Source of the DNA: Amylibacter sp. SFDW26
GTDB taxonomy: Bacteria > Pseudomonadota > Alphaproteobacteria > Rhodobacterales > Rhodobacteraceae
Reading direction: 5' to 3'
Assembly: GCF_009184395.1 (NCBI RefSeq)
Contig: NZ_WEIC01000001.1
Location: forward strand, 186,001 to 250,000
DNA: 64,000 nt
Shown here in pieces: positions 1 to 64,000 of the stretch (positions within the stretch are counted from its first letter, which is position 1; the number at the start of each line of letters is the position of its first letter). Below the pieces are notes generated by a model. The model ran no database searches. It saw nothing but the letters and a program-made list of their open reading frames with translations, and was not told where the DNA came from. The translations under genes and the position numbers were made by a program.

Positions 1-204
1 TGCAAGTGTCATAGTACCTTCTGTTGGTGCTAAAAAACCTGCAAGAATATTGAGTAAAGTTGATTTACCACACCCAGAAGGGCCAAGAACTGACATCAGT
101 TCCCCTTCTTTGATATCTAGATTGATGTTTTTAAGAGCTTCTACTTTGCCACCATTCGGCAACTCGAAAGTCATTGAAACATCATTTATGAGTAACCCCG
201 ACAT
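1..204 (-). CDS. tauB: Taurine ABC transporter ATP-binding protein, N-terminal part (cut by window edge)
   Basis: The first 68 codons are visible, starting at an ATG at 204 on the minus strand; the gene continues beyond base 1. The translation is a nucleotide-binding domain of an ABC importer with a clear Walker A motif (GPSGCGKST) at about residues 38-46. It lies 94 bp downstream of a taurine-type binding protein on the same strand, so the natural reading is the cytoplasmic ATPase that powers taurine import. The taurine assignment rests on the neighbour; an NrtD/SsuB-type ATPase would look the same in this fragment. Confidence 0.85.
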
Positions 205-237
205 AAATAATCCGTTTCTTATGAGTTTTAAAGAGTA

Positions 238-267
238 GCGCAGCCCTACCAATATAGAGGGCTGCGC
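238..267 (-). terminator. Intercistronic hairpin between tauA and tauB
   Basis: A perfect 10-bp inverted repeat (GCGCAGCCCT / AGGGCTGCGC) with a 10-nt loop sits between the binding-protein gene and the ATPase gene. No long U tract follows on the minus strand, so it is more likely a partial terminator or an mRNA 3'-end stabiliser that keeps the binding protein in excess over the ATPase than a full stop. Confidence 0.6.
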
Positions 268-297
268 CTAAATCATTTCCTAGTGGTTAGGAAACTA

Positions 298-1284
298 TTA
301 CTTAGCGGCTTCTAGGAAGCTTGTGTTGATCACTGCGTTGTAATCAGAAAGCGCTTTGATTTTGCCGCTTGCTTCTAGTGCAGCAGCTGAATCTGTTAGG
401 TATTGAGCAACAAAGCCACCCAACCAAGCGTCTGACAATTGAGCTTCCACTGTTGGGAATGCAAATACGTCAAGAACAGCTGTTGTGCCTTCTATATCCA
501 TACCAGCAGCTTTTGAAATGTCAGCCATCATAGGTGCACGATCTGCAGCATATTTAGCGTTCATGTCAGCAGTTACTTTCAAGAATTTTGAAAGAAGTTC
601 GCCGTTTTCTTCACCGAAAGCTGTTGGGATTGATGTCACATCAAACACTTTACCAACCACAGCTTCTTTTTCAGCACCTTCGATCAACACGTTGCCGTGC
701 TGTTTCATTGTGCGAAGTGAACCACCCCAACCACAAACCATTGCAAGGTCTGTGTCTGGCTGGCCGAATGCAGCAGCTGAATCAGATGGTGCCATGTCAA
801 CGATTGTTAGATCAGCTTCATCAACACCGAAGTGCTTCATTTGAGCCAAGAAGCCAGAGTGAGCAGCTGTACCTAGAGGAACCGCAACTTTCTTACCTTT
901 AAGATCGCCAACGTTTGTTTTGTCGATTTCTAGTTCTGAACGTACAACACAATTGTCGTTGTCAGAGTAAGAAACAGCGATGTCCACAACTTGCAAATCT
1001 TGGCCAGCAGCTGTTGCTACTAGGAAAGGTGTCACACCTTGTGAGAAAGAGATGTGTACGTCACCAGATGCCATTGCAGCTGACATTGCAGTACCCGCAT
1101 CGAATGATACGAATTTTACTGGAATACCTAGTTCTTTTGTGTAGATGTCATTTGCTTGTGCGAATTGGTTTGGTGTTGGCCATTCCAAGAAGTAAGCAAC
1201 TGTTAGTTCATCCAAAGCAGATGCAGCACCAGTTGTTGCAGTTAGAGCAACAGCCATTGCTGTAAGAGTTTTTGTAAATTTCAT
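298..1284 (-). CDS. tauA: Taurine ABC transporter periplasmic substrate-binding protein
   Basis: This 328-residue protein has a Sec signal peptide (MKFTKTLTAMAVALTATTGA, cleavage near ASA-LDE) and the fold signature of the TauA/SsuA/NrtA binding proteins, for example FLEWPTPNQFAQ near the N terminus. It would capture taurine in the periplasm for the TauBC importer; taurine is a common carbon, nitrogen and sulfur source for marine roseobacters. The ATG at 1284 is preferred over an upstream in-frame ATG at 1353 because it has an AGGGAG ribosome site and begins the signal peptide directly. The next gene downstream is the transporter ATPase. Substrate specificity is inferred from family resemblance and the operon. 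Confidence 0.88.
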   Translation of the reverse strand: MKFTKTLTAMAVALTATTGAASALDELTVAYFLEWPTPNQFAQANDIYTKELGIPVKFVSFDAGTAMSAAMASGDVHISFSQGVTPFLVATAAGQDLQVVDIAVSYSDNDNCVVRSELEIDKTNVGDLKGKKVAVPLGTAAHSGFLAQMKHFGVDEADLTIVDMAPSDSAAAFGQPDTDLAMVCGWGGSLRTMKQHGNVLIEGAEKEAVVGKVFDVTSIPTAFGEENGELLSKFLKVTADMNAKYAADRAPMMADISKAAGMDIEGTTAVLDVFAFPTVEAQLSDAWLGGFVAQYLTDSAAALEASGKIKALSDYNAVINTSFLEAAK

Positions 1285-1559
1285 TATTTTAGTCTCCCTG
1301 TGGTGAGCCGCATATTTTGCGGCAATTTTGGTGATCACCGTCTCTGTAAACATGCAAGATTAACAAGCTGCTTATAAGGTGTAGGTGATTCCAACATCGC
1401 AATCCTTTCAGATGAAAGGTCATCTTGCCAATGGAATTTTACCGCTTTGAAGTTCGTTTGCGACGTGTAAAGTGGGGGTTTTTTGTATAAGTATTTGAAA
1501 TTAAATAAGTAAACGTAATTTTCGATTTCATGGATATTACCTTCGAAATTCAGAAACTA

Positions 1560-2003
1560 CTATTCTGCAGGGGTTGTGATGCTGTTATTTGCGAATCCAT
1601 GCATCCGTTTTGCCCATTGAAGCCCTATGAATGCCCCTTTTATCCGTGGTAATAGAAACAATGCTAACGCCACAAAAAACAAACAAAAAACAAGACCCAG
1701 TATAATGGGATCAGGGCGAAAGATTTCGAATGACATCATCATAAGCGGTGCCAAGATATGACCGCAGATCAGGATCGTCACATAAGCAGGCCCATCATCA
1801 GCACGGTGATGATGCAACTCTTCTGAGCAGACAGCACAATTTTTATGCACAGTCAGATAGCCCTTCATGATCGGGCCAGAGCCGCAATTTGGGCATACAC
1901 CTTTCCAGCCGCGTACAAGGGCTGTTTTCATTTCGCGATCATCAGTCATGTCAGTAGAGGCTTCGTTAGGGTCATGCATATTAGATAGTATACCAGCGTG
2001 CAT
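1560..2003 (-). CDS. DUF983 family membrane protein
   Basis: This 147-residue protein has a zinc-ribbon-like CPNCGSG motif, a second Cys pair (CAVC) about 20 residues on, the conserved ELHHHRADDGPAY segment of DUF983, and two hydrophobic helices (about residues 75-92 and 97-117). The family is widespread in alphaproteobacteria and its function is not known. The start is uncertain: in-frame ATGs exist at 2003, 1979 and 1949 and none has a good ribosome site, so the first 8-18 residues may not be translated. It is a single gene, divergent from the EF-hand gene at 2138. Confidence 0.85.
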   Translation of the reverse strand: MHAGILSNMHDPNEASTDMTDDREMKTALVRGWKGVCPNCGSGPIMKGYLTVHKNCAVCSEELHHHRADDGPAYVTILICGHILAPLMMMSFEIFRPDPIILGLVFCLFFVALALFLLPRIKGAFIGLQWAKRMHGFANNSITTPAE

Positions 2004-2137
2004 TTTAAACTATGACAAGCTGCCTCGCGGCGGGATGTCGCAAATTAATTTTGTGTTAAGCGACGGAAACTCTGAGCCCACCCGTATCTCTATATGTAAG
2101 CAGGTTGAATTCTGCTTGATCTTTATAGGAGCTAATT

Positions 2138-2632
2138 ATGAATAAGTTTACAAAATCAGTTGTTCTGGGCGTTGCAGCCATTGGTATAGTCAGTGTCGCA
2201 ACAGTCGGTGCTCATGCAGCAGGTAAACACAGTATGCGTGGCATGTTTAACTTTGAAAAAGTAGACGCAGATGCAGATGGATTTATCACACAGGCAGAAC
2301 TGACAACACATCACAATGCACGTTTTACCAGCGCTGATGTAAACGCTGATGGTGCTTTGACTAAGGACGAGTTGAAAGTAAAAATGGAAGCACGTTTGAA
2401 AGAACGCCAAGAGAAGACTGGCAAAACATATAGTGCAGATAAAATCGAAAAACGTCTGAACCGCATGATGGGTAAATTTGACACCAACAAAGACGGTAAA
2501 TTGACCCAAGCAGAATTGCCAAAACACAGCGAACGTATGTTTGAAAAGCTGGACGCGGATAAAGATGGCAAGATCTCTAAAATCGAAGTCGATGCTATGA
2601 AGAAAAAGCACCGTAAGAAATCAGAAGGCTAA
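2138..2632 (+). CDS. Secreted EF-hand calcium-binding protein
   Basis: This is a 164-residue protein with a Sec signal peptide ending near AHA-AG and four EF-hand-like loops: DADADGFITQAE, a degenerate loop around DVNADGALTKDE, DTNKDGKLTQAE and DADKDGKISKIE. The rest is rich in Lys and Met. A TAGGAG ribosome site precedes the ATG. It probably binds Ca2+ or other divalent metals in the periplasm. It lies 67 bp ahead of an ECF sigma operon that ends in a periplasmic metal-sensor-like protein, so a role in sensing or buffering the same metal is a reasonable inference. Confidence 0.85.
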   Translation: MNKFTKSVVLGVAAIGIVSVATVGAHAAGKHSMRGMFNFEKVDADADGFITQAELTTHHNARFTSADVNADGALTKDELKVKMEARLKERQEKTGKTYSADKIEKRLNRMMGKFDTNKDGKLTQAELPKHSERMFEKLDADKDGKISKIEVDAMKKKHRKKSEG

Positions 2633-2702
2633 ACCTTGGTGCAGGCTGGTACGACTGGCCTGCATTGCACTTAAACTTGGGCGAAGTTAAAGCTGAGGAA
2701 TG

Positions 2703-3275
2703 ATGGCTTTGGATGCAATGAACGATGTCAGTGATGACACTTTGATGGTGCTCTATGCAAACGGTGACCAAGACGCCGCGCGTATGTTGACCTTTCGCCA
2801 TGCACCCCGTGTGCTGTCCTTGTCCAAAAGGTTACTCTGGGATGCAACCGAGGCCGAAGATGTTGCCCAAGAAGCAATGCTGCGTTTATGGCGCATTGCA
2901 CCAGATTGGCGTAACGGCGAAGCAAAAGTTTCCACATGGCTTTACCGCGTAACAAGTAATTTGTGCACAGACAGACTGCGCAAAAAGCGGGGGGTGGCAT
3001 TGGAAGATGCTCCCCAGTCTATAGATGATGCTCCCTCCGCACTTGAAACAATGACAACGGCTGCACGCGCAGATGCATTACAAATGGCGATGAACGAACT
3101 GCCCGAGCGACAAAAACTGGCGGTCACATTGCGCCATATAGACGAGCTGTCTAATCCAGAGATCGCTCAGATCATGGAAATCAGTGTGGAAGCGGTGGAA
3201 AGCTTAACTGCACGCGGGAAACGAACATTGGCAAAACTATTGCTGGATCAGAAAGAAAATTTGGGACTGGAATGA
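2703..3275 (+). CDS. ECF-type RNA polymerase sigma factor
   Basis: This 190-residue protein has a sigma-70 region 2 (about residues 25-95, with the DATEAEDVAQEAMLRLW stretch) and a region 4 (about 125-180, with LPERQKLAVTLRHIDELSNP). There are two adjacent ATGs at 2700 and 2703; 2703 gives better spacing from the GAGG at 2695. Its stop overlaps the start of the next gene (ATGA), which encodes a one-TM protein that looks like its anti-sigma factor. The third gene is a periplasmic metal-sensor-like protein, so the arrangement resembles the CnrH/CnrY/CnrX system in another gene order. The target promoters are not known. Confidence 0.88.
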   Translation: MALDAMNDVSDDTLMVLYANGDQDAARMLTFRHAPRVLSLSKRLLWDATEAEDVAQEAMLRLWRIAPDWRNGEAKVSTWLYRVTSNLCTDRLRKKRGVALEDAPQSIDDAPSALETMTTAARADALQMAMNELPERQKLAVTLRHIDELSNPEIAQIMEISVEAVESLTARGKRTLAKLLLDQKENLGLE

Positions 3276-3643
3276 TGACACAGAAATCAGAACAGAAAAT
3301 CGATATGGATTTGGATGCATTTTTTGATGCGGCGAAAGATCAAGATGCGATCCCAAACGCAAGCTTTATGGAGCGCGTTATGGCTGATGCAGCTTTGGAA
3401 ACACAGACGCGTGTAAAACGAGTTGCCCAAACACAACCGTGGTGGGTTGATGTACTGAACAGCTTTGGCGGTTGGAAAGCTATTTGTACCTTAACAGCTT
3501 GCGCATGCTTTGGCATTTATTTGGGTTATGCCAACCCAGAAAATATAAACTATATAAACGGTGCGCAAACCACTGTAGAGATTTTTGATACGGACAGTTT
3601 TTCGGTGGCTTATGACATCGAAACATTGTTTCAGGAGGGTTAA
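3272..3643 (+). CDS. Probable membrane-anchored anti-sigma factor
   Basis: This 123-residue protein has an acidic cytoplasmic N-terminal region of about 70 residues (with a DAFFDAAKDQ segment), one transmembrane helix at about residues 71-89 (AICTLTACACFGIYLGYA), and a short outside tail. Size, topology and translational coupling to the sigma gene (4-bp overlap) fit an anti-sigma factor that holds the sigma factor at the inner membrane until a periplasmic signal arrives. No standard zinc anti-sigma motif (HxxxCxxC) is present, so the call rests on context and topology. Confidence 0.65.
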   Translation: MMTQKSEQKIDMDLDAFFDAAKDQDAIPNASFMERVMADAALETQTRVKRVAQTQPWWVDVLNSFGGWKAICTLTACACFGIYLGYANPENINYINGAQTTVEIFDTDSFSVAYDIETLFQEG

Positions 3644-3645
3644 TC

Positions 3646-4122
3646 ATGTCGGAACCTAAAAAGCGAAACTGGATGAAATATCTGCTGATCGTATCATTGG
3701 GTGCAAACCTTGTGATTGCAGGGCTCATTATCGGGGCAAAGGCATCTGGGCATGGTCCCATGAAAGGCTCACATATGAACCATGGTATGCGTGCGTTTGT
3801 ATCTGCTATGCCTGAGAGTAAACGATCAGAGGTTCGCGCCTATTTTAAGAAGAACCGCAGCAAAATGCGTGCAGGTGGTGAAGCAATGCATCAGACTAGG
3901 ATTGAGATACAAAACATCCTTGCCGCACAGCCCTTTGATCCAGAGGCGTTGAATACGGTATTTACCCAGCAAAGATCACGCGTTACTTCTGTGACCAAGG
4001 ATGCTCAGGCTGCATTGGTCAAAATTATCACCGATATGACGGATGTAGAACGGGCAGAATTTGCAGAGAACCTAAAGAAGCAACGGCTTCGTAAAGATAA
4101 GAAACGTCCCAAAGACAAATGA
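3646..4122 (+). CDS. Periplasmic heavy-metal sensor-like protein (CnrX/Metal_resist type)
   Basis: This 158-residue protein has an N-terminal membrane anchor (about residues 11-30) followed by a helical periplasmic domain with a His/Met-rich segment (GHGPMKGSHMNHGMR), the hallmark of the CnrX/ZraP-like Metal_resist group. A strong GGAGGG ribosome site precedes it. As the third gene of the sigma/anti-sigma operon it is the likely signal receptor: metal binding would relieve anti-sigma inhibition. Which metal cannot be read from the sequence. Its stop overlaps the start of the DUF3572 gene. Confidence 0.75.
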   Translation: MSEPKKRNWMKYLLIVSLGANLVIAGLIIGAKASGHGPMKGSHMNHGMRAFVSAMPESKRSEVRAYFKKNRSKMRAGGEAMHQTRIEIQNILAAQPFDPEALNTVFTQQRSRVTSVTKDAQAALVKIITDMTDVERAEFAENLKKQRLRKDKKRPKDK

Positions 4123-4403
4123 GCTATTCCAAAGACCAAGCCGAAGTTGCCGCCATCCAAGCGCTGGGATGGCTATCCAATCAAGACGATCTATTAATGA
4201 CGTTTTTAGGGGCAACGGGATCGAGCCTTGAAGATGTCCGCACACGTGGTGGTGATCCTGAGTTTCTGGCATCTGTTATGGATTTCATCCTAATGGATGA
4301 CGAATGGGTGCGTGGGTATTGCGACGCTCAGAACCTAGCTTATGAAAAAGTACAATATATACGCATGGCACTGCCAGGGGGCGACTTGCCGAATTGGACA
4401 TAA
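4119..4403 (+). CDS. DUF3572 family protein
   Basis: This small, soluble, acidic protein of 94 residues starts with an ATG that overlaps the previous stop (ATGA), so it is co-translated with the metal-sensor operon. The stretches AIQALGWLSNQDDLLMTFL and MDFILMDDEWV match the DUF3572 family found in Rhodobacterales and Rhizobiales. Its function is unknown. In many alphaproteobacteria this family is not tied to metal sensing, so the linkage may be only transcriptional. Confidence 0.85.
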   Translation: MSYSKDQAEVAAIQALGWLSNQDDLLMTFLGATGSSLEDVRTRGGDPEFLASVMDFILMDDEWVRGYCDAQNLAYEKVQYIRMALPGGDLPNWT

Positions 4404-4512
4404 GAATAGGGCGCATTGGGGTGTGTTAAAACGTTGGTTTGCAGCCTACCATTGTAGTTGCAGAAAATTTAACTAGGGTAGAACTTACTATAACTTTAGG
4501 GATACTATCCGT

Positions 4513-5163
4513 ATGAAGCAGAACAAAACCAACATTGAAAGAATTTCAGGGTTTTGCTTAATCGGAACTGGTGTTTTCGCAACGCTTGGTTTTTTAATCC
4601 ACCCACATGATGCGACGTCACAAAATCAAGTGATGTGGATGGTTGGGCATTTGTTGATAATGACTAGCCTTCTCGCCAATAGCATTGGTTTGACGGGGCT
4701 TTATTTTTCATGTTCAGAAAAACTGGGCAAACTTGGTCTCGCTGGTTTCTTGATCACGAGCTTTAGTTTGAGTTTATATATCGGAAAACTGTATTGGTCT
4801 GGATTCATTTACCCCATGGTTGCGCTTGAACATCCAGAGTTCATAGAGGCGTTTGGATTTGGGCCTGGTTCAGACCCCAAAGATGTGAAGTTGAAAACTG
4901 TGTTTTTCTCCGGCGCGTTTTCATTTGTTCTAGGACATTTGTTTCTGGGGGGAGCTTTGCTAAGAGCACAGATATTTAAAGCGACACCAATTTGGTTTGT
5001 TATAACGGGTGCGATATTGGTTGGCGTATGGCCGTTGCTTCCGAATATTGTACAAATGCTGAGCGTTTTTGTTTCCTTAATTTACGCAATTGGCATCGTT
5101 TGGTTAGGCTTTTTGTTAATTTTTTCGTCGCAAGAGCTTCAAAAAACTTTAAACACTGAATAG
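4513..5163 (+). CDS. Multi-pass membrane protein of unknown function
   Basis: This 216-residue protein has about six predicted transmembrane helices (near residues 14-30, 46-62, 73-92, 134-152, 160-176 and 180-203). I do not recognise a catalytic or transport motif; the overall shape resembles small DUF4386-like integral membrane proteins. It stands alone on the plus strand with an AGGGAT ribosome site. The AT-rich, Phe/Leu/Ile-rich composition differs somewhat from the neighbours, so it may be an accessory gene. Confidence 0.6.
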   Translation: MKQNKTNIERISGFCLIGTGVFATLGFLIHPHDATSQNQVMWMVGHLLIMTSLLANSIGLTGLYFSCSEKLGKLGLAGFLITSFSLSLYIGKLYWSGFIYPMVALEHPEFIEAFGFGPGSDPKDVKLKTVFFSGAFSFVLGHLFLGGALLRAQIFKATPIWFVITGAILVGVWPLLPNIVQMLSVFVSLIYAIGIVWLGFLLIFSSQELQKTLNTE

Positions 5164-5234
5164 GTATCTGTTTCAGGCAAGACGGATATTCGATATAAAT
5201 ATTGGCGTGTTATCGCTAGAGTAACCCTTGGGGT

Positions 5235-5486
5235 ATGAAAAACATGACAAGAAAAGTTATTTTAGCCTCAGCCGTGGGTTTAACGGCTCTTTTATACTAC
5301 GTTTATTTTGTTCAATACTATAAATGGCGTGATTGTTTCAACGAGTTAGGTCGTTGCTACGATAGTGAAAGTAGTACTGTCTACCTAGAGCAAGCTGGGA
5401 TAATATGGATGTCTCTTGCTATTTTAATGTCTGGAATTTCCTTGTTCTTACTTTGGCGTTTGAAGCGCCAAAGTAAGTCAGTTTGA
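5235..5486 (+). CDS. Small two-TM membrane protein
   Basis: This 83-residue protein has one hydrophobic helix near residues 8-25 and another near 53-72. A central loop carries two Cys (RDCFNELGRCYDSES) that could form a disulfide outside the membrane. I recognise no family. It follows the six-TM gene by 71 bp in the same direction. The last codons lie inside a perfect 12-bp inverted repeat at 5447-5477, which may help end the transcript. Confidence 0.5.
   Translation: MKNMTRKVILASAVGLTALLYYVYFVQYYKWRDCFNELGRCYDSESSTVYLEQAGIIWMSLAILMSGISLFLLWRLKRQSKSV
5447..5477. other. 12-bp stem hairpin overlapping the 3' end of a small membrane gene
   Basis: CTTACTTTGGCG and CGCCAAAGTAAG form a perfect stem with a 7-nt loop inside the last codons of the gene at 5235-5486. 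No T tract follows on the plus strand, so it is not a textbook terminator. It may serve as a bidirectional transcript end between convergent genes. Confidence 0.5.
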
Positions 5487-5540
5487 TAAAAGCACCTGCT
5501 TTATAATAACTGGCGCCTATTTTTTGGATCTGCAATTATA

Positions 5541-6005
5541 TTATTGCGCTGGGTTTGAACTGTTCCAGATATCGCGGTGCCAACGCCATTCGCCGTCTTC
5601 CTTTTTCCAAAGGATCATCAACTTGCCTACGTCGATTGTATCACCAGCTTTGGATTTCAGAACATATTGGCCAACTTGTACTGCACTGTCGCCGAATTCT
5701 TCGAGTTCAACAGTTGTCAGTTCAGCGCTGCCAACGCCTGCATCAACGGCACCTTGCCAGAAAACCTTTAGGTCTTTTTGTCCAGAAACAACTGGGCCAT
5801 TTGGTTGCAATGCTTGGCCGTCTTTTGTGTAAACACCTGCAAGACGACCAGCATCGCCTGCTTTTAGGGCTGCCATGAATTCGTTATCTACAGCTTGGAT
5901 TTTATCTTTAACACTTCCGTGGCCATCTGCAAAAACAGGTGTTGTTGCAAATGTACAAAGAGCAAGAGTAGTAGCAAACGAGAGAGGTTTGATTGCTTTT
6001 AACAT
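5541..6005 (-). CDS. Secreted NTF2-like (SnoaL/DUF4440, YybH-type) protein
   Basis: This 154-residue protein has a Sec signal peptide (cleavage near VFA-DGH) and an NTF2-like cone fold: AVDNEFMAALKAGDAGRLAG, then YTKDGQALQPNG, and a C-terminal WRWHRDIWNS strand. Members annotated as SgcJ/EcaC family oxidoreductase or ketosteroid-isomerase-like proteins have this pattern, but the substrate is usually unknown. A second secreted member of the same superfamily lies at 20159-20626. The gene has its own transcript and is convergent with the small membrane gene. Confidence 0.8.
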   Translation of the reverse strand: MLKAIKPLSFATTLALCTFATTPVFADGHGSVKDKIQAVDNEFMAALKAGDAGRLAGVYTKDGQALQPNGPVVSGQKDLKVFWQGAVDAGVGSAELTTVELEEFGDSAVQVGQYVLKSKAGDTIDVGKLMILWKKEDGEWRWHRDIWNSSNPAQ

Positions 6006-6200
6006 AGGGTCATATCCTTTTCGATTTAGTATGATTGAAAGCTCTGGGAGGGTTTCTTTTAATTATAAATGTCTGAAATTTGCATGCGCGTACATTCATT
6101 GGATCGTCATTGATATGGACAAACTGAACAGACCTTAATTTAAATAACTTGCCAGAATGCCTGCACTGGGCCATATGCCCCTTAAGGTAGGGACAGGACT

Positions 6201-6902
6201 ATGACATCCATCAAAGGCATTCTATTTGATAAAGACGGCACGATTTTTGGCTTTAGCGATACTTGGGCCGATTGGAGCGTGTCTTTTCTAACGGCTTTGG
6301 CACCTGATGATGTTGGTTTGCGCCGTTCTCTTGGCGATATGGTTGGTTTTGATTGGGATACGCAAGATTTCAAAGTGGGATCTTTGGCTGTGAACTCTGC
6401 CGTGGATGAACAATGCGAATTACTGGCAAGTGTGCATCCCAAACTTGATGCCAAGCAAATCGAAGAAATTGCCTTTCATGCATTGCAAGATACGACTGCA
6501 AAACCTGTGTGTGATTTGGATGCGCTGTTCACTGGCTTTCAAAGCCGTGGCATGGCGCTGGGTATTGCAACGAACGACTTTGAAGATTCTGCGCACAATC
6601 AAATGCGCGATGTGTCAGCGCATCAGTATTTCGATTTTATATGCGGCTTTAACAGCGGCTATGGCTCGAAGCCTGCGGCGGGTATGATCCATGGGTTTTG
6701 CGAAAAAATGCAGATTGCCCCGCATGAGGTGGCGATGGTGGGTGACAGCACCCATGATTTAGAAGCGGGTCGCGCCGCAGGTGTGGGTATGAATGTGGGC
6801 GTTCTGACAGGGCCTGCCCAACATCATGATATTGCGCATTTGGCGGATGTGATCTTGCCTGATATTTCGCATTTACCCAGCCATCTTTTTGGAAACTCAT
6901 AA
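6201..6902 (+). CDS. HAD-superfamily hydrolase (phosphoglycolate phosphatase-like)
   Basis: This 233-residue protein contains all HAD motifs: motif I FDKDGT with the nucleophile Asp10, motif II around IATND, and motif III/IV GDSTHDLEAG. The cap insert between motifs I and II is helical (C1 type), as in the Gph/PGP group. It would hydrolyse a small phosphate ester in the cytoplasm; the exact substrate is not readable. The start at 6201 has an AGGGACAGG ribosome site. The methyltransferase gene follows after 105 bp. Confidence 0.85.
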   Translation: MTSIKGILFDKDGTIFGFSDTWADWSVSFLTALAPDDVGLRRSLGDMVGFDWDTQDFKVGSLAVNSAVDEQCELLASVHPKLDAKQIEEIAFHALQDTTAKPVCDLDALFTGFQSRGMALGIATNDFEDSAHNQMRDVSAHQYFDFICGFNSGYGSKPAAGMIHGFCEKMQIAPHEVAMVGDSTHDLEAGRAAGVGMNVGVLTGPAQHHDIAHLADVILPDISHLPSHLFGNS

Positions 6903-7007
6903 AAAAAGACAGATTTACACCTGTAAACGACGCTTTGATGTCGCTTTCTTTTTGTATCTTTTTGCGGAACGGTTCCACAGTTTAAGGAAACCGTAAGGGA
7001 GATATAG

Positions 7008-8552
7008 ATGGTCAGACGTAGCAGGGCAGGTGGACGTGCAGGGAATACACGGCGCACAGATGCAAAAGCGATTGAGCAAATGCCATGGCGTCAGGTCGTT
7101 AACATCGACAATCCCACAGAGCCGCTGCGCCCTGAAGGGGTGGAAGCCATTCACAATGGAGCGATGCGGATTTTAGAGGAAATCGGTATTGATTTCCTGA
7201 ACCCCGAAGCTTTGGAATTGTTACGCGAAGCGGGTTGTACGATTACGGGTGAAAACGTTCGTATGGATCGCGCTTGGGTCATGGACATGATCAAGCATTG
7301 CCCGACAGAGTTTACGATCACGCCGCGCAACCCCGAGCGTGAGATCAAAATCGGTGGTCGCAATATGGTGTTTGGCAATGTGTCCTCACCACCAAGTGCG
7401 ATGTGTTTGGATAAGGGTCGGCGCACAGGGACGATGGAAGATTATGATAACTTCATCAGGCTGACGCAGTATTTTAATTGCATCCATTTCGCAGGTGGCT
7501 ATCCGGTGGAACCGATGGATATACACCCCTCCATTCGTCATTTGGATTGCTTATATTCGAAGCTGACAATGACGGATAAAGTGTGTCACGCTTATTCTTT
7601 AGGTAAGGAACGCGTAGAAGATGTGATGGAAATGGTGCGTATTGCAGGCGGACTTACGCATGAAGAATTCGATGCGACACCGCGAATGTATACAAACATT
7701 AATTCTACTTCACCGCTTAAACACGATCATCCAATGCTGGACGGTGCTATGCGCTGTGCGCGGCGCGGGCAACCTGTGATCGTAACACCGTTTACGTTGG
7801 CAGGGGCAATGGCGCCCGTAACAATGCCAGGTGCCGTGGCGCAGTTTGTTGCCGAAGGGTTGGCGGCGATTGCATTGTTGCAATATATCAATCCAGGTAC
7901 GCCATGTGTGATCGGATCATTCACATCTAATGTGGATATGAAATCAGGTGCGCCTGCATTTGGGACACCAGAATATATGCGCGCCACGCAAATGTCGGGC
8001 CAGATGGCGCGGTTTTATGGATTGCCGCTTAGAGCATCCAATGCTTGTGCATCTAACACGCCCGATGCGCAGGGGATGATGGAAAGTGCAAACTCTGTTT
8101 GGGCGGCGGTGCAATCGAATGTGAATGTGGTGTATCATGCGGCGGGCTGGCTGGAAGGCGGCTTGATCGCATCGTTTGAGAAGTTCGTGATTGATTGCGA
8201 ATTATTGCAGCAAGTTCAAAGGTATATGGAACCCATCCTGACCTCGACCGATAGGGAAGATATAGCGGTACAGGCGATCAAAGACGTTGGCTCTACTGGT
8301 CATTTCTTTGGCATTGACCATACGCAAGAACGGTATGAAACAGCGTTTTATTCGCCGTTTTTATCGGATTGGAGTAATTACGAACAATGGGAATTGAATG
8401 GGTCTGTTATGACCGTTGAGCGGGCCAATAAGATCTGGAAAGATATCATCAAAGAATTTGAAGAACCGCCAATGGATGCAGCGATCAAAGAAGAATTGGG
8501 TGCCTTTGTTGCGAAGCGTAAAGATGAGGGTGGTGCGCCCACTGATTTCTAA
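7008..8552 (+). CDS. MttB-like (non-pyrrolysine) trimethylamine methyltransferase family protein
   Basis: This 514-residue protein belongs to the COG5598 trimethylamine methyltransferase family: ILEEIGIDFLNPEALELL at the N terminus, then the glycine-rich barrel with FGNVSSPPSA and the C-terminal GSTGHFFGIDHT/YETAFYSPFLSDW block. The reading frame is open without an in-frame TAG, so it is a non-pyrrolysine member. Characterised non-Pyl members move methyl groups from quaternary amines such as glycine betaine to a corrinoid protein. No corrinoid protein or reductive activase is nearby, so substrate and partner are unknown. The start is at a GGGAG ribosome site after an AT-rich 105-bp leader. 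Confidence 0.87.
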   Translation: MVRRSRAGGRAGNTRRTDAKAIEQMPWRQVVNIDNPTEPLRPEGVEAIHNGAMRILEEIGIDFLNPEALELLREAGCTITGENVRMDRAWVMDMIKHCPTEFTITPRNPEREIKIGGRNMVFGNVSSPPSAMCLDKGRRTGTMEDYDNFIRLTQYFNCIHFAGGYPVEPMDIHPSIRHLDCLYSKLTMTDKVCHAYSLGKERVEDVMEMVRIAGGLTHEEFDATPRMYTNINSTSPLKHDHPMLDGAMRCARRGQPVIVTPFTLAGAMAPVTMPGAVAQFVAEGLAAIALLQYINPGTPCVIGSFTSNVDMKSGAPAFGTPEYMRATQMSGQMARFYGLPLRASNACASNTPDAQGMMESANSVWAAVQSNVNVVYHAAGWLEGGLIASFEKFVIDCELLQQVQRYMEPILTSTDREDIAVQAIKDVGSTGHFFGIDHTQERYETAFYSPFLSDWSNYEQWELNGSVMTVERANKIWKDIIKEFEEPPMDAAIKEELGAFVAKRKDEGGAPTDF

Positions 8553-8587
8553 GAAGTTGTTAATATTTGATCTGTAGTGTCATGCGC

Positions 8588-8593
8588 AGGAGG
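8588..8593 (+). promoter_or_regulatory. Ribosome binding site deciding the GTG start of the H-NOX gene
   Basis: A perfect AGGAGG lies 7 nt before the GTG at 8601. An upstream in-frame GTG at 8577 has no ribosome site. Starting at 8601 gives MHGMINRGLQ, the typical H-NOX N terminus, so 8601 is the supported start. Confidence 0.85.
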
Positions 8594-8600
8594 ATTGCTT

Positions 8601-9191
8601 GTGCATGGAATGATCAATCGAGGTTTGCAATGTTATATTCGAGATATTCATGGGGTTGATGTGTGGGAGGAAACATGTGAACAGGCAAAGCTGTCGTTTT
8701 ATAACTTTGAGACGATGTTGACCTATGATGATGCAACAACCGAAGATTTGTTGAAAAGTTTCAGTACGTTGATTAATCGGTCACGTGAAGAAATCCTTGA
8801 GGATTTTGGAACATATGTGGTGTCCGAAGAAACGCTGAGTGCCGTGCGGCGTTTGTTGAAACTTGGTGGCAATAACTATGTCGATTTTCTGCAATCGCTG
8901 AACTTTGTTTATGACCGTGCGAAAATGGCGGTGCCTGATTTGGATATACCGACCATGGAGTTGATCGCCAATGCGCCAAATCAATTTACGTTGCATACGC
9001 GTTTTCAGAAGCGTGGGTACGGTGCCGCATTATTGGGTTTATTACGGGCTTTGGCAGATGATTATGGGGCATTGGTTTCTATCGAACATTGCCATAAATC
9101 TCAGAAATTTGCGGATGAGGATTGTTTTAATATCACAATATTACGCGAAGATTGGTCTTCGGAGAAATACCTAGAGTTGGTGAAACACTAA
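8601..9191 (+). CDS. H-NOX (heme NO-binding, HNOB) domain protein lacking the canonical heme ligand
   Basis: This 196-residue single-domain protein starts MHGMINRGLQCYIRD and follows the H-NOX pattern throughout. Aligning FLQSLNFVYDRAKMAVPDL without gaps to the soluble guanylate cyclase segment FLQNLDALHDHL..., the proximal heme His (His105 in beta-1) falls on Tyr104 (codon 8910-8912). The YxSxR heme-propionate motif falls on T133-R-F135-Q-K137, so all three key residues differ. The gene overlaps the next start by one base (TAATG) and the partner is an HNOBA-GGDEF cyclase, as in roseobacter NO-signalling pairs. It may bind heme by Tyr, bind something else, or act without heme. Family membership is clear; ligand state is inference. 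Confidence 0.88.
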   Translation: MHGMINRGLQCYIRDIHGVDVWEETCEQAKLSFYNFETMLTYDDATTEDLLKSFSTLINRSREEILEDFGTYVVSEETLSAVRRLLKLGGNNYVDFLQSLNFVYDRAKMAVPDLDIPTMELIANAPNQFTLHTRFQKRGYGAALLGLLRALADDYGALVSIEHCHKSQKFADEDCFNITILREDWSSEKYLELVKH

Positions 9192-10213
9192 TGGGTGCGG
9201 CGTTACCCTTTCCAACCCACGATTTGAATAATGGGATATCCGACACCAACACATTGAATGTGTTATTACCTATGCATGTACAGCTGGATGGAGAGGGGGG
9301 CATTACGCATGTAGGCCCCACTTTTGCGAAACTGTTTCCTGAAAACACTGATTTTATAGGACAAAACCTGTTTCAATATATCCGCGTTTTATATCCGCGC
9401 GATATCCAAGAACATTCTGATTTAAATACACATTTTTCCCAACCTCTTACAGCACAATTAAAAGTCATAGACCCGATTGAATTAAAAGCTGTGGTGGTGC
9501 CTGTGGCTGGGCAAACGGGGGTGTTAATAAATTTCGCATTTGGAACATCGTTAAAACAGGCGGTTTCTAAATGGCACTTGAACAGTACTGATTTTTCACC
9601 TGCGGACCCTTCCGTTGAAATGCTGTATGTGATCGAGGTGCAATCGGCGCTATTAGAGGAATCTAAAAGTTTAAACAGACGGTTGAATGGTCAATGGGAA
9701 GAAGCCGAGGAAAAAGCGTACTCTGATCCTTTAACTGGGCTGTCCAACAGACGCGCATTGAAACGGTATATGCACCGAATGCGGCGTAGGAGAAATGACA
9801 CTGGGTTTGCTTTGTTTCTGATTGATTTGGATCACTTTAAAAACGTGAATGATACCTTGGGGCATGATGCTGGCGATAAGGTATTACAACAGGTTGCTGA
9901 GATACTGTTAAATGAAACACGCCCGAACGATATTGTTGTGCGTACGGGCGGTGATGAATTTGTTTTGGTGATTGAAGATGCACATGATATGGAAGTTTTG
10001 TCCACGATCGCTGCGCGGATCATATCCAAGGTTGAGCGGCCTATATTCTTAGATAAAAAACGTTGCAATGTCGGTGCGAGTATTGGCATTATTCAAAGCA
10101 CTACATCAATTAATCATTCTATCGATACGATCCTAAAACAAGCGGATGACGCACTGTATCAATCCAAACGGGATGGGCGTGGGTGTTATGTGTTTGGAAG
10201 AATGAGTAACTGA
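9191..10213 (+). CDS. Diguanylate cyclase with N-terminal HNOBA-type sensor domain
   Basis: This 340-residue protein has an N-terminal domain (about residues 20-150) that opens with LLPMHVQLDGEGGITHVGPT, the signature of the HNOB-associated PAS-like domain of guanylate cyclases. A linker helix leads to a GGDEF domain (about 180-340). The active site GGDEF is intact at residues 253-257, and an RxxD inhibitory site (RPND, 244-247) lies exactly five residues before it, so the enzyme should make c-di-GMP and be product-inhibited. The start overlaps the H-NOX stop (TAATG at 9189-9193), implying coupled translation and a stoichiometric complex. An upstream in-frame start at 9152 lies within the H-NOX gene and is unlikely. 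Confidence 0.9.
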   Translation: MGAALPFPTHDLNNGISDTNTLNVLLPMHVQLDGEGGITHVGPTFAKLFPENTDFIGQNLFQYIRVLYPRDIQEHSDLNTHFSQPLTAQLKVIDPIELKAVVVPVAGQTGVLINFAFGTSLKQAVSKWHLNSTDFSPADPSVEMLYVIEVQSALLEESKSLNRRLNGQWEEAEEKAYSDPLTGLSNRRALKRYMHRMRRRRNDTGFALFLIDLDHFKNVNDTLGHDAGDKVLQQVAEILLNETRPNDIVVRTGGDEFVLVIEDAHDMEVLSTIAARIISKVERPIFLDKKRCNVGASIGIIQSTTSINHSIDTILKQADDALYQSKRDGRGCYVFGRMSN

Positions 10214-10223
10214 TCTGTTTCTG

Positions 10224-10378
10224 AAGTGTGCTGTCCGTTCAGGTGTGCAACTTAACATGCTGCAAAAATGGATGGGCATGCTTCCATCACCACCACAGCT
10301 ATCTACGTTAACGCTGTTGGGCCAGAGGGGTTGGAGATTGCGGATCGGATGTGGTGCGAGTTTGTAGCTAGTTGGTAA
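10224..10378 (+). pseudogene. Frameshifted C-terminal remnant of a tyrosine recombinase (integrase)
   Basis: From 10224 the frame reads AVRSGVQLNMLQKWMG; after one missing base at about 10277 the next frame continues HASITTTAIYVNAVGPEGLE and then IADRMWCEFVASW before a TAA at 10376-10378. This is the well-known C-terminal block of site-specific tyrosine recombinases, including the catalytic His and the nucleophilic Tyr. Nothing of the rest of the gene is visible upstream, where the intact cyclase gene ends at 10213. It is a dead fragment lying 139 bp from tRNA-His. Confidence 0.8.
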
Positions 10379-10477
10379 TTTGAAGTTTAATTTATCTTTC
10401 ATGAAGTGACTCGAATAGGCCATTAATGAACATATGTTTCCACTGCTACGCTAAATAAAAAAGAGACTAAAAATACA

Positions 10478-10507
10478 AAAGGCTCAGCATGTTAGTGCTA
10501 AGCCTTT
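10478..10507 (-). terminator. Terminator of the tRNA-His transcript
   Basis: AAAGGCTCAGCA and TGCTAAGCCTTT form a 12-bp stem with one mismatch and a 6-nt loop, 10 bp beyond the 3' end of tRNA-His. Read on the minus strand it is followed by TGTATTTTTAG, so it fits an intrinsic terminator for the tRNA. Confidence 0.7.
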
Positions 10508-10516
10508 GATTTTAAT

Positions 10517-10592
10517 GGTACCAGCGCCCCGGCTCGAACGGGGGGCCTCTTGATCCACAATCAAGCGCTCTAACCTACTGAGCTACGCCGGC
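10517..10592 (-). tRNA. tRNA-His (anticodon GTG)
   Basis: The minus strand reads a complete 76-nt cloverleaf with encoded CCA. The anticodon arm CTTGA-TTGTGGA-TCAAG carries GTG, the D arm contains AGCTCAGTAGGTTAGAGC, and the T arm has the GTTCGAG loop. The acceptor stem is GCCGGCG with CGCTGGT, with a G-T closing pair and A as discriminator. An A73 discriminator without an encoded extra G at position -1 is the known alphaproteobacterial tRNA-His form. Confidence 0.93.
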
Positions 10593-10696
10593 ACTGCGGT
10601 GGGATTTAACTGCCAATTTCCATTAATGCAAGAGCAGAGTGGCCTTGAAATTCACGAATAGTCTTGTTAGCGGTAATTTTCTGCAAGGAGAATATC

Positions 10697-10882
10697 ATGG
10701 GTATCAATTCAGAACAAGAAATTGAAGCAAATCTACAAATTGGGCCAACATCATCTGGAATGGTGCGTTTGTTCATTGATGCAGGTCAAACGGAAATCCC
10801 ATTGGATTTTGATCCTGACGAAGCAGATGAGATTGCCGAAGAAATTCGAGCTGCTGCTGCTCGGGCACGCGCTGTTAAGTAA
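10697..10882 (+). CDS. DUF6324 family protein
   Basis: This small acidic protein of 61 residues starts MGINSEQEIEANLQIGPTSS at an ATG with an AAGGAG ribosome site; an upstream in-frame start at 10664 has none. The pattern MVRLFIDAGQTEIPLDFDPDEADEIAEEIRAAA is that of DUF6324, a short conserved protein of Rhodobacterales. Function unknown. Its 3' end overlaps by 8 bp the end of the convergent glycosyltransferase gene. Confidence 0.8.
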   Translation: MGINSEQEIEANLQIGPTSSGMVRLFIDAGQTEIPLDFDPDEADEIAEEIRAAAARARAVK

Positions 10883-12599
10883 ACGGTTTCTGTAGGTGTT
10901 TCTGTTGCCAAAAGCCTAAATCTATCAGTCTCTTGCGGTAACGATCTGCTTGTGCAGACATTGAATATTCCGTTTTCATTAGTAATTGTCCTTTTTGCGC
11001 TTTTACAGCTGCTGCATCTTGGTTTTCATAAACCCAAAGCATTTTCTCTGCGACCGCATCTGGGGAAACATCTGCCCATGACGCTCCTTTCGTTTCTAAA
11101 ATAGTATGATTGCTTGCAGTTGGTATCAGTTGTGTTGGTAGTAATGTTGCTGTTGCCGGTGTGCAAAAATCTGTCACACCGCCATAACCTGTTGTGATGA
11201 CAGGGCGGTTATAAAGCAGAGCATAGGCTGGAATATATCCGAATCCTTCTGCACGGTGAGTGGAAATGACTGCACTTGCATCTGCTATCATTTGATGGAA
11301 CTGGGATGTACTGCAAAAAGATTCAATCAGTATGATACGGGGATCAAGAGAGGACATTTCACGTAATTTTCCTATTTGATCGTTTGGATCCCCCCAATGT
11401 TTCGGTTCCGTTGGTGTTGTTTTGAGAATTAATTGACAGTCTGGGTGCGACTTTTGCGGGAACGCAACCTGGAAGCCATGCGCAGAGGCTAAAGGATTTT
11501 TACGCTCTACAGATGAATGGAAGTCAAAGGCATTTAAAAGTGTAAATTTCTTTGGATTTGCGCGCGATTTAATTTGAGCAAGTGGTTCTATCCCTTTTTT
11601 CATAGTGATTACGGGATTGTCTGTTTGCTTTCGATAAATATCTGTTACAAATTTTGAGGGTGTCCAGATTTCATCCATAGCAGATATTCCTGTGACGTGC
11701 TCTTTTGGTAAAGCCTGAAATTCCCACAATAAAAAACCTATATTATAAGCTGTTTGATCCATTGGCTTTACGCGATCTGCATTTAAATGATGGAGATGTA
11801 CAGGGTGAGTTAGTGCATTTGGGCTGGCTAGGTTTTGCTGCCATTTCATGGCTTCGACATCGATCATACAGGGCGCAAGCCCGAGTTTTTGAAAACACTG
11901 TGCACTCATACGTGCATTTTGACCAAGGCCGGTTGGGCTGTTTGAGAGGCCATAAATACTTAAGCTTGAGGGAACAACGGGGGGTGCTTTAGGCAGATTT
12001 TCTATGCTGTGTGCATGTAACTTTTCGATTGCGGTGCTTAATTCAAAAGGCGCTAGAATAGGGTGGTTCGCACGCTTAATGAGACGTTGGGCAGCCCCTG
12101 TCGTTTTTAGTGAATGTATTGGGCGCTTCCGTTTCCATTCTGCAATTTTTAATATCAGCTTTAGGAAATGGTTTTTGGTGTTTGAGTGTACAACAGATAA
12201 ATCGTTTGATTGGATGAGAATAGTCCAGAATAACCGCATTAATCGTATATATTCCAGAAACCGATGATATCTGATTTTTGATGCTAAAGTTGGTCGGGTA
12301 AACATATCGCAAAACAAGGTCGTTCTTGGTGCAGATGAGATGGATTTGATAATATTTTGCTGCGCCATTGCAAATTTTGCACGTGACTTTACGGAAAATT
12401 TCATTTGTGCATCAGAGGCGGGAAGCCCTGTAATTGTGTGAAACTCTTCACATTGGGATAAATAAGACAAAGATAGGCGCATAGCTTCCAATGTCTGTGC
12501 ATTCTGTGTTGGGGGAAACCGACCGATGATTACTGCTTTGGTTGGGCATTTTAGTTTGCCTGCGGAGTGTACATTTAGGAAATTTGGATGTGTTACCAT
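10875..12599 (-). CDS. Glycosyltransferase (GT4-like)
   Basis: This 574-residue protein has a C-terminal GT-B catalytic half (about residues 215-560): GLSNSPTGLGQNARM opens the domain, and DASAVISTHRAEGFGYIPAYAL is the donor-binding EGFG(Y)xxxE-type motif, except that the usual final Glu is replaced by Ala/Tyr. The first 200 residues are basic and not recognisable. It probably transfers a sugar from a nucleotide sugar to a surface polysaccharide or lipid, in the cytoplasm. It lies alone, with no other surface-polysaccharide genes beside it. Confidence 0.75.
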   Translation of the reverse strand: MVTHPNFLNVHSAGKLKCPTKAVIIGRFPPTQNAQTLEAMRLSLSYLSQCEEFHTITGLPASDAQMKFSVKSRAKFAMAQQNIIKSISSAPRTTLFCDMFTRPTLASKIRYHRFLEYIRLMRLFWTILIQSNDLSVVHSNTKNHFLKLILKIAEWKRKRPIHSLKTTGAAQRLIKRANHPILAPFELSTAIEKLHAHSIENLPKAPPVVPSSLSIYGLSNSPTGLGQNARMSAQCFQKLGLAPCMIDVEAMKWQQNLASPNALTHPVHLHHLNADRVKPMDQTAYNIGFLLWEFQALPKEHVTGISAMDEIWTPSKFVTDIYRKQTDNPVITMKKGIEPLAQIKSRANPKKFTLLNAFDFHSSVERKNPLASAHGFQVAFPQKSHPDCQLILKTTPTEPKHWGDPNDQIGKLREMSSLDPRIILIESFCSTSQFHQMIADASAVISTHRAEGFGYIPAYALLYNRPVITTGYGGVTDFCTPATATLLPTQLIPTASNHTILETKGASWADVSPDAVAEKMLWVYENQDAAAVKAQKGQLLMKTEYSMSAQADRYRKRLIDLGFWQQKHLQKPFT

Positions 12600-12729
12600 G
12601 GAGCCCTCATATTTATGGCTCTAAGATGATTACTAAACTTTAAAACTCACTTAATTCAAACAGTTTAAATCGTAATACCTTGCTATTTAGTGGTGCGAAC
12701 ACTATCTTGAGTTTTGGCGGGTTCTGCCC

Positions 12730-12865
12730 TTCTCGTGCTATAGGTTTTATTCCAGTGGCCGATAATCTTTCTGACGGGAGCTGGCTCTGTTTTGGTCGTG
12801 GCCTTTTTACCTGGCGCCCACCTAGTTCAACTAGGCTCTCAGGAATTCATACACCTACACGGTTG
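12730..12865 (+). ncRNA. Structured RNA candidate with a 6S-like fold
   Basis: The 279-bp gap between the glycosyltransferase and tdh has no credible ORF but can fold strongly. The closing stem has three parts: CGTG 12734-12737 with CACG 12858-12861, TAGGT 12741-12745 with ACCTA 12853-12857, ATTCC 12749-12753 with GGAAT 12842-12846. Then comes a large bubble, an inner stem GGGAGC 12776-12781 with GCGCCC 12814-12819, and a small hairpin (CCTAG-TTCAA-CTAGG, 12821-12835) on the 3' side of the bubble. This layout resembles 6S RNA, and the CCTGGCGCCCACCTAG stretch recalls alphaproteobacterial 6S, but I cannot confirm it. Strand and ends are tentative, and no clear promoter or terminator is visible. 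Confidence 0.45.
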
Positions 12866-12878
12866 CGTTGATGTAAAT

Positions 12879-13931
12879 CTAATGTGGGCCCGCCACTTTC
12901 CAATCCAAAACCACTTTGCCGCTTAGGCCACTTTTCATCGTGGCAAAGCCTTCTTGGAAATTATCCACGTTAAAACGGTGCGTGATCACACGGCTGACAT
13001 CTAAACCATTTTGTAGCATGGCGATCATTTTATACCATGTCTCAAAAATCTCACGGCCATAGACACCTTTTATGGTGATGGCTTTAAAAACGATACGCGA
13101 CCAATCCACTGGGGATTTACCTGGTGGGATACCAAGCAGGGCTATGCGGCCGCCCATAACCATGGCTTCGACCATCTGATCCAAGGCTTGTTGGTTACCT
13201 GACATTTCTAGGCCAACGTCAAAACCTTGAGTCATTTTCAATTGATGGATGACGTCGTTTAAATCTTGGGTTGCTACATTTACGGGAACAACATCCGCGA
13301 CTTTTTCTGCAAGTGCCAAACGGTCGGCGTTTATATCTGTAATCACTACATTTCGTGCACCTGCATGACGCGCTACGGCTGCTGCCATGATGCCGATGGG
13401 GCCTGCGCCTGTGATCAAGACATCTTCGCCTACAAGATCGTAAGACAGGGCAGTGTGGACAGCATTGCCAAGTGGATCAAGAATTGCGCCTATGTCATCG
13501 CTGATCTCATCAGGTAAGGGAACGACGTTGAATGCGGGCAGCCGTAAGTATTCTGCAAACGCCCCTTGTTCGTTTACGCCTATGCCACGTGTTTCTGGAT
13601 CAAGGTGGAATTTACCTGCGCGCGACTGGCGGCTGTTTTTACCAATTAAGTGACCTTCGCCAGAGCAGCGTTGACCCAGTTTGAGGTCTTTGACATTTTT
13701 CCCAAGCTCAACAATTTCACCCGCAAACTCGTGACCAGTGACTAGAGATAGGGGAACGGTTTTTTGTGCCCATTCATCCCAGTTCCAGATATGTATGTCT
13801 GTGCCACAAATGCCTGTTTTGTTGATGCGGATTAAAACATCGTCTGGGCCGATTTCAGGGACTGGTCTGTGTTCCATCCATAACCCCACTTCTGGTTTGG
13901 ATTTAACGAGGGTTTTCATTTCGTTGGTCAT
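12879..13931 (-). CDS. tdh: L-threonine 3-dehydrogenase
   Basis: This 350-residue zinc-dependent medium-chain dehydrogenase has the catalytic zinc site [15 protein letters not shown], a [12 protein letters not shown] motif, and a Rossmann nucleotide site [21 protein letters not shown]. Together with Kbl it converts threonine via 2-amino-3-ketobutyrate to glycine and acetyl-CoA. One oddity: the structural-zinc four-Cys lobe common in the family is largely missing (only one Cys, in [11 protein letters not shown]). The start overlaps the kbl stop (ATGA), so the two are translationally coupled. Confidence 0.95.
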
Positions 13932-15127
13932 TTTAACACTCCAACAGCTTTGCCTGCTTTTTCAAAGGCATCTAAAGCGTAATCTAAGTCGGCACGGGTT
14001 AAGGCACTGCTCATTTGTGTGCGAATACGGGCTTTGCCTTTGGGAACGACTGGGAAGAAGAAGCCTGTGACGTAAACACCGTGTTCATATAGATGTTTGG
14101 TCATGGCTTGCGCCAGATGCGCGTCGCCCAGCATGACTGGAATAATAGGGTGATCACCTTCAAGCAGGTCAAAGCCTATATCGGTCAAACCTTTGCGCCA
14201 GTAGGCTGCATTTTCAAAAAGCTTATCCCGCAGATCATCGCTGTTTTGCACGATTTTCAGGGCTTCAATACCTGCGGCAACAACCATTGGCGGCAGAGAG
14301 TTTGAGAAGAGGTAGGGGCGTGCACGTTGACGCAATAAATCGATTACAGGTTGCGGGCCGGCGATATAACCGCCCAAGGCGCCACCCAAAGCTTTACCAA
14401 GTGTTCCCGTTATGATGTCCACATCCACGTCGAAATGGGCAGGGGTGCCCGCGCCTTTGGGACCCATGAAACCTGTTGAGTGGCAATCATCAACCATGAC
14501 GATGGCATTGTATTCTTCGGCTAATTCAGTGATCGCAGGTAGGTTTGCCAAATAACCGTCCATTGAGAATACACCGTCTGTGGCAATCATGATGAAACGT
14601 GCGCCGTCTGATTTGGCAGCTTTTAGTTGTGCTTCCAAATCCGTCATATCAGAATTGGCATAACGATAGCGTTTTGCTTTGCATAAACGGATGCCATCAA
14701 TAATGGAGGCGTGGTTCAGGCTGTCGGAGATGATTGCATCTTCTGGACCTAGCAGCGGTTCGAACAGACCGCCATTTGCATCAAAACAGGCAGCGAACAA
14801 GATTGCGTCATCTTTGTTCAGAAATTTTGCAAGATCTTGTTCCAAGGTGCGATGCAAATCTTGTGTGCCACAGATGAAACGGACAGAGGCCATGCCGTAA
14901 CCGTGTGTGTCTATGGAGGATTGCGCGACTTTGCTAAGCTCTTTGCTGTCTGCCAGCCCAAGGTAGTTATTCGCGCACAGGTTCACAACCTTTTTGGGCC
15001 CTGCATCTGTTTCAACAGAAATACGACCGCTTTGTGGGGAGGTGATCAGACGCTCTTGTTTATAAAGGCCATCGGTTTTGATTTGATCAAGTGTCGTGCA
15101 GATGTGGTCTAAAAAGGGGGTGTGCAT
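13928..15127 (-). CDS. kbl: Glycine C-acetyltransferase (2-amino-3-ketobutyrate CoA ligase)
   Basis: This 399-residue protein is of full family length and belongs to the alpha-oxoamine synthase group of PLP enzymes. Visible motifs are [12 protein letters not shown] at the substrate side, the [13 protein letters not shown] aspartate region, and the PLP-lysine segment [14 protein letters not shown]. It cleaves 2-amino-3-ketobutyrate with CoA to glycine and acetyl-CoA. It is the first gene of the kbl-tdh operon, preceded by GGAT/ATCC operator-like repeats and by the XRE-cupin regulator gene on the same strand. Confidence 0.95.
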
Positions 15128-15143
15128 GAGAATCTCCTGTATA

Positions 15144-15209
15144 TTGGATTTTTATCCAACATAAGGGATCATCTGTCAATATAGTGGATAAAATCCTAAA
15201 TAATGGATT
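15144..15209 (-). promoter_or_regulatory. GGAT/ATCC repeats in the kbl promoter (likely regulator operators)
   Basis: A perfect palindrome TTGGAT-TTTT-ATCCAA lies at 15144-15159, a second one GGAT-AAA-ATCC at 15186-15196, and a third GGAT at 15205-15208. All are in the 81-bp gap between the XRE-cupin regulator stop and the kbl start. The repetition of the same half-site suggests binding by the adjacent regulator. Confidence 0.55.
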
Positions 15210-15775
15210 TAGGCGTTTTTAACCACAAGGATAGCACGTGCTGTACCTGACGTTTTGATCGTATGGTCTTTGTCCGCTGCATAACGGAGAGTATCGCCTA
15301 CAGACAACGTTTCAGATTGATTATCTGATGTCACAGTAAGGGATCCTTCAAGGACGGTCAGGTGTTCGACACAACCCTTTTTGTGAGGGGCGCTGTCCAA
15401 ACAGGCATCTTCATCGAATGTAATGTCATAAATCTCGGTTTTACCGACTTCTTCGGTTGGGCTAAGAATTTTGATCACGCATTTGGCTTCGTTCTGGCGC
15501 AGTTCCGGTGTTTGATCGGCACGCAAAAATTCGATGATCGGATTATCCGCATCACTTTCATCATCCAGCAGGCCAGAGAAGTCGACGTTTAGGGCGCGCG
15601 TCAGATTCCAAAGGCTTGCAATTGTCGGGCTAGAGCCGCCGCGTTCGATTTGGGACAGCATGGAGCGTGAAATTCCAGACAATTTCGCCAATGCATCCAA
15701 GCTTAACCCTTTTGCTGTGCGCTCTTCTTTCAGGCGTTTGGCAAGGCGCAATGTAATTTCAGGGTTAGATGACAT
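15209..15775 (-). CDS. XRE-family regulator with C-terminal cupin domain
   Basis: This 188-residue protein has an N-terminal helix-turn-helix of Cro/CI type (about residues 8-65, LDALAKLSGISRSMLSQIER) and a small cupin barrel (about 105-185, HKKGCVEHLTVLEGSLTVTS). Regulators of this build sense small metabolites through the cupin. It lies directly upstream of kbl-tdh on the same strand with operator-like repeats between, so control of threonine breakdown is likely. It may be co-transcribed with kbl or drive it from the intergenic promoter. Confidence 0.88.
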   Translation of the reverse strand: MSSNPEITLRLAKRLKEERTAKGLSLDALAKLSGISRSMLSQIERGGSSPTIASLWNLTRALNVDFSGLLDDESDADNPIIEFLRADQTPELRQNEAKCVIKILSPTEEVGKTEIYDITFDEDACLDSAPHKKGCVEHLTVLEGSLTVTSDNQSETLSVGDTLRYAADKDHTIKTSGTARAILVVKNA

Positions 15776-15932
15776 CTGCTGTGTTCCGTATTCGTAAAAG
15801 TCGGATTAAAATGATCTGCATGGCGGATAAATGCAAATAGAAACTTTTACGCTTAAGGTAATATGCGTGTTTTGCACCCAATGCTTCGGATTTAGACTGG
15901 TTGAAAAGATCAGAGCGCGCTAAAGAAATTTC

Positions 15933-16496
15933 ATGGATATACAAGATATGAAACAGGCCTGCCGCCGCGCAGGATTTGCCAACCGCAAAGAAGCGCATTC
16001 TATGGGATTGGATAAAGAGGCCAATGGTCAGTTGTTGTCGTTTTTGAAACAGGCAGAACCAGATCAGGTGATTGCGGCCTATATGCCGATCCGCACAGAA
16101 GTGTCACCGTTGCCTGCCATGGCCAAAATGGTGGCGCGCGGAAACCGTGTTTGTGTGCCAGTTATCTTGGGTGAGGGGCAACCGCTAGAGTTTCATGAAT
16201 GGACGCCTGATACGGAAATGGTGGACGGTATGTTTGGTGCGGCTATTCCTAAAAATGGAACGGCTTTATTGCCAGATATCATTGTGACGCCTTTGTTGGC
16301 TTTTGATCTTGCGGGTTACCGTATGGGATACGGCGGTGGGTTCTATGATCGTACGTTTGAGAAGTTAAGTGAAACGAAAAAAGTTCTTGCGATTGGTTAT
16401 GCCTATTCAGACCAAGAAGTGATGGTCGTGCCGCGTGAAGAAACAGATTATAAGTTGAATGCTGTGATAACCGAGAAGGGCATTATTACTTTCTAA
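15933..16496 (+). CDS. 5-formyltetrahydrofolate cyclo-ligase
   Basis: This 187-residue protein of normal family length has the basic N-terminal substrate region, IAAYMPIRTEVS, and the signature MGYGGGFYDRTFEKL near residue 135. It uses ATP to convert 5-formyl-THF to 5,10-methenyl-THF in the cytoplasm. The start at 15933 begins MDIQDMKQACRR. In many alphaproteobacteria this gene (ygfA/fthC) is found with a YmdB-type phosphodiesterase; that gene is 6.8 kb downstream here, so the usual pair has been separated by inserted genes. Confidence 0.92.
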   Translation: MDIQDMKQACRRAGFANRKEAHSMGLDKEANGQLLSFLKQAEPDQVIAAYMPIRTEVSPLPAMAKMVARGNRVCVPVILGEGQPLEFHEWTPDTEMVDGMFGAAIPKNGTALLPDIIVTPLLAFDLAGYRMGYGGGFYDRTFEKLSETKKVLAIGYAYSDQEVMVVPREETDYKLNAVITEKGIITF

Positions 16497-16518
16497 ATGG
16501 AGTTTTAAGGATTTTATC

Positions 16519-17409
16519 GTGACTGGGCAAAAGGTATACAGCCATTGGATTGCGTCATCTGGTTCAGAAGGTGGTAATGCTGCACCTGACCTTATCTTCC
16601 CTTACTGGAGTTTCACCAAAACGGTTATTGCCATATGTGCTTTAAAGCTGGTGGAAGATGGCCAGCTGGATTTGGATGCACGTTTTCAAGGTCAAGATTA
16701 CACACTTCGTCATCTTCTTGCGCATACTTCTGGGTTGCCAGACTACGGCCAGTTTAAAGAATACGGTTTAGCGGTAAGCGCGGGTGATCCACCATGGTCG
16801 CGAGAGAAACTGTTAGATGTTACAATGTCCAAAGGTCATTTGTTTGAGCCAGAGCAGGGTTGGTCGTATTCAAATATCGGCTATATGTTTATTCGCGAAT
16901 TGATCGAAGAGATCACTGGGAAACCCATAGGTGATGTGATTACCGATATCGTTTCTAGGCCTTTGGGATTGGACAGTGTTGAATTTGCACATACGCGCCA
17001 AGATTTTGCGCGAGTTTATTGGGATGATGCTGAGAAATATGATCCTCGATGGGTTTATCATGGGTGTTTGTTGGGAAATGCAAAGGATGCAACGCATTTA
17101 TTACATGCGCTTTTTACCAGTGATGTGTTGTTGTCTGATACGCGCGATCAGATGTTTGCAAAACGGATACTTGGCGGTCCAATTGAGGGCAGACCTTGGC
17201 AAGAATGCGGGTATGCGTTGGGCTTGATGAGCGGCTCGATAAGTGGTTTAGGAAATGCGGTTGGTCACTCTGGCGCTGGGCCGCTGTGCGTAAACGCTGT
17301 CTATCATTTCCCAGATATCGCTGATCCTGTGACGGTCGCTAGTTTTACAGATGGTACTGACGAGGGTGTTGCAGAACATGCTGCTGCTAAATTGGCACGG
17401 GAGCAATGA
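16519..17409 (+). CDS. Serine hydrolase, class C beta-lactamase-like family
   Basis: This 296-residue protein begins at a GTG with an AAGGAT ribosome site. The SxxK nucleophile motif is SFTK at about residues 34-37, the YxN motif is YSN at about 117-119, and a late GHSGAGP takes the HxG/KTG role. It lacks a signal peptide, so it is probably a cytoplasmic esterase or peptidase rather than an antibiotic-degrading lactamase. It follows the cyclo-ligase by 22 bp and may be co-transcribed. Confidence 0.83.
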   Translation: MTGQKVYSHWIASSGSEGGNAAPDLIFPYWSFTKTVIAICALKLVEDGQLDLDARFQGQDYTLRHLLAHTSGLPDYGQFKEYGLAVSAGDPPWSREKLLDVTMSKGHLFEPEQGWSYSNIGYMFIRELIEEITGKPIGDVITDIVSRPLGLDSVEFAHTRQDFARVYWDDAEKYDPRWVYHGCLLGNAKDATHLLHALFTSDVLLSDTRDQMFAKRILGGPIEGRPWQECGYALGLMSGSISGLGNAVGHSGAGPLCVNAVYHFPDIADPVTVASFTDGTDEGVAEHAAAKLAREQ

Positions 17410-17515
17410 GGGTTGATCCATAAAAATGTGTAAATGAGAATATATTTATTTTTGCGATTGCGGATAAAGGTATTTCCATTTTGAATAAGTCTCACTTTTG
17501 GAGAGGATATGAATT

Positions 17516-18136
17516 TTGAATCTTGAACTTTGGCTCGCTTTTGTTGCGACTTATACCGTTATATCATTAATTCCTGGCCCAAGTGTTTTGATGGTAACTG
17601 GGCAAGCTTTATCACATGGCGGTAAGGCGGCTTTTTTGTGTATATTGGGCGAATTGGTTGGTGGCATTGTTTTGGTTGGGCTGTCTTTTCTGGGTGCTGG
17701 TGCCATTCTAGCTGCGTCTGCATTCCTTTTTCAGATTGTAAAATGGGCAGGTGTTTTCTACATGGCCTATCTTGGTTATTGCCAAATCGTTAAGGCGCGC
17801 CGAGACGATGTTGATGGTTTACAAAAAGTGCACGCTGAGGTTGGTGCGGCAAGTGCATGGGCAGGTTTCTTTACAGCTATATTGAACCCAAAAGCGATTA
17901 TATTTTACGTGGCATTTCTGTCTCAATTTTTGGATCCAAACGCAAATATTTTCACACAATTCTTTATTGTTCTTATAACATCTACCGTGATTGTTGGCGT
18001 TGTTTTAAGTGGTTATGCTATACTTGCAGTGCAAGCGCGCAGAACGTTTCAAAGCGCAAGGGCACGTCGGTGTTTTGGCTATTCTGGTGGTGGTTTTTTA
18101 ATCGGTGGCAGCCTTTTTATGGCCACAACACGCTAA
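17516..18136 (+). CDS. LysE/RhtB family exporter
   Basis: This 206-residue membrane protein has six predicted helices and the LysE/RhtB N-terminal motif SLIPGPSVLMVTGQAL with the conserved PGP. NPKAIIFYVAFLSQFLDP is the second family signature. It likely exports amino acids or related amines. The start is a TTG at 17516 with a GGAGAGG ribosome site; the ATG just upstream (17509) is out of frame. A second LysE-family gene lies at 25001-25639. Confidence 0.88.
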   Translation: MNLELWLAFVATYTVISLIPGPSVLMVTGQALSHGGKAAFLCILGELVGGIVLVGLSFLGAGAILAASAFLFQIVKWAGVFYMAYLGYCQIVKARRDDVDGLQKVHAEVGAASAWAGFFTAILNPKAIIFYVAFLSQFLDPNANIFTQFFIVLITSTVIVGVVLSGYAILAVQARRTFQSARARRCFGYSGGGFLIGGSLFMATTR

Positions 18137-18154
18137 ATATTTTTGCAAAAATAT
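18137..18154. other. Perfect 18-bp palindrome containing TTTGCAAA
   Basis: ATATTTTTGCAAAAATAT starts directly after the lysE stop and is fully self-complementary. It contains the same TTTGCAAA core as the PccR-type boxes at 40391-40463. Being between convergent transcripts it may simply be an AT-rich transcription end, so its function is open. Confidence 0.4.
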
Positions 18155-18159
18155 CGAAA

Positions 18160-18280
18160 CTGTAAAGGGGTTAATACTCTCCCGTAATATTAACCCCTAA
18201 TGTTAACGGGATCTGGGAGGATTGGCCGTTAACTTGCGATGGTGTACTTTCTCTGGGAGGAGCGAGAACAGCATCTGCAA
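18160..18280 (-). ncRNA. CcsR/cuckoo-type small RNA downstream of the DUF1127 gene
   Basis: On the minus strand two hairpins each display a CCTCCC motif in the loop. The first (18275-18238) has TTCTC/GAGAA around GCTCCTCCCA, with an outer GATG/CATC pair. The second (18233-18202) has GTTAACGG/CCGTTAAC around a loop with TCCTCCC. They are followed by a terminator-like hairpin GGGGTTAATA/TATTAACCCC (18197-18167). Two CCUCCUCCC-loop hairpins plus a terminator is the architecture of the stress-induced CcsR (cuckoo) RNAs of Rhodobacter, which are processed from the mRNA of a DUF1127 gene. Here too a DUF1127 gene lies just upstream. Exact ends are inferred. Confidence 0.75.
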
Positions 18281-18295
18281 TTTATGTGACGTGCT

Positions 18296-18562
18296 TTATA
18301 GGCCGTCGTATTCGTAATAAATGACTTTTTGGGCATGTCGTTTGATGTCTTTTCTTGCAATACCGATTTTATCGAGCTGGGCATCTGACATAGTGTTTAA
18401 TGCAGAAGACAGGCGATTAATTTTAAACTGCGTAAAAGATTTTGATAGTAACGATTTTATGGTTGCTTCCAGTTCAGTTATGAAAGCAAGACCATTGGTC
18501 AATGTGTGTTGCGCACGAGATGATAAGTCTAAAGATGTGTGTTCAAAGTTCAGCATTTTCAT
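18296..18562 (-). CDS. DUF1127 small protein (CcaF1-like)
   Basis: This 88-residue protein ends with the DUF1127 motif RLSSALNTMSDAQLDKIGIARKDI (split here into LSSALNTMSDAQLDKIG and the trailing ARKDI). An AAGGAT ribosome site precedes the ATG. The Rhodobacter sphaeroides member CcaF1 is a small RNA-binding protein made from the same transcript as the CcsR RNAs. The presence of such an sRNA immediately downstream here supports orthology. The N-terminal 45 residues are family-specific and not recognisable. Confidence 0.82.
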   Translation of the reverse strand: MKMLNFEHTSLDLSSRAQHTLTNGLAFITELEATIKSLLSKSFTQFKINRLSSALNTMSDAQLDKIGIARKDIKRHAQKVIYYEYDGL

Positions 18563-18742
18563 TTGATCAATCCTTGATGATGTCCGTGGTTTTAGGATTT
18601 GATCAAAAGTGGCTTTAGGGCAATCTTATTTACCTATCTGATTTGTGCTATTTAAAAAAAACCGCAAAAATGCATATTTTTCGTGCTGAATGCTAGTGAT
18701 GTGATCAAAATTAAGATTTACGCTGTGTTTTAGAAATGAAGA

Positions 18743-19300
18743 TCAGCTTAGCGCGCCAGCAGATTTCTTTGTGAACACCCGAATGTAATCACCTGGCGAT
18801 GAACCCGCCCAATAGACCCAAAGACGCTGAGGGTCATTTTCATCTATCCAAACATAATCGCCTTCTTCCAGCCCACGTAATTCTGTGCTGATGTAATTTA
18901 CGGATGTATTGGCCAGAAAATCAGTGGCGGCCATTGTACCTTGGAATGCGGCCACCCCTAGTATTTTTGCATCAAAATCCACGTAGCCATAGTGGATGCC
19001 TGATAGGCTATCAAAAAAGATATAATGGCTGGCAATGGTTTCACCTTGGTGAATGACCCCTTGATTGCCACCTATATCGACGCTGATGGGTTCTGATAAG
19101 ATTATGTTTTGATCTTCGTCAAAGGCGTAAAGATTATCCGTGTCAAAATTATCATTGCCGACATCGAAGGGTTCTGTCGTTTCAAGTTTGACGAATTGGC
19201 CATTCCCATTCTGCCGTATGATTTCACCGTCAAGGACGATGGCACTGGCAGGTGTTGCCAAAGCGGTGATCAAGCACATGATTGAAAGTTTTTTAAACAC
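18743..19300 (-). CDS. Secreted protein of unknown function
   Basis: This 185-residue protein has a Sec signal peptide (MFKKLSIMCLITALATPASA, cleavage just before IVLDG). The mature part is acidic, rich in Asp, Asn and aromatic residues and predicted to be mostly beta strand, with segments such as HYIFFDSLSGIHYGYVDFDA. Similar exported proteins elsewhere carry a C-terminal sorting signal, but none is obvious here. No family recognised. It stands as a single gene. Confidence 0.6.
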   Translation of the reverse strand: MFKKLSIMCLITALATPASAIVLDGEIIRQNGNGQFVKLETTEPFDVGNDNFDTDNLYAFDEDQNIILSEPISVDIGGNQGVIHQGETIASHYIFFDSLSGIHYGYVDFDAKILGVAAFQGTMAATDFLANTSVNYISTELRGLEEGDYVWIDENDPQRLWVYWAGSSPGDYIRVFTKKSAGALS

Positions 19301-19386
19301 GGTATCCCCTATTCGTATTTTGGATACGATGATTAAACGAGGAAAGGCAACAGTCCAGTCACGATTACTTTAGTTGGTGATCATTC

Positions 19387-20148
19387 TTACCAAATCACAG
19401 TACCAGCATCTGATTTTTCATCTGCATGAACATTCACACTCTTGAAACCCACGCCCTTGTTTTGCAAAGGGGCGATTTTCACATCCGAGTTTAGCCAATG
19501 CTGTATTTCAAATGTTGCATAGGGTCGTTGCCAGAGCCAAGGGCGGTTTTCCACTGCTATTAGGTCTGGATTGGGTGGACGCTCATCTGTGTAACCCCAG
19601 AAATAGAGATCAAAGCCGAATTGTGGAATTTCTTGTTTGGAAAGAAAGGTCATTCCAAAATCATCTTCAAGGTAGGCTGTGTCACTTTCGATATCATTTG
19701 TGCGGAACGTTACATACCCTATGGATGCGCCGCCCCCTAGAGGCAGGTTTTTATCACCTTGAGTGGTCAGCGGTTCACCTTCAAATGTGTGTTGTAATAG
19801 TTCAATTTGAAAGCCCTCAGGATCAAGGATGTGCCCAAGGTAGGCGATGTCGGCGCGTTGCGCAGGCTCAGATAATATCGTTACGCCTTTATTTTTGAGC
19901 AGTATAAAGGCCATATCAGCATCTGGAAGTGTTAACCCAAATTTCCAGTATCTATCCAAAGGACCCGCTTTATATACTGTGTCATCATCTGCTTGATAAA
20001 ATTCAATATATGTTTCTTGGTGTGGGTACTTTAACCGAATAACCGCGCCATGTTTTGTTGCGGTAAACCCTAGAATATCGACATAGAATTTAGCCAATGT
20101 TTCTGGGGATTTTGCGGTCAAGGAAAGACTTAGAAATTTGGGTGACAT
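19387..20148 (-). CDS. Two-domain VOC (glyoxalase/dioxygenase fold) protein
   Basis: This 253-residue protein has two vicinal-oxygen-chelate modules. The first starts FLSLSLTAKSPETLAKFYVD, with ILGF and YLGHILDPEGFQIELLQ; the second starts IGYVTFRTNDIESDTAYLED, with FGMTFLSK. The metal-ligand positions of the first module are not all obvious. It is 10 bp from the secreted NTF2-like gene upstream on the same strand, so the two are probably one transcript. Substrate unknown. Confidence 0.8.
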   Translation of the reverse strand: MSPKFLSLSLTAKSPETLAKFYVDILGFTATKHGAVIRLKYPHQETYIEFYQADDDTVYKAGPLDRYWKFGLTLPDADMAFILLKNKGVTILSEPAQRADIAYLGHILDPEGFQIELLQHTFEGEPLTTQGDKNLPLGGGASIGYVTFRTNDIESDTAYLEDDFGMTFLSKQEIPQFGFDLYFWGYTDERPPNPDLIAVENRPWLWQRPYATFEIQHWLNSDVKIAPLQNKGVGFKSVNVHADEKSDAGTVIW

Positions 20149-20158
20149 TTAGTAATCC

Positions 20159-20626
20159 TTATTGGGCAACCTCAAAGTGATCTTCACGCATAAGGGCACG
20201 CCCATCTTCTTGGATAACCCAATGTTCATTGGTGATGATGCCATGCGCGTTATTCATTGTCCAAGAGGCTGAAACGCTTGCAGATGAACTATCGACTATA
20301 GTTGTCGTTGTTTTGCTGTAAACAACATCGTCAAAACCTTTGCTGACGAGATCTGTCCCAAAAGCCAAGATTTCGTCTTTGCCTTTGAATGTGCCGAATG
20401 GTTTTACAACCATGATGGCATCGTCTTCGTATAGTGCCGCGGCACCCGCTGCGTTGCCTGCATTAAAGGCATCCTTCCAAGCTTTACTGCCGATGGAAAC
20501 CGCCATTTGAATTTTAGCTTCGTTTTCTGCTTTGGCTTCTGCTGTTGCTGTATCTGTAAATGCTGCACCTGAAGTTGCAAGTAAAAGTGTTGCAGCAAGG
20601 GCTGCTGATTTTAAAGAATGTGACAT
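20159..20626 (-). CDS. Secreted NTF2-like (SnoaL/YybH-type) protein
   Basis: This 155-residue protein has a signal peptide (start MSHSLKSAALAATLLLATSG) and the NTF2-like pattern WKDAFNAGNAAGAAALYEDDAI, then KPFGTFKGKDEILAF. The ATG at 20626 has an AAGGAAA ribosome site; an upstream in-frame start at 20668 is less likely. It is divergent from a LysR regulator and is followed by a VOC protein, so the three may form one locally controlled unit. Substrate unknown. Confidence 0.8.
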   Translation of the reverse strand: MSHSLKSAALAATLLLATSGAAFTDTATAEAKAENEAKIQMAVSIGSKAWKDAFNAGNAAGAAALYEDDAIMVVKPFGTFKGKDEILAFGTDLVSKGFDDVVYSKTTTTIVDSSSASVSASWTMNNAHGIITNEHWVIQEDGRALMREDHFEVAQ

Positions 20627-20729
20627 TGTAGTTTCCTTTTCTATGTGTCGTTGGAATTGAGATAGCAAACAGGAATTGGGTTGATTAGGTATTTTGTTCG
20701 TATTTACTATTGAATGAAATTAAACAATA

Positions 20730-21626
20730 ATGCAGTTTTCAGTGGAGACATGTATTTTGAAACCAAGCCCGCACGATATGATGGTCTTTTTAGAAGTGAT
20801 TGAAAGTCGAAGCTTTACAGGAGCTGCTGATATCATGGGGCTTACAAAGTCTGCCGTCAGTCATGCGGTCAACAGATTGGAAGAAAGTGTTGGACAAAAG
20901 TTGTTGCTGCGTACGACGCGGTCTATGACGATTACGGATGCGGGTGCGCGTATCCTACCGCACTGTAAGCAATTGCGCGAAACCTATGCTTTAACTTTGG
21001 ACGATCTGCAGTCTATGGGGACACAGGTTTCAGAGACTTTGACGGTTACTGCACCTGATGCACTATGCCAGTCGGTTGTTGTGCCAGCTTTGGCAGTACT
21101 TCAAAAAGAGAATAAAAACCTGTCTGTCAGGCTGATAACCGATGATAAGCCTGTTAAGCTGATTGATCAGAAGATTGACGTTGCTATTCGCGTTGGAGCT
21201 ACTGCTCCGCAGACCGCTTATGGAAAACGCGTTGGGACGTTGCATGAAAAGCTTTATGCTAGCGAAGGTTATATTGCAGATATGGGCGGGATGCCCACGC
21301 AATTTTCTGATTTGAAAAACTGGGCTTATATCGCCAATGACTGGCAGGGTAGCCTTGTACGGCACCGCTTAAATGAAAAGGAAATGATCGAAGTCATACC
21401 ATCTATTCGGTGTAATGGCTTATCAGATGTGATTACGTTTGTAAGTCTAGAGAATGGCGTTGCTATGATCCCTGATATTGCTGTGGAGCGGTTAGGCGTA
21501 GGGCATAATCTTGTGCCACTATACGAAATGGCTTCAACACCGATTTATGCTTTGCATCAATATGAAACCAAGGTTCCGAAAAAGGTAAGGGGTTTTATTA
21601 AGTTGCTAACGCAAATGTCGATTTAA
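20730..21626 (+). CDS. LysR-family transcriptional regulator
   Basis: This 298-residue protein has an N-terminal winged helix (FLEVIESRSFTGAADIMGLT, then SAVSHAVNRLEESVGQKLLLRTTR) and a substrate-binding-like effector domain. Start uncertain: the ATG at 20730 has no ribosome site, while a TTG at 20757 has GGAG 9 nt before it and would give MKPSPHDMMVFLE, closer to the usual LysR start. It is divergent from the NTF2-like/VOC pair and probably controls it. Confidence 0.88.
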   Translation: MQFSVETCILKPSPHDMMVFLEVIESRSFTGAADIMGLTKSAVSHAVNRLEESVGQKLLLRTTRSMTITDAGARILPHCKQLRETYALTLDDLQSMGTQVSETLTVTAPDALCQSVVVPALAVLQKENKNLSVRLITDDKPVKLIDQKIDVAIRVGATAPQTAYGKRVGTLHEKLYASEGYIADMGGMPTQFSDLKNWAYIANDWQGSLVRHRLNEKEMIEVIPSIRCNGLSDVITFVSLENGVAMIPDIAVERLGVGHNLVPLYEMASTPIYALHQYETKVPKKVRGFIKLLTQMSI

Positions 21627-21627
21627 G

Positions 21628-22080
21628 TTATGGATTTCGTGCTTCGTCCATATATTCGCGTAGCTTTTGTAAAATTGGCACAATCGTATCAAGCTCGTCA
21701 GTTGAAACCTGTTCAGCAACTTGTTGAAGATATGGCCCAAGGGCAGCGATGGTTTTGTTGCGCAGCTCTTGGCCTGCTTCGGTAAGCCAAACTTGTTTGG
21801 AGCGAGCGTCTTTGGGGTTTGGACGCATTTCAATCAGGCCATGTTTTGAGAGGCCAGAAAGTGTGTGTGTCATAGTGGTTTTTGGGACTTGAAAAGCCGT
21901 TGCTAAAAATAACGGCGTTTGCCCGTCGTTCACCCGCATTAGATGATTGAGAACTGCGAAATGTGGGGCGATGATACCTTTGGGTAGCTGCACCTCTAGA
22001 AAGGCGCGGCTGAGTTGTTCGATTATGCCGATCTCATTGAAAAGTGAGAAGTATTTTCCAAGGATGACATCGTTATTCAT
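21628..22080 (-). CDS. MarR-family transcriptional regulator
   Basis: This 150-residue protein begins MNNDVILGKYFSLFNEIGII and has the MarR winged helix: TPLFLATAFQVPKTTMTHTL for recognition and MRPNPKDARSKQVWLTEAGQ for the wing. The start overlaps the stop of the upstream nitroreductase gene (ATGA at 22080-22077), so both are made from one mRNA and the longer start at 22104 is unlikely. The 16-bp inverted repeat upstream of the operon is its likely operator, giving autoregulation. Confidence 0.88.
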   Translation of the reverse strand: MNNDVILGKYFSLFNEIGIIEQLSRAFLEVQLPKGIIAPHFAVLNHLMRVNDGQTPLFLATAFQVPKTTMTHTLSGLSKHGLIEMRPNPKDARSKQVWLTEAGQELRNKTIAALGPYLQQVAEQVSTDELDTIVPILQKLREYMDEARNP

Positions 22081-23177
22081 ATAAGCCGGGTCTCCAGTGG
22101 CCAACGTGGTGTGGGTTGTGTTTTTGGACCATACCCCAAACGCCCCAGCATTTGAACCGTTTCATCGCCTTTTGCCAAGATATCATGGATGTTTTTATAG
22201 GGCTCGGCCATTTCTGGAAACTCTTGTAAGGCTTGGGATACGGGATGTAATGACAGCCCCGTTAAAGTTGTGGTGAGATTCAGGCGTATCCACTTGCGAC
22301 CTGCTTCGAGTTGATCTTGTCGTGTATTTCCTTTGGTAGTGATCACAGCATATGAGTTGGTGTTTAAGAGGCGTTCATTATAAAAATCGTAACTATATTT
22401 GAAACTAGCACCTTGCATGTTTTCTTGACCTTTACGGGATATAAAACCTGCCAGCATAAGGCTTTCTAAGAATGGTCCGCCTATACTAATGCCATCTGGG
22501 TTTGCATTCATTTCGGACTTACCGAAGCGCATAAGATCTACACTTTCGCGATATGTTTCGGGGTGATGTGCCTCAATATGCCAAGCTTGTATTGTTATAT
22601 CTTTTATTTTTGACACGATATCAGGGTGACTGTGAATTTTAGCATAGGCTTCAAGTTCTCTTGCAAGCGTATTTTCAACAGGGCGGTTTTCATAAGGTTC
22701 TCTGCAAGTGCGTCGATCTAATATGGCTGCGAACAATGGGTCGGGCTGAGTTGCTCCACCGAATGTAGCGACTGCTACAGGACCATTTTCACCTTCTGGA
22801 TAGATATCCAAATTCACGGCAGTATTGCGTTCAGCTGCTGCGATACGCATTTGTTCTAAAAAACACCCGAAACTGATAACCAATTGGCGGTGAAATGGGT
22901 CTGTTTCAGGTAATTCGCGGTCTTTGTCGCGCCATATGATGACTTTGTCATCACCTTCTAAACCAATTAACCAAGGTTGGCGGTTATGCGCGTTTGGTGC
23001 GAGCAGGGCATAAGAAAGCGCCCATTTACGAATGTCTTTATACCCGCCTGCCATTTGCCATGGTGCAAGAGCTTTGTGCGGTGTGCGTGTTCCCAGAAAA
23101 CCCGCTGCTGCGGTTCCAGCGGCAAAGATAGTCCCGCCGCCAATCAATGTAAGGGCTTTACGTCGTGACAGTGTCAT
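22077..23177 (-). CDS. Acg-like nitroreductase-fold protein with Tat signal
   Basis: This 366-residue protein starts with a twin-arginine export signal (SRRKALTLIGGG, then a hydrophobic Ala-rich stretch). It contains a nitroreductase-like domain with LLAPNAHNRQPWLIGL, an FMN-binding-type motif, and DRRTCREPYENRPV in the middle. This layout matches the Acg family (FMN-sequestering nitroreductase homologues). It would act in the periplasm after folding with its cofactor. It is the first gene of an operon with the MarR regulator. Confidence 0.8.
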   Translation of the reverse strand: MTLSRRKALTLIGGGTIFAAGTAAAGFLGTRTPHKALAPWQMAGGYKDIRKWALSYALLAPNAHNRQPWLIGLEGDDKVIIWRDKDRELPETDPFHRQLVISFGCFLEQMRIAAAERNTAVNLDIYPEGENGPVAVATFGGATQPDPLFAAILDRRTCREPYENRPVENTLARELEAYAKIHSHPDIVSKIKDITIQAWHIEAHHPETYRESVDLMRFGKSEMNANPDGISIGGPFLESLMLAGFISRKGQENMQGASFKYSYDFYNERLLNTNSYAVITTKGNTRQDQLEAGRKWIRLNLTTTLTGLSLHPVSQALQEFPEMAEPYKNIHDILAKGDETVQMLGRLGYGPKTQPTPRWPLETRLI

Positions 23178-23187
23178 ATCTGATCTC

Positions 23188-23231
23188 CATTAATACGATA
23201 TCGAACTAAATAGTGCGATATCGTATTAATG
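23188..23231 (-). promoter_or_regulatory. 16-bp inverted-repeat operator of the nitroreductase-marR operon
   Basis: CATTAATACGATATCG (23188-23203) and CGATATCGTATTAATG (23216-23231) are perfect reverse complements separated by 12 bp. Each arm ends in the self-complementary CGATATCG. It starts 10 bp before the nitroreductase ATG, so a bound regulator would block transcription or initiation. MarR dimers typically bind such sites. Confidence 0.8.
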
Positions 23232-23289
23232 TCAAGCAAGCCTATAAAAGCATCTAGTATTCCGCTTCATCTCGTTATATCGCGGTTAC

Positions 23290-24105
23290 ATGAGACTTTT
23301 ATTTCTAGGTGATGTGATGGGCCGCGCTGGTCGCAAAGCTGTGGCAGAGCGTTTGCCGCAGTTACGTAAAGATTGGCGGCTGGATTTTGTTGTGGTCAAT
23401 GGCGAGAACGCTACGGGCGGGATGGGGCTGTCTATTGGGCACTCAAAGATCTTGTTCGAAGCAGGGGCTGATTGTGTGACCTTGGGCGATCATGCGTTTG
23501 ATCAGCGCGATATGATGAAAGGTGTGGAAGAGGATCAACGTATTCTGCGCCCTTTGAATTATGCAGCGATTGCACCTGGTAAGGGCGCACGTTTGTTTGA
23601 TGCGGCGAATGGCAAAAAGGTATTTGTGGCCCAAGCGCTGGGGCAGGTGTTTATGAAAAAACCTTTTGCTGATCCGTTTTCACATCTGGATCAAGCATTG
23701 AAAGCCGCCCCATTGGGGAAAACCGCTGATGCTGTGATTGTGGATTTTCATGCCGAAGCGACCTCTGAAAAGATGGGGATGGGGCATTGGCTGGATGGGC
23801 GTGCATCGCTGGTTGTGGGCACACATACGCATGTGCCGACCTCTGATACGCAAATTTTACCGGGTGGCACGGCGTTGCAATCTGATGCGGGTATGTGTGG
23901 CGATTACAACAGTGTGATCGGCATGGAGAAAATGGAGCCTTTGCGCCGTTTCGTGACAGGGATGAACAAAGAACGATTTACCCCTGCTACGGGAGAGGCG
24001 ACTTTGTCGGGTGTGTTTGTGGAAACGGACGACAAAACTGGGTTGGCGATTGATGTTGTGCAAGTGCGCCAAGGTGGTCGTTTGCAACAGTCTGGGCCTG
24101 CATGA
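23290..24105 (+). CDS. YmdB-family (TIGR00282) metallophosphoesterase
   Basis: This 271-residue protein is full length for the family: MRLLFLGDVMGRAGRKAV holds the GDVxGxxG metal motif, VVNGENATGGMGLS the NGEN motif, LGDHAFDQRD the second metal site, and VVGTHTHVPTSDTQIL the terminal GTHTHxxT motif. Members hydrolyse cyclic nucleotides and affect RNA decay and biofilm formation. The stop overlaps the start of the DMT transporter gene (ATGA). Confidence 0.9.
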   Translation: MRLLFLGDVMGRAGRKAVAERLPQLRKDWRLDFVVVNGENATGGMGLSIGHSKILFEAGADCVTLGDHAFDQRDMMKGVEEDQRILRPLNYAAIAPGKGARLFDAANGKKVFVAQALGQVFMKKPFADPFSHLDQALKAAPLGKTADAVIVDFHAEATSEKMGMGHWLDGRASLVVGTHTHVPTSDTQILPGGTALQSDAGMCGDYNSVIGMEKMEPLRRFVTGMNKERFTPATGEATLSGVFVETDDKTGLAIDVVQVRQGGRLQQSGPA

Positions 24106-25004
24106 GCGCGTTTATGAACAGCCGTGTGGGGCTTTTTGCGGCCCTGCTGCTGTTTGGCGCAACTTGGGGGCTGACCCTGCCATTGGCGAAAATCATTGTA
24201 TCGACGGGTCATGCCGAGCTTGGCCTTGTGTTTTGGCAATTTATTTTCTCGATGCTGTCTTTGAGTGTTGTGGCTTATCTGCAAGGTGATTTTCCAAAAC
24301 CGACACGGGATCATATCATTGTCTGTGTGGGCATCGCTTTTTTAGGCACGATTATTCCATCGACTGTTAGCTATTATGTGATCCAGCATATCCCTGCGGG
24401 GGTTTATGCCATCACGATTTCATTGGTACCGATGTTTGCGATGCCGATTGCCATCGTATTGGGAATGGAAGCGTTTCAATGGCGCCGTTTGTTGGGTGTA
24501 ATGATTGGGATGTCAGCGATTGTGCTGCTTGTGGGGCCATCAACAAGCCTGCCTGATCCAGCAAAAGCCATCTTTGTGCTGATCGCTTGTATTGCGCCGT
24601 TGTGTTACGGGTTCGAAGATAATTTTGTCGGTAAATTTACATTGCGTGGATTAAGTCCCGTACAAGCCTTGTTAGGTGCATCATTCTTGGGCGCTGCGAT
24701 ATCTGGGCCAGTTGCGGCACAAACGGGGCAATGGGTTTCATTGGATCATGCTTGGGGTTTGCCAGAATGGTGTTTGCTGGCAATGGGTGTTTTGCATGGA
24801 CTGGCTTATACGGGCTATGTCTGGCTGGTGGGGCGTGCAGGGCCTGTCTTTGCAGCGCAAGTTGCTTATCTTGTGACTGGGACAGGGGTGTTGTGGTCTA
24901 TGCTTCTTTTAGGAGAAACATATTCGTCATGGGTTTGGATGGCTTTGGTATTGATGCTGGTTGGTATTTTCTTGGTGCAACCACGCGATGCAGAGCACCA
25001 TTAA
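24102..25004 (+). CDS. DMT-superfamily (EamA) transporter
   Basis: This 300-residue protein has ten hydrophobic helices in two EamA repeats; the second begins near residue 155 (FVLIACIAPLCYGFEDNFVG). The N-terminal ATWGLTLPLAKIIV motif is typical. It probably exports a small metabolite across the inner membrane. It is translationally coupled to the YmdB gene. The 3' end overlaps by 4 bp the end of the convergent LysE gene. Confidence 0.87.
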   Translation: MSAFMNSRVGLFAALLLFGATWGLTLPLAKIIVSTGHAELGLVFWQFIFSMLSLSVVAYLQGDFPKPTRDHIIVCVGIAFLGTIIPSTVSYYVIQHIPAGVYAITISLVPMFAMPIAIVLGMEAFQWRRLLGVMIGMSAIVLLVGPSTSLPDPAKAIFVLIACIAPLCYGFEDNFVGKFTLRGLSPVQALLGASFLGAAISGPVAAQTGQWVSLDHAWGLPEWCLLAMGVLHGLAYTGYVWLVGRAGPVFAAQVAYLVTGTGVLWSMLLLGETYSSWVWMALVLMLVGIFLVQPRDAEHH

Positions 25005-25639
25005 ATATTCGGCCTAAAGCTCGCAAGCTTAAGGCCAAAACCGATAAACACGACACCTGTTACACCTTGCAACCAACGTTGAAAATTGCCGTTTCGCGCA
25101 ACTTTGGCAAGGCTGGAAAACAGTATAACCATTGCACCGAACCAGACTGCATTTAATGCTGTGTGAATTGAGACAAGCATAAAGGATGCAGCCACTGATG
25201 TTTCGCCAAGTGTGATGAATTGCGGAAATGCTGCGAGATAGAACATCGATACTTTTGGGTTCAAAGCATTTGTTAACAGCCCTTCGACAAAGGCTTTGGT
25301 CAAGGTGCGTTGCTTTTTGGCTGGGGCTACTTGTTCGGGTGCTTTGATGCCTTTGAGGGCTGCATATAAAGCTTTGATACCGATCCAGCACAAGTATAGC
25401 GCGCCTAAGTATTTTACGATCGCAAATGCTGTTGCCGATTGCAGTAGGATGACAGATATGCCCAAAACAGAGAGTATACCGTGTAGATAGAAGGCTGCTG
25501 CAAAGCCTGCAACATTGGCAAAGCCCGCATTTTTTCCTGATGTTGGAACTGTCTTGGCAATCAGAACCCCATTGGGACCAGGAGAAATAACAAGCAATGA
25601 TGCGATGAACGTGAATGCAAGTATATCTGCCAAAGCCAT
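25001..25639 (-). CDS. LysE-family translocator
   Basis: This 212-residue, six-helix membrane protein starts MALADILAFTFIASLLVISP with the family motif SPGPNGVLIAKTV and, later, NALNPKVSMFYLAAFPQF. The ATG at 25639 has a GAGGAG ribosome site; the longer frame from 25804 has an unlikely Cys-rich extension and is discarded. It likely exports an amino acid. It is convergent with the DMT gene and divergent from the SLC13 permease. Confidence 0.87.
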   Translation of the reverse strand: MALADILAFTFIASLLVISPGPNGVLIAKTVPTSGKNAGFANVAGFAAAFYLHGILSVLGISVILLQSATAFAIVKYLGALYLCWIGIKALYAALKGIKAPEQVAPAKKQRTLTKAFVEGLLTNALNPKVSMFYLAAFPQFITLGETSVAASFMLVSIHTALNAVWFGAMVILFSSLAKVARNGNFQRWLQGVTGVVFIGFGLKLASFRPNI

Positions 25640-25771
25640 ATGGGAACTCCTCAATGTTGTATAACGATACATTGGTGACATTTTTTCGATCATGCAACTT
25701 AGATTTTTTGATCTTGTCTGTGGTGTTTTTTGACAAGTTGGGTCACCATATCCAAAAACAGGAGTAGAACA

Positions 25772-27550
25772 GTGCTGACAGGCATCATTCCAGAGGCATG
25801 GCATGCAGGGGTTGCGATTTTTATCGTGATCACGATGTTCGTTCTGTTTATTCGCGAAAGTTATCCGACCGAGGTGGTGGCATTATCTGGCGCAGCGGCG
25901 CTGATTTTAACGGGGATTTTGCCCTATCAAGACGCACTAGGTGTTTTGTCTAACCCTGCACCTTGGACGATTGGTGCGATGTTTATCTTGTCGGGTGCAT
26001 TGGTGCGCACAGGGGCACTGTCGCATGTCACCAGCTGGGTGACTGTAAACGGCAAAGAACGGCCCAAATTTGTGTTGGGTATGTTAGCGGTGTTTATCGT
26101 TCTGGCCTCTGCTTTTATGAACAATACGCCTGTTGTGGTGATTATGATCCCAATTGCTGTTCAGATGGCAAAGATTATGGGAACCTCTGCTTCAAAGCTG
26201 CTGATCCCATTGTCTTATGTCGCGATCCTAGGCGGTATTTGTACTTTGATTGGGACATCTACGAACCTGTTGGTGGATGGTGTCGCGCGTGCAGAAGGGT
26301 TGAAGCCTTTTACGATGTTTGAGGTGACACCTTTGGCGGTGGTTTTGGTGGCCTTTGGCGTTTTATATCTGCGTATATTGGCTCCGCATTTATTGCCAAA
26401 CAGATCATCTATGGCGGATATGTTGGGGAATACATCGTCAAAGAGGTTCTTGACCGAGGCGGTTTTGACCGATGGGTCATCATTGATTGGGCAAAAACCG
26501 TTAGAAGTGGATGCGTTTAAGCGGGATGGTGGACGTGTGGTGGATGTTTTGCGGAACGAGAATTCTTTGCGCCGTGATTTAAAGAACGTGGTTTTAGAAG
26601 CGGGGGATCATGTGATCTTGCGTAAATCCGCGGGTGAGTTACTGAGCTTGAAAGACAACAAAGACGTGTTGTTGGCTAATATGGTATCGAGCAAAGAAAC
26701 GAATACGGTTGAAGTCTTGATCACGCCAGGATGTGGTTTGATTGGGCGGACATTGGGGAAATTGCGGTTGCGTCGCCGTTATGGGGTTTATCCATTGGCG
26801 GTGCACCGTCGCAATCAAAACATTGGGTTGCAGTTGGATGCCGTGACTGTGCGTGTGGGTGATACGCTTTTGCTGGAAGGGGCTGATGAGGATATCGCGC
26901 GTTTGGCAAGTGATATGGACATGGTGAATTTAAGCCAGCCGAGTGAGCAGCCGTACCGCCGCAAACACGCACCGATTGTGGTTTTGGCGTTGGCAGCCGT
27001 GGTGATTTTGGCAGCGATCGGTATGGCGCCAATCTTTGCGGTGGCTGTTGTGGCTGTTGCAGGTGTGTTGTTGACACGATGTATAGATGCAGAAGAAGCA
27101 TTCGATGCGGTGGATGGGCGTTTGCTGGTGCTGATCTTTGCGATGCTTGGCATTGGGGCAGGGCTGCAATCTTCGGGTGCTGTGGCCTTGATTGCAAATA
27201 CAGCGGCACCTTATTTGCATGGGCTGCACCCGTTCTTTTTGGTTTGGGCTGTGTTTTTACTGACATCGGTTTTGACAGAGCTTGTGTCGAATAATGCTGT
27301 GGCTGTTGTGGTGACGCCGATTGCGATTGCTTTGGCAGCGCAATTGGGGATGGATCCACGTGCGTTGGTTGTCGCTGTGATGGTTGCGGCCTCTGCAAGT
27401 TTTGCGACGCCGATCGGATATCAAACGAATACTTTGGTTTATGGTCCTGGAGGTTATGCGTTTACGGATTTCCTGAAGATTGGTGTGCCGTTAAACATCA
27501 GTATTGGTTTAATATCGAGTTTGATTATTCCGATTTTATGGCCTTTATAA
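25772..27550 (+). CDS. SLC13-family permease with two TrkA-C domains
   Basis: This 592-residue protein has two membrane halves of the ion-transporter/ArsB-CitT type flanking a cytoplasmic section (about residues 205-400) with two RCK_C/TrkA-C modules (DGSSLIGQKPLEVDAF and VLITPGCGLIGRTLGKLRLR). NNTPVVVIMIPIAVQMAK and NNAVAVVVTPIAIALA are the paired helical-hairpin motifs. Proteins of this build import sulfate or dicarboxylates with Na+; the substrate cannot be told here. The GTG at 25772 is preferred (AGGAG 6 nt upstream) over a start at 25730. Confidence 0.88.
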   Translation: MLTGIIPEAWHAGVAIFIVITMFVLFIRESYPTEVVALSGAAALILTGILPYQDALGVLSNPAPWTIGAMFILSGALVRTGALSHVTSWVTVNGKERPKFVLGMLAVFIVLASAFMNNTPVVVIMIPIAVQMAKIMGTSASKLLIPLSYVAILGGICTLIGTSTNLLVDGVARAEGLKPFTMFEVTPLAVVLVAFGVLYLRILAPHLLPNRSSMADMLGNTSSKRFLTEAVLTDGSSLIGQKPLEVDAFKRDGGRVVDVLRNENSLRRDLKNVVLEAGDHVILRKSAGELLSLKDNKDVLLANMVSSKETNTVEVLITPGCGLIGRTLGKLRLRRRYGVYPLAVHRRNQNIGLQLDAVTVRVGDTLLLEGADEDIARLASDMDMVNLSQPSEQPYRRKHAPIVVLALAAVVILAAIGMAPIFAVAVVAVAGVLLTRCIDAEEAFDAVDGRLLVLIFAMLGIGAGLQSSGAVALIANTAAPYLHGLHPFFLVWAVFLLTSVLTELVSNNAVAVVVTPIAIALAAQLGMDPRALVVAVMVAASASFATPIGYQTNTLVYGPGGYAFTDFLKIGVPLNISIGLISSLIIPILWPL

Positions 27551-27556
27551 CGGACG

Positions 27557-27591
27557 GCGATCCCTTAGGGCATTGAGCCCTAAGGGATCGC
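27557..27591. terminator. Strong 15-bp hairpin after the SLC13 gene
   Basis: GCGATCCCTTAGGGC and GCCCTAAGGGATCGC form a perfect stem around an ATTGA loop, 7 bp after the permease stop codon. No long T tract follows directly. It works as a transcript end or stabiliser and is the first of two consecutive hairpins. Confidence 0.7.
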
Positions 27592-27626
27592 GTAAAGTCT
27601 TTGGGCTCGATGCCCAATGGCTTTAC
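27592..27626. terminator. Second hairpin after the SLC13 gene, related to the first
   Basis: GTAAAG, TTGGGC, a TCGAT loop, GCCCAA and CTTTAC form a stem broken by a 3/3 internal loop; TTCTTAATTT follows. Its reverse complement has a core (TTGGGCATCGAGCCCAA) close to that of the preceding hairpin (TTAGGGCATTGAGCCCTAA), so the two look like inverted copies of one element. Confidence 0.6.
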
Positions 27627-27713
27627 TTCTTAATTTGACGACTAGTGCTTGAAATCCCCCCTTTTGGGCGCTTATAAGTCCCAAAACACGTATTCACTAA
27701 AGGGGTTCGCATC

Positions 27714-28454
27714 ATGGCAGGCCATTCCAAATGGGCAAATATTCAGCACCGTAAGGGACGTCAGGATAAACTGCGTTCAAAGCTTTTCTCTAAACTTGCA
27801 AAAGAGATCACTGTTGCTGCGAAAATGGGCGACCCTGATCCAGATAAAAACCCACGTCTACGTTTGGCTGTGAAAGAAGCAAAATCCCAATCCGTGCCAA
27901 AAGATGTGATTGAACGCGCGATTAATAAAGCCGTTGGTGGCGATGCCGAAAGTTACGATGAAATTCGGTACGAAGGCTATGGGCCTAACGGTGTTGCTGT
28001 AATTGTGGAAACGATGACAGATAATAGAAATCGCACCGCTTCCACAGTCCGTTCGTTGTTCACAAAGTCTGGTGGCAATTTGGCTGAAACAGGCGCTGTT
28101 TCATTCATGTTCGAGCGTAAAGGCTTGGTTGTCTACCCAGCGGATGCAACAGATGCGGACACGATGTTTGAACATGCGATTGAAGCGGGTGCAGAAGATG
28201 TGGACAGTTCAGAAGATGGTCATGATATTTATTGTGAAGATACATCCCTGAACGATGTTTCAAATGCGCTGGAAGCGGCATTGGGCGAGTCGGAAAGCAC
28301 GAAGTTAATCTGGAAGCCAACAACGACGACTGATCTGGATTTGGAAGGCGCAGAAAAATTGATGCGCTTGATCGAGAACCTAGAAGAAGATGATGACGTG
28401 CAAAAAGTTACAACTAATATGGATGTGTCTGACGAGGTTTTGGCGCAGCTTTAA
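27714..28454 (+). CDS. yebC: YebC/PmpR-family protein
   Basis: This 246-residue protein starts [19 protein letters not shown], the diagnostic N terminus, followed by the [17 protein letters not shown] stretch and a long acidic C-terminal domain ([16 protein letters not shown]). The family was first described as DNA-binding regulators and more recently as factors that relieve ribosome stalling. It has a GGGGTTCGC leader and its own terminator at 28480-28510. Confidence 0.95.
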
Positions 28455-28479
28455 GACCATTACCATCTAGAAACAAAAC

Positions 28480-28510
28480 AAGGTGCTGCATGAAATGTGG
28501 TGCCTTTTTT
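28480..28510 (+). terminator. Intrinsic terminator of yebC
   Basis: AAGGTGCTGCAT, a GAA loop and ATGTGGTGCCTT pair over 12 positions when G-U pairs are allowed, followed by a run of T (CTTTTTTCG). It lies 25 bp beyond the yebC stop. Confidence 0.7.
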
Positions 28511-28715
28511 CGTATTTGATGCGTTTTTTGAAATTAAGTTTACGTTCCTATAGGAAATTTTTTCGGAAAATAACTTTACGTAAAATCCTCAGAACCGTGA
28601 AATACGCGCAGTTTGACGCATGCCAGTTCTTAAACGCAGGTGGTAGGGGAGTACATTGTGTATAAATCCGCGATTCTTTCAAAGGTCGGGGACGCTTGAA
28701 CAAAGGAGGTTTGTC

Positions 28716-30287
28716 ATGCGCATAGGTACTCCAAAGGAGATCTTTGAAGGTGAGACAAGGGTGGCAATGACGCCATCGTCTGCACTTGAATTACAAAAAC
28801 TGGGATTTGAATGTTTGATTGAAAAAGGAGCAGGTGATGCTTCTCGTTTTTCGGATCAGGATTACAAAGATGCTGGCGTGAAAATCGTGGCATCAGCTGC
28901 TGCTTTATATAAAGAAGCAGATATTGTTGCGAAAGTACGTCCACCAGAAGATATCGAAGTGAAACGTTTGCGCAAAGGTCAAACGCTGATTTCATTCTTC
29001 TACCCGGCTCAAAATGAAAAGTTGATGACTGCTGCCAACAAAAAAGGCGCGCATGTGATTGCGATGGATATGGTTCCGCGTATTTCGCGCGCTCAGAAAA
29101 TGGATGCATTGTCATCTATGGCAAACATCGCAGGTTATCGCGCAGTTATGGAAGCAGGCAATAACTTTGGTCGTTTCTTTACGGGCCAAATTACAGCCGC
29201 TGGTAAAGTACCACCTGCCAAGGTTTTGGTTGTGGGTGCTGGCGTTGCGGGTTTGGCGGCGATTGGTGCTGCGCAATCACTTGGCGCTATGGTGTATGCA
29301 TTTGATGTACGTCCAGAAGTGGCAGAACAAATTGAATCCATGGGTGCGGAATTCGTATTCCTTGAATTTGAAGAAGAGCAAACAGATGGTGCTGAAACAG
29401 GTGGCTATGCTGCTCCGTCCAGCCCAGAGTTCCGTGAGAAGCAGCTGGAAAAATTCCGCGAGCTTGCGCCAGATATGGACATCGTGATTACAACAGCGTT
29501 GATTCCAGGTCGCGATGCACCGAAACTTTGGCTGGAAGATATGGTTCAGGCCATGAAACCAGGGTCAGTTGTGGTCGATTTGGCCGCAGAGCGCGGTGGT
29601 AACTGTGATCTGACTGTGATGGATGAAAAGGTTATATCTGATAACGGTGTGACTGTGATCGGTTATACAGATTTCCCAGCACGCATGGCTGCGCAATCAT
29701 CTACGCTCTATTCAACAAACATCCGTCACATGATGACAGATTTGACCCCTGAAAAAGACGGTCAGATCAATCATGATATGGAAGATGATGTGATCCGTGG
29801 TGCGACTATTACGCATGACGGTGCAATTACATTCCCACCGCCTCCGCCAAAAATTCAGGCGATTGCAGCAAAGCCAAAAGAAACAGCCCCTGAATTGACG
29901 CCAGAAGAAATTCGCGCGCAAGAAGTGGCTGATTTTAAGGCACAGACGAAACAACAAGTGACTTTGCTTGCTGTTGGCGCTGCATTGCTATTGGGCGTTG
30001 GTTTGGTTGCTCCTGCCAGCTTTATGCAGCACTTCATCGTGTTTGTGTTGGCTGTATTTGTTGGCTTCCAAGTAATCTGGGGTGTTGCACACTCATTGCA
30101 TACACCATTGATGGCTGTCACAAATGCTATTTCATCAATCATCATTTTGGGTGCATTGATGCAAATTGGATCTGGGTCGTTCCTTGTGATCCTTTTGGCA
30201 GGTCTATCGGTATTTATGGCTGGGATTAACATCTTCGGCGGTTTCCTCGTAACACGGCGCATGCTTGCCATGTTCCAAAAATCTTAA
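28716..30287 (+). CDS. pntA: NAD(P) transhydrogenase, alpha subunit
   Basis: This 523-residue protein starts [20 protein letters not shown] after an AAAGGAGG ribosome site. It has the alanine-dehydrogenase-like NAD(H) domain dI ([22 protein letters not shown] nucleotide site, about residues 170-190) and, from about residue 420, four membrane helices that form part of the proton channel. The fused form matches the two-subunit enterobacterial type rather than the split PntAA/PntAB of some alphaproteobacteria. With PntB it uses the proton gradient to make NADPH from NADH. Confidence 0.95.
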
Positions 30288-30300
30288 GGAGGAGGGGACT

Positions 30301-31734
30301 ATGGAATACGGATTTACAACAGCGGCTTATGTGGTCGCAGCAGTTCTCTTTATCTTGTCTTTGGGCGGTTTGTCTGGGCAAGAAAGCGCAAAGCGTGCCG
30401 TTTGGTACGGTATTGTCAGCATGGGCTTGGCCGTTTTTGCAACGATCATTGGGCCAGGATCAGGTTTATGGTTCTTGTCATTGGTGTTGATCGCAGCTGG
30501 TGGTTCCATTGGCTACGTTGTAGCACAGCGTGTGCAAATGACAGAGATGCCACAGCTTGTCGCGGCGATGCACTCACTTGTTGGTCTTGCCGCTGTATTT
30601 GTTGGCTTGAACGCGCATATCGAATTGGGCCGCGTTTTGGCGATGGATGATACAGCAAAGAAAGCACTGGAAGGTTTTGCAGCGCTTTTGGCTAAAAAAG
30701 ACGGTGTTGAGATTGCGATCCTACGTGTCGAATTGTTCTTGGGTATCTTTATCGGCGCTATTACGTTCACAGGTTCTGTTGTTGCTTATGGCAAACTTGC
30801 AGGCAAGGTGACTTCTGCTGCTGAAAAACTGCCAGGTGGTCATATGTTGAACGCATCAGCAGCTGCAATTTCAGTGCTTTGCTTGATCTGGTACTTCAAC
30901 ACTGGTGGTTTCCTACCGTTGTTTGTGATGACATTGGCAGCCTTGTTCATTGGTTACCATTTGATCATGGGTATTGGTGGCGCTGACATGCCAGTGGTTG
31001 TGTCTATGTTGAACAGCTATTCTGGTTGGGCAGCAGCAGCGATTGGTTTCAGCCTAGGCAACGACCTGTTGATCGTTGTGGGCGCTTTGGTTGGTTCATC
31101 AGGTGCAATTCTATCCTACATCATGTGTAAAGCGATGAACCGTTCGTTCGTCAGCGTGATCTTGGGCGGCTTTGGCGAAACCACAGGCCCTGCGATGGAA
31201 ATCGAAGGGGAAATGGTGCCAACAGATGCAAACACTGTGGCAGCACAATTGGAAGATGCGAACTCTATCATCATCGTACCAGGTTACGGTATGGCGGTTG
31301 CACAAGCACAGCAATCTGTGTCTGAGCTGACGCGTCGTTTGCGCGCAAAAGGCAAGACCGTGCGTTTTGGCATTCACCCTGTTGCGGGTCGTTTGCCGGG
31401 TCACATGAATGTTTTGTTGGCGGAAGCAAAGGTGCCTTATGACATCGTTATGGAAATGGATGAGATTAATGATGATTTCCCAGAGACAGATGTTGTTATG
31501 ATTATCGGGTCCAATGATATTGTGAACCCAGCAGCACAAGACGATCCAAACAGCCCAATCGCTGGCATGCCAGTATTGGAAGTATGGAAAGCTAAATCTG
31601 TGATTATCTCGAAGCGTGGCCAAGGTACTGGATATTCAGGTATCGAAAACCCACTGTTCTTTAAAGAGAACTCTCGGATGCTTTATGGTGATGCGAAGGC
31701 ATCATTGGATCAGCTTCTAGGGCAGATCAGCTAA
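30301..31734 (+). CDS. pntB: NAD(P) transhydrogenase, beta subunit
   Basis: This 477-residue protein starts at an ATG with a GGAGGAGGGG ribosome site 13 bp after pntA. About eight membrane helices come first (to about residue 260), followed by the NADP(H)-binding domain dIII with [35 protein letters not shown] and [16 protein letters not shown]. It forms the proton channel with PntA and binds NADP in the cytoplasm. A strong terminator follows the stop by 5 bp. Confidence 0.96.
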
Positions 31735-31739
31735 TACTT

Positions 31740-31767
31740 AAAAGGCCCGCCAATGTGCGGGCCTTTT
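31740..31767 (+). terminator. Intrinsic terminator of pntAB
   Basis: AAAAGGCCCGC, a CAATGT loop and GCGGGCCTTTT form a perfect 11-bp stem, GC-rich at the core and ending in a T run. It directly follows pntB. Confidence 0.9.
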
Positions 31768-31882
31768 CATTTTAGTGCTTTTGTATTTCCTGATTGCTAT
31801 TGCAAATTAAGTATCGACTCGATATTATATATCTTAACATATATATACCGCTAACGTGGTATCTTGTATTTAAGGATAAAGC

Positions 31883-32575
31883 ATGTCGGACTATAATTTA
31901 TCTGTACCTATAAAAGGTATATATTTCGGGGCAGTTCAAAACAGATGGGAAGGCAAACCACCATCCGCAATTCAAAAGGATTGGGTTGATGGCGTACAAG
32001 AAATTACGCCCCTAGGATTTTTGGGTGATGCGCAAGCCGATCTTGAAGTGCATGGCGGATTAGACAAAGCAATCCACCATTATGCAGCAGATCATTATGT
32101 CGCGTGGCAAACCGAAGGTCATATGCCTAAGGGAACGCTGCCAGCGGCATTTGGCGAAAACATATCGACATTGGGTATGACCGAAGAAGATACATGTATT
32201 GGTGATATCTTTTCCATGGGCACTGCTGAGGTGCAAATAAGTCAGGGACGACAGCCGTGCTGGAAATTAGGCAGTCATACACAGAATACAAAAATGCCGT
32301 ATCTGTTTCAAAAATTGGGACGTACAGGGTGGTATTACCGTGTGCTTAAGGTAGGGCATGTCGCTTCTGGCGATATGATTACTTTGTTAGAGCGCCCTGA
32401 ACCAGAATGGACCGTGAAACGTGTCACGAATGCTCGTCTTACACGCCGTGTAAGTGCTGAGGATGCCACAAAATTGGCAGAACTGTCTGTGTTGGCTGAA
32501 GGTTGGCGCGCGGCATTCGCAAAAATGGCAGACGGGCAAAAAAGCGAAGACACAACTGCGCGGTTAAATGGGTAG
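31883..32575 (+). CDS. MOSC-domain protein (YiiM-like)
   Basis: This 230-residue protein has a MOSC beta-barrel with GDAQADLEVHGGLDKAIHHYA, FGENISTLGMTEEDTCIGD and the conserved cysteine region ISQGRQPCWKLG. The HGG motif and the Cys are features of the YiiM/YcbX group involved in molybdenum-cofactor-dependent reduction of N-hydroxylated compounds. A C-terminal helical 3-alpha domain follows. It is preceded by a very AT-rich 115-bp leader and overlaps or abuts the DUF3088 gene. Confidence 0.87.
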   Translation: MSDYNLSVPIKGIYFGAVQNRWEGKPPSAIQKDWVDGVQEITPLGFLGDAQADLEVHGGLDKAIHHYAADHYVAWQTEGHMPKGTLPAAFGENISTLGMTEEDTCIGDIFSMGTAEVQISQGRQPCWKLGSHTQNTKMPYLFQKLGRTGWYYRVLKVGHVASGDMITLLERPEPEWTVKRVTNARLTRRVSAEDATKLAELSVLAEGWRAAFAKMADGQKSEDTTARLNG

Positions 32576-32588
32576 GGTGGATAACGAT

Positions 32589-32936
32589 ATGATCTTATAT
32601 TTGCTGAAAACGTCTTTTACGGATGAAGCCTATGAAGGAGAGCAATTTTTTTGCCCTTATTGTATTCATGTTGAAGGGGTGTTGTCAGCGTTTCCAGTTA
32701 TTCGTGAAACGATTGATGTTCGCTATGTTGATTTTGCTAAACCCCGTGGTGCGCTGCCAGATTTTGCTGGGGATACAAACCAATCTTGTCCTCAATTAAT
32801 ATTGCCGAATGGGGATGATGCTTATTCTGGGAAATATTCTGTTGATGGTGAGAATGGAACGAAACGTATCGATAATACGATTGCGATCCTAGATTACCTA
32901 TCTGACAGTTTTCAATTGTCGCGCAGACATCCTTAA
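32589..32936 (+). CDS. DUF3088 thioredoxin-fold protein
   Basis: This 115-residue protein has the DUF3088 pattern: MILYLLKTSFTDEAYEGEQ, then FFCPYCIHVEGVLSAFP with a CPYC redox-type pair, and later QSCPQLILPNGDDA (cis-Pro of the thioredoxin fold). An in-frame ATG at 32568 overlaps the MOSC stop, but the ATG at 32589 begins at the typical family start and is favoured. Function unknown; possibly a small thiol reductase co-expressed with the MOSC protein. Confidence 0.82.
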   Translation: MILYLLKTSFTDEAYEGEQFFCPYCIHVEGVLSAFPVIRETIDVRYVDFAKPRGALPDFAGDTNQSCPQLILPNGDDAYSGKYSVDGENGTKRIDNTIAILDYLSDSFQLSRRHP

Positions 32937-32937
32937 T

Positions 32938-32966
32938 AAAAAAGCCTGCGTTACGTGGGTTTTTTT
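32938..32966 (+). terminator. Intrinsic terminator after the DUF3088 gene
   Basis: AAAAAAGCCTGCG, a TTA loop and CGTGGGTTTTTTT pair over 13 positions with G-U pairs, ending in seven T. It starts 2 bp beyond the stop codon and could also end transcripts arriving from the minus-strand gene at 33002. Confidence 0.75.
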
Positions 32967-33001
32967 CGTTGTTAGCGCATTCTAAATATCTCTAAGTGTT
33001 T

Positions 33002-33916
33002 TCACCACTTGAGATAATGCCATCCGCTGACTTCGTCGATCAATACAGTTTGTTTGGATAAATGGGTGATATCATATATGGCTTCATATATATCTTCACG
33101 TTCTTCCGTTTCGATGACACCGTTATATTGACTGTCCAAAGATGTGATTTCTGTAATCATACGTTTCAGGTGTTTTCTGACCTTTGGTCTTGATGGTTTA
33201 TCACCTAGGGTTTGAATGTCTATCATTGTTGATTTGATGATCGTACTTAATTCTATAGTGAATGCAGGTGGTGGAAATGGAGGGCTTTTTGTCCATCTTT
33301 TGAAGTATGTAAAGTTTTGCGCTTTTTCCCAAGTTAGATGCTTTAACCGGGTTTCATAACGTTCTTTTTCTAGCGCTTCTTTTCTTACTCGTTCAGCGCG
33401 TAATAAATCGTATTCGTGTAAAAGAACATCTTTGTCATTATTCCATCTCCATTCCACTTCTGCATCTGTTGTTGCTAATTGCCATGCGCCAAAGCTGCGA
33501 AGATCTTTTCGCATATTTTCTTCTTCAGCTGTGGTTGAAATGTTACCTAAATAACTGAAATCGAGCAAAGTACATTCCCAGGCTTTATCCGTTGAGTGTA
33601 CGGCATACTTTGGCTTGGGTTCCTTTTTAGACATTCTTTCAAATGCGGTTTTCTGGCTATTGCCAAAGCTTTTCCGTACTAAAGGTTTAGCATCCTGAAT
33701 GTCGCTTAACGTTGGATTATGATTGAATATTTTATCGAGAACAACAAATCCAATAAGATCGGGCTTTGCAGTGCCCAAACAAATTACAGGCGTTAGAACT
33801 TTAAGGCATGCATAGCGCCCTGTATCATTGTCGCTAAACTTGTTTATGGGTGAAGTCTTAAAAGAATAAATATCACCATTCTTAAAATCTTTTGCACTTT
33901 GTTTGTTCATTTTCAA
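33002..33916 (-). CDS. Unknown 304-residue protein, N-terminal part faintly Imm26-like
   Basis: I do not recognise a firm family. The first ~65 residues (GDIYSFKTSPINKFSDNDTG, then RYACLKVLTPVICLGTAKPDL and IGFVVLDKIF) have the shape of Imm26-type domains, which are polymorphic-toxin immunity proteins. The central part is charged with a long helix (LLRAERVRKEALEKERYETRL). The C-terminal 110 residues are helical. No signal peptide. The base composition is AT-richer than the neighbours, and the gene is flanked by a terminator and a broken LysR gene, so horizontal acquisition is plausible. Function open. Confidence 0.6.
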   Translation of the reverse strand: MKMNKQSAKDFKNGDIYSFKTSPINKFSDNDTGRYACLKVLTPVICLGTAKPDLIGFVVLDKIFNHNPTLSDIQDAKPLVRKSFGNSQKTAFERMSKKEPKPKYAVHSTDKAWECTLLDFSYLGNISTTAEEENMRKDLRSFGAWQLATTDAEVEWRWNNDKDVLLHEYDLLRAERVRKEALEKERYETRLKHLTWEKAQNFTYFKRWTKSPPFPPPAFTIELSTIIKSTMIDIQTLGDKPSRPKVRKHLKRMITEITSLDSQYNGVIETEEREDIYEAIYDITHLSKQTVLIDEVSGWHYLKW

Positions 33917-33986
33917 ATTATACCTGAAATAAGCTTTATAAGTATTATTCTAAGAAGCCCGAATTGTCTTTACTAGCGGAATATAA

Positions 33987-34259
33987 TCACAATCGAGGTT
34001 TTTGCTCACTTAACTCGTTTATCAGCAATTTGATAAGCCCATTCTTTAACGCATTTGACGGCCATTTGGCATATACGTTTAATGGATCAAGTTCCCAATC
34101 TGGCAAGACGTATGAAATATGCCCGGGCGCTCTATCTTTAGTTGCTAAAAACTCGGGTAAGATTGCTAAGCCTGCATTCGCTGTTGATGCCACCACGCCA
34201 AATTGTGCCAAATTCTTGATCGTGGTTTTTCGTGCGTTGCGATCAGCCTTTGCCGTCAT
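33987..34259 (-). pseudogene. C-terminal remnant of a LysR-family regulator
   Basis: The 90 codons encode NAGLAILPEFLATKDRAPG, then ISYVLPDWELDPLNVYAKWP and LIKLLINELSEQ, which is the typical end of a LysR effector domain (GxAxLPxF, VLPDWE, YxxxPS). The DNA-binding domain and most of the effector domain are missing; the 57 bp upstream to the choW stop do not encode them. It occupies the place after choW where a choline ATPase gene would be expected. Confidence 0.75.
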
Positions 34260-34316
34260 AAGCGGAACTGTTGAATGTCGAAGGTGTTGTCATGGTTTCA
34301 TGCAATTACATTGAAA

Positions 34317-35159
34317 TTATCTTTTTTCACCAGTCCGTATACGCAACACACGATCCAGAAGAATTGCTACGATTACGATGATGAACCCGCTTTCAAAGCC
34401 AAGTGCCGTATTTACTGAATTCAATGCACGCACGACTGGTACGCCTAAACCGTCAGCACCCACAAGGGCTGCGATAACAACCATAGATAAGGACAACATA
34501 ATGGTTTGGTTTAAACCTGTCATGATTTGTGGCATTGCGTTTGGCAATTCAACGTTTAATAGTTTTTCACGTTTGGTTGCGCCAAAACTGTCTGCCGCTT
34601 CCAACTGGTCTTCGGGTACGCTTGTGATGCCAAGATAAGTTAGGCGGATCGGGGCAGGTAAAACAAAAATTACTGTAGCGATCAGGCCTGGTACCATACC
34701 TATGCCAAAGAAAACGATGGCTGGGATCAAGTATACGAATGTTGGTAACGTTTGCATCAGATCCAAAATAGGGGCGATATAAGCGTATATTTTTGGTCTG
34801 TGGCCAATTGCGATGCCAATAGGAACGCCGACACCCATACAGACGACACAGGCGGATAGAACCAGTGTTAAGCTTTCTGTGGTTTCATCCCAGTAGCCTT
34901 GGTTGATGATCAATAAGAGGCCGAGAAAGACCATAACGCATATTTTCCATGAGCGTTGTATGCCCCATGCAATCGCTGTGAATATGGCGACCATGATTAA
35001 TGGGTTTGGTGTTTGTAAGATCCATAGAAAGGCCTCGATCAGGTTTTCCAGAAGAATGGATAGAGCATCAAAAAAGCCTTCACCGTTTTCTTGTAACCAT
35101 TCGAATACAGTTTTTGCGGCTTTCCCAATTGGAATTTTTGTTTCAGTTAACCAATCCAT
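34317..35159 (-). CDS. choW: Choline ABC transporter permease
   Basis: This 280-residue protein has about six to seven helices and the inner-membrane permease motif EAADSFGATKREKLLNVELPNA (EAA loop that docks to the ATPase). IGIAIGHRPKIYAYIAPILD belongs to the ProW/OpuAB pattern. It imports choline or betaine with ChoX and an ATPase. The stop at 34317 is intact, but no ATP-binding gene follows on the same strand; a LysR fragment does. Separated from choX by a hairpin. Confidence 0.9.
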   Translation of the reverse strand: MDWLTETKIPIGKAAKTVFEWLQENGEGFFDALSILLENLIEAFLWILQTPNPLIMVAIFTAIAWGIQRSWKICVMVFLGLLLIINQGYWDETTESLTLVLSACVVCMGVGVPIGIAIGHRPKIYAYIAPILDLMQTLPTFVYLIPAIVFFGIGMVPGLIATVIFVLPAPIRLTYLGITSVPEDQLEAADSFGATKREKLLNVELPNAMPQIMTGLNQTIMLSLSMVVIAALVGADGLGVPVVRALNSVNTALGFESGFIIVIVAILLDRVLRIRTGEKR

Positions 35160-35184
35160 TTACTTCCCCTCCCGAAAGTAAAAC

Positions 35185-35209
35185 CGCCCCGACCCAAAAG
35201 GCCGAGGCG
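35185..35209 (-). terminator. Intercistronic hairpin between choX and choW
   Basis: On the minus-strand RNA CGCCTCGGCC, a TTTTG loop and GGTCGGGGCG pair in all 10 positions (two G-U pairs). No U tract follows. Like the tauA-tauB hairpin it probably lets the binding protein be made in excess. Confidence 0.55.
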
Positions 35210-35221
35210 ATTGCGTTCTAC

Positions 35222-36154
35222 TTAAAGGCCTAGTGCCGATTTAACCGCAGCCATTGCATCACCACCGTCTTTGGTTGTGACACCGTCTAGCCAGCCACCC
35301 AAAACGTCTGAGTTTGCTGTCAGCCAAGCCGCCGCTGCTTTGTTTGGCTCTTCGCCGTCATTCAGGATTGCGCCCATGATTTCGTTTTCCATGGCCAATG
35401 TGAATGTTTGATTTTTCAATAACGTACCAACGTTTGTACACTCATCCACATAACCCGCACGTGTGTTTGTGAAAACTGTTGCGCCACCTAGGTTTGGGCC
35501 AAAGTAATCGTCGCCACCTGTTAGGTATGTCAGCTTATAGTTTGCGTTCATTGGGTGTGGTTCCCAGCCCAAGAATACGATTGGTTCGTCTTTCTTTGTC
35601 AAACGACCCACTTGCGCCAACATGCCTTGCTCAGAGCTTTCTACAACTTCGAAACCTTTTAGGCCGAATGCATCTGCGTCGATCATGCTTTGGATCAAAC
35701 GGTTGCCGTCATTTCCTGGCTCGATGCCATAGATTTTGCCGTTTAGTTTATCTGATGCGCCAGCGATGTCTGCAAAGCTGTTAATACCCATTGCTGCTGC
35801 TGCTTCATTCACAGCCAATGTATATTTTGCACCTTCAAGGTTCGCGCCAACTGTATCCACTGTTCCAGCTTCGCGGTATTTGGCGATGTCGCCTTCCATT
35901 GTTGGCATCCAGTTGCCAAGGAATACGTCGATGTCGCCGCCTGCCATTGAGGCATATGTTACTGGTACGGATAAGATTTTAACATCTGTCTCATATCCAA
36001 GCGCGTCTAGTACAACTGTTGTTGCTGCTGTGGTTGCTGTGATGTCTGTCCAACCCACATCTGAAAATGTAATCTTGCCACAATCGGCGAATGCAGCTGT
36101 TGATACTGTTGCTAAAAGTGCGACCGCAGAAGTCGTAATTTTTAAAGCGTTCAT
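35222..36154 (-). CDS. choX: Choline-binding periplasmic protein
   Basis: This 310-residue protein has a signal peptide (cleavage near AFA-DCG) and closely follows Sinorhizobium ChoX. The aromatic-box residues are all present in their motifs: Trp and Asp in VGWTDITATTA, Trp in FLGNWMPTM, Tyr in AKYTLAVN and Trp in FLGWEPHPMN. It should bind choline (and perhaps acetylcholine) tightly in the periplasm. It is divergent from a betI-type regulator with operator palindromes between, so it is probably choline-induced. Confidence 0.93.
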   Translation of the reverse strand: MNALKITTSAVALLATVSTAAFADCGKITFSDVGWTDITATTAATTVVLDALGYETDVKILSVPVTYASMAGGDIDVFLGNWMPTMEGDIAKYREAGTVDTVGANLEGAKYTLAVNEAAAAMGINSFADIAGASDKLNGKIYGIEPGNDGNRLIQSMIDADAFGLKGFEVVESSEQGMLAQVGRLTKKDEPIVFLGWEPHPMNANYKLTYLTGGDDYFGPNLGGATVFTNTRAGYVDECTNVGTLLKNQTFTLAMENEIMGAILNDGEEPNKAAAAWLTANSDVLGGWLDGVTTKDGGDAMAAVKSALGL

Positions 36155-36175
36155 TTAAAATCTCCCTGATTTTTA

Positions 36176-36190
36176 TTGACGATGCGTCAA
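36176..36190. promoter_or_regulatory. Palindromic operator upstream of choX (likely BetI site)
   Basis: TTGACG-ATG-CGTCAA is a perfect palindrome located 22 bp before the choX start. A second, looser one (TTGATTG-ACGAG-CCAATTAA) lies at 36226-36244 toward betI. The paired sites in the divergent promoter region fit BetI control of both genes. Confidence 0.6.
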
Positions 36191-36287
36191 CTAAAAACAC
36201 GCGCCAAAGAATTGCAAGATTTTTTTGATTGACGAGCCAATTAAAAAACCGTTTCGTAGGAGTAACTGTAAGCTTCGAAAGAGTGAT

Positions 36288-36875
36288 ATGCCCAAAGTTG
36301 GAATGGAACCTATACGTCGTAAAGAACTGATCGATGCCACTATACTTGAGATTGGCGAGATAGGATCACTTAATGTGACTGTTGGTAAGATTGCCAAAAG
36401 AGCAGGTGTCTCCAGTGCTTTAGCGCATCATTACTTCGGTGGTAAAGACCAAATTTTACTTGCTGCTATGCGGTCGATTTTGGCGCGTTATGGTTTGAAC
36501 GTTAAACGTGAAATGGCGCTGGCAACGACATCAATTGAACGGGTCGAAGCCGTTATTAAAGCCAGTTTCCACTTGGATAATTTCAGCCCACAAGTGGTTG
36601 CATCATGGCTGACATTCTATGTTTTGGCACAAACATCTGATGATGCACAACGTTTATTGCAGGTATATTCACGCCGTTTGCAGTCGAATTTAGTGTATGA
36701 TTTATTGAAACTTACAAACCGTGAAAATGCAGAGCGCATTGCAAATGGTATGGCTTCGATGATTGATGGATTTTACATTCGCCAAGCCTTGCAAAAGCCA
36801 AGTTCAGATCGTCTGGAAACAATTTCGATTGTAACTGAATATTTGCATTTTCAGCTCAAGAATATCGCCAATTAA
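36288..36875 (+). CDS. betI: TetR-family regulator BetI
   Basis: This 195-residue protein starts MPKVGMEPIRRKELIDATIL, the characteristic BetI N terminus, with a helix-turn-helix IAKRAGVSSALAHHYFGGKD. BetI represses betaine-synthesis and choline-uptake genes until choline binds. Here no betA, betB or betC is present; only choX and choW are adjacent. The frame extends upstream to 36225, but the ATG at 36288 is the family start. The 3' end overlaps the convergent hydrolase gene by 4 bp. Confidence 0.9.
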   Translation: MPKVGMEPIRRKELIDATILEIGEIGSLNVTVGKIAKRAGVSSALAHHYFGGKDQILLAAMRSILARYGLNVKREMALATTSIERVEAVIKASFHLDNFSPQVVASWLTFYVLAQTSDDAQRLLQVYSRRLQSNLVYDLLKLTNRENAERIANGMASMIDGFYIRQALQKPSSDRLETISIVTEYLHFQLKNIAN

Positions 36876-37684
36876 AGAGCTTCTATAAAACGGTAGATCG
36901 CTTTTTGTCCTTGGACGGAAAAAGCTGACAGATGGTTTCCGCCTTTTATGGTTTCCATCTTCTTATTCTTCGCCCCAGAGAGTTTGAGCACTGTCTTGCC
37001 GTGTGCATAGGGGATCACTTTATCCTGTGTACCATGTAAGATCAAAGTAGGGCTTTTCACTTTTGGGATATGTTGATCTGTTTGCCAACGTTGATCCAAC
37101 ACCAGATCGATCGGGAAAATAGGCATTTGTTCTTTTGCCAAACTGACAACGGATGTATAGGGCGCTTCAAGGATGAGCGCATCTGGCGCAACAGATGTGG
37201 CGAGTTTTGAGGCTACGCCAGTACCGAGACTTTCACCATAATAGATAATTTTACCTTTAGGTGTGTGATTTAGGATGTTTGATAGCTCTTTACGAACCAG
37301 CAAGGCATCTTGGCTTATGGTTGTTTCAGACGGTTGTCCTGTACTGCCTGATGATCTGCGATATCCTAATGCAACCACGCCGTACCCACGGTCAATCAAT
37401 CTATCGAACCTTTGTGCGCGACTTGCAAGATTGCCTGCATTGCCATGGAAGTAGAGAACAGTTGCTTTGTTCCCCTTGGCAGGGCGTGCCCAGAGGATCA
37501 ATGTTTCCCCGTCATCTGTTGCAAGTTTATATTCGCTTAATCGTGGCTCACCAGCTTGGGCAGGTGTTACATGTGTAGGATCGAACGGGTAAATGAATAA
37601 GCTGCGGGCAAACCATACGACAGCGAATGCACAAATGTATAAAACGACAGCCCATAAAAGTGTGCGTCTAAAAAAATGTATCAT
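36872..37684 (-). CDS. Alpha/beta hydrolase, membrane-anchored
   Basis: This 270-residue protein starts MIHFFRRTLLWAVVLYICAF, a single N-terminal membrane anchor. It then has VLYFHGNAGNLASRAQRFD (oxyanion region), the nucleophile elbow IYYGESLGTGVA (GxSxG), and late LILHGTQDKVIPY and GGNHLSAF with the catalytic Asp and His. This is the build of the YhfR/ABHD13-like serine hydrolases. The ATG overlaps the MFS stop (ATGA), so the two are co-translated. Substrate unknown. Confidence 0.87.
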   Translation of the reverse strand: MIHFFRRTLLWAVVLYICAFAVVWFARSLFIYPFDPTHVTPAQAGEPRLSEYKLATDDGETLILWARPAKGNKATVLYFHGNAGNLASRAQRFDRLIDRGYGVVALGYRRSSGSTGQPSETTISQDALLVRKELSNILNHTPKGKIIYYGESLGTGVASKLATSVAPDALILEAPYTSVVSLAKEQMPIFPIDLVLDQRWQTDQHIPKVKSPTLILHGTQDKVIPYAHGKTVLKLSGAKNKKMETIKGGNHLSAFSVQGQKAIYRFIEAL

Positions 37685-38904
37685 TCGAAACGTCCCAACT
37701 GTTTTTCTATGCGCACCGTATAGAATGCGGTGATCAGACCAATTACCGAAGCCAGCATTATACACAGAACCAACGGATATGCGCTGGACGTTGTGGAAAG
37801 TGCGATGTTAGCTAACATTGTGAACCCAACGCCACCCATAGTCATAAGCGTGCCACCCAAACCAGATGCAGATCCTGCGAGTTCAGGTTTGATATCTAAC
37901 ATACCAGCATTTGCACTTGGTAGGCATAGGCCGTTGCCTAATCCGATTGTTATGGTGAATAAAAAGAATTCTAATGGATGACCAGAACCTATGCTGATGG
38001 CAATAAGGGAAGCGGTCATGCCTGATATAGTTATTAAGATACCCACGAAAATCATGCGGTAAATGCCAAAGCGTTTCGTGAACTTGCCAGAAATACCGTT
38101 GCCGATCATATATCCCAAAGGGGTGAACATCATGTATCCACCGATTTGGGCGCTGGACAACCCGTATATTTCGCTGCCCACATATGGGGAGCCGCCCAGG
38201 TAGGCAAAGAAGGTTGCTGCTGCAAAAGCGGCTGTTAGGGCATAGCCCCAAAACCGCCTGGACCGCACTAATTCGGGGTAGTTTTTGACCTGAGCAGCAA
38301 AGCTGCCAGACATGTGTTGATTGGTTTCACCTAAATCGAACCAGCAGATCATAAAGACTATGATGCCTGATAGGGTCATGAAATGCAGTGTGGATTGCCA
38401 GCCATATAACTCGGTTAATAACCCACCCAAAGGTGGACCAAGCATGGGTGCAAGCGCCATGCCCATCGTCACATAACCGATCATACTGGCGGCATCTTCG
38501 CGGGCAACCATATCGCGTACGATTGTTCTGGCCAGCACCAAGCCACTTACGATAACGGCTTGAATGACGCGGAAAAAGAGGAAGGCTTCGAAACTTGATG
38601 TAGAAGATGCGCCAATGGAGGCAAGGATAAAGATAGCAATGCACCCTAGCATAACAGGGCGTCTGCCATAGCGATCTGAAATCGGGCCTATGATAAATTG
38701 TGCCACGCCAGACATGACCAAATAGGCGGTGATCGCCAGTTGCATGTATGTATATGATACGCTGAAATGTTTTGCCATTTCTGGCAAAGCGGCGATGAAA
38801 ACGTTCAATGCAATCGCGCCAATACCAGAGATAATCACCAATGTAGTGATATGGGGTGGCGTGGCGCGGTTTAGATATGTTGGTTTTGGTAGTGGACTAG
38901 GCAT
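37681..38904 (-). CDS. MFS exporter of the Bcr/CflA family
   Basis: This 407-residue protein has twelve predicted helices. PISDRYGRRPVMLGCIAIFI is the MFS motif A after helix 2, and RDMVAREDAASMIGYVTMGM is the Bcr/CflA signature in the loop after helix 4. It would expel drugs or small metabolites by proton antiport. It forms an operon with the alpha/beta hydrolase downstream. Confidence 0.9.
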   Translation of the reverse strand: MPSPLPKPTYLNRATPPHITTLVIISGIGAIALNVFIAALPEMAKHFSVSYTYMQLAITAYLVMSGVAQFIIGPISDRYGRRPVMLGCIAIFILASIGASSTSSFEAFLFFRVIQAVIVSGLVLARTIVRDMVAREDAASMIGYVTMGMALAPMLGPPLGGLLTELYGWQSTLHFMTLSGIIVFMICWFDLGETNQHMSGSFAAQVKNYPELVRSRRFWGYALTAAFAAATFFAYLGGSPYVGSEIYGLSSAQIGGYMMFTPLGYMIGNGISGKFTKRFGIYRMIFVGILITISGMTASLIAISIGSGHPLEFFLFTITIGLGNGLCLPSANAGMLDIKPELAGSASGLGGTLMTMGGVGFTMLANIALSTTSSAYPLVLCIMLASVIGLITAFYTVRIEKQLGRFE

Positions 38905-38963
38905 GTAGTCACCTAAACTATGTGTAAGAAGGCGACCTTATCATAGGGAAATACAGCGTCCAG

Positions 38964-40376
38964 TTACTTTTCCGATAGCGAATAGGGGAGTATTCCACGC
39001 GCATTGTGATCTACTGTTAAGCGGCGTTCCAGTGGGGGAATTGACCGTTGGTGGCAATTTTCGCGCTCGCAAATACGACAAGATATTCCAATAGGTTCAA
39101 AGGCTTGTGATCTTTGTGTGTCCATATCATCGGCATATACCAATGCATTAACGTGTTTAACTTCACATCCCAACCCAATTGCGTACCGTCGGATAGGGGC
39201 ATGGAAAGATCCCGCTGATTTGGAAACATCGCGGGCAAGGCACAAATATTGCGCACCATCGGGTGTTTCGGCCAATTGGCGCAGGAATTGTCCTGGTGTC
39301 TCAAATGCGCGGTGGACGTTCCAAAGTGGACAGGCTCCACCGAAGCGGGCGAATTGCAGTTTAGTGGCAGAGTGACGTTTTGTGATGGTGCCTGCTTGGT
39401 CAACCCGGACAAAGAAAAACGGAATGCCTTTTAGTCCTGAACGTTGCATTGTTGATAAACGATGCGCGACTTGTTCTATGGATGCGCCAAAGTGCAGGGC
39501 CAGAATTTCCAGATCATGACGACATTCCTGGGCTGTTTGTAAGAATGCAGCATAAGGTAGAATAGCAGCGCCTGCAAAATAGTTGGCAAGGCCGATCTTA
39601 CAGATATCACGCGCCTCTTGACTGCTGAAATTTGCCATATCCAGATTGGCCTCTAAAAGTTCATCATGCTCAAGTAAGGCCACTTGGTGCGCCATTTGAA
39701 AGGCGCGAGATGCGATAGATGCACCTATGGATAATGTCAGTATACGTTTGCTGGGATCATACTTTCGTAAAGTCGCATCATCTGAGTATTGCACGGTGAT
39801 ACGATGTTTATCTGACAGAAAGTCAGTAAGGGCGACATGCAAAGGCGTATCAAACTGTGTCAATTTATTTGAAAAATTTTCAGCAGAACGATCAACGGCA
39901 TCAATGTAGTTGTCACAGTAATGGAAAAAATCGCGCACCTCTTCCCATGGTGACAATTGAATGGAACCCCCTTCACGACCCAAAGCTTCGTCTAATGAAG
40001 CCAAACGTTCTTGGGCTTGGCGGTAGGTTTGATGTAAGTCCAAAAATGCGCGTGCCAAAGTTGGGGCATTGGATGCAGTCAGTTGCAGGTCAGCAGCATT
40101 GATTGTTGTATCGCTGAAAATAGGATCGGCCAGTGCCTCTTTCATATCCGCGACAACGCGTTGGGAATCTCCGTCCGACAATTTACTAACATCAAAGTTA
40201 AACTCGCGTGCCAATGTCAGAACAACAGACGTAGCAATAGGACGGTGGTTATTTTCCATCTGGCTCAGATACGGCAGGGAAATATCCAAACGATCGGCAA
40301 ACTGTTTCTGTGTCAGATTGAACTCCTGACGGATTTTGCGGAGGCTTACGCCAGCATATAGTTTTGTTTGGGCCAT
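38964..40376 (-). CDS. pccR: Short-chain fatty acyl-CoA regulator (ScfR/PccR family)
   Basis: This 470-residue protein has an N-terminal XRE helix-turn-helix (LRKIRQEFNLTQKQFADRLD), an IrrE/ImmA-like metallopeptidase-related central part (ANYFAGAAILPYAAFLQTAQ) and the DUF2083 C-terminal domain with a Cys cluster (GISCRICERENCHQRSIPP). RamB, PrpR and MccR share this build; in Rhodobacter PccR activates propionyl-CoA carboxylase genes and binds TTTGCAAA repeats. The gene is divergent from pccB and four such boxes lie between them. The ATG at 40376 is chosen because it begins the canonical N terminus. Confidence 0.88.
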   Translation of the reverse strand: MAQTKLYAGVSLRKIRQEFNLTQKQFADRLDISLPYLSQMENNHRPIATSVVLTLAREFNFDVSKLSDGDSQRVVADMKEALADPIFSDTTINAADLQLTASNAPTLARAFLDLHQTYRQAQERLASLDEALGREGGSIQLSPWEEVRDFFHYCDNYIDAVDRSAENFSNKLTQFDTPLHVALTDFLSDKHRITVQYSDDATLRKYDPSKRILTLSIGASIASRAFQMAHQVALLEHDELLEANLDMANFSSQEARDICKIGLANYFAGAAILPYAAFLQTAQECRHDLEILALHFGASIEQVAHRLSTMQRSGLKGIPFFFVRVDQAGTITKRHSATKLQFARFGGACPLWNVHRAFETPGQFLRQLAETPDGAQYLCLARDVSKSAGSFHAPIRRYAIGLGCEVKHVNALVYADDMDTQRSQAFEPIGISCRICERENCHQRSIPPLERRLTVDHNARGILPYSLSEK

Positions 40377-40390
40377 TTTAATCTCAGGTG

Positions 40391-40463
40391 TTTTGCAATT
40401 TTGCAATTAGCAATATCAAAAAGTAAATGACTTTGCAAATTAGCTATATTTACCTTTCGCAAA
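40391..40463. promoter_or_regulatory. TTTGCAA boxes in the pccR-pccB divergent promoter
   Basis: TTTTGCAA occurs at 40391-40398 and again directly after at 40399-40406, CTTTGCAAA at 40431-40439 and TTTCGCAAA at 40455-40463. The spacing and sequence match the motif known for ScfR-family regulators such as PccR, RamB and PrpR. Confidence 0.75.
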
Positions 40464-40508
40464 CCACTTAGTACTGTACAGTAAGTCAACGCTTCGGGAG
40501 GAATTTGC

Positions 40509-42041
40509 GTGCAAGATATTATCCAAGAATTAGAAGATCGCCGTGCAGCGGCACGTATGGGTGGTGGTGAGCGCCGTATTGATGCGCAGCATAAAAAAGG
40601 CAAGTTGACAGCGCGCGAACGTTTGGATGTTTTGCTGGACGAAGGTTCTTTCGAAGAATTCGATATGTTTGTGACGCACAAATGCCAAGACTTTGGTATG
40701 GATGCGGAACATATCCCGGGTGACGGTGTGATCACTGGATGGGGCACGATCAATGGTCGTGTGACTTATGTCTATAGTCAGGATTTTACTGTTTATGGTG
40801 GTTCACTGTCCGAAACACATGCGAAAAAGATTTGTAAGGTACAGGAAATGGCGATGCGCAATGGTGCGCCAATCATTGGTATCAACGATTCAGGTGGTGC
40901 GCGCATCCAAGAAGGCGTGGCATCGCTGGCGGGTTATACATCTGTATTTCAAAATAACATCAAAGCCTCTGGTGTTATTCCACAGATCAGCGTGATCATG
41001 GGGCCATGCGCGGGTGGGGCGGTTTACTCGCCTGCTTTGACGGACTTTGTGTTCATGGTGCGCGACAGTTCATACATGTTCCTGACTGGTCCTGATGTAG
41101 TGAAAACAGTGACCAATGAAGTTGTGACCGCAGAGGAGTTGGGTGGTGCGAAAACACACACCGCGAAATCATCTGTTGCAGATGGCTCTTTTGAAAATGA
41201 CATCGATGCATTGATGGAAGTGCGCCGTTTGTTCGATTTCTTGCCTTTGAACAATCAAGCTGGGTGTCCAGAGCGTCCATTCTTTGATGATCCAAAGCGT
41301 AAAGAGCCATCATTGGATACGATTATCCCAAGCAATGCAAATACGCCTTACGATATGAAGGAACTTGTGTTGAAATTGTCTGATGAGAGCGATTTCTATG
41401 AGATACAAGAGGACTTTGCGAAAAACATTCTGACAGGTTTTATCCGCCTCGAAGGATCAACTGTTGGCGTTATTGCCAATCAACCGATGGTTTTGGCTGG
41501 CTGTTTGGACATCAATGCATCGCGTAAAGCTGCAAGGTTTGTCCGTTTCTGTGACGCTTTTGATATTCCATTACTGACTTTGGTCGATGTGCCTGGGTTC
41601 TTACCTGGTACTGCGCAAGAATATGGCGGTGTGATCAAACATGGTGCGAAACTGTTATATGCTTATGGAGAAGCAACAGTGCCGCGTGTGACGGTTATTA
41701 CGCGTAAGGCTTATGGTGGTGCTTACTGTGTGATGTCCCCAAAGCATTTGGGTGGCGATATCAATTATGCTTGGCCAACAGCGGAAATCGCTGTGATGGG
41801 TGCTAAGGGTGCTGTTGAGATTTTACACCGCAGTGATCTGGGGGATGCGGAAAAAATCGCAGCTTTGACGCAAGATTACGAAGACCGCTTTGCAAATCCA
41901 TTCGTGGCTGCGGAAAATGGTTTTATTGACGAAGTGATCATGCCGCAGAACACGCGGATGCGCGTGGCACGTGCTTTTGCCAGCTTAAAAGGCAAAGAGG
42001 TGACTACACCTTGGCGCAAACACGATAACTTGCCGCTATAA
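40509..42041 (+). CDS. pccB: Propionyl-CoA carboxylase beta (carboxyltransferase) subunit
   Basis: This 510-residue protein of full family length starts at a GTG with a GGGAGGA ribosome site. [16 protein letters not shown] and [20 protein letters not shown] form the acyl-CoA site; [20 protein letters not shown] and [19 protein letters not shown] form the carboxybiotin site. With PccA it carboxylates propionyl-CoA to (S)-methylmalonyl-CoA in the cytoplasm. The gene leads the propionate operon and is controlled from the TTTGCAA promoter. Confidence 0.96.
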
Positions 42042-42044
42042 ACT

Positions 42045-42446
42045 GTGAATGTAACATCACATATCGTGGCTTTTACTGGGCTTGTTTTGGGGACGACTGC
42101 TTATGCTGATCTGCCACCTGTACCGTCTGGGCAAAGTTTGGAAGTGTTTGAAGAAACATTTCACACAACAACACCTACTAGGCGCCAATTCTACCTAGGG
42201 ATTCTTGCGCCTGCGATAACAGAAGGCGGTGAAGTGGGTTTTGAGGCTGCAAATGCCGATATTGACGTGTTGTGCGAAGATTATGCGCTCAACAAGGCAC
42301 AAAACCCCAATGATGGGTTGGATGCAGCACATGAAGTGGTCATCCGATTGATGGATAAGCCAATAAAATATGGAGATTCTAACCCAGATATACGTCAGTA
42401 TATGGGGTTTTACGATATATCTGAAGGACTGTGCGAATGGCACTAA
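42045..42446 (+). CDS. DUF6497 family exported protein
   Basis: This 133-residue protein starts at a GTG 3 bp after pccB. An N-terminal signal peptide (cleavage near AYA-DLP) is followed by a conserved region SLEVFEETFHTTTPTRRQFY and DAAHEVVIRLMDKPIKYGD. DUF6497 proteins often sit in this operon in Rhodobacterales. Function unknown; the link to propionate metabolism is only positional. The four Cys pattern is weak (two Cys near 77 and 131). Confidence 0.78.
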   Translation: MNVTSHIVAFTGLVLGTTAYADLPPVPSGQSLEVFEETFHTTTPTRRQFYLGILAPAITEGGEVGFEAANADIDVLCEDYALNKAQNPNDGLDAAHEVVIRLMDKPIKYGDSNPDIRQYMGFYDISEGLCEWH

Positions 42447-42606
42447 TCATACATAAAATAAGCGGATTTAGGTCACTACGGGCTGTATTTCGCCACTTTT
42501 ACGAAACAATTGTAGCAAATGGCTGTTTTTCCGAAACATCTTCTGCTAGCGTTACTGCGAGTCAGGGTGTCGAAGCCTTGAATCAATGGAAAATTAGGAG
42601 GACAGT

Positions 42607-42735
42607 ATGTCTACAAAACTTATTGCAGCTACACTTTTGGTGGCTTTCGGCATCTCAGCATGCGCACAACAACAACAACAAGAGCCAGAGGCTCCAGTTG
42701 AGATCGTGGCAGAAACGCCTACTCAAAAATACTAA
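42607..42735 (+). CDS. Small lipoprotein of 42 residues
   Basis: It is a short gene with a strong TAGGAGG ribosome site. MSTKLIAATLLVAFGISACA has a lipobox (ISAC, Cys19 as lipidation site); five Gln follow, then EPEAPVEIVAETPTQKY. The mature chain is only 24 residues. Similar mini-lipoproteins are found between pccB and pccA in roseobacters. A hairpin follows 12 bp after the stop. Confidence 0.7.
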   Translation: MSTKLIAATLLVAFGISACAQQQQQEPEAPVEIVAETPTQKY

Positions 42736-42746
42736 GCAGAATTATA

Positions 42747-42772
42747 GCCAAGAACCAACTGCGGTTCTTGGC
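42747..42772. terminator. Hairpin after the small lipoprotein gene
   Basis: GCCAAGAACC, an AACTGC loop and GGTTCTTGGC form a perfect 10-bp stem. No T tract follows, so it is likely an mRNA processing or stability element inside the operon. Confidence 0.55.
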
Positions 42773-42804
42773 AAACCACGCATAGCGGCCTTCGGGGGTG
42801 CGTT

Positions 42805-43152
42805 ATGTTAAAGCATCGTGGTTTCCCATCCCGACTTCCAAGTTCAGATTTTCAATTCACAGTTCGACGCCCGAATAAAAAAGGGGCAACGAAATTAATC
42901 GTTCGTGAACGCTATGCGGATCGTCGCAATGCCGACCGTTTGGCAGACGAAGGATTTATGCGTGCTTTGTGGGAATATTTCGGCGAAGAATCGTTTGAGC
43001 GCGGCAATCTAGATGCTGGCCGTTTAAGCTGGTTATTGGGCCGAGAAGTGGAATATGCGGATGATTCCCAAGATCCCGAAGATTACGAAACATTACTTAA
43101 AATCAACGTAGGGCGCGCTATGGTTAGCTTTCCTGACGTTTTTGGCGGGTAA
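42805..43152 (+). CDS. Conserved protein of unknown function in the propionate operon
   Basis: This 115-residue, soluble, charged protein has a GGGGGTG ribosome site. I recognise no domain. It contains LIVRERYADRRNADRLADEG and ALWEYFGEESFERGNLDAGR. It lies between the lipoprotein gene and pccA and looks like a genuine conserved gene from its codon usage and position. The reading frame is followed by 339 bp without a credible gene. Confidence 0.65.
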   Translation: MLKHRGFPSRLPSSDFQFTVRRPNKKGATKLIVRERYADRRNADRLADEGFMRALWEYFGEESFERGNLDAGRLSWLLGREVEYADDSQDPEDYETLLKINVGRAMVSFPDVFGG

Positions 43153-43491
43153 TCGGCATGTTTTCGCGCACACCAAAAGTACTTTGGCGGTTTTCGGCCC
43201 AAACTATGGGGTGGTTGTGGAATGCGATTTGCACAGCGAAAAATACCGTCTACGCTCATTTACAACGGAGTTCATTTGGAACTTCAATGACGCACGAACC
43301 AGTGGCGTCGCTTGAGAAAGCAAACACTGGGTTTGAGATTTTCCGCTCCTCCAAGTGGTCAAACTCTTTCATTTCCCCTCTACTAGGGCCCCCACGCGAT
43401 GGCGTGAGGGTCCCTTTTTTTTGGCCCACCGCTTTTTGCGTAGTGACGGCCTCTTCATCCTGTAAGTCCAATAAAAATCTAGGTGTCAGCT
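43153..43491. other. 339-bp gap inside the propionate operon with a terminator
   Basis: This stretch has one open frame (43158-43499) of 113 codons, but its composition is not protein-like and it runs through a strong terminator hairpin, so I regard it as non-coding. The region otherwise holds the terminator at 43386-43422 and the leader of pccA. Confidence 0.6.
43386..43422 (+). terminator. Strong intrinsic terminator upstream of pccA
   Basis: GGGCCCCCACGC, a GATG loop and GCGTGAGGGTCCC form a long GC-rich stem with one or two mismatches, followed by eight T. It should stop most transcription coming from pccB, so pccA probably has its own promoter in the remaining 70 bp or depends on readthrough. 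Confidence 0.85.
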
Positions 43492-45492
43492 ATGTTTAAA
43501 AAAATCCTAATCGCGAACCGCGGTGAAATTGCCTGTCGTGTGATCAAATCCGCGCAGAAAATGGGGATTAAAACGGTCGCCGTATATTCGGACGCGGATA
43601 AAAATGCACTGCATGTGGAAATGGCGGACGAAGCTGTGCACATCGGTCCACCTCCTGCGGCTGAAAGCTACATCGTGATCGATAAAATTATGGATGCCAT
43701 TCGCCAAACTGGCGCAGAAGCGGTTCACCCAGGTTACGGTTTCTTGTCCGAGAATAAGTTGTTTGCCCAAGCTCTTGAAAAAGAAGGTGTTGCATTCATC
43801 GGCCCACCAGCGGGTGCGATTGAAGCGATGGGGGATAAAATCACATCCAAAAAGCTAGCGGCTGAGGCGGGTGTAACAACCGTTCCAGGTTATATGGGGC
43901 TGATTGCAGATGCAGATGAAGCTGTGAAAATCTCGAATGAAATTGGCTATCCCGTGATGATCAAAGCTTCCGCGGGTGGCGGTGGTAAGGGGATGCGTAT
44001 TGCGTGGAATGATGAAGAGGCGCGTGAAGGTTTTCAGTTGTCTAAGAGCGAAGCTGCCAGCAGCTTTGGAGATGACCGTATCTTTATTGAAAAATTCATT
44101 ACCCAACCACGCCACATAGAAATTCAGGTGCTAGGTGACCAACACGGCAACTGCATCTATCTGAATGAACGCGAATGTTCCATTCAACGTCGTCAGCAAA
44201 AAGTAATCGAAGAAGCACCTTCACCGTTCTTGGATGAAGAAACGCGCCAAGCCATGGGTGCGCAATCCGTAGCTTTGTCAAAAGCAGTGGATTACTGTAG
44301 CGCAGGTACTGTAGAGTTCATTGTAGATGGCGACCGCAACTTCTATTTCTTAGAAATGAATACGCGCTTGCAGGTGGAACACCCTGTGACGGAACTGATT
44401 ACGGGTATCGATCTGGTGGAACAGATGATCCGTATTGCTGATGGTGAAAAGCTTTCTATCGAACAAAAAGACATTGGCATCAACGGATGGGCAATGGAAA
44501 GCCGCCTGTATGCCGAGGATCCATATCGTGGCTTCTTACCGTCTATCGGTCGTTTGACGCGTTACCGCCCCCCTGCAGAAGTGGCGACCAAAGATATGGT
44601 CGTGCGCAATGATACAGGTGTCTTTGAAGGCGGAGAAATTTCCATGTTCTACGACCCGATGATCGCAAAACTTTGTTCATGGGGCAAAGACCGCGCCAGT
44701 GCTATCGAAGTGATGCGGAGTGCTTTGGATGGGTTTGAATTGGAAGGCATCGGTCACAACCTGCCGTTCCTATCTGCTGTGATGGACCATGAACGGTTCA
44801 TATCTGGTAATATCACCACGGCCTTTATCGAAGAAGAATACCCAGACGGTTTCGCTGGTGTGGAATTAGACGAAGATACATTGCACCGTTTGGCTGCATT
44901 AGCTGCGCATATGAAACAGATAAGCGCGGAACGTGATGCCTCTATTTCAGGGGCTTTGCCAAACCACAAACGCCGTATTGCTCCAGAATGGGTCGTGATG
45001 TTGGGGAATAACCCATATCCTGTGTCGATTGCACATACGGATACTGGCAGCACAGTTACGTTTGATTGTGGTAAAACGCTAGACGTTCAAACCGATTGGA
45101 CGATGGGTCAACCTTTGGTCAAAGCCGTTGTCGGCGGTAAAGAACTGGTTGTGAAATCCAACGGTGCGCGTGGTGGTAGTTTGATGCGTTACCGTGGTGC
45201 AGATTTGAAAATGATTGTACTGACACCGCGACGCGCCGAATTGGCGGCGATGATGCCAGAAAAAGTGGCTGCTGATACATCGAAAATGCTGCTGTGCCCA
45301 ATGCCAGGCCTGATCGTGAATATGAACGTCGAGGTTGGTGATGAAGTCCAAGAGGGACAAGCGTTGTGTACAATCGAGGCCATGAAAATGGAAAACGTTC
45401 TGCGCGCCGAGAAAAAGGGCGTTGTGTCCAAGATCAATGCCGCTACCGGAGACAGTCTTGCCGTGGATGAAATCATTCTGGAGTTTGAATAA
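43492..45492 (+). CDS. pccA: Propionyl-CoA carboxylase alpha (biotin carboxylase/carrier) subunit
   Basis: This 666-residue protein has a biotin-carboxylase domain (KILIANRGEIACRVIKSA start; IKASAGGGGKGMRIAW ATP loop; ECSIQRRQQKVIEEAPSP), a linker domain, and a C-terminal biotinyl domain with the biotin lysine in EAMKMEN (about residue 632). It carboxylates biotin using ATP and bicarbonate, then passes the carboxyl to PccB. The ATG at 43492 is preferred over a GTG three codons earlier because it gives the usual N terminus. Confidence 0.96.
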   Translation: MFKKILIANRGEIACRVIKSAQKMGIKTVAVYSDADKNALHVEMADEAVHIGPPPAAESYIVIDKIMDAIRQTGAEAVHPGYGFLSENKLFAQALEKEGVAFIGPPAGAIEAMGDKITSKKLAAEAGVTTVPGYMGLIADADEAVKISNEIGYPVMIKASAGGGGKGMRIAWNDEEAREGFQLSKSEAASSFGDDRIFIEKFITQPRHIEIQVLGDQHGNCIYLNERECSIQRRQQKVIEEAPSPFLDEETRQAMGAQSVALSKAVDYCSAGTVEFIVDGDRNFYFLEMNTRLQVEHPVTELITGIDLVEQMIRIADGEKLSIEQKDIGINGWAMESRLYAEDPYRGFLPSIGRLTRYRPPAEVATKDMVVRNDTGVFEGGEISMFYDPMIAKLCSWGKDRASAIEVMRSALDGFELEGIGHNLPFLSAVMDHERFISGNITTAFIEEEYPDGFAGVELDEDTLHRLAALAAHMKQISAERDASISGALPNHKRRIAPEWVVMLGNNPYPVSIAHTDTGSTVTFDCGKTLDVQTDWTMGQPLVKAVVGGKELVVKSNGARGGSLMRYRGADLKMIVLTPRRAELAAMMPEKVAADTSKMLLCPMPGLIVNMNVEVGDEVQEGQALCTIEAMKMENVLRAEKKGVVSKINAATGDSLAVDEIILEFE

Positions 45493-45567
45493 TTTCACCA
45501 CGGGACTATCATATGTTCTCTTTTTGTTCTAATCTTGATGTGACTCATTATATCAAGGTTTGGACGA

Positions 45568-46812
45568 ATGACGCACCATCGCGTGTCGCTGCTTTATTTG
45601 GATATGAACAGCTACTTTGCCAGCGTGGAACAGCAAGAGGATCCGTCTTTGCGGGGCCAACCGCTGGGTGTGGTGACAACAATGACGCCCAATGCTGCGA
45701 TTATCGCAGCCAGCACCGAAGCCAAAGCGATGGGGCTAAGATTTGGAACACGGATGAAAGAGGCGCGCCAAAGGGTGCCGCAGATGCAGTTTCGCCCTGC
45801 GCGCCACGATTTATACGTAGACTATCATCACCGTATCAAAGCGGCCGTGGAACGGGTGTTGCCGATAACTTCAGCACATTCGGTGGACGAATTTTCCATT
45901 CATCTGTACGGACGGATGCAACAGTTAGACGTGGCAATACAAATTGCCGAAGATATGCGCCAAGCGATCTATACGGACGTAGGGATAGCGATGCGCTGTT
46001 CCATTGGTTTGGGGTCCAGCATGCTATTGGCGAAATTAGCCGGCGAATTGCACAAACCCTGTGGCTTGGATTGGCTTCTGCCCGCAGTGCTGCCAGACAA
46101 GATCAAGCACTTGAAGTTACGCGATATTCCGGGGATCAATCGCGGGATCGAAGCACGACTTCATGCCGCATCGATTATGGATGTGCCCAGTCTTTACGCG
46201 ATGCCAGCAAAACACGCCCGCAAAGTCTGGGGCGGAGTGCAGGGCGAGCGGTTTATTCGTGCGCTTCAGGGCGAAGATATTCCCGAACTCAAAACCAAAT
46301 CCAGTTCATTAGGGCATGGACAAGTGCTGTCCTATACCAACCGCAACCCAGAGGGCGCACGGCTGGTGACACGGCGTTTGTTGATCAAAGCAGCCACACG
46401 TTTGCGGCGGCGCAACGCTTTTGCGACCTATCTGTATATTTCGGTGAAATGTACCGAACATGGGCGCCAACGGATCGGGCGCCAAATTCGCGGCACCCAA
46501 GACAGTTTTCAATTGCTTGCGTTGTACAGACAGTTTTGGGACGAATTCAGAATTACAAAACCGCTCTCAACAGGCGTAATGCTGGGCGGATTAATTCCCG
46601 CACACAAACACACAGCCGATATGTTCGAGAAACGTTCGGGGGCAGGACAACGTACCGAGCGCGAAAAATTATGTTTGTTGGTGGATACGATCAACCAACG
46701 CTATGGGCAAGACACACTGATTTACGGGGAAAAACCCCGCGAAATAACAGCCTACACAGGGGCGAAAATCGCCTTTGGACGGGTACCAGCGCGCGAAGAA
46801 TTTCGCGACTGA
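45568..46812 (+). CDS. Y-family DNA polymerase (DinB/ImuB-like)
   Basis: This 414-residue protein has the Y-family palm: LLYLDMNSYFASVEQQ with the first catalytic Asp, and HSVDEFSIHL with the second Asp/Glu pair, so it should be catalytically competent. IPGINRGIEARLHAASI is the helix-hairpin-helix part, followed by a little-finger domain (THRKxx-like TRRLLIKAATRLRRRN). It would copy damaged DNA. It lies between pccA and mcm in the same direction and seems to be part of the propionate operon, an unusual place. No lexA, imuA or dnaE2 is adjacent. Confidence 0.87.
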   Translation: MTHHRVSLLYLDMNSYFASVEQQEDPSLRGQPLGVVTTMTPNAAIIAASTEAKAMGLRFGTRMKEARQRVPQMQFRPARHDLYVDYHHRIKAAVERVLPITSAHSVDEFSIHLYGRMQQLDVAIQIAEDMRQAIYTDVGIAMRCSIGLGSSMLLAKLAGELHKPCGLDWLLPAVLPDKIKHLKLRDIPGINRGIEARLHAASIMDVPSLYAMPAKHARKVWGGVQGERFIRALQGEDIPELKTKSSSLGHGQVLSYTNRNPEGARLVTRRLLIKAATRLRRRNAFATYLYISVKCTEHGRQRIGRQIRGTQDSFQLLALYRQFWDEFRITKPLSTGVMLGGLIPAHKHTADMFEKRSGAGQRTEREKLCLLVDTINQRYGQDTLIYGEKPREITAYTGAKIAFGRVPAREEFRD

Positions 46813-46854
46813 TCCAGACTTTATACCCATTTTTACACAAAAGGAGTGCGCGTT

Positions 46855-48990
46855 ATGAGTACCTCTGATCTTAAAAACTGGAAGGCTCGCGCTGAAAAAG
46901 AGTTGCGCGGAAAACCTCTCGATGATCTGACATGGGAAACGCCAGAAGGCATTGATGTTAAACCTGTTTACACAGGCGAAGACTTGGATGATTTGGATCA
47001 TCTGGGTTCTATGCCAGGCATGGCACCGTTCACACGTGGGCCAAAAGCCACAATGTATGCAGGACGCCCTTGGACGATCCGCCAATATGCTGGTTTTTCT
47101 ACAGCTGAGGAAAGTAATGCCTTTTACCGCAAGGGGTTAGAAGGCGGTCAACAGGGCGTTTCTGTAGCGTTCGATCTGGCTACACACCGCGGTTATGACA
47201 GCGACCACGAACGTGTAGTGGGCGATGTTGGTAAAGCAGGCGTGGCGATTGACAGCGTTGAGGATATGAAAATCCTGTTTGACGGCATTCCATTGGACAA
47301 AGTCAGCGTATCGATGACCATGAATGGTGCGGTAATTCCTGTGCTTGCCAGTTTCATTGTGGCGGGCGAAGAACAAGGTGTGGATCGTGAAAAACTATCT
47401 GGCACCATTCAGAACGATGTGTTGAAAGAATTCATGGTGCGGAACACCTATATCTACCCACCAGAGCCATCGATGCGGATCGTGTCTGATATTATCGATT
47501 ACACCAGCCGCGAGATGCCGAAGTTTAACTCTATCTCGATCAGCGGTTACCACATGCAAGAGGCTGGTGCGACGCTGGTGCAAGAACTGGCCTTTACGAT
47601 TGCGGACGGCAAAGAATACGTCAAAGCAGCATTGGCACGCGGTATGGATGTGGATGCCTTTGCACCGCGCCTGTCGTTCTTTTTCGCCATTGGCATGAAC
47701 TTCTTTATGGAAGCGGCGAAATTACGTGCAGCACGCCTGTTGTGGCACCGTGTGATGACAGAGTTTGGCGCAAAGAACGAAAAATCACTGATGTTGCGCA
47801 CCCATTGCCAAACCAGTGGCGTGTCTTTGCAAGAACAAGATCCTTACAATAACGCGATCCGCACGGCTTATGAGGCTATGTCAGCCGTTCTGGGTGGAAC
47901 ACAATCGCTGCACACAAACAGCTATGATGAAGCAATTGCTTTGCCATCAGATGCAGCTGCACGGTTGGCGCGAAATACGCAGTTGATCTTGCAAAACGAA
48001 ACAGGTGTCACGAATGTCGTCGATCCATTAGCAGGGTCTTATTACGTTGAAAATTTGACCAAAGAACTTGCGGATAAAGCTTGGGAATTGATCCAACAGG
48101 TCGATGAAATCGGTGGGATGACCAAAGCCGTCGAAGACGGTATGCCAAAACTGGCAATTGAAGAGGCCGCTGCGCGTAAACAAGCCCGTGTTGACCGTGT
48201 CGAAGATGTGATTGTTGGCGTGAACAAATTCCAACTGGATGAAGAACCCGAAATCGATGTTCGTGAAATTGATAATACCGCTGTACGCGAAGCACAGATC
48301 GCGCGACTGGCGGACATCCGGCAAAGCCGTGATGCTGTGGCCTGTGAAAACGCCCTTGAGGCGCTTGAACAGGGCGCACGTTCCTCTGATGCAAACTTGC
48401 TGGAACTCGCCGTGAATGCAGCGCGTGTACGTGCAACCGTTGGTGAGATTTCCGACGCTATGGAACGCGCATTCGGACGCCATAAAGCCAAAGTGAAACT
48501 GCTTGATGGCGTCTATGGTGCCGCCTACGAGGGTGATCAAGGGTTTCAGGATATTCAAGCTGATGTCGCTGAATTTGCTAAGAAAAATGGTAAGAAACCA
48601 TCCATGATGGTGGTGAAAATGGGTCAAGATGGCCATGATCGTGGTGGTAAAATCATCGCAACGGCATTCTCTGATATCGGGTTTGATGTGGATATGGGAC
48701 CACTTTTCCAAACACCAGAAGAAGCGGCGATTGATGCCATTGAAAAAGGTGTGGATGTGGTGGGGATTTCATCCCAAGCCGCAGGTCACACAACATTAGC
48801 GCCACAATTGGTGCACGCTCTTAAAAACAAGGGCGGGGAGGGCATCATTGTGATTTGCGGCGGGGTCATTCCGCCCAACGATTATAATTTTCTGCGCCAG
48901 GTAGGGGTGCGGGCCATTTTTGGGCCAGGCACAAACATACCAGAAGCGGCAAAAGAAGTATTGGAATTGGTCAAGCGGGCACGCACGTAA
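46855..48990 (+). CDS. mcm: Methylmalonyl-CoA mutase
   Basis: This 711-residue single-chain mutase has the TIM barrel with [20 protein letters not shown] (CoA site), [21 protein letters not shown] and [13 protein letters not shown], and a C-terminal cobalamin-binding domain with [13 protein letters not shown] (DxHxxG). It interconverts (R)-methylmalonyl-CoA and succinyl-CoA using adenosylcobalamin. The ATG at 46855 has an AAGGAG site; three codons upstream another in-frame start is less likely. No MeaB chaperone or epimerase gene is in the window. Confidence 0.96.
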
Positions 48991-49016
48991 AAGATCAGAC
49001 TTAATGGGAGTAAGTC

Positions 49017-50909
49017 ATGTCATATAAAGACGTATACGAGGGTTGGAAAAACGATCCAGACACATTCTGGATGGAAGCTGCACAATCACTGGATTGGGTC
49101 AAAGAACCAACGAAAGCATTGTCAGACGAAAATGCACCGCTTTACGAGTGGTTCAAAGACGGTCAGATCAACACCTGTTATAACGCGGTGGATCGTCATG
49201 TCGACGCTGGCAATGGGGGCCGCGTTGCGATTATCTATGACAGCCCAATCACGGGTACACAAAAGAAAATCACGTATGCTGAATTGCAAAACTTAACGGC
49301 TAATTTGGGTGGCGCATTGGAAGCACAAGGGGTGACCAAAGGCGACCGTGTGATCATCTATATGCCAATGGTATCGGAAGCGATTGTAGCAATGCTTGCA
49401 TGCTCTCGTATCGGTGCTGTACATTCTGTAGTTTTTGGTGGTTTCGCTGCAAACGAGCTGGCGACACGCATTGATGATGCCACTCCCAAAGCAATTATCG
49501 CGGCCTCTTGCGGGATCGAGCCAAGCGGTGTGATTGCTTATAAACCCTTGCTTGATGGCGCGATTGAACAAGCCACGCATAAACCTGATTTCACGGTGAT
49601 ACTGCAACGTGAACAGTTAACCGCTGATATGGTTGAAGGCCGCGATCTGAACTGGCATGACTTCCAAAAAGACATCACGCCTGCAACTTGTGCCACAATG
49701 AACGGCACCGATCCTGTTTATATTCTTTACACATCCGGCACGACCGGCCAACCAAAGGGCGTCGTTCGTCCAACGGCGGGTCATATCGTGGCGCTGAATT
49801 GGACGATGAAGAACATCTATAACGTGGAAGCGGGTGATGTGTTCTGGGCAGCCTCTGATGTTGGGTGGGTCGTTGGCCATTCATACATTTGCTATGGCCC
49901 ATTGTTCAGCGGTTGTACGACGATTGTTTTTGAGGGCAAGCCGATTGGTACCCCTGATGCAGGTACATTCTGGCGCGTTATGGAAGAACATAAAGTTAAA
50001 ACGTTCTTTACCGCGCCAACGGCATTCCGTGCGATCAAACGGGTGGATCCCAAAGGTGAGTATGTAAAAAAATATGACTTATCCAACTTAAATTACCTGT
50101 TTTTGGCAGGTGAGCGTGCTGATCCTGATACAATCGAATGGGCACAAGACCAATTGGGTGTGCCTGTGGTCGATCATTGGTGGCAAACAGAAATTGGTTA
50201 CCCTGCGGTGTGTAATCCAGCAGGCATTGAGTTGATGCCAATTAAGCTTGGATCACCAGCTGTGCCGATGCCAGGATTTGATATGCAAATCCTTGATGAT
50301 GAAGGCAGTGAATTGCCAAAAGGAGAGTTGGGTGCGATCGCAATCAAGCTTCCTTTGCCACCCGGTACACTGCCAACTCTTTGGAATGCAGAAGAACGTT
50401 ATAAATCATCCTACCTTGAAGCTTTCCCAGGATATTATGAGACGGGTGATGCGGGATATATGGATGAAGATGGATATCTCTATATCATGGCGCGTACCGA
50501 TGACGTGATCAACGTTGCAGGTCACCGTCTGTCGACAGGACAAATGGAAGAGGTTTTGGCAGGACATCCTGATGTGGCTGAATGCGCGGTCTTAGGTGTG
50601 AAAGACGCATTAAAAGGTCAATTACCTATGGGATTTTTATGCCTGAATGCAGGAACTGAAAAATCGCATGAGGATGTTGTGGCGGAATGCGTGCAATTGA
50701 TCCGCAAATCGATTGGCCCTGTGGCGGCTTTCAAATTGGCCTGTGTTGTGGATCGTTTACCCAAAACACGTTCTGGGAAAATTCTGCGCGGTGTCGTGGC
50801 TAAAATTGCGGATGGAGAAGACTGGAAAATGCCAGCAACGATTGATGATCCAACTATTTTGGATGAGATATCCACAGCGCTGGCGGATTTGGGTTATCCT
50901 CAAGGGTAA
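49017..50909 (+). CDS. prpE: Propionyl-CoA synthetase
   Basis: This 630-residue acyl-adenylate-forming enzyme has the P-loop-like YILYTSGTTGQPKGVVRPT and the adenylate motif YYETGDAGYMDEDGYLYIM, plus RTDDVINVAGHRLSTGQMEE and C-terminal PKTRSGKILRGVV with the Lys that is acetylated in this family. Sequence features (SDVGWVVGHSYICYGPL) favour propionyl- over acetyl-CoA synthetase. It activates propionate to propionyl-CoA for PccAB. It ends the propionate operon, 26 bp after mcm. Confidence 0.92.
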   Translation: MSYKDVYEGWKNDPDTFWMEAAQSLDWVKEPTKALSDENAPLYEWFKDGQINTCYNAVDRHVDAGNGGRVAIIYDSPITGTQKKITYAELQNLTANLGGALEAQGVTKGDRVIIYMPMVSEAIVAMLACSRIGAVHSVVFGGFAANELATRIDDATPKAIIAASCGIEPSGVIAYKPLLDGAIEQATHKPDFTVILQREQLTADMVEGRDLNWHDFQKDITPATCATMNGTDPVYILYTSGTTGQPKGVVRPTAGHIVALNWTMKNIYNVEAGDVFWAASDVGWVVGHSYICYGPLFSGCTTIVFEGKPIGTPDAGTFWRVMEEHKVKTFFTAPTAFRAIKRVDPKGEYVKKYDLSNLNYLFLAGERADPDTIEWAQDQLGVPVVDHWWQTEIGYPAVCNPAGIELMPIKLGSPAVPMPGFDMQILDDEGSELPKGELGAIAIKLPLPPGTLPTLWNAEERYKSSYLEAFPGYYETGDAGYMDEDGYLYIMARTDDVINVAGHRLSTGQMEEVLAGHPDVAECAVLGVKDALKGQLPMGFLCLNAGTEKSHEDVVAECVQLIRKSIGPVAAFKLACVVDRLPKTRSGKILRGVVAKIADGEDWKMPATIDDPTILDEISTALADLGYPQG

Positions 50910-50921
50910 TGTTTTGGGCAA

Positions 50922-50939
50922 TTTTTGCATTTTGCAAAA
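50922..50939. promoter_or_regulatory. TTTTGCAAAA box upstream of the Hpt/response-regulator operon
   Basis: TTTTTGCAT followed at once by TTTTGCAAAA (palindromic, 50930-50939) lies in the 96-bp gap between prpE and the Hpt gene. It matches the TTTGCAAA boxes upstream of pccB, so the PccR-type regulator may also act here. Confidence 0.5.
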
Positions 50940-51005
50940 GTGATTGTTTGCTATATGGATAATGATGAGTAGGGCGTTTTAAAATAAAGTAAAAGTTGCA
51001 TCTCT

Positions 51006-51365
51006 ATGGCCGATGATTTTAAAAACGAGACCTATTTGGGGCTGATTGAGATGATTGGCCTTGAGAAGTCTAAGGTGTTGATTGATCAATTGCTTAAAGA
51101 TTTGATTGTAGCGCAGCGCGATCTAACCAAAGCGCAATCTAAAAAATCTATGGAATTGCTCGATAAATGCACGCATGTCATATCCTCATTGGCGGGCACT
51201 GTTGGAGTAAATAAAATACATCAATTGGCACGAGATGTGAATGATCAAGCCACTGTTCGGAACGCACCTTTTCCAAAAGAGGATGTTGATATTTTATTGG
51301 CGGGTTTGAAGCCGTGGGTTAATTTTTTAACATCAGAAACGCAAAAAACTGGGTCTGAAGCATGA
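51006..51365 (+). CDS. Histidine phosphotransfer (Hpt, LuxU-like) protein
   Basis: This 119-residue all-helical protein has a THVISSLAGTVGVNKIHQLA segment that matches the Hpt core; His57 is the probable phosphate acceptor. The Lys that usually follows (HxLKGxA) is Ser here. Size and partner resemble Vibrio LuxU, which passes phosphate to LuxO. The stop overlaps the start of the response regulator gene (ATGA), so the two proteins form a pair. The cognate kinase is not in the window. Confidence 0.75.
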   Translation: MADDFKNETYLGLIEMIGLEKSKVLIDQLLKDLIVAQRDLTKAQSKKSMELLDKCTHVISSLAGTVGVNKIHQLARDVNDQATVRNAPFPKEDVDILLAGLKPWVNFLTSETQKTGSEA

Positions 51366-52720
51366 ATGATAGGCTCTTGTTGATTGAGGATACCGCCACA
51401 TTACAGCTGATTTATAGCACAAATTTACGTAAGGCTGGCTACTCTGTTGATCTGGCATCAAATGGCTCTGAAGGTATTGATATGTTTATGGATAACAACA
51501 ATCCTGTTGTTATAATGGACTTGTTTTTACCTGACATGGATGGGATTGATGTGATCCGCCGTTTGGTTCAAGAAAACCCACATGCGAAAATCATTGTGAT
51601 CACGTCGAATGGGTCAGTAAATCGCGCAGTTGAAGCTATGCGTGCTGGGGCGTTTGATTTTCTTTTAAAACCATTTTCGGATGAACGCTTATTTTCTACT
51701 GTCGCATCTGCATTGAAAAATGCACAAAGTCGTACGGAAATAAATCTAACAAAAGGTAACTTTTACGGTTTTATTGGACGGAGTTCTGCTATGCAGGACA
51801 CATATCGTAAAATAATGCGTATTGCACCATCTAGTGCACCAGTTTTTATATCTGGCGAAGGAGGAACAGGTAAAACGACATGCGCAAATGCTATACATGA
51901 TCACTCGGGGCCTAGATCTCGACCTTTTGTGAAATACAGCGGTTTAAATTTAAATGGACAAGCACAGCATGCAACGTTGTTTGGCACATATGGTAAATCG
52001 GATAATCCATTAGAGAATAGCAGAAATAACGCATTTGAACGCGCTTTTGGTGGTACATTATACCTAAGTGAAATTGAACATCTTGACCCATTTGTACAAA
52101 GTAAACTTGCAACCATATTAAGTAGGTTTAATCAAAACGAAAGAGAGCAAGATTTTCCAAGAGTGATCTGTTCTTCGAAAACGGATCCCTACCGTTTGCT
52201 CGAGGCCAATGCAATTCGTGAAGATTTGTTTTATCAACTTCATATTCTTACGATAGAAATGCGTCCCTTGCGCGATTTAGAAGAAGATATTGCCTATATT
52301 GCAAAGGAACTTTTGCAGAAGTTAGCAGCTGTCGAATATAAAGATTTTTCTAATCTATCTAGCGATGTAATTGACCTTTTCAAATCTAATAAGTGGACTG
52401 GAAATATAAGCCAGTTGAAAAATTTGTTGCATACATTGGTTGCCACTCATGATGGAAAAACCGTGACTTTGGACATGCTGCCAATTGGCTTTGCATCTGC
52501 CAGTCACAGAACTAATAATGATGATACCAAGACTGATGATCGCTATTTTATCGAGCGCAGCCATAATGCAATTCACCAGCTTGTAGGGTTGGAATTAGAA
52601 GAATTAGAACGCAAATTTATTGAAGCTACAATTGAAACAAATGGAGGCTCAATTCCTAGAGCCGCAGAGGTGCTTGGTGTGGCGCCGAGCACCATTTATC
52701 GTAAAAGATCAAAGCCTTAG
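51362..52720 (+). CDS. LuxO/NtrC-type response regulator with degenerate AAA+ domain
   Basis: This 452-residue protein has a receiver domain with E9/D10, phospho-acceptor Asp53 (VVIMDLFLPDMDG), a Thr switch (ITSNGS) and Lys (LLKPF), all intact. The AAA+ domain (about residues 140-370) has a good Walker A (GEGGTGKTT, 165-173), but the GAFTGA sigma54-contact loop is absent (the slot reads TYGKSDNPLENS), the Walker B Asp is Ser236 (LYLSEI) and the second finger Arg is Gln (REDLFYQL). A Fis-type helix-turn-helix ends the chain (AAEVLGVAPSTIYRK). It is unlikely to activate sigma54 promoters and probably works as a repressor or with sigma70. Confidence 0.85.
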   Translation: MNDRLLLIEDTATLQLIYSTNLRKAGYSVDLASNGSEGIDMFMDNNNPVVIMDLFLPDMDGIDVIRRLVQENPHAKIIVITSNGSVNRAVEAMRAGAFDFLLKPFSDERLFSTVASALKNAQSRTEINLTKGNFYGFIGRSSAMQDTYRKIMRIAPSSAPVFISGEGGTGKTTCANAIHDHSGPRSRPFVKYSGLNLNGQAQHATLFGTYGKSDNPLENSRNNAFERAFGGTLYLSEIEHLDPFVQSKLATILSRFNQNEREQDFPRVICSSKTDPYRLLEANAIREDLFYQLHILTIEMRPLRDLEEDIAYIAKELLQKLAAVEYKDFSNLSSDVIDLFKSNKWTGNISQLKNLLHTLVATHDGKTVTLDMLPIGFASASHRTNNDDTKTDDRYFIERSHNAIHQLVGLELEELERKFIEATIETNGGSIPRAAEVLGVAPSTIYRKRSKP

Positions 52721-52860
52721 GCTTTAATCGTCTCTTCTACATTTTTAATACTTTAAATTAACAACAGATTTAAAGGCAAAGTTTACGAATAACGACTTAA
52801 AAAAATCTTTACTATTGGCCCGAAAATTGGCATTTTAACACCATATCTTGGGGGCAAGAG

Positions 52861-54195
52861 ATGTTAAAAAACAAAATAATGGCAGTAACCATAGGTCTCA
52901 TGTTGGCAACAACAACGGCTAACACACAAACACTTCGTTCGGACAATGGGCCTGCGGAGCGACCACCTGCAAGCTTTAAGGGTAATCAATATGTAGATTC
53001 TAAAGGCTGCGTTTATATTCGTGCAGGCAATGGAGCACGCGTTTCTTGGGTTCCACGTGTGAACCGCTCTAGAAACGTGTTTTGTAGCTCGCGCAATAAA
53101 CCATCGTTGAGTGCGACACAATTGGCTGCGATTTCAGGAAAACCAGCTACGCGTGTAAAGAAGCCTGTTGTGAAAGCAAAGCCTGCGCCTAAGCCTGTAA
53201 AAACTGCTGCAGCGCCTACTGTCCAAGCCCAAAAGCCAGTTGTTCAACAGAAACCTCGAAAAGCTAAAATATTTAGCAACCCTGTTATTGTTAAACAACC
53301 AACAGTCAAAATCGCGAAGCCAAAGCCCGCTGTGAAGCCTCAAAGAGTTATAAGTCAACAAGCTCCGTTAATTATTACTCCGCAGCCCCCAGCTCCACGT
53401 AAGGCTGTTGTGAAACGGCCAATCAAAACACAAAACACAGCGACTAGAACAAGAGCAAACCGATACGCGGTACGCAATGGCCCTCAAGCCGTACATCCAG
53501 CGGATTTAATTGCCAGCGGGCGTGAAAATGGTGGTGAGGTTCTTTTGGCTTCTAACACCACATCAAAACTTAAATCCGTTCGTGGTTATAGTGCTGACCA
53601 ACGCCGTGCGAATAGAAACCTTGCGGTACGTAACGGTCCACAAGCTGTACATCCAGCGGATGTGATCCGAGCAGCAAATAATGGTGTCGTTTATAAACCA
53701 GCGGCTCGATCCACTAGCGTTGCGACGAATGTCAAAAACGGTAAAGATCCAATTCACAATATTACGGTTTACAAATCTACGATCGGTTCGGATGTAACAC
53801 CGCGTGGTGATGCTCAGATGGAAATGATTTGGACGAATACTGTTCCTCGCCGTTTGGTGACTAAAGTTCGTGCAAGAGAAACAGTGGTACCAGCCGCTGC
53901 AAAACAGCAAGACATTTTCCGCATCAGTTCTAAAAGCACAAAGAAAGCACCAAAAGCTGCAAAGTTAAAAGCACGTTATGTGCAACTTGGAACTTTTGGC
54001 AACACGGTAAATGCTAAGAAAACCATCGCATTGTTTCAAAAACGCGGGCAGAAGGTCAGCACACGAGCGATCAAACGCAATGGTAAGAGCTACCGTGTGA
54101 TTTTCCTTGGGCCATTCACTTCTAGCACCCAAGCTAAAAACGCTATGGCTTCTGCAAAATCAGCAGGCTACCGTGACGCGTTTTTTGTACGCTAG
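52861..54195 (+). CDS. SPOR-domain cell-envelope protein
   Basis: This 444-residue protein has a signal peptide (MLKNKIMAVTIGLMLATTTA), then a conserved Cys-containing domain (YVDSKGCVYIRAGNGARVSW), a long Lys/Pro/Ala-rich spacer, and a C-terminal SPOR domain (ARYVQLGTFGNTVNAKKTIA to end). SPOR domains bind peptidoglycan stripped of stem peptides at the septum. A motif AVRNGPQAVHPAD is repeated at about residues 201-213 and 257-269. It is probably periplasmic and linked to cell division. The CAP gene overlaps its stop. Confidence 0.85.
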   Translation: MLKNKIMAVTIGLMLATTTANTQTLRSDNGPAERPPASFKGNQYVDSKGCVYIRAGNGARVSWVPRVNRSRNVFCSSRNKPSLSATQLAAISGKPATRVKKPVVKAKPAPKPVKTAAAPTVQAQKPVVQQKPRKAKIFSNPVIVKQPTVKIAKPKPAVKPQRVISQQAPLIITPQPPAPRKAVVKRPIKTQNTATRTRANRYAVRNGPQAVHPADLIASGRENGGEVLLASNTTSKLKSVRGYSADQRRANRNLAVRNGPQAVHPADVIRAANNGVVYKPAARSTSVATNVKNGKDPIHNITVYKSTIGSDVTPRGDAQMEMIWTNTVPRRLVTKVRARETVVPAAAKQQDIFRISSKSTKKAPKAAKLKARYVQLGTFGNTVNAKKTIALFQKRGQKVSTRAIKRNGKSYRVIFLGPFTSSTQAKNAMASAKSAGYRDAFFVR

Positions 54196-54635
54196 TGACT
54201 GGTAAGGTCACATTTATTATAGCAGCCGTTTTTTCAATCGGCTGTTTTTTTCCATCTTATGCGGATGAAGTACAAGACCTGACAACATTGTTGAATGCCG
54301 AACGCAAAGCCAAAGGCCGTAAAGTTTTGCGTGTTTCGGACACCTTGAATGTGATTGCCCAAAAGCATGCTGAAGATATGGTTGCGAATGGATATTTTTC
54401 GCATACGGGCCGTGATGGATCTACATTGGGTAAGCGAATGAAACGGCAGGGATATAAATTCTGTTATGCCGCTGAAAACATTGCGTCAGGCCAGAAAACA
54501 CCCGAAGAAACTATGAGTTCGTGGCGTAATTCACCTGGCCATAATAAAAATAACCTCAGCCGTAAATCGACCGAAGTTGGTGCAGGCTTTGCTGGTCAAA
54601 GCATGTGGGTGCTGGTGTTTGGAAAACCTTGTTAG
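54195..54635 (+). CDS. Secreted CAP-domain (YkwD-like) protein
   Basis: This 146-residue protein starts at a GTG overlapping the last base of the SPOR gene stop. It has a signal peptide (cleavage near SYA-DEV) and a CAP fold with AQKHAEDMVANGYFSHTG, YAAENIASGQKTPEETMSSW and NSPGHNKNN. The His/Glu/His residues typical of the CAP pocket are present (H in HAEDM, E in AENIA, H in PGHN). Function in bacteria is poorly known. Probably co-expressed with the SPOR protein. Confidence 0.88.
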   Translation: MTGKVTFIIAAVFSIGCFFPSYADEVQDLTTLLNAERKAKGRKVLRVSDTLNVIAQKHAEDMVANGYFSHTGRDGSTLGKRMKRQGYKFCYAAENIASGQKTPEETMSSWRNSPGHNKNNLSRKSTEVGAGFAGQSMWVLVFGKPC

Positions 54636-54640
54636 GTTGT

Positions 54641-55030
54641 TTAATAAGCTGCGTATGATTTTTCTTCAACTAATGCTGAACCCATCGCTATATTGATCTG
54701 TTTCTTTAAATCGGCACGTTTATCGTTCGTTACATAAACTGCACGCGCTAGGCGAATAAATTCATCACCAAAATCACCAGCACGCTCACAGTCTCGAATG
54801 TCATCTTCGATATCCCACAACTCTTTATTCACTGTCAAAAGGGCAGATGTAAGCGATGTAAGCTCATCTGTATCTGGAATATGCACTTTTGCGACGGCTT
54901 GTAATGCAGCTTGCTCTACATGGACGTTCTTTAATTTTGCGGCATCAGAGATGTTTTCCGATTTGATTTGCAAAATCGTCAATTTATCTAACAATTCGCC
55001 TGGCGCAATTGGCGTTAAAATATCACTCAT
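54641..55030 (-). CDS. DUF6165 family protein
   Basis: This 129-residue, helical, charged protein starts MSDILTPIAPGELLDKLTIL and has NKELWDIEDDIRDCERAGDF and VYVTNDKRADLKKQINI, the DUF6165 pattern. The ATG at 55030 overlaps the stop of the TPR gene by 8 bp, so both are translated from one mRNA. DUF6165 genes are frequently beside TPR glycosyltransferase-like genes, which suggests a shared role in surface glycan assembly. Confidence 0.82.
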   Translation of the reverse strand: MSDILTPIAPGELLDKLTILQIKSENISDAAKLKNVHVEQAALQAVAKVHIPDTDELTSLTSALLTVNKELWDIEDDIRDCERAGDFGDEFIRLARAVYVTNDKRADLKKQINIAMGSALVEEKSYAAY

Positions 55031-56405
55031 GTTTTTTCCACTGTTTGACACGTTTTATAATATCTTTTTTCAAACCTTTAAACACAGCATCCCAATCCCC
55101 AGTATTTTCCTGAATAATCAAGCGCATAGATGGGTACCAAGGGGTGTGTTTTGGAAAAGGTCTATACAGCCAATATGGCTCCGAATGCAGCAAATTCCAC
55201 ACTTCTATACCCATTGAGCCAGCAACATGTACAATGGCGCTATCCATTGAGATGACAAGGTCCAATTCTTGCATCAATGCAGCGCTATCCGCAAAATCAC
55301 GGTCATTGCCAGCTGCATCCACAATCACCGTAGAAGTGCCATCATTTTTAAAGTCATCCAAAAGTGGGCCTTTATAAAGCGAGAACATTTGGATATCTGG
55401 AATGTCTGACAGTTCTAAAAATTGTTCATGCCCAAACGATCGTTTATGGTTTGCACGATATGTAACAGACCCCGACCACATTACCCCAATTTTGAAACGC
55501 TCGGAAAAGGGGGCCAGAATATTACGCGCACGCTTGATTGAGTCCTCTGGAATGCTCATCGGGGCAGGGGCTGGCAAATCATCTAATGTTGCTTTTAGGT
55601 GTAAGGGTAAATCCATCATTGGAACCCAATAATCGCATCCTGCCAATTCGTCTTGTGTCTCAATGACATCAATGTCTTTTTCAATCTCAGCAAACAATCT
55701 GCGTAATGGTGTTTTAATCACCATTTTAATTGTACAACCCTGGCTTTTCAGCGTGCTTAAGAAGCGCGCCATTAATACCGTATCTCCAAAGCCTTGTTCT
55801 GGAATTACTAGAATGGTCTTTCCGTTTAAATCTTCTCCATCCCACTTCGGGAATGAAAATTCTGGTGCGGTAAGTTCATCACCTTTCCAACGCCAGTTAA
55901 AGGTTTTAAAACCAGCTTGGTAATCGCCTTTTGCCAGTTGTACAAAAGCCAGTTGGATATAATTTTCAGCATAGTCAGGGAATTTTTTAATCCCCTTTTT
56001 CAAAATATTTTGTGCTTTATTAAGTTGATGCACACCACGGTAACATTTCCCCAATCCTGAATAGTTTTCAGGATTATTTGGTTGCACTTCTACGATTGTT
56101 TTACGCAGCTTAATCGCATCTTTGATACGTCCAGCATCATAAAACGCATTTGCGGCATTGTTCATAACCGAGATCGATGTAGAATCTAATTCTAAGGCAC
56201 GTAAGTGGGTTGCAACAGCCAAGTCATATTTCGCTTCTTTACGGAATAACGCGCCAAGGTTTGACCAAATCACTGCATCCTTTGGGCGGTTTTGTAAATA
56301 AATACCGTATAGATTTCTTGCAGTCTCTAAATCACCTTTTTGGTGTGCCTTAATGGCTGCTTGGCGAACGCCTGATATAGAGTTGAGTTTCTGTGGCTCA
56401 GTCAT
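55023..56405 (-). CDS. TPR protein with glycosyltransferase-9-like C-terminal domain
   Basis: This 460-residue protein has about four tetratricopeptide repeats in the first 170 residues (AVIWSNLGALFRKEAKYDLA, SVMNNAANAFYDAGRIKDAI, ENYSGLGKCYRGVHQLNKAQ). The rest resembles an ADP-heptose-type GT-B domain: ILVIPEQGFGDTVLMARFLS and LVISMDSAIVHVAGSMGIEVWNLL (shown in part) with the D-S-A-x-x-H-V-A-G donor motif. It is a likely cytoplasmic sugar transferase or glycan-binding protein. Downstream is the DUF6165 partner. Confidence 0.83.
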   Translation of the reverse strand: MTEPQKLNSISGVRQAAIKAHQKGDLETARNLYGIYLQNRPKDAVIWSNLGALFRKEAKYDLAVATHLRALELDSTSISVMNNAANAFYDAGRIKDAIKLRKTIVEVQPNNPENYSGLGKCYRGVHQLNKAQNILKKGIKKFPDYAENYIQLAFVQLAKGDYQAGFKTFNWRWKGDELTAPEFSFPKWDGEDLNGKTILVIPEQGFGDTVLMARFLSTLKSQGCTIKMVIKTPLRRLFAEIEKDIDVIETQDELAGCDYWVPMMDLPLHLKATLDDLPAPAPMSIPEDSIKRARNILAPFSERFKIGVMWSGSVTYRANHKRSFGHEQFLELSDIPDIQMFSLYKGPLLDDFKNDGTSTVIVDAAGNDRDFADSAALMQELDLVISMDSAIVHVAGSMGIEVWNLLHSEPYWLYRPFPKHTPWYPSMRLIIQENTGDWDAVFKGLKKDIIKRVKQWKKHE

Positions 56406-56558
56406 GGCCTATTTGCCCCTTAAAGCGAAGTTTTTCACGTCTTTTCAGCTATTATAGGCTGTGGTGTTGAAACCGTAACATATTTGATATCAAGAATTAA
56501 CATTGTCGCGGTTTAATGACCTGTTATAAAGGCAAAAATATGATCATAGGGGCGAAAA

Positions 56559-57941
56559 ATGTCAGAGGCAGTACTAATTGACACCGAAAACACTGAACGT
56601 GCCTATGAAATTGATGGGACGCTAATCGTCGCTGTACAAGACGCTGTAGAAGCAGATGATCGTGTGGGGTTGCTTGAACTCTTAGATCCGTTTCATCCAG
56701 CTGACATTGCCGATATTTATGAACAAATCAGTGAAAAAGAACGCAAAGCGTTTACTGCCCTTTGGGGTAAAGATTTCGATGGTGAAGTTCTGGCGGAAAT
56801 CGACGAAGGTCTGTTGGACGATGTATTCGAAGAATTGTCTGACGAAGTGGTTTCGGAAGCCTTCAAAGACTTAGATACAGATGACGTTGTTGATCTGATC
56901 GAAGATCTGGATGAACCACATCAAGAACGCGTTTTAGAAACCCTAGAGGATTCAGATCGTGTCGCGGTTGAACAAGCGCTAAGTTACCCTGAAAACTCTG
57001 CAGGACGTTTGATGCAGCGTGAATTGGTTATGGCGCCGACACATTGGAATGTGGGGCAGGCGATTGATTATCTACGCAATGAAAAAGGCCTACCAGATCA
57101 GTTTTATGATGTGGTTATGGTCGACCCAACACTAACACCCGTTGGCAAAGTTCCTTTATCCAGCTTGATGTCGAATGCACGTAAAGTGATGATGACAGAT
57201 ATTATGGACGAAGAGTTTCGGACCATTCCAGTGATGCAAGAGCAAGAAGATGTGGCTTATGCATTTAACCAATACAACATGGTATCAGCCCCTGTGGTGG
57301 ATGAAGAAGATCGTTTGGTGGGCGTCATCACCATCGATGACGCGATGGAAGTTTTGGAAGATGAGGCCGAAGAAGACATCAAACGTCTTGCAGGTGTGGG
57401 TGATGAAAGCCTGACCGATAATATGTGGTCTACTACGCGGCAACGTTTTCCGTGGTTGGCCGTGAACCTTGTGACCTCTGTTCTTGCCTCTATCGTGATT
57501 GCACAATTTGCAGATACTATCGAAGCAATCGTTGCTTTGGCTGTTCTGATGCCGATTGTGGCCTCTATGGGGGGCAATGCTGGCACTCAAACCCTTACAG
57601 TTGCTGTACGTGCGCTGGCAACGAAAGATTTAACGCCAGCCAACGCATGGCGGGTTATTCGCAGGGAGTTGTCTGTGGGGTTGTTAAATGGCCTGTTGTT
57701 TGCCGTGATCATCGGCATGATCGGGTATTATTGGTACAGTATGCCGATGCTGGGCGTGGTGTTGGCTCTTGCTATGGTTGGCAATCTTGTCGTTGCTGGG
57801 CTGGCGGGTATTTTAGTGCCGCTCGGTCTTGATAAAGTGGGTATCGACCCTGCATTGGCATCGGGTGCATTTGTGACAACAGTTACGGATATTGTTGGTT
57901 TTTTTGCTTTTTTAGGCTTTGCAGCAATGCTGTTGCTTTAA
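56559..57941 (+). CDS. mgtE: Magnesium transporter MgtE
   Basis: This 460-residue protein has the acidic N domain (LLELLDPFHPADIADIYEQI), two CBS domains (about residues 145-265; MTDIMDEEFRTIPVMQEQED), and a five-helix channel domain (from about 290) with PIVASMGGNAGTQTLTVAVR, the conserved pore-lining motif. Mg2+ sensing by the N and CBS domains gates the channel. It is a single gene, convergent with the long envelope gene; ends overlap by 4 bp. Confidence 0.94.
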   Translation: MSEAVLIDTENTERAYEIDGTLIVAVQDAVEADDRVGLLELLDPFHPADIADIYEQISEKERKAFTALWGKDFDGEVLAEIDEGLLDDVFEELSDEVVSEAFKDLDTDDVVDLIEDLDEPHQERVLETLEDSDRVAVEQALSYPENSAGRLMQRELVMAPTHWNVGQAIDYLRNEKGLPDQFYDVVMVDPTLTPVGKVPLSSLMSNARKVMMTDIMDEEFRTIPVMQEQEDVAYAFNQYNMVSAPVVDEEDRLVGVITIDDAMEVLEDEAEEDIKRLAGVGDESLTDNMWSTTRQRFPWLAVNLVTSVLASIVIAQFADTIEAIVALAVLMPIVASMGGNAGTQTLTVAVRALATKDLTPANAWRVIRRELSVGLLNGLLFAVIIGMIGYYWYSMPMLGVVLALAMVGNLVVAGLAGILVPLGLDKVGIDPALASGAFVTTVTDIVGFFAFLGFAAMLLL

Positions 57942-60409
57942 CGTTTAGGCATCCGAAGCACTTGATTGCGGCTGCCCTTTGTAATCCTAACAGAGCTTTC
58001 TCCAATAGCAGCGACGTTCCAACCACTAAAGCTTTGGCCTGACTTTACTTTCACATAACGCCCACTTGGCATGCGCACCAATGCGCGGCGGCTAGAAGCT
58101 TTGCCATAAACACCGATCAGTGAAATACGGCGCTTGTTTACGCTGGCTTTTTCTGTTGCTTGACGCTGAACGCTTGCGACAGTTGCAGAGCTGGGCTTGG
58201 ATGTGCCTCGTGCGGTTCTTGGTGTCAGCGCTGCCGTTTGAATGCTTTCTTTTTTCACCGATTTTGCTTCATCAGCTTTCAAGCGAGCAACTTTTCGCGA
58301 CAGGTTAGAGGGGCGTGCGCGTGGGCGCGCAATATCACGGACAGCTTCTTGAATAGCAACTTGAATTTCACTTGGATCAACGGGTTGCGGTTTGATCTCT
58401 TCTTTTAAGATTTTTAAACTTCTTGGACGCTGGCGTGGTTTTAATGCGGCCAGTTCAGGATCGGCTGGCGGAGCAAGAGCCGCTGCAGCAATTTCTTTTA
58501 CACGATCAGCTATAACGGCTGGACGTGCGCGTGGTTGCAGAGCTTTTAAAGCTGGATCTGCCAAAGCCAACAAGTCCGGTTCTTGTAGCGTTTCTTCTAC
58601 AGTCTGCTCTATTGTTTCAGAAACCGTAACATTTTCGTCTGTTGTTACGTCTGCTTCTGGGGCTTGTGCCAGCAATTGTGCCGCGGCTTCTATTTCTGCC
58701 TTATGTATTTCAGCAAAATCATCACTGCGCATTTTTGGCAGGATATCTTTCAATGGGTCAGGTGATATATTCAACTGCTCACGTACTGGCGGAATAATAT
58801 CTGGTACACCTGCGAATAACGTAATGCCTTCTGCGCCCAAAGTACCATCTTTGGTTGGGACAAGATCAACAAGCGGTTGTTCTGTCTCTACCTCTACTGG
58901 TGTTGTTTCAACAATTGATGTTTCCTGTGGTGCCAGTGTAACAATTTCAGTTTGATCTGTTGTCTCTGATAGCGCAGTGTCTCGTTCAATCGCGTCTTCA
59001 GTATTTTCCTGCTCCACAACAGTTTCTGGCGCGGTTTCTGCAATCACGTCAGCGTCTAAATCTACAGGTGCATTGTATTCAATGTTTGTTTGCGCTTCTG
59101 CAAGATCATTGGTTACAGGCTCTATTATTGCTTCAGCTTCTTTTTTGGCTGCATCTATATTTGTTTGTGCGACTTCTACTTCTGTTTGTTGTTCTTCAGT
59201 CAGAGCTTCTTCTGTAACCTCAACGGGTTCTTCTTCGACGATTGGTACTTCTGTTGGAACGGATGCAGTTTCTGTTCCGCTTGTTGGCGCAATCTCTGTC
59301 TGGCTTTCTTGTTCAACAGGAGCAACGTCTACAATTTCAGGGCTTTCAATTACCACTTCAGGCGCAGGTTGTTCGTTTAATCGTGCAATTTCCTCTTTAC
59401 CATCAAACAATGTGGTGAAAAACCAATAGGCCAAGGTGATCAAGATCAGGGCGATTAATATAATGAAGTGGCGCGCTTTAAGCTTACCTTTTATTTCATT
59501 TTTCGCAGTTTTACCTTGTGGCGTTTTCAAAGTTCCTGCGGTTAAACCAATTGTTTTTTCTGGAGCGCGTTTAGCATCGGCATCGGTCATTCCAATCGAT
59601 AAACGTGGCGTTGGTGACTGAAAAGAAGCTTTTGGAAGTGTCGGCTCTTTTTTACCTTTCTTAGGTGCTACTAATTCTTTACTGCGAACCGTTTCAAATG
59701 CACTAAAGTCTGTTTTTTCGATAACAGGTATGTTTTCGTCTTGAGTAGGCGCTTCATCTTCAGGCGCGGAAACTTCGGCAGGCTTTATATCTGTTTTTAC
59801 GACCTTAGTGGGCTTTGGCGTAGGAGGTGTTGGAATAGGGGGTGTTTCAGGTGCTTTTTCTGTTTCAACAGGCGCAGCTTTTTTCGCCTCAGTTTTCTCA
59901 GGCTCTACGGCTGGATGCGGACCATCATAGAACCGAGCATCGCGTGGAAAATCCGCTGCGTCAAATTTTGTTGTATAATACGCAGCTTGAAATCCGTGAC
60001 CTGTGACAAACTCTTTTGCTTCTGAAATGGTCTGTTTAGTTACCGCCGCAATATAACAGGGGCTGCCATCCGTTTTATGATCTAAATCATAAATTAAATC
60101 ATCTGATGCATAGGGCGTTTGCTCACTTAAAAATGTATGCACCCTTGTATCAACGGCATGGCCTTTAGAGCCTGCCAAATCTATTCGTGATACGAATACT
60201 TCTGATCGTGGAATGCGCACACGTGCCACTAAAACGCCATTGCCATCGGGGCTGAGCCCATTTTTCAATTTCTCAATGTCGTCAGAAAAATTGGGTGCTT
60301 CAAGGGATACTTTCCCAAGTAAAATCCATTGTTTTTTTTCATCTCGATGCCACAATGAGACGCCTTCGTTCGAAAGGTCGATTGCATATTTTTCTTGTGA
60401 TGTACTCAT
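57938..60409 (-). CDS. Large envelope protein with PilP-like C-terminal domain
   Basis: This 823-residue protein starts MSTSQEKYAIDLSNEGVSLW, a soluble alpha/beta domain of about 180 residues related to the neighbour gene at 60464-61318. A Lys/Pro-rich linker, one TM helix (HFIILIALILITLAYWFFTT, about residues 328-347), then about 380 residues of acidic, low-complexity sequence with three PRxRP boxes (ALQPRARP, ALKPRQRP, IARPRARP), and a final small domain ISLIGVYGKASSRRALVRMP resembling PilP of type IV pili. It probably spans the periplasm. The ATG at 60409 is chosen because it starts the conserved domain. Confidence 0.7.
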   Translation of the reverse strand: MSTSQEKYAIDLSNEGVSLWHRDEKKQWILLGKVSLEAPNFSDDIEKLKNGLSPDGNGVLVARVRIPRSEVFVSRIDLAGSKGHAVDTRVHTFLSEQTPYASDDLIYDLDHKTDGSPCYIAAVTKQTISEAKEFVTGHGFQAAYYTTKFDAADFPRDARFYDGPHPAVEPEKTEAKKAAPVETEKAPETPPIPTPPTPKPTKVVKTDIKPAEVSAPEDEAPTQDENIPVIEKTDFSAFETVRSKELVAPKKGKKEPTLPKASFQSPTPRLSIGMTDADAKRAPEKTIGLTAGTLKTPQGKTAKNEIKGKLKARHFIILIALILITLAYWFFTTLFDGKEEIARLNEQPAPEVVIESPEIVDVAPVEQESQTEIAPTSGTETASVPTEVPIVEEEPVEVTEEALTEEQQTEVEVAQTNIDAAKKEAEAIIEPVTNDLAEAQTNIEYNAPVDLDADVIAETAPETVVEQENTEDAIERDTALSETTDQTEIVTLAPQETSIVETTPVEVETEQPLVDLVPTKDGTLGAEGITLFAGVPDIIPPVREQLNISPDPLKDILPKMRSDDFAEIHKAEIEAAAQLLAQAPEADVTTDENVTVSETIEQTVEETLQEPDLLALADPALKALQPRARPAVIADRVKEIAAAALAPPADPELAALKPRQRPRSLKILKEEIKPQPVDPSEIQVAIQEAVRDIARPRARPSNLSRKVARLKADEAKSVKKESIQTAALTPRTARGTSKPSSATVASVQRQATEKASVNKRRISLIGVYGKASSRRALVRMPSGRYVKVKSGQSFSGWNVAAIGESSVRITKGSRNQVLRMPKR

Positions 60410-60463
60410 CGAGAGACGTTTACCCTTATACCGTCTGGTCTTGCCCGCCAGTTTGTCAGGCAA

Positions 60464-61318
60464 CTATAGGATTAATTTCGATTTTTCGAAAGAGAAAATC
60501 TGGGGAGTAATACTGCTAGCGAGAATTAGCTGGTCATAAGATGCCCCATTTCCATGCTGAGCGGTTTTATGAATCTTGGGCCATAAATAAATACCTGCAA
60601 GAATGGATCCAAGTATCAGGAACAATGCAACAAACCACAACAATCCAAATTCGGTTTTTGCAGGTGGGGATTGATCGGTTTGCACCGAGGGTTCGACCTC
60701 TTCATCACCTTCATTAAACAAGTTCTCTACGATTGAATCATCATCGTAATCATCGTCGAACTCTTCCATTGCTGAAATAACTTCGCTTTCCAAAGAGTCT
60801 TGGGGCGTGACAGGGGCAGGGCTTGCAGGATGTAATTGAAAATTAGGACGCCTTGGAAAGGCATTTGCATTTACATCCGTGGTATATTGAGATGGTGTAA
60901 AGCCAATCATATGAACGAATGTCTCAGCTTGTTTGACAACATCAACACTGGTCCATGCAACATTGAAATCGATCCCATCCTTAGCGTGCTCGATATCAAA
61001 CAATATGTTTTTAATTGGCATATTTGCAGCATGTTCAAGCGTTCTAACAATATGTTCCTCTAAACTTATGGAGCTATCTGGATTGCCTTTGATAATTAAT
61101 GTTTTCACTTCTGCTGTTGGAATGCGCACGATCGCGCTGCGCGGACCAGGTTCAATCGCCTCTGCCGCTTGTTTTAAAGTTTCTAATTGTTGACGCAGGT
61201 TGCCCGAGGTCAGTGGTACACTTCCCAAAAACTCCCATTTTTGCTCGGGTTTTCTGTGCCATAGAAAGATTCCATCGTTAGACAGATCTAGTGCAAATGC
61301 TGAAGGAGTTTGGGTCAT
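60464..61318 (-). CDS. Shorter paralogue of the PilP-like envelope protein
   Basis: This 284-residue protein begins MTQTPSAFALDLSNDGIFLW and has the same N-terminal domain as the following gene (LSNDGIFLWHRKPEQKWEFL against LSNEGVSLWHRDEKKQWILL). An acidic linker (EEFDDDYDDDSIVENLF) leads to one TM helix (FGLLWFVALFLILGSILAGI) and a short tail. It lies 54 bp upstream of the long paralogue on the same strand and probably forms a complex with it. Family function unknown. The ATG at 61318 is favoured over the in-frame start at 61366. Confidence 0.68.
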   Translation of the reverse strand: MTQTPSAFALDLSNDGIFLWHRKPEQKWEFLGSVPLTSGNLRQQLETLKQAAEAIEPGPRSAIVRIPTAEVKTLIIKGNPDSSISLEEHIVRTLEHAANMPIKNILFDIEHAKDGIDFNVAWTSVDVVKQAETFVHMIGFTPSQYTTDVNANAFPRRPNFQLHPASPAPVTPQDSLESEVISAMEEFDDDYDDDSIVENLFNEGDEEVEPSVQTDQSPPAKTEFGLLWFVALFLILGSILAGIYLWPKIHKTAQHGNGASYDQLILASSITPQIFSFEKSKLIL

Positions 61319-61552
61319 ATAAGTGTCAGATCGCTCTTGTTCTGTTCGGTTTGTATAATATTTCAACTCACGCGGCTAGATTTTTTAAATCAGACCGTTT
61401 TCACACTCTTTACATTATATGCTGATAAGCCTTGCAGATGTCCTATTGCTTGTAAACGGGGATATTCGATTTTTGAACACCTGTTATGAAGCATTATAAT
61501 AACTGAATTTGACGTTTTTTGGGCAGAAAATGCTGTTCAGTATCAGGTAATG

Positions 61553-62017
61553 TTAAATCGCAAGATCAAGCCGTGGTTTCCAAAACGGACGGAATAACTC
61601 GATTTTTGGACAACGGTTCATCACAACTTTTAAGCCAGCTTCTTCGGCTAATTTAGCCGCACGATCATCATAAACACCTATTTGCCCCCAAAGCACTTTG
61701 GCACCAATCTCTATGGCCTGTTCTGTGATGCCATAAAGTTCTTCTTTAGGGCGAAACACTTCAACCATATCCACGGGGCGATCAATTTCTTGAAGTGAGT
61801 GAAACACGGGTATACCGCGAATTTCCGTCAACTTCGGGTTTGGGTTTACAGGAATCATATCATAACCTGTTTCATGCAAAACACGCAGCACACCATAGCT
61901 AAACTTTGTCTTGTCACCACTGGCGCCAACCATTGCGATCGTTTTAACCGAGCGCAAAATCTCAGACATATACTCTGTCGAATAGTCGTATAGATGATCA
62001 ATATCAGCTTCGGGCAT
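61553..62017 (-). CDS. CoA-binding domain protein (YccU-like)
   Basis: This 154-residue single-domain protein of the CoA_binding_2 family has IAMVGASGDKTKFSYGVLRVL as the Rossmann loop, PVNPNPKLTEIRGIPVFHSL, and ALEIGAKVLWGQIGVYDD-like DMVEVFRPKEE signatures, with a terminal NRCPKIEL. It binds CoA as in the succinyl-CoA synthetase alpha subunit, but its role is not known. The start follows the ferredoxin stop immediately with an AAGGAGG ribosome site, so it is the third gene of the mtoX operon. Confidence 0.88.
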   Translation of the reverse strand: MPEADIDHLYDYSTEYMSEILRSVKTIAMVGASGDKTKFSYGVLRVLHETGYDMIPVNPNPKLTEIRGIPVFHSLQEIDRPVDMVEVFRPKEELYGITEQAIEIGAKVLWGQIGVYDDRAAKLAEEAGLKVVMNRCPKIELFRPFWKPRLDLAI

Positions 62018-62392
62018 TTATGCCTCCTTTGGTGTAGCAATATCCGCTTTAAGCTCATGTGGTTCTAACGGATCAAGGAATGGGTTGCGGTAAAGTTTGT
62101 CATGGCTTTCAACGCCAATGTCCAATGTGCAATCTGATTTGGGGCGGGCAACACATAGCAGGACATAGCCATTGTTGATCTGACGATTGTTTAGGGCAAC
62201 TTGCCTGCGTTGATCTACATCGCCAGTTTTTAGTTTCGCCGCACAGGTAATACAGCCGCCATATTTGCAGCCATAAGGTAAATCGACACCTTGCTCGCGT
62301 AATGTATCCAGTAACGGGCGCCGCGCATCGACCTGATAGGTCGCGTCATCGCGGTTTGCGATGGTTATTGTATGGGTTTCATTCACAGCCAA
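62018..62392 (-). CDS. 2Fe-2S ferredoxin
   Basis: This 124-residue plant-type ferredoxin has a CKYGGCITCAAKL cluster loop and a distal Cys in LLCVARPKSDC, giving four ligands. The start is unclear: a TTG at 62392 or a GTG at 62386 are possible, both inside the end of mtoX. It is a soluble electron carrier, probably for a redox partner of the methanethiol oxidase pathway; the partner is not visible. Confidence 0.88.
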   Translation of the reverse strand: MAVNETHTITIANRDDATYQVDARRPLLDTLREQGVDLPYGCKYGGCITCAAKLKTGDVDQRRQVALNNRQINNGYVLLCVARPKSDCTLDIGVESHDKLYRNPFLDPLEPHELKADIATPKEA

Positions 62393-63741
62393 ATATCACT
62401 TGTACAATCACCACCGGGGTAGCGGGTTTCGTGACAACGGCTTGGCCCGTTTGGTTCTTTGCCAAAATCAACGATGAAATCTTCGTTGATTTTCATCCCG
62501 CCATTTTCAACATCGCAGTCGATCATCAGCATCACACCCCCTTGGGTGCGGATTTCTGGGTAAAATTGATTGTCCCAAGTGGAAAATAGGGACGTCGTGA
62601 CATAAAGCCGTTTCCCATCAAGGGACAGCTGATACATCTGTGGACCACCCGCGACTTTGACACCGTTAACCTCTGGCGCTTTACCCAAAAGTCCACCCAT
62701 CCAGACTTGCCCTGTAAGCTTTGGATTGTGTGGATCACTGATATCGTATTGGCGCATGTCGCCATGTAACCAATTGTTTAGGTACAGATATTTGTCATCC
62801 ATAGAAACAAGGATTGCCGACATCACACCTGGTACAGGGATGGGCCATTCTGGGTGCGGCTCGTTTTCAACGTCGATAATCTTTTCCCATTCCCATTTAC
62901 CTGCTTCGGATTTCCAGAAATGAATAACATTCGCGCTCAAAGCAGCACCACAAAATCCATGAGTACTGTCTGGATTGTGTAGGAACTTGACCTCTAAAGG
63001 GATCAACCCATCTTCGCCAAGATACATGGTTTCAATCGGCTCGCGCTTTTCAAAGTCCCATATGTGCAAGCGGCGGCCGTACTTCAGATGTCCGACTTCT
63101 TCCAAATCAAACCCTGGCATGAACGTATTTGGCGCTGCCCATTCTGAGCTAATCATCACGTTATGGCGCGGTTGATACCAGAAATCATACCCAAACGGTA
63201 TATCCCCCATAGAGTTTTCCCACCGCCCAACAATCTCAAACTCTTTGTTCAGATGCAGATAACCACCCGGTGCTTCGCCCTGAGCGTCTCCAAGGAATGA
63301 AATGATTATCTCTGAGCCCAGACAGTGCACTGTATGTGGGCCAGAAAGATTGGTCTTTGACTTAATCTCGGCACCATCAATAACCTTATGCAGACGGGGT
63401 GCAAAAGGATCGGTCGCTGTATCAATGACGTGAATATTGTTGGATCGCACGCCTGGGACCAACAAATATTTACGACTCATTCCTGCATCATCGTGACAAG
63501 AGGAGCAGGCATTCCACCCCATATGGTGCAACTCATCACCAATACCAGGCATTTCCAAACGGTGGATGACTTGAGAATAAGTTGGGCTTTCAGGATCAGC
63601 ATCGACAGTCGCCAAATAATCTGGCTTTTGAATGCCAGTCCCAGTGTAGATCGCGATAGTGTACAAAAGTTTTTCACGCGGCGCTTTAATAGCCTCTGCT
63701 GGGCTGGCATAGCCTGGCCCACAACATGCTCCATCCATCAT
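62383..63741 (-). CDS. mtoX: Methanethiol oxidase (selenium-binding protein 56 family)
   Basis: This 452-residue beta-propeller of the SBP56/MTO family has MMDGACCGPGYASPAEAIKA at the start and the conserved ELHHMGWNACSSCHDD, HVIDTATDPFAPRLHKVIDG and DFWYQPRHNVMISSEWAAPN blocks with metal-ligand His residues. It oxidises methanethiol to formaldehyde, H2S and H2O2, a step in DMSP-derived sulfur metabolism. The ATG at 63741 follows an AGGGAGG ribosome site; the long frame up to 63915 is not used. No signal peptide is seen, unlike some bacterial homologues. Divergent from an IclR regulator. Confidence 0.9.
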   Translation of the reverse strand: MMDGACCGPGYASPAEAIKAPREKLLYTIAIYTGTGIQKPDYLATVDADPESPTYSQVIHRLEMPGIGDELHHMGWNACSSCHDDAGMSRKYLLVPGVRSNNIHVIDTATDPFAPRLHKVIDGAEIKSKTNLSGPHTVHCLGSEIIISFLGDAQGEAPGGYLHLNKEFEIVGRWENSMGDIPFGYDFWYQPRHNVMISSEWAAPNTFMPGFDLEEVGHLKYGRRLHIWDFEKREPIETMYLGEDGLIPLEVKFLHNPDSTHGFCGAALSANVIHFWKSEAGKWEWEKIIDVENEPHPEWPIPVPGVMSAILVSMDDKYLYLNNWLHGDMRQYDISDPHNPKLTGQVWMGGLLGKAPEVNGVKVAGGPQMYQLSLDGKRLYVTTSLFSTWDNQFYPEIRTQGGVMLMIDCDVENGGMKINEDFIVDFGKEPNGPSRCHETRYPGGDCTSDIWL

Positions 63742-63783
63742 CACTTTCCTCCCTTGCAATAGCTTGAAAATATCGTAAAATGA

Positions 63784-63797
63784 TAATGATATTATTA
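63784..63797. promoter_or_regulatory. Imperfect palindrome between mtoX and the IclR gene
   Basis: TAATGATATTATTA is self-complementary at 12 of 14 positions and lies 12 bp before the IclR start and 42 bp before mtoX. It is a candidate operator for the divergent regulator. Confidence 0.35.
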
Positions 63798-63809
63798 CAA
63801 GGTGAAAAA

Positions 63810-64000
63810 ATGCATCTCGAACGCTTAACCTCAATCCTAGAGATCGTGGGGCAAAAAGGGGAAGCCACAGTCGCAGATATCTGTGCGCACTCGGACTTAC
63901 CAAAGCCTTCGGCATATCGATTGGTGCAAGACCTTGTTGGTGCGGGGCTTTTAGAACCTGTTGCGCGGGGGCGTTTTATCATTGGCTCGCGCCTTAAACG
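63810..64000 (+). CDS. IclR-family regulator, N-terminal part (cut by window edge)
   Basis: The first 63 codons are present: MHLERLTSILEIVGQKGEAT, then VADICAHSDLPKPSAYRLVQ and DLVGAGLLEPVARGRFIIGS. This is the winged-helix domain of the IclR family. The effector domain lies beyond the window. It is divergent from mtoX with a 68-bp gap, so it is a likely regulator of methanethiol oxidation genes. Confidence 0.85.
   Translation, partial: MHLERLTSILEIVGQKGEATVADICAHSDLPKPSAYRLVQDLVGAGLLEPVARGRFIIGSRLK

Follow-up and report, generated by a model that had tools for sequence, protein, structure and literature searches.

In D. shibae, the NO-bound H-NOX protein inhibits the neighbouring Dgc1, according to passages of PMC8846402 (citing Bedrunka 2018) and of PMC7232146. 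Inhibition of the adjacent dgc1 also appears in a portion of PMC6473078, and the protein is listed as a heme NO sensor in a part of PMC8846402. In canonical H-NOX proteins, NO binding displaces the proximal His, with hinge glycines and a heme-contact proline as parts of the mechanism, as set out in sections of PMC7108781. The same sections give this His as absolutely conserved in 598 sequences, which had been chosen by similarity to the V. cholerae H-NOX, and describe how, after oxidation, the heme-free V. cholerae protein inhibits its partner kinase. In the bacteria considered here, links have been drawn from c-di-GMP enzymes to gene transfer and motility (passages of PMC6473078 and PMC7232146).

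The proximal His is treated as a defining H-NOX feature; here, we describe a widespread family, under selection, most of whose examined members are without it. Among the open-licence PMC articles listed by literature searches, none has a title or displayed abstract on H-NOX proteins of Rhodobacterales lacking the proximal His, though a mention in Bedrunka 2018 or Rao 2015 might have escaped this search; the H-NOX terms tried were absent from PMC9756655.

The gene pair studied lies in the window, i.e. the whole stretch of 64,000 nt that was analysed (Amylibacter sp. SFDW26, contig NZ_WEIC01000001.1, positions 186,001-250,000, forward strand). Like the D. shibae H-NOX/Dgc1 pair, it combines in one operon an HNOB (H-NOX-fold) gene and a GGDEF cyclase gene, the N-terminus of the cyclase being HNOBA in D. 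shibae and weakly HNOBA-like in the window; both HNOB proteins belong to the same family clade. The two differ at the ligand position and in the YxSxR motif: the D. shibae protein keeps His104 and the Arg of YxSxR, whereas the window protein reads Tyr104 and TxFxK. The D. shibae locus comes from a genome of that species (G035), two stretches of which are identical to plasmids NC_009955.1 and NC_009956.1, and also to plasmids of other D. shibae strains, an identity that settles the species but not the strain. As this genome carries a single HNOB gene (L133), which lies inside the family clade and encodes His104 and CxWxR, we take that gene to be Dshi_2815. Two consequences follow: loss of YxSxR alone is no proof of heme loss, since the D. 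shibae heme sensor itself reads CxWxR, and the family scaffold can carry an NO system when His is present, since the D. shibae H-NOX (His104) is reported to do so.

Canonical bacterial H-NOX proteins (Nostoc Alr2278, those of Shewanella and Vibrio, and L001 from the window's own genome) share with the window protein the HNOB fold, the presumed hinge glycines and the proximal proline. Unlike them, the window protein has neither the proximal His nor YxSxR, and it is paired with a cyclase, whereas L001 has a kinase beside it. This canonical gene (G000:C6:212931-213410), with His and YxSxR, adjoins a hybrid histidine kinase gene. As far as the relevant sections of PMC7108781 describe it, the heme-free, Cys-oxidised V. 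cholerae H-NOX offers a likeness to the mode proposed below, which would likewise act on a partner without heme. However, the V. cholerae protein keeps its proximal His and a three-Cys zinc site, whereas in the window family the His is gone from most members examined and only column 133 holds Cys in more than half of them.

The HNOB and cyclase genes of the window

The window protein belongs to the HNOB/H-NOX fold. Its match to the PF07700 (HNOB) profile reaches 91.8 bits against a cut-off of 25.5 and covers the whole profile. In a phmmer search of solved structures, residues 2-179 match the H-NOX of Nostoc Alr2278 with an E-value of 2.1e-16 (guanylate cyclase beta-1 matched too; the alignments inspected were those to the Alr2278 entries). 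The top Foldseek match of a moderate structural model (mean pLDDT 71, pTM 0.56) is again a Nostoc H-NOX, 4iae (E 2.2e-12). The coordinates of the gene pair and of its main residues are collected in table 1.

Table 1. Features of the HNOB-cyclase gene pair, in positions of the window.
Feature	Position	Strand	Basis or remark
AGGAGG ribosome-binding site of the HNOB gene	8588..8593	+	read from the sequence; 7 nt before GTG 8601
HNOB (H-NOX-fold) protein, 196 aa, GTG start	8601..9191	+	PF07700 match and Foldseek
His2, family signature residue	8604..8606	+	186/202 members
Gly70 (202/202), presumed first hinge glycine	8808..8810	+	aligns with a Nostoc Gly; equivalence presumed
Tyr104 (TAT), proximal heme-ligand position	8910..8912	+	sequence and alignment to Nostoc H-NOX and relatives
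Pro117 (201/202, one gap), presumed proximal proline	8949..8951	+	aligns with a Nostoc Pro
T133-x-F135-x-K137 replacing YxSxR	8997..9011	+	sequence and alignment to Nostoc H-NOX and relatives
Gly146 (201/202, one gap), presumed second hinge glycine	9036..9038	+	aligns with a Nostoc Gly; equivalence presumed
Diguanylate cyclase of 340 aa; its start overlaps the HNOB stop codon (TAATG)	9191..10213	+	sequence and GGDEF profile
HNOBA-like (H-NOXA/PAS) N-terminal stretch of the cyclase	9245..9409	+	weak here, clear in some orthologues
GGDEF domain (GGDEF motif 9947-9961, RxxD I-site 9920-9931)	9716..10183	+	145.7 bits; motifs read from the sequence

The GTG start and the ribosome-binding site ahead of it had been proposed in an earlier, sequence-only reading of this DNA. 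Among the first 149 family members compared, Met occupies residue 1 in 93%, His occupies residue 2 in 97% and Gly occupies residue 3 in 99%, a conservation that supports this start. The same reading had described a TAATG coupling of the two genes, and the HNOB stop codon (TAA, 9189-9191) does share a base with the ATG of the cyclase at 9191. It had also credited the cyclase with intact GGDEF and RxxD motifs, both of which are in place; they are invariant in 40 aligned partners of relatives as well, a set to which the window cyclase does not belong.

The catalytic domain of this enzyme is GGDEF and not a class III guanylate cyclase. On its N-terminal part, the HNOBA profile scores 11.8 bits, under the cut-off of 23.4, compared with 31.4 bits, over the cut-off, for the D. 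shibae cyclase; 37 of the 40 partners match HNOBA at E-values up to 10, the best being 2.4e-8. The partner of L224, a relative with His and YxSxR, scores 23.5 against the same 23.4 and carries an EAL domain in addition, and the frame that follows L225, L226 and L227 resembles, by eye, HNOBA plus a histidine kinase.

Pairing with the cyclase is nearly universal among the family members examined. A GGDEF homologue stands downstream on the same strand at 144/149 loci of a first set and at 53/53 loci of a second one. As for the other five, L114 (549 residues) and L117 (540 residues), both from the window's genus and both with His104, are single-chain HNOB-cyclase fusions in one frame, their HNOBA part being recognized by eye; L102 and L178 have overlapping cyclase frames on the same strand, and L130 lies at a contig edge. 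In all, 201 of the 202 members could be assigned a GGDEF partner, and the remaining one runs off its contig. Among canonical proteins, one locus in 35 has such a partner within flanks of approximately 1.5 kb.

Because the N-terminus of the orthologous partners is HNOBA-like, the module resembles a guanylate cyclase with c-di-GMP output. Indeed, the order of its parts (H-NOX, HNOBA-like, cyclase) is that of soluble guanylate cyclase beta1/alpha1, and it occurs on one chain in L114 and L117. The window module differs from soluble guanylate cyclase in that its output is a GGDEF domain making c-di-GMP, in being usually split between two proteins and in being bacterial. The alpha1 H-NOX of soluble guanylate cyclase is an example of a heme-free domain.

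Ligand position and YxSxR motif

In the phmmer alignment, Y104 faces the proximal His of Alr2278 with no gap close by, and T133, F135 and K137 face the Y, S and R of its YxSxR motif. The His-bearing members of the family, as well as an outgroup with His and YxSxR (L224-L229, L007 and L010), share column 104 with the window, and the canonical HVEV group has a one-residue insertion immediately before the ligand column. A misalignment of helix F was considered and is ruled out, the window/Nostoc block around position 104 being ungapped and the family and the His/YxSxR outgroup sharing their columns. Of the residues that mark a heme-binding, NO- or O2-sensing H-NOX, the proximal His (here Tyr104) and YxSxR (here TxFxK) are absent from the window protein; the presumed hinge glycines G70 and G146 and the presumed proximal proline P117, which align with Nostoc residues, are present. 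The sequence-only reading had put Tyr104 at the position of the proximal His and had read the motif as T133-x-F135-x-K137. Both assignments agree with Alr2278. In the alignment with characterized H-NOX proteins and roseobacter homologues, which that reading had suggested as a check, the placement of Tyr104 holds and the ligand His is missing from most members.

The window protein could still be an ordinary NO sensor, relying on another axial His or giving a conventional ferrous-NO response despite Tyr104, as the orthologous D. shibae pair is an NO system in the account given in a part of PMC8846402. However, the D. shibae protein keeps His104 (L133), whereas the sequence of the window protein has no His beside position 104, and we hold this explanation to be very improbable.

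In all, 394 genomes from the same GTDB family (393 genera) were searched for HNOB. A match was found in 296/394 of them, and the window protein itself matches 288/394 at E-values up to 0.001, some of these matches being HNOB genes from outside the protein family described here. The matches fall into two score bands: canonical proteins with high scores, and a more numerous set that resembles the window protein (window-type). The sample compared is non-random, weighted to high-scoring hits, 40 lower-ranked regions having later been added deliberately. Its first set holds 35 canonical proteins and 149 members of window type, plus three further proteins that bear His and YxSxR; the second holds 53 further window-type members, 13 from a search of the order and the 40 lower-ranked regions.

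Among the 202 distinct Rhodobacteraceae members, window included, the ligand position is occupied by Pro in 117, His in 32, Gln in 11, Arg in 11 and Tyr in 9, the rest being Ser (6), Ala (6), Asn (3), Glu (2), Thr (2), Lys (1), Gly (1) and a gap (1). The four commonest replacements (Pro, Gln, Arg and Tyr) are each one base away from a His codon; Ser and Ala are not. All three YxSxR residues occur together in 0/202 members, a zero that, for the first 149, partly reflects how the rows were chosen: three that have both Y and S were left out, and in the tree these fall outside the clade. Taken singly, the Tyr of the motif is kept in 12 of the 202 members, the Ser in 42 and the Arg in 9. The canonical group (35 rows), which was delimited by an LYP/IYP motif and not by His, has His in 35/35 and, within YxSxR, Tyr in 35/35 and Ser in 34/35, the Arg lying in a shifted column and being left uncounted. 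The Tyr104 gene belongs to a family whose examined members have, for the most part, lost the heme ligand. The sequence-only reading, which had seen one unusual gene with Tyr, was right on the residue, but the loss of the ligand is family-wide and Tyr is its outcome in only 9 of 202. With His absent from most members examined, NO sensing cannot be annotated in these bacteria from the domain match of an H-NOX beside a cyclase alone.

Column 133, where the Tyr of YxSxR would stand, holds Cys in 103/202 members, and Cys133 and Pro104 occur together in 56 rows of the first 149; a redox role for this Cys would be a guess.

Beyond the GTDB family, a class-wide draw of 385 genomes gave 12 matches to the family alignment, five of them in the window's family. 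The other seven genomes all carry His and a YxSxR-like motif, with scores of at most 119.4 bits, which fits an ancestral heme sensor. In an order-level draw, 163/196 genomes matched, and all the rows listed belong to the same family, the listing leaving out 13 rows without a match.

All nine Tyr members among the 202 fall in the window's own GTDB genus, where 23 of 33 genomes have an HNOB gene and where the position is Tyr in 9, His in 9, Gln in 2, Asn in 2 and Ser in 1 of the 23 window-type members. Tyr133, as YxFxK, is retained in eight His members of the genus; it is also found in three Tyr members, with Thr or Ala in the other six. This pattern looks like a stepwise conversion, with modest support for the subclades (SH-aLRT of 60 and 69 near the Tyr subclade, 99 for the seven-row clade of the window and 0 for its six Tyr rows). 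Tyr104 is shared by the window protein and by five close relatives. Of these six genes, five had the codon read, as TAT four times and as TAC once, and the retention spans near-saturated synonymous divergence.

Such retention, together with the place of Tyr104 on helix F at the ligand position in both alignment and model, would suit a Tyr that coordinates ferric heme in a retained pocket, the protein then sensing heme, redox state or another ligand and not NO at a ferrous His-heme. Moreover, the family scaffold holds heme without YxSxR in D. shibae, judging from a passage of PMC8846402. However, Pro holds this position in 117/202 members against Tyr in 9, the one genus also shows His, Gln, Asn and Ser there, and YxSxR has been lost with no compensating residue identified. 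A Tyr-ligated heme is thus unlikely, and the altered ligand preference that the sequence-only reading had offered as one of its two explanations is disfavoured, with some possibility for this clade.

Constraint, ancestry and selection

A tree was built from 164 rows (149 members, 12 canonical proteins and the three others, L006, L007 and L010), with the ligand and YxSxR columns removed. The 149 family members form one clade, apart from the canonical rows and from L006, L007 and L010, and D. shibae L133 lies inside it. Column 104 requires 33 changes across these members, which ranks it at the 47th percentile among 182 columns (median 34.5), and W22, G70, G90, P117 and G146 require none. The presumed moving parts are therefore frozen and the heme ligand is not, as column 104 changes at an average rate and the hinge and proline columns do not change. 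From the alignment, G70, G146 and P117 are presumed to be the hinge glycines and the heme-contact proline named in the sections of PMC7108781 cited above.

With the tree rooted on the canonical group, parsimony reconstructs His as the root state, together with a single large switch to Pro (126 rows) and seven changes from Pro to His; when coded as His versus not-His, the tree requires 15 changes. Parsimony cannot separate returns to His from repeated losses, and it leaves the deepest family node ambiguous at column 104 (His, Pro, Ser or Tyr).

The HNOB gene is under purifying selection. Its pN/pS is 0.137 between the window and the closest relative (L003) and ranges from 0.137 to 0.401 across the 15 pairs tested; synonymous divergence being near or at saturation, only the low non-synonymous share was used. 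A pseudogene is ruled out by the open reading frame and the low pN/pS. The related idea of a decaying NO sensor with no present function could appeal to the loss of both the heme ligand and the propionate-binding motif, but is scarcely credible given this pN/pS, the intact frame, the near-invariant residues, the intact GGDEF and RxxD of the partner and the wide presence reported above. The sequence-only reading had favoured repurposing over decay, a view supported by the same pN/pS and wide presence, by the invariant presumed hinge and by the kept partner gene.

Elsewhere in the family, L136 (G271:C24:241161-241622) has an in-frame TAA within its HNOB match and two HNOB fragments at the locus, and is possibly a broken copy.

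A paralogue freed by a second H-NOX was also considered, as a canonical copy is present in the window's own genome. Redundancy is yet unlikely as the cause of a family-wide loss, because a match above 100 bits exists in only 44/394 genomes, and in at least one of these (G290) the match is a window-type member. This 100-bit band is no clean divider: in the window's genus, certain window-type members score above it too.

The only near-invariant His of the family is His2 (186/202 members), a position at which 33/35 canonical relatives have Lys, and several acidic and aromatic residues are near-invariant too. These residues might make up a refitted site for a metal, a small molecule or heme bound by its other face, and binding there would drive the hinge. 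We judge this to be quite unlikely, as the residues are not brought together in any structure, the model of the window protein is weak near the N-terminus and the near-invariant residues could equally be the interface with the cyclase.

Proposed control of the cyclase

The residue that holds the heme has been lost while the pairing with the cyclase persists, hence the pair probably senses something else. Our preferred explanation, which we consider probable, is a c-di-GMP module of two genes that descends from an H-NOX/diguanylate-cyclase pair sensing NO, and in which the HNOB protein sets cyclase activity without heme. The HNOB protein would bind the N-terminal part of its cyclase (HNOBA-like stretch and linker), and the two-lobe hinge that survives would serve as both scaffold and switch; we infer both this contact and the absence of heme from which a heme-independent control would follow. 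Tyr104 would then be a tolerated residue of helix F and not a metal ligand. Of the two explanations given by the sequence-only reading, a heme-free sensor whose partner is still regulated is probably the one that fits best.

By analogy with canonical proteins, the want of an Fe-His bond would leave the resting pose relaxed and similar to the NO-bound one. As the NO-bound pose is inhibitory in D. shibae, the window HNOB protein might be a constitutive brake, or else a brake gated by some input that is not NO at heme, such as partner contacts, another ligand of the pocket or redox. Both the inhibitory resting pose and the sign of the effect are predictions from other systems. Two points run counter to the heme-free explanation: K137 could partly replace the Arg of YxSxR, and with the kept Tyr104 some function of the pocket may survive; moreover, the 32 members of 202 that still have His, together with the returns to His that parsimony permits, would sit less easily with it.

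In its broadest form, the proposal would be of a Rhodobacteraceae-wide module, resembling soluble guanylate cyclase but freed from heme, in which H-NOX acts as a general conformational input to c-di-GMP and responds to a novel signal; we see the chances of this wider claim as evenly balanced.

The family has likely been repurposed, and its interest lies in the residue that defines H-NOX having been lost family-wide while the coupling to the partner is preserved. The partner enzyme and the presumed moving parts have been kept though that residue was lost in most examined members. Heme-free control of a cyclase by H-NOX becomes testable, the related His, Tyr and Pro versions being ready controls, and if the proposal is true, the His, Tyr, Gln, Asn and Ser members of one genus would form a natural series of the conversion.

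As regards the surroundings of the pair, a gene for an MttB-type trimethylamine methyltransferase (PF06253, 732.6 bits) at 7008-8552, on the forward strand, lies upstream of the HNOB gene, with 48 bases between the two. Of the 135 family loci that exceed 5 kb, 70 have an MttB homologue upstream on the same strand and seven have one elsewhere or in a different orientation. This neighbourhood may reflect a functional link or an old gene order.
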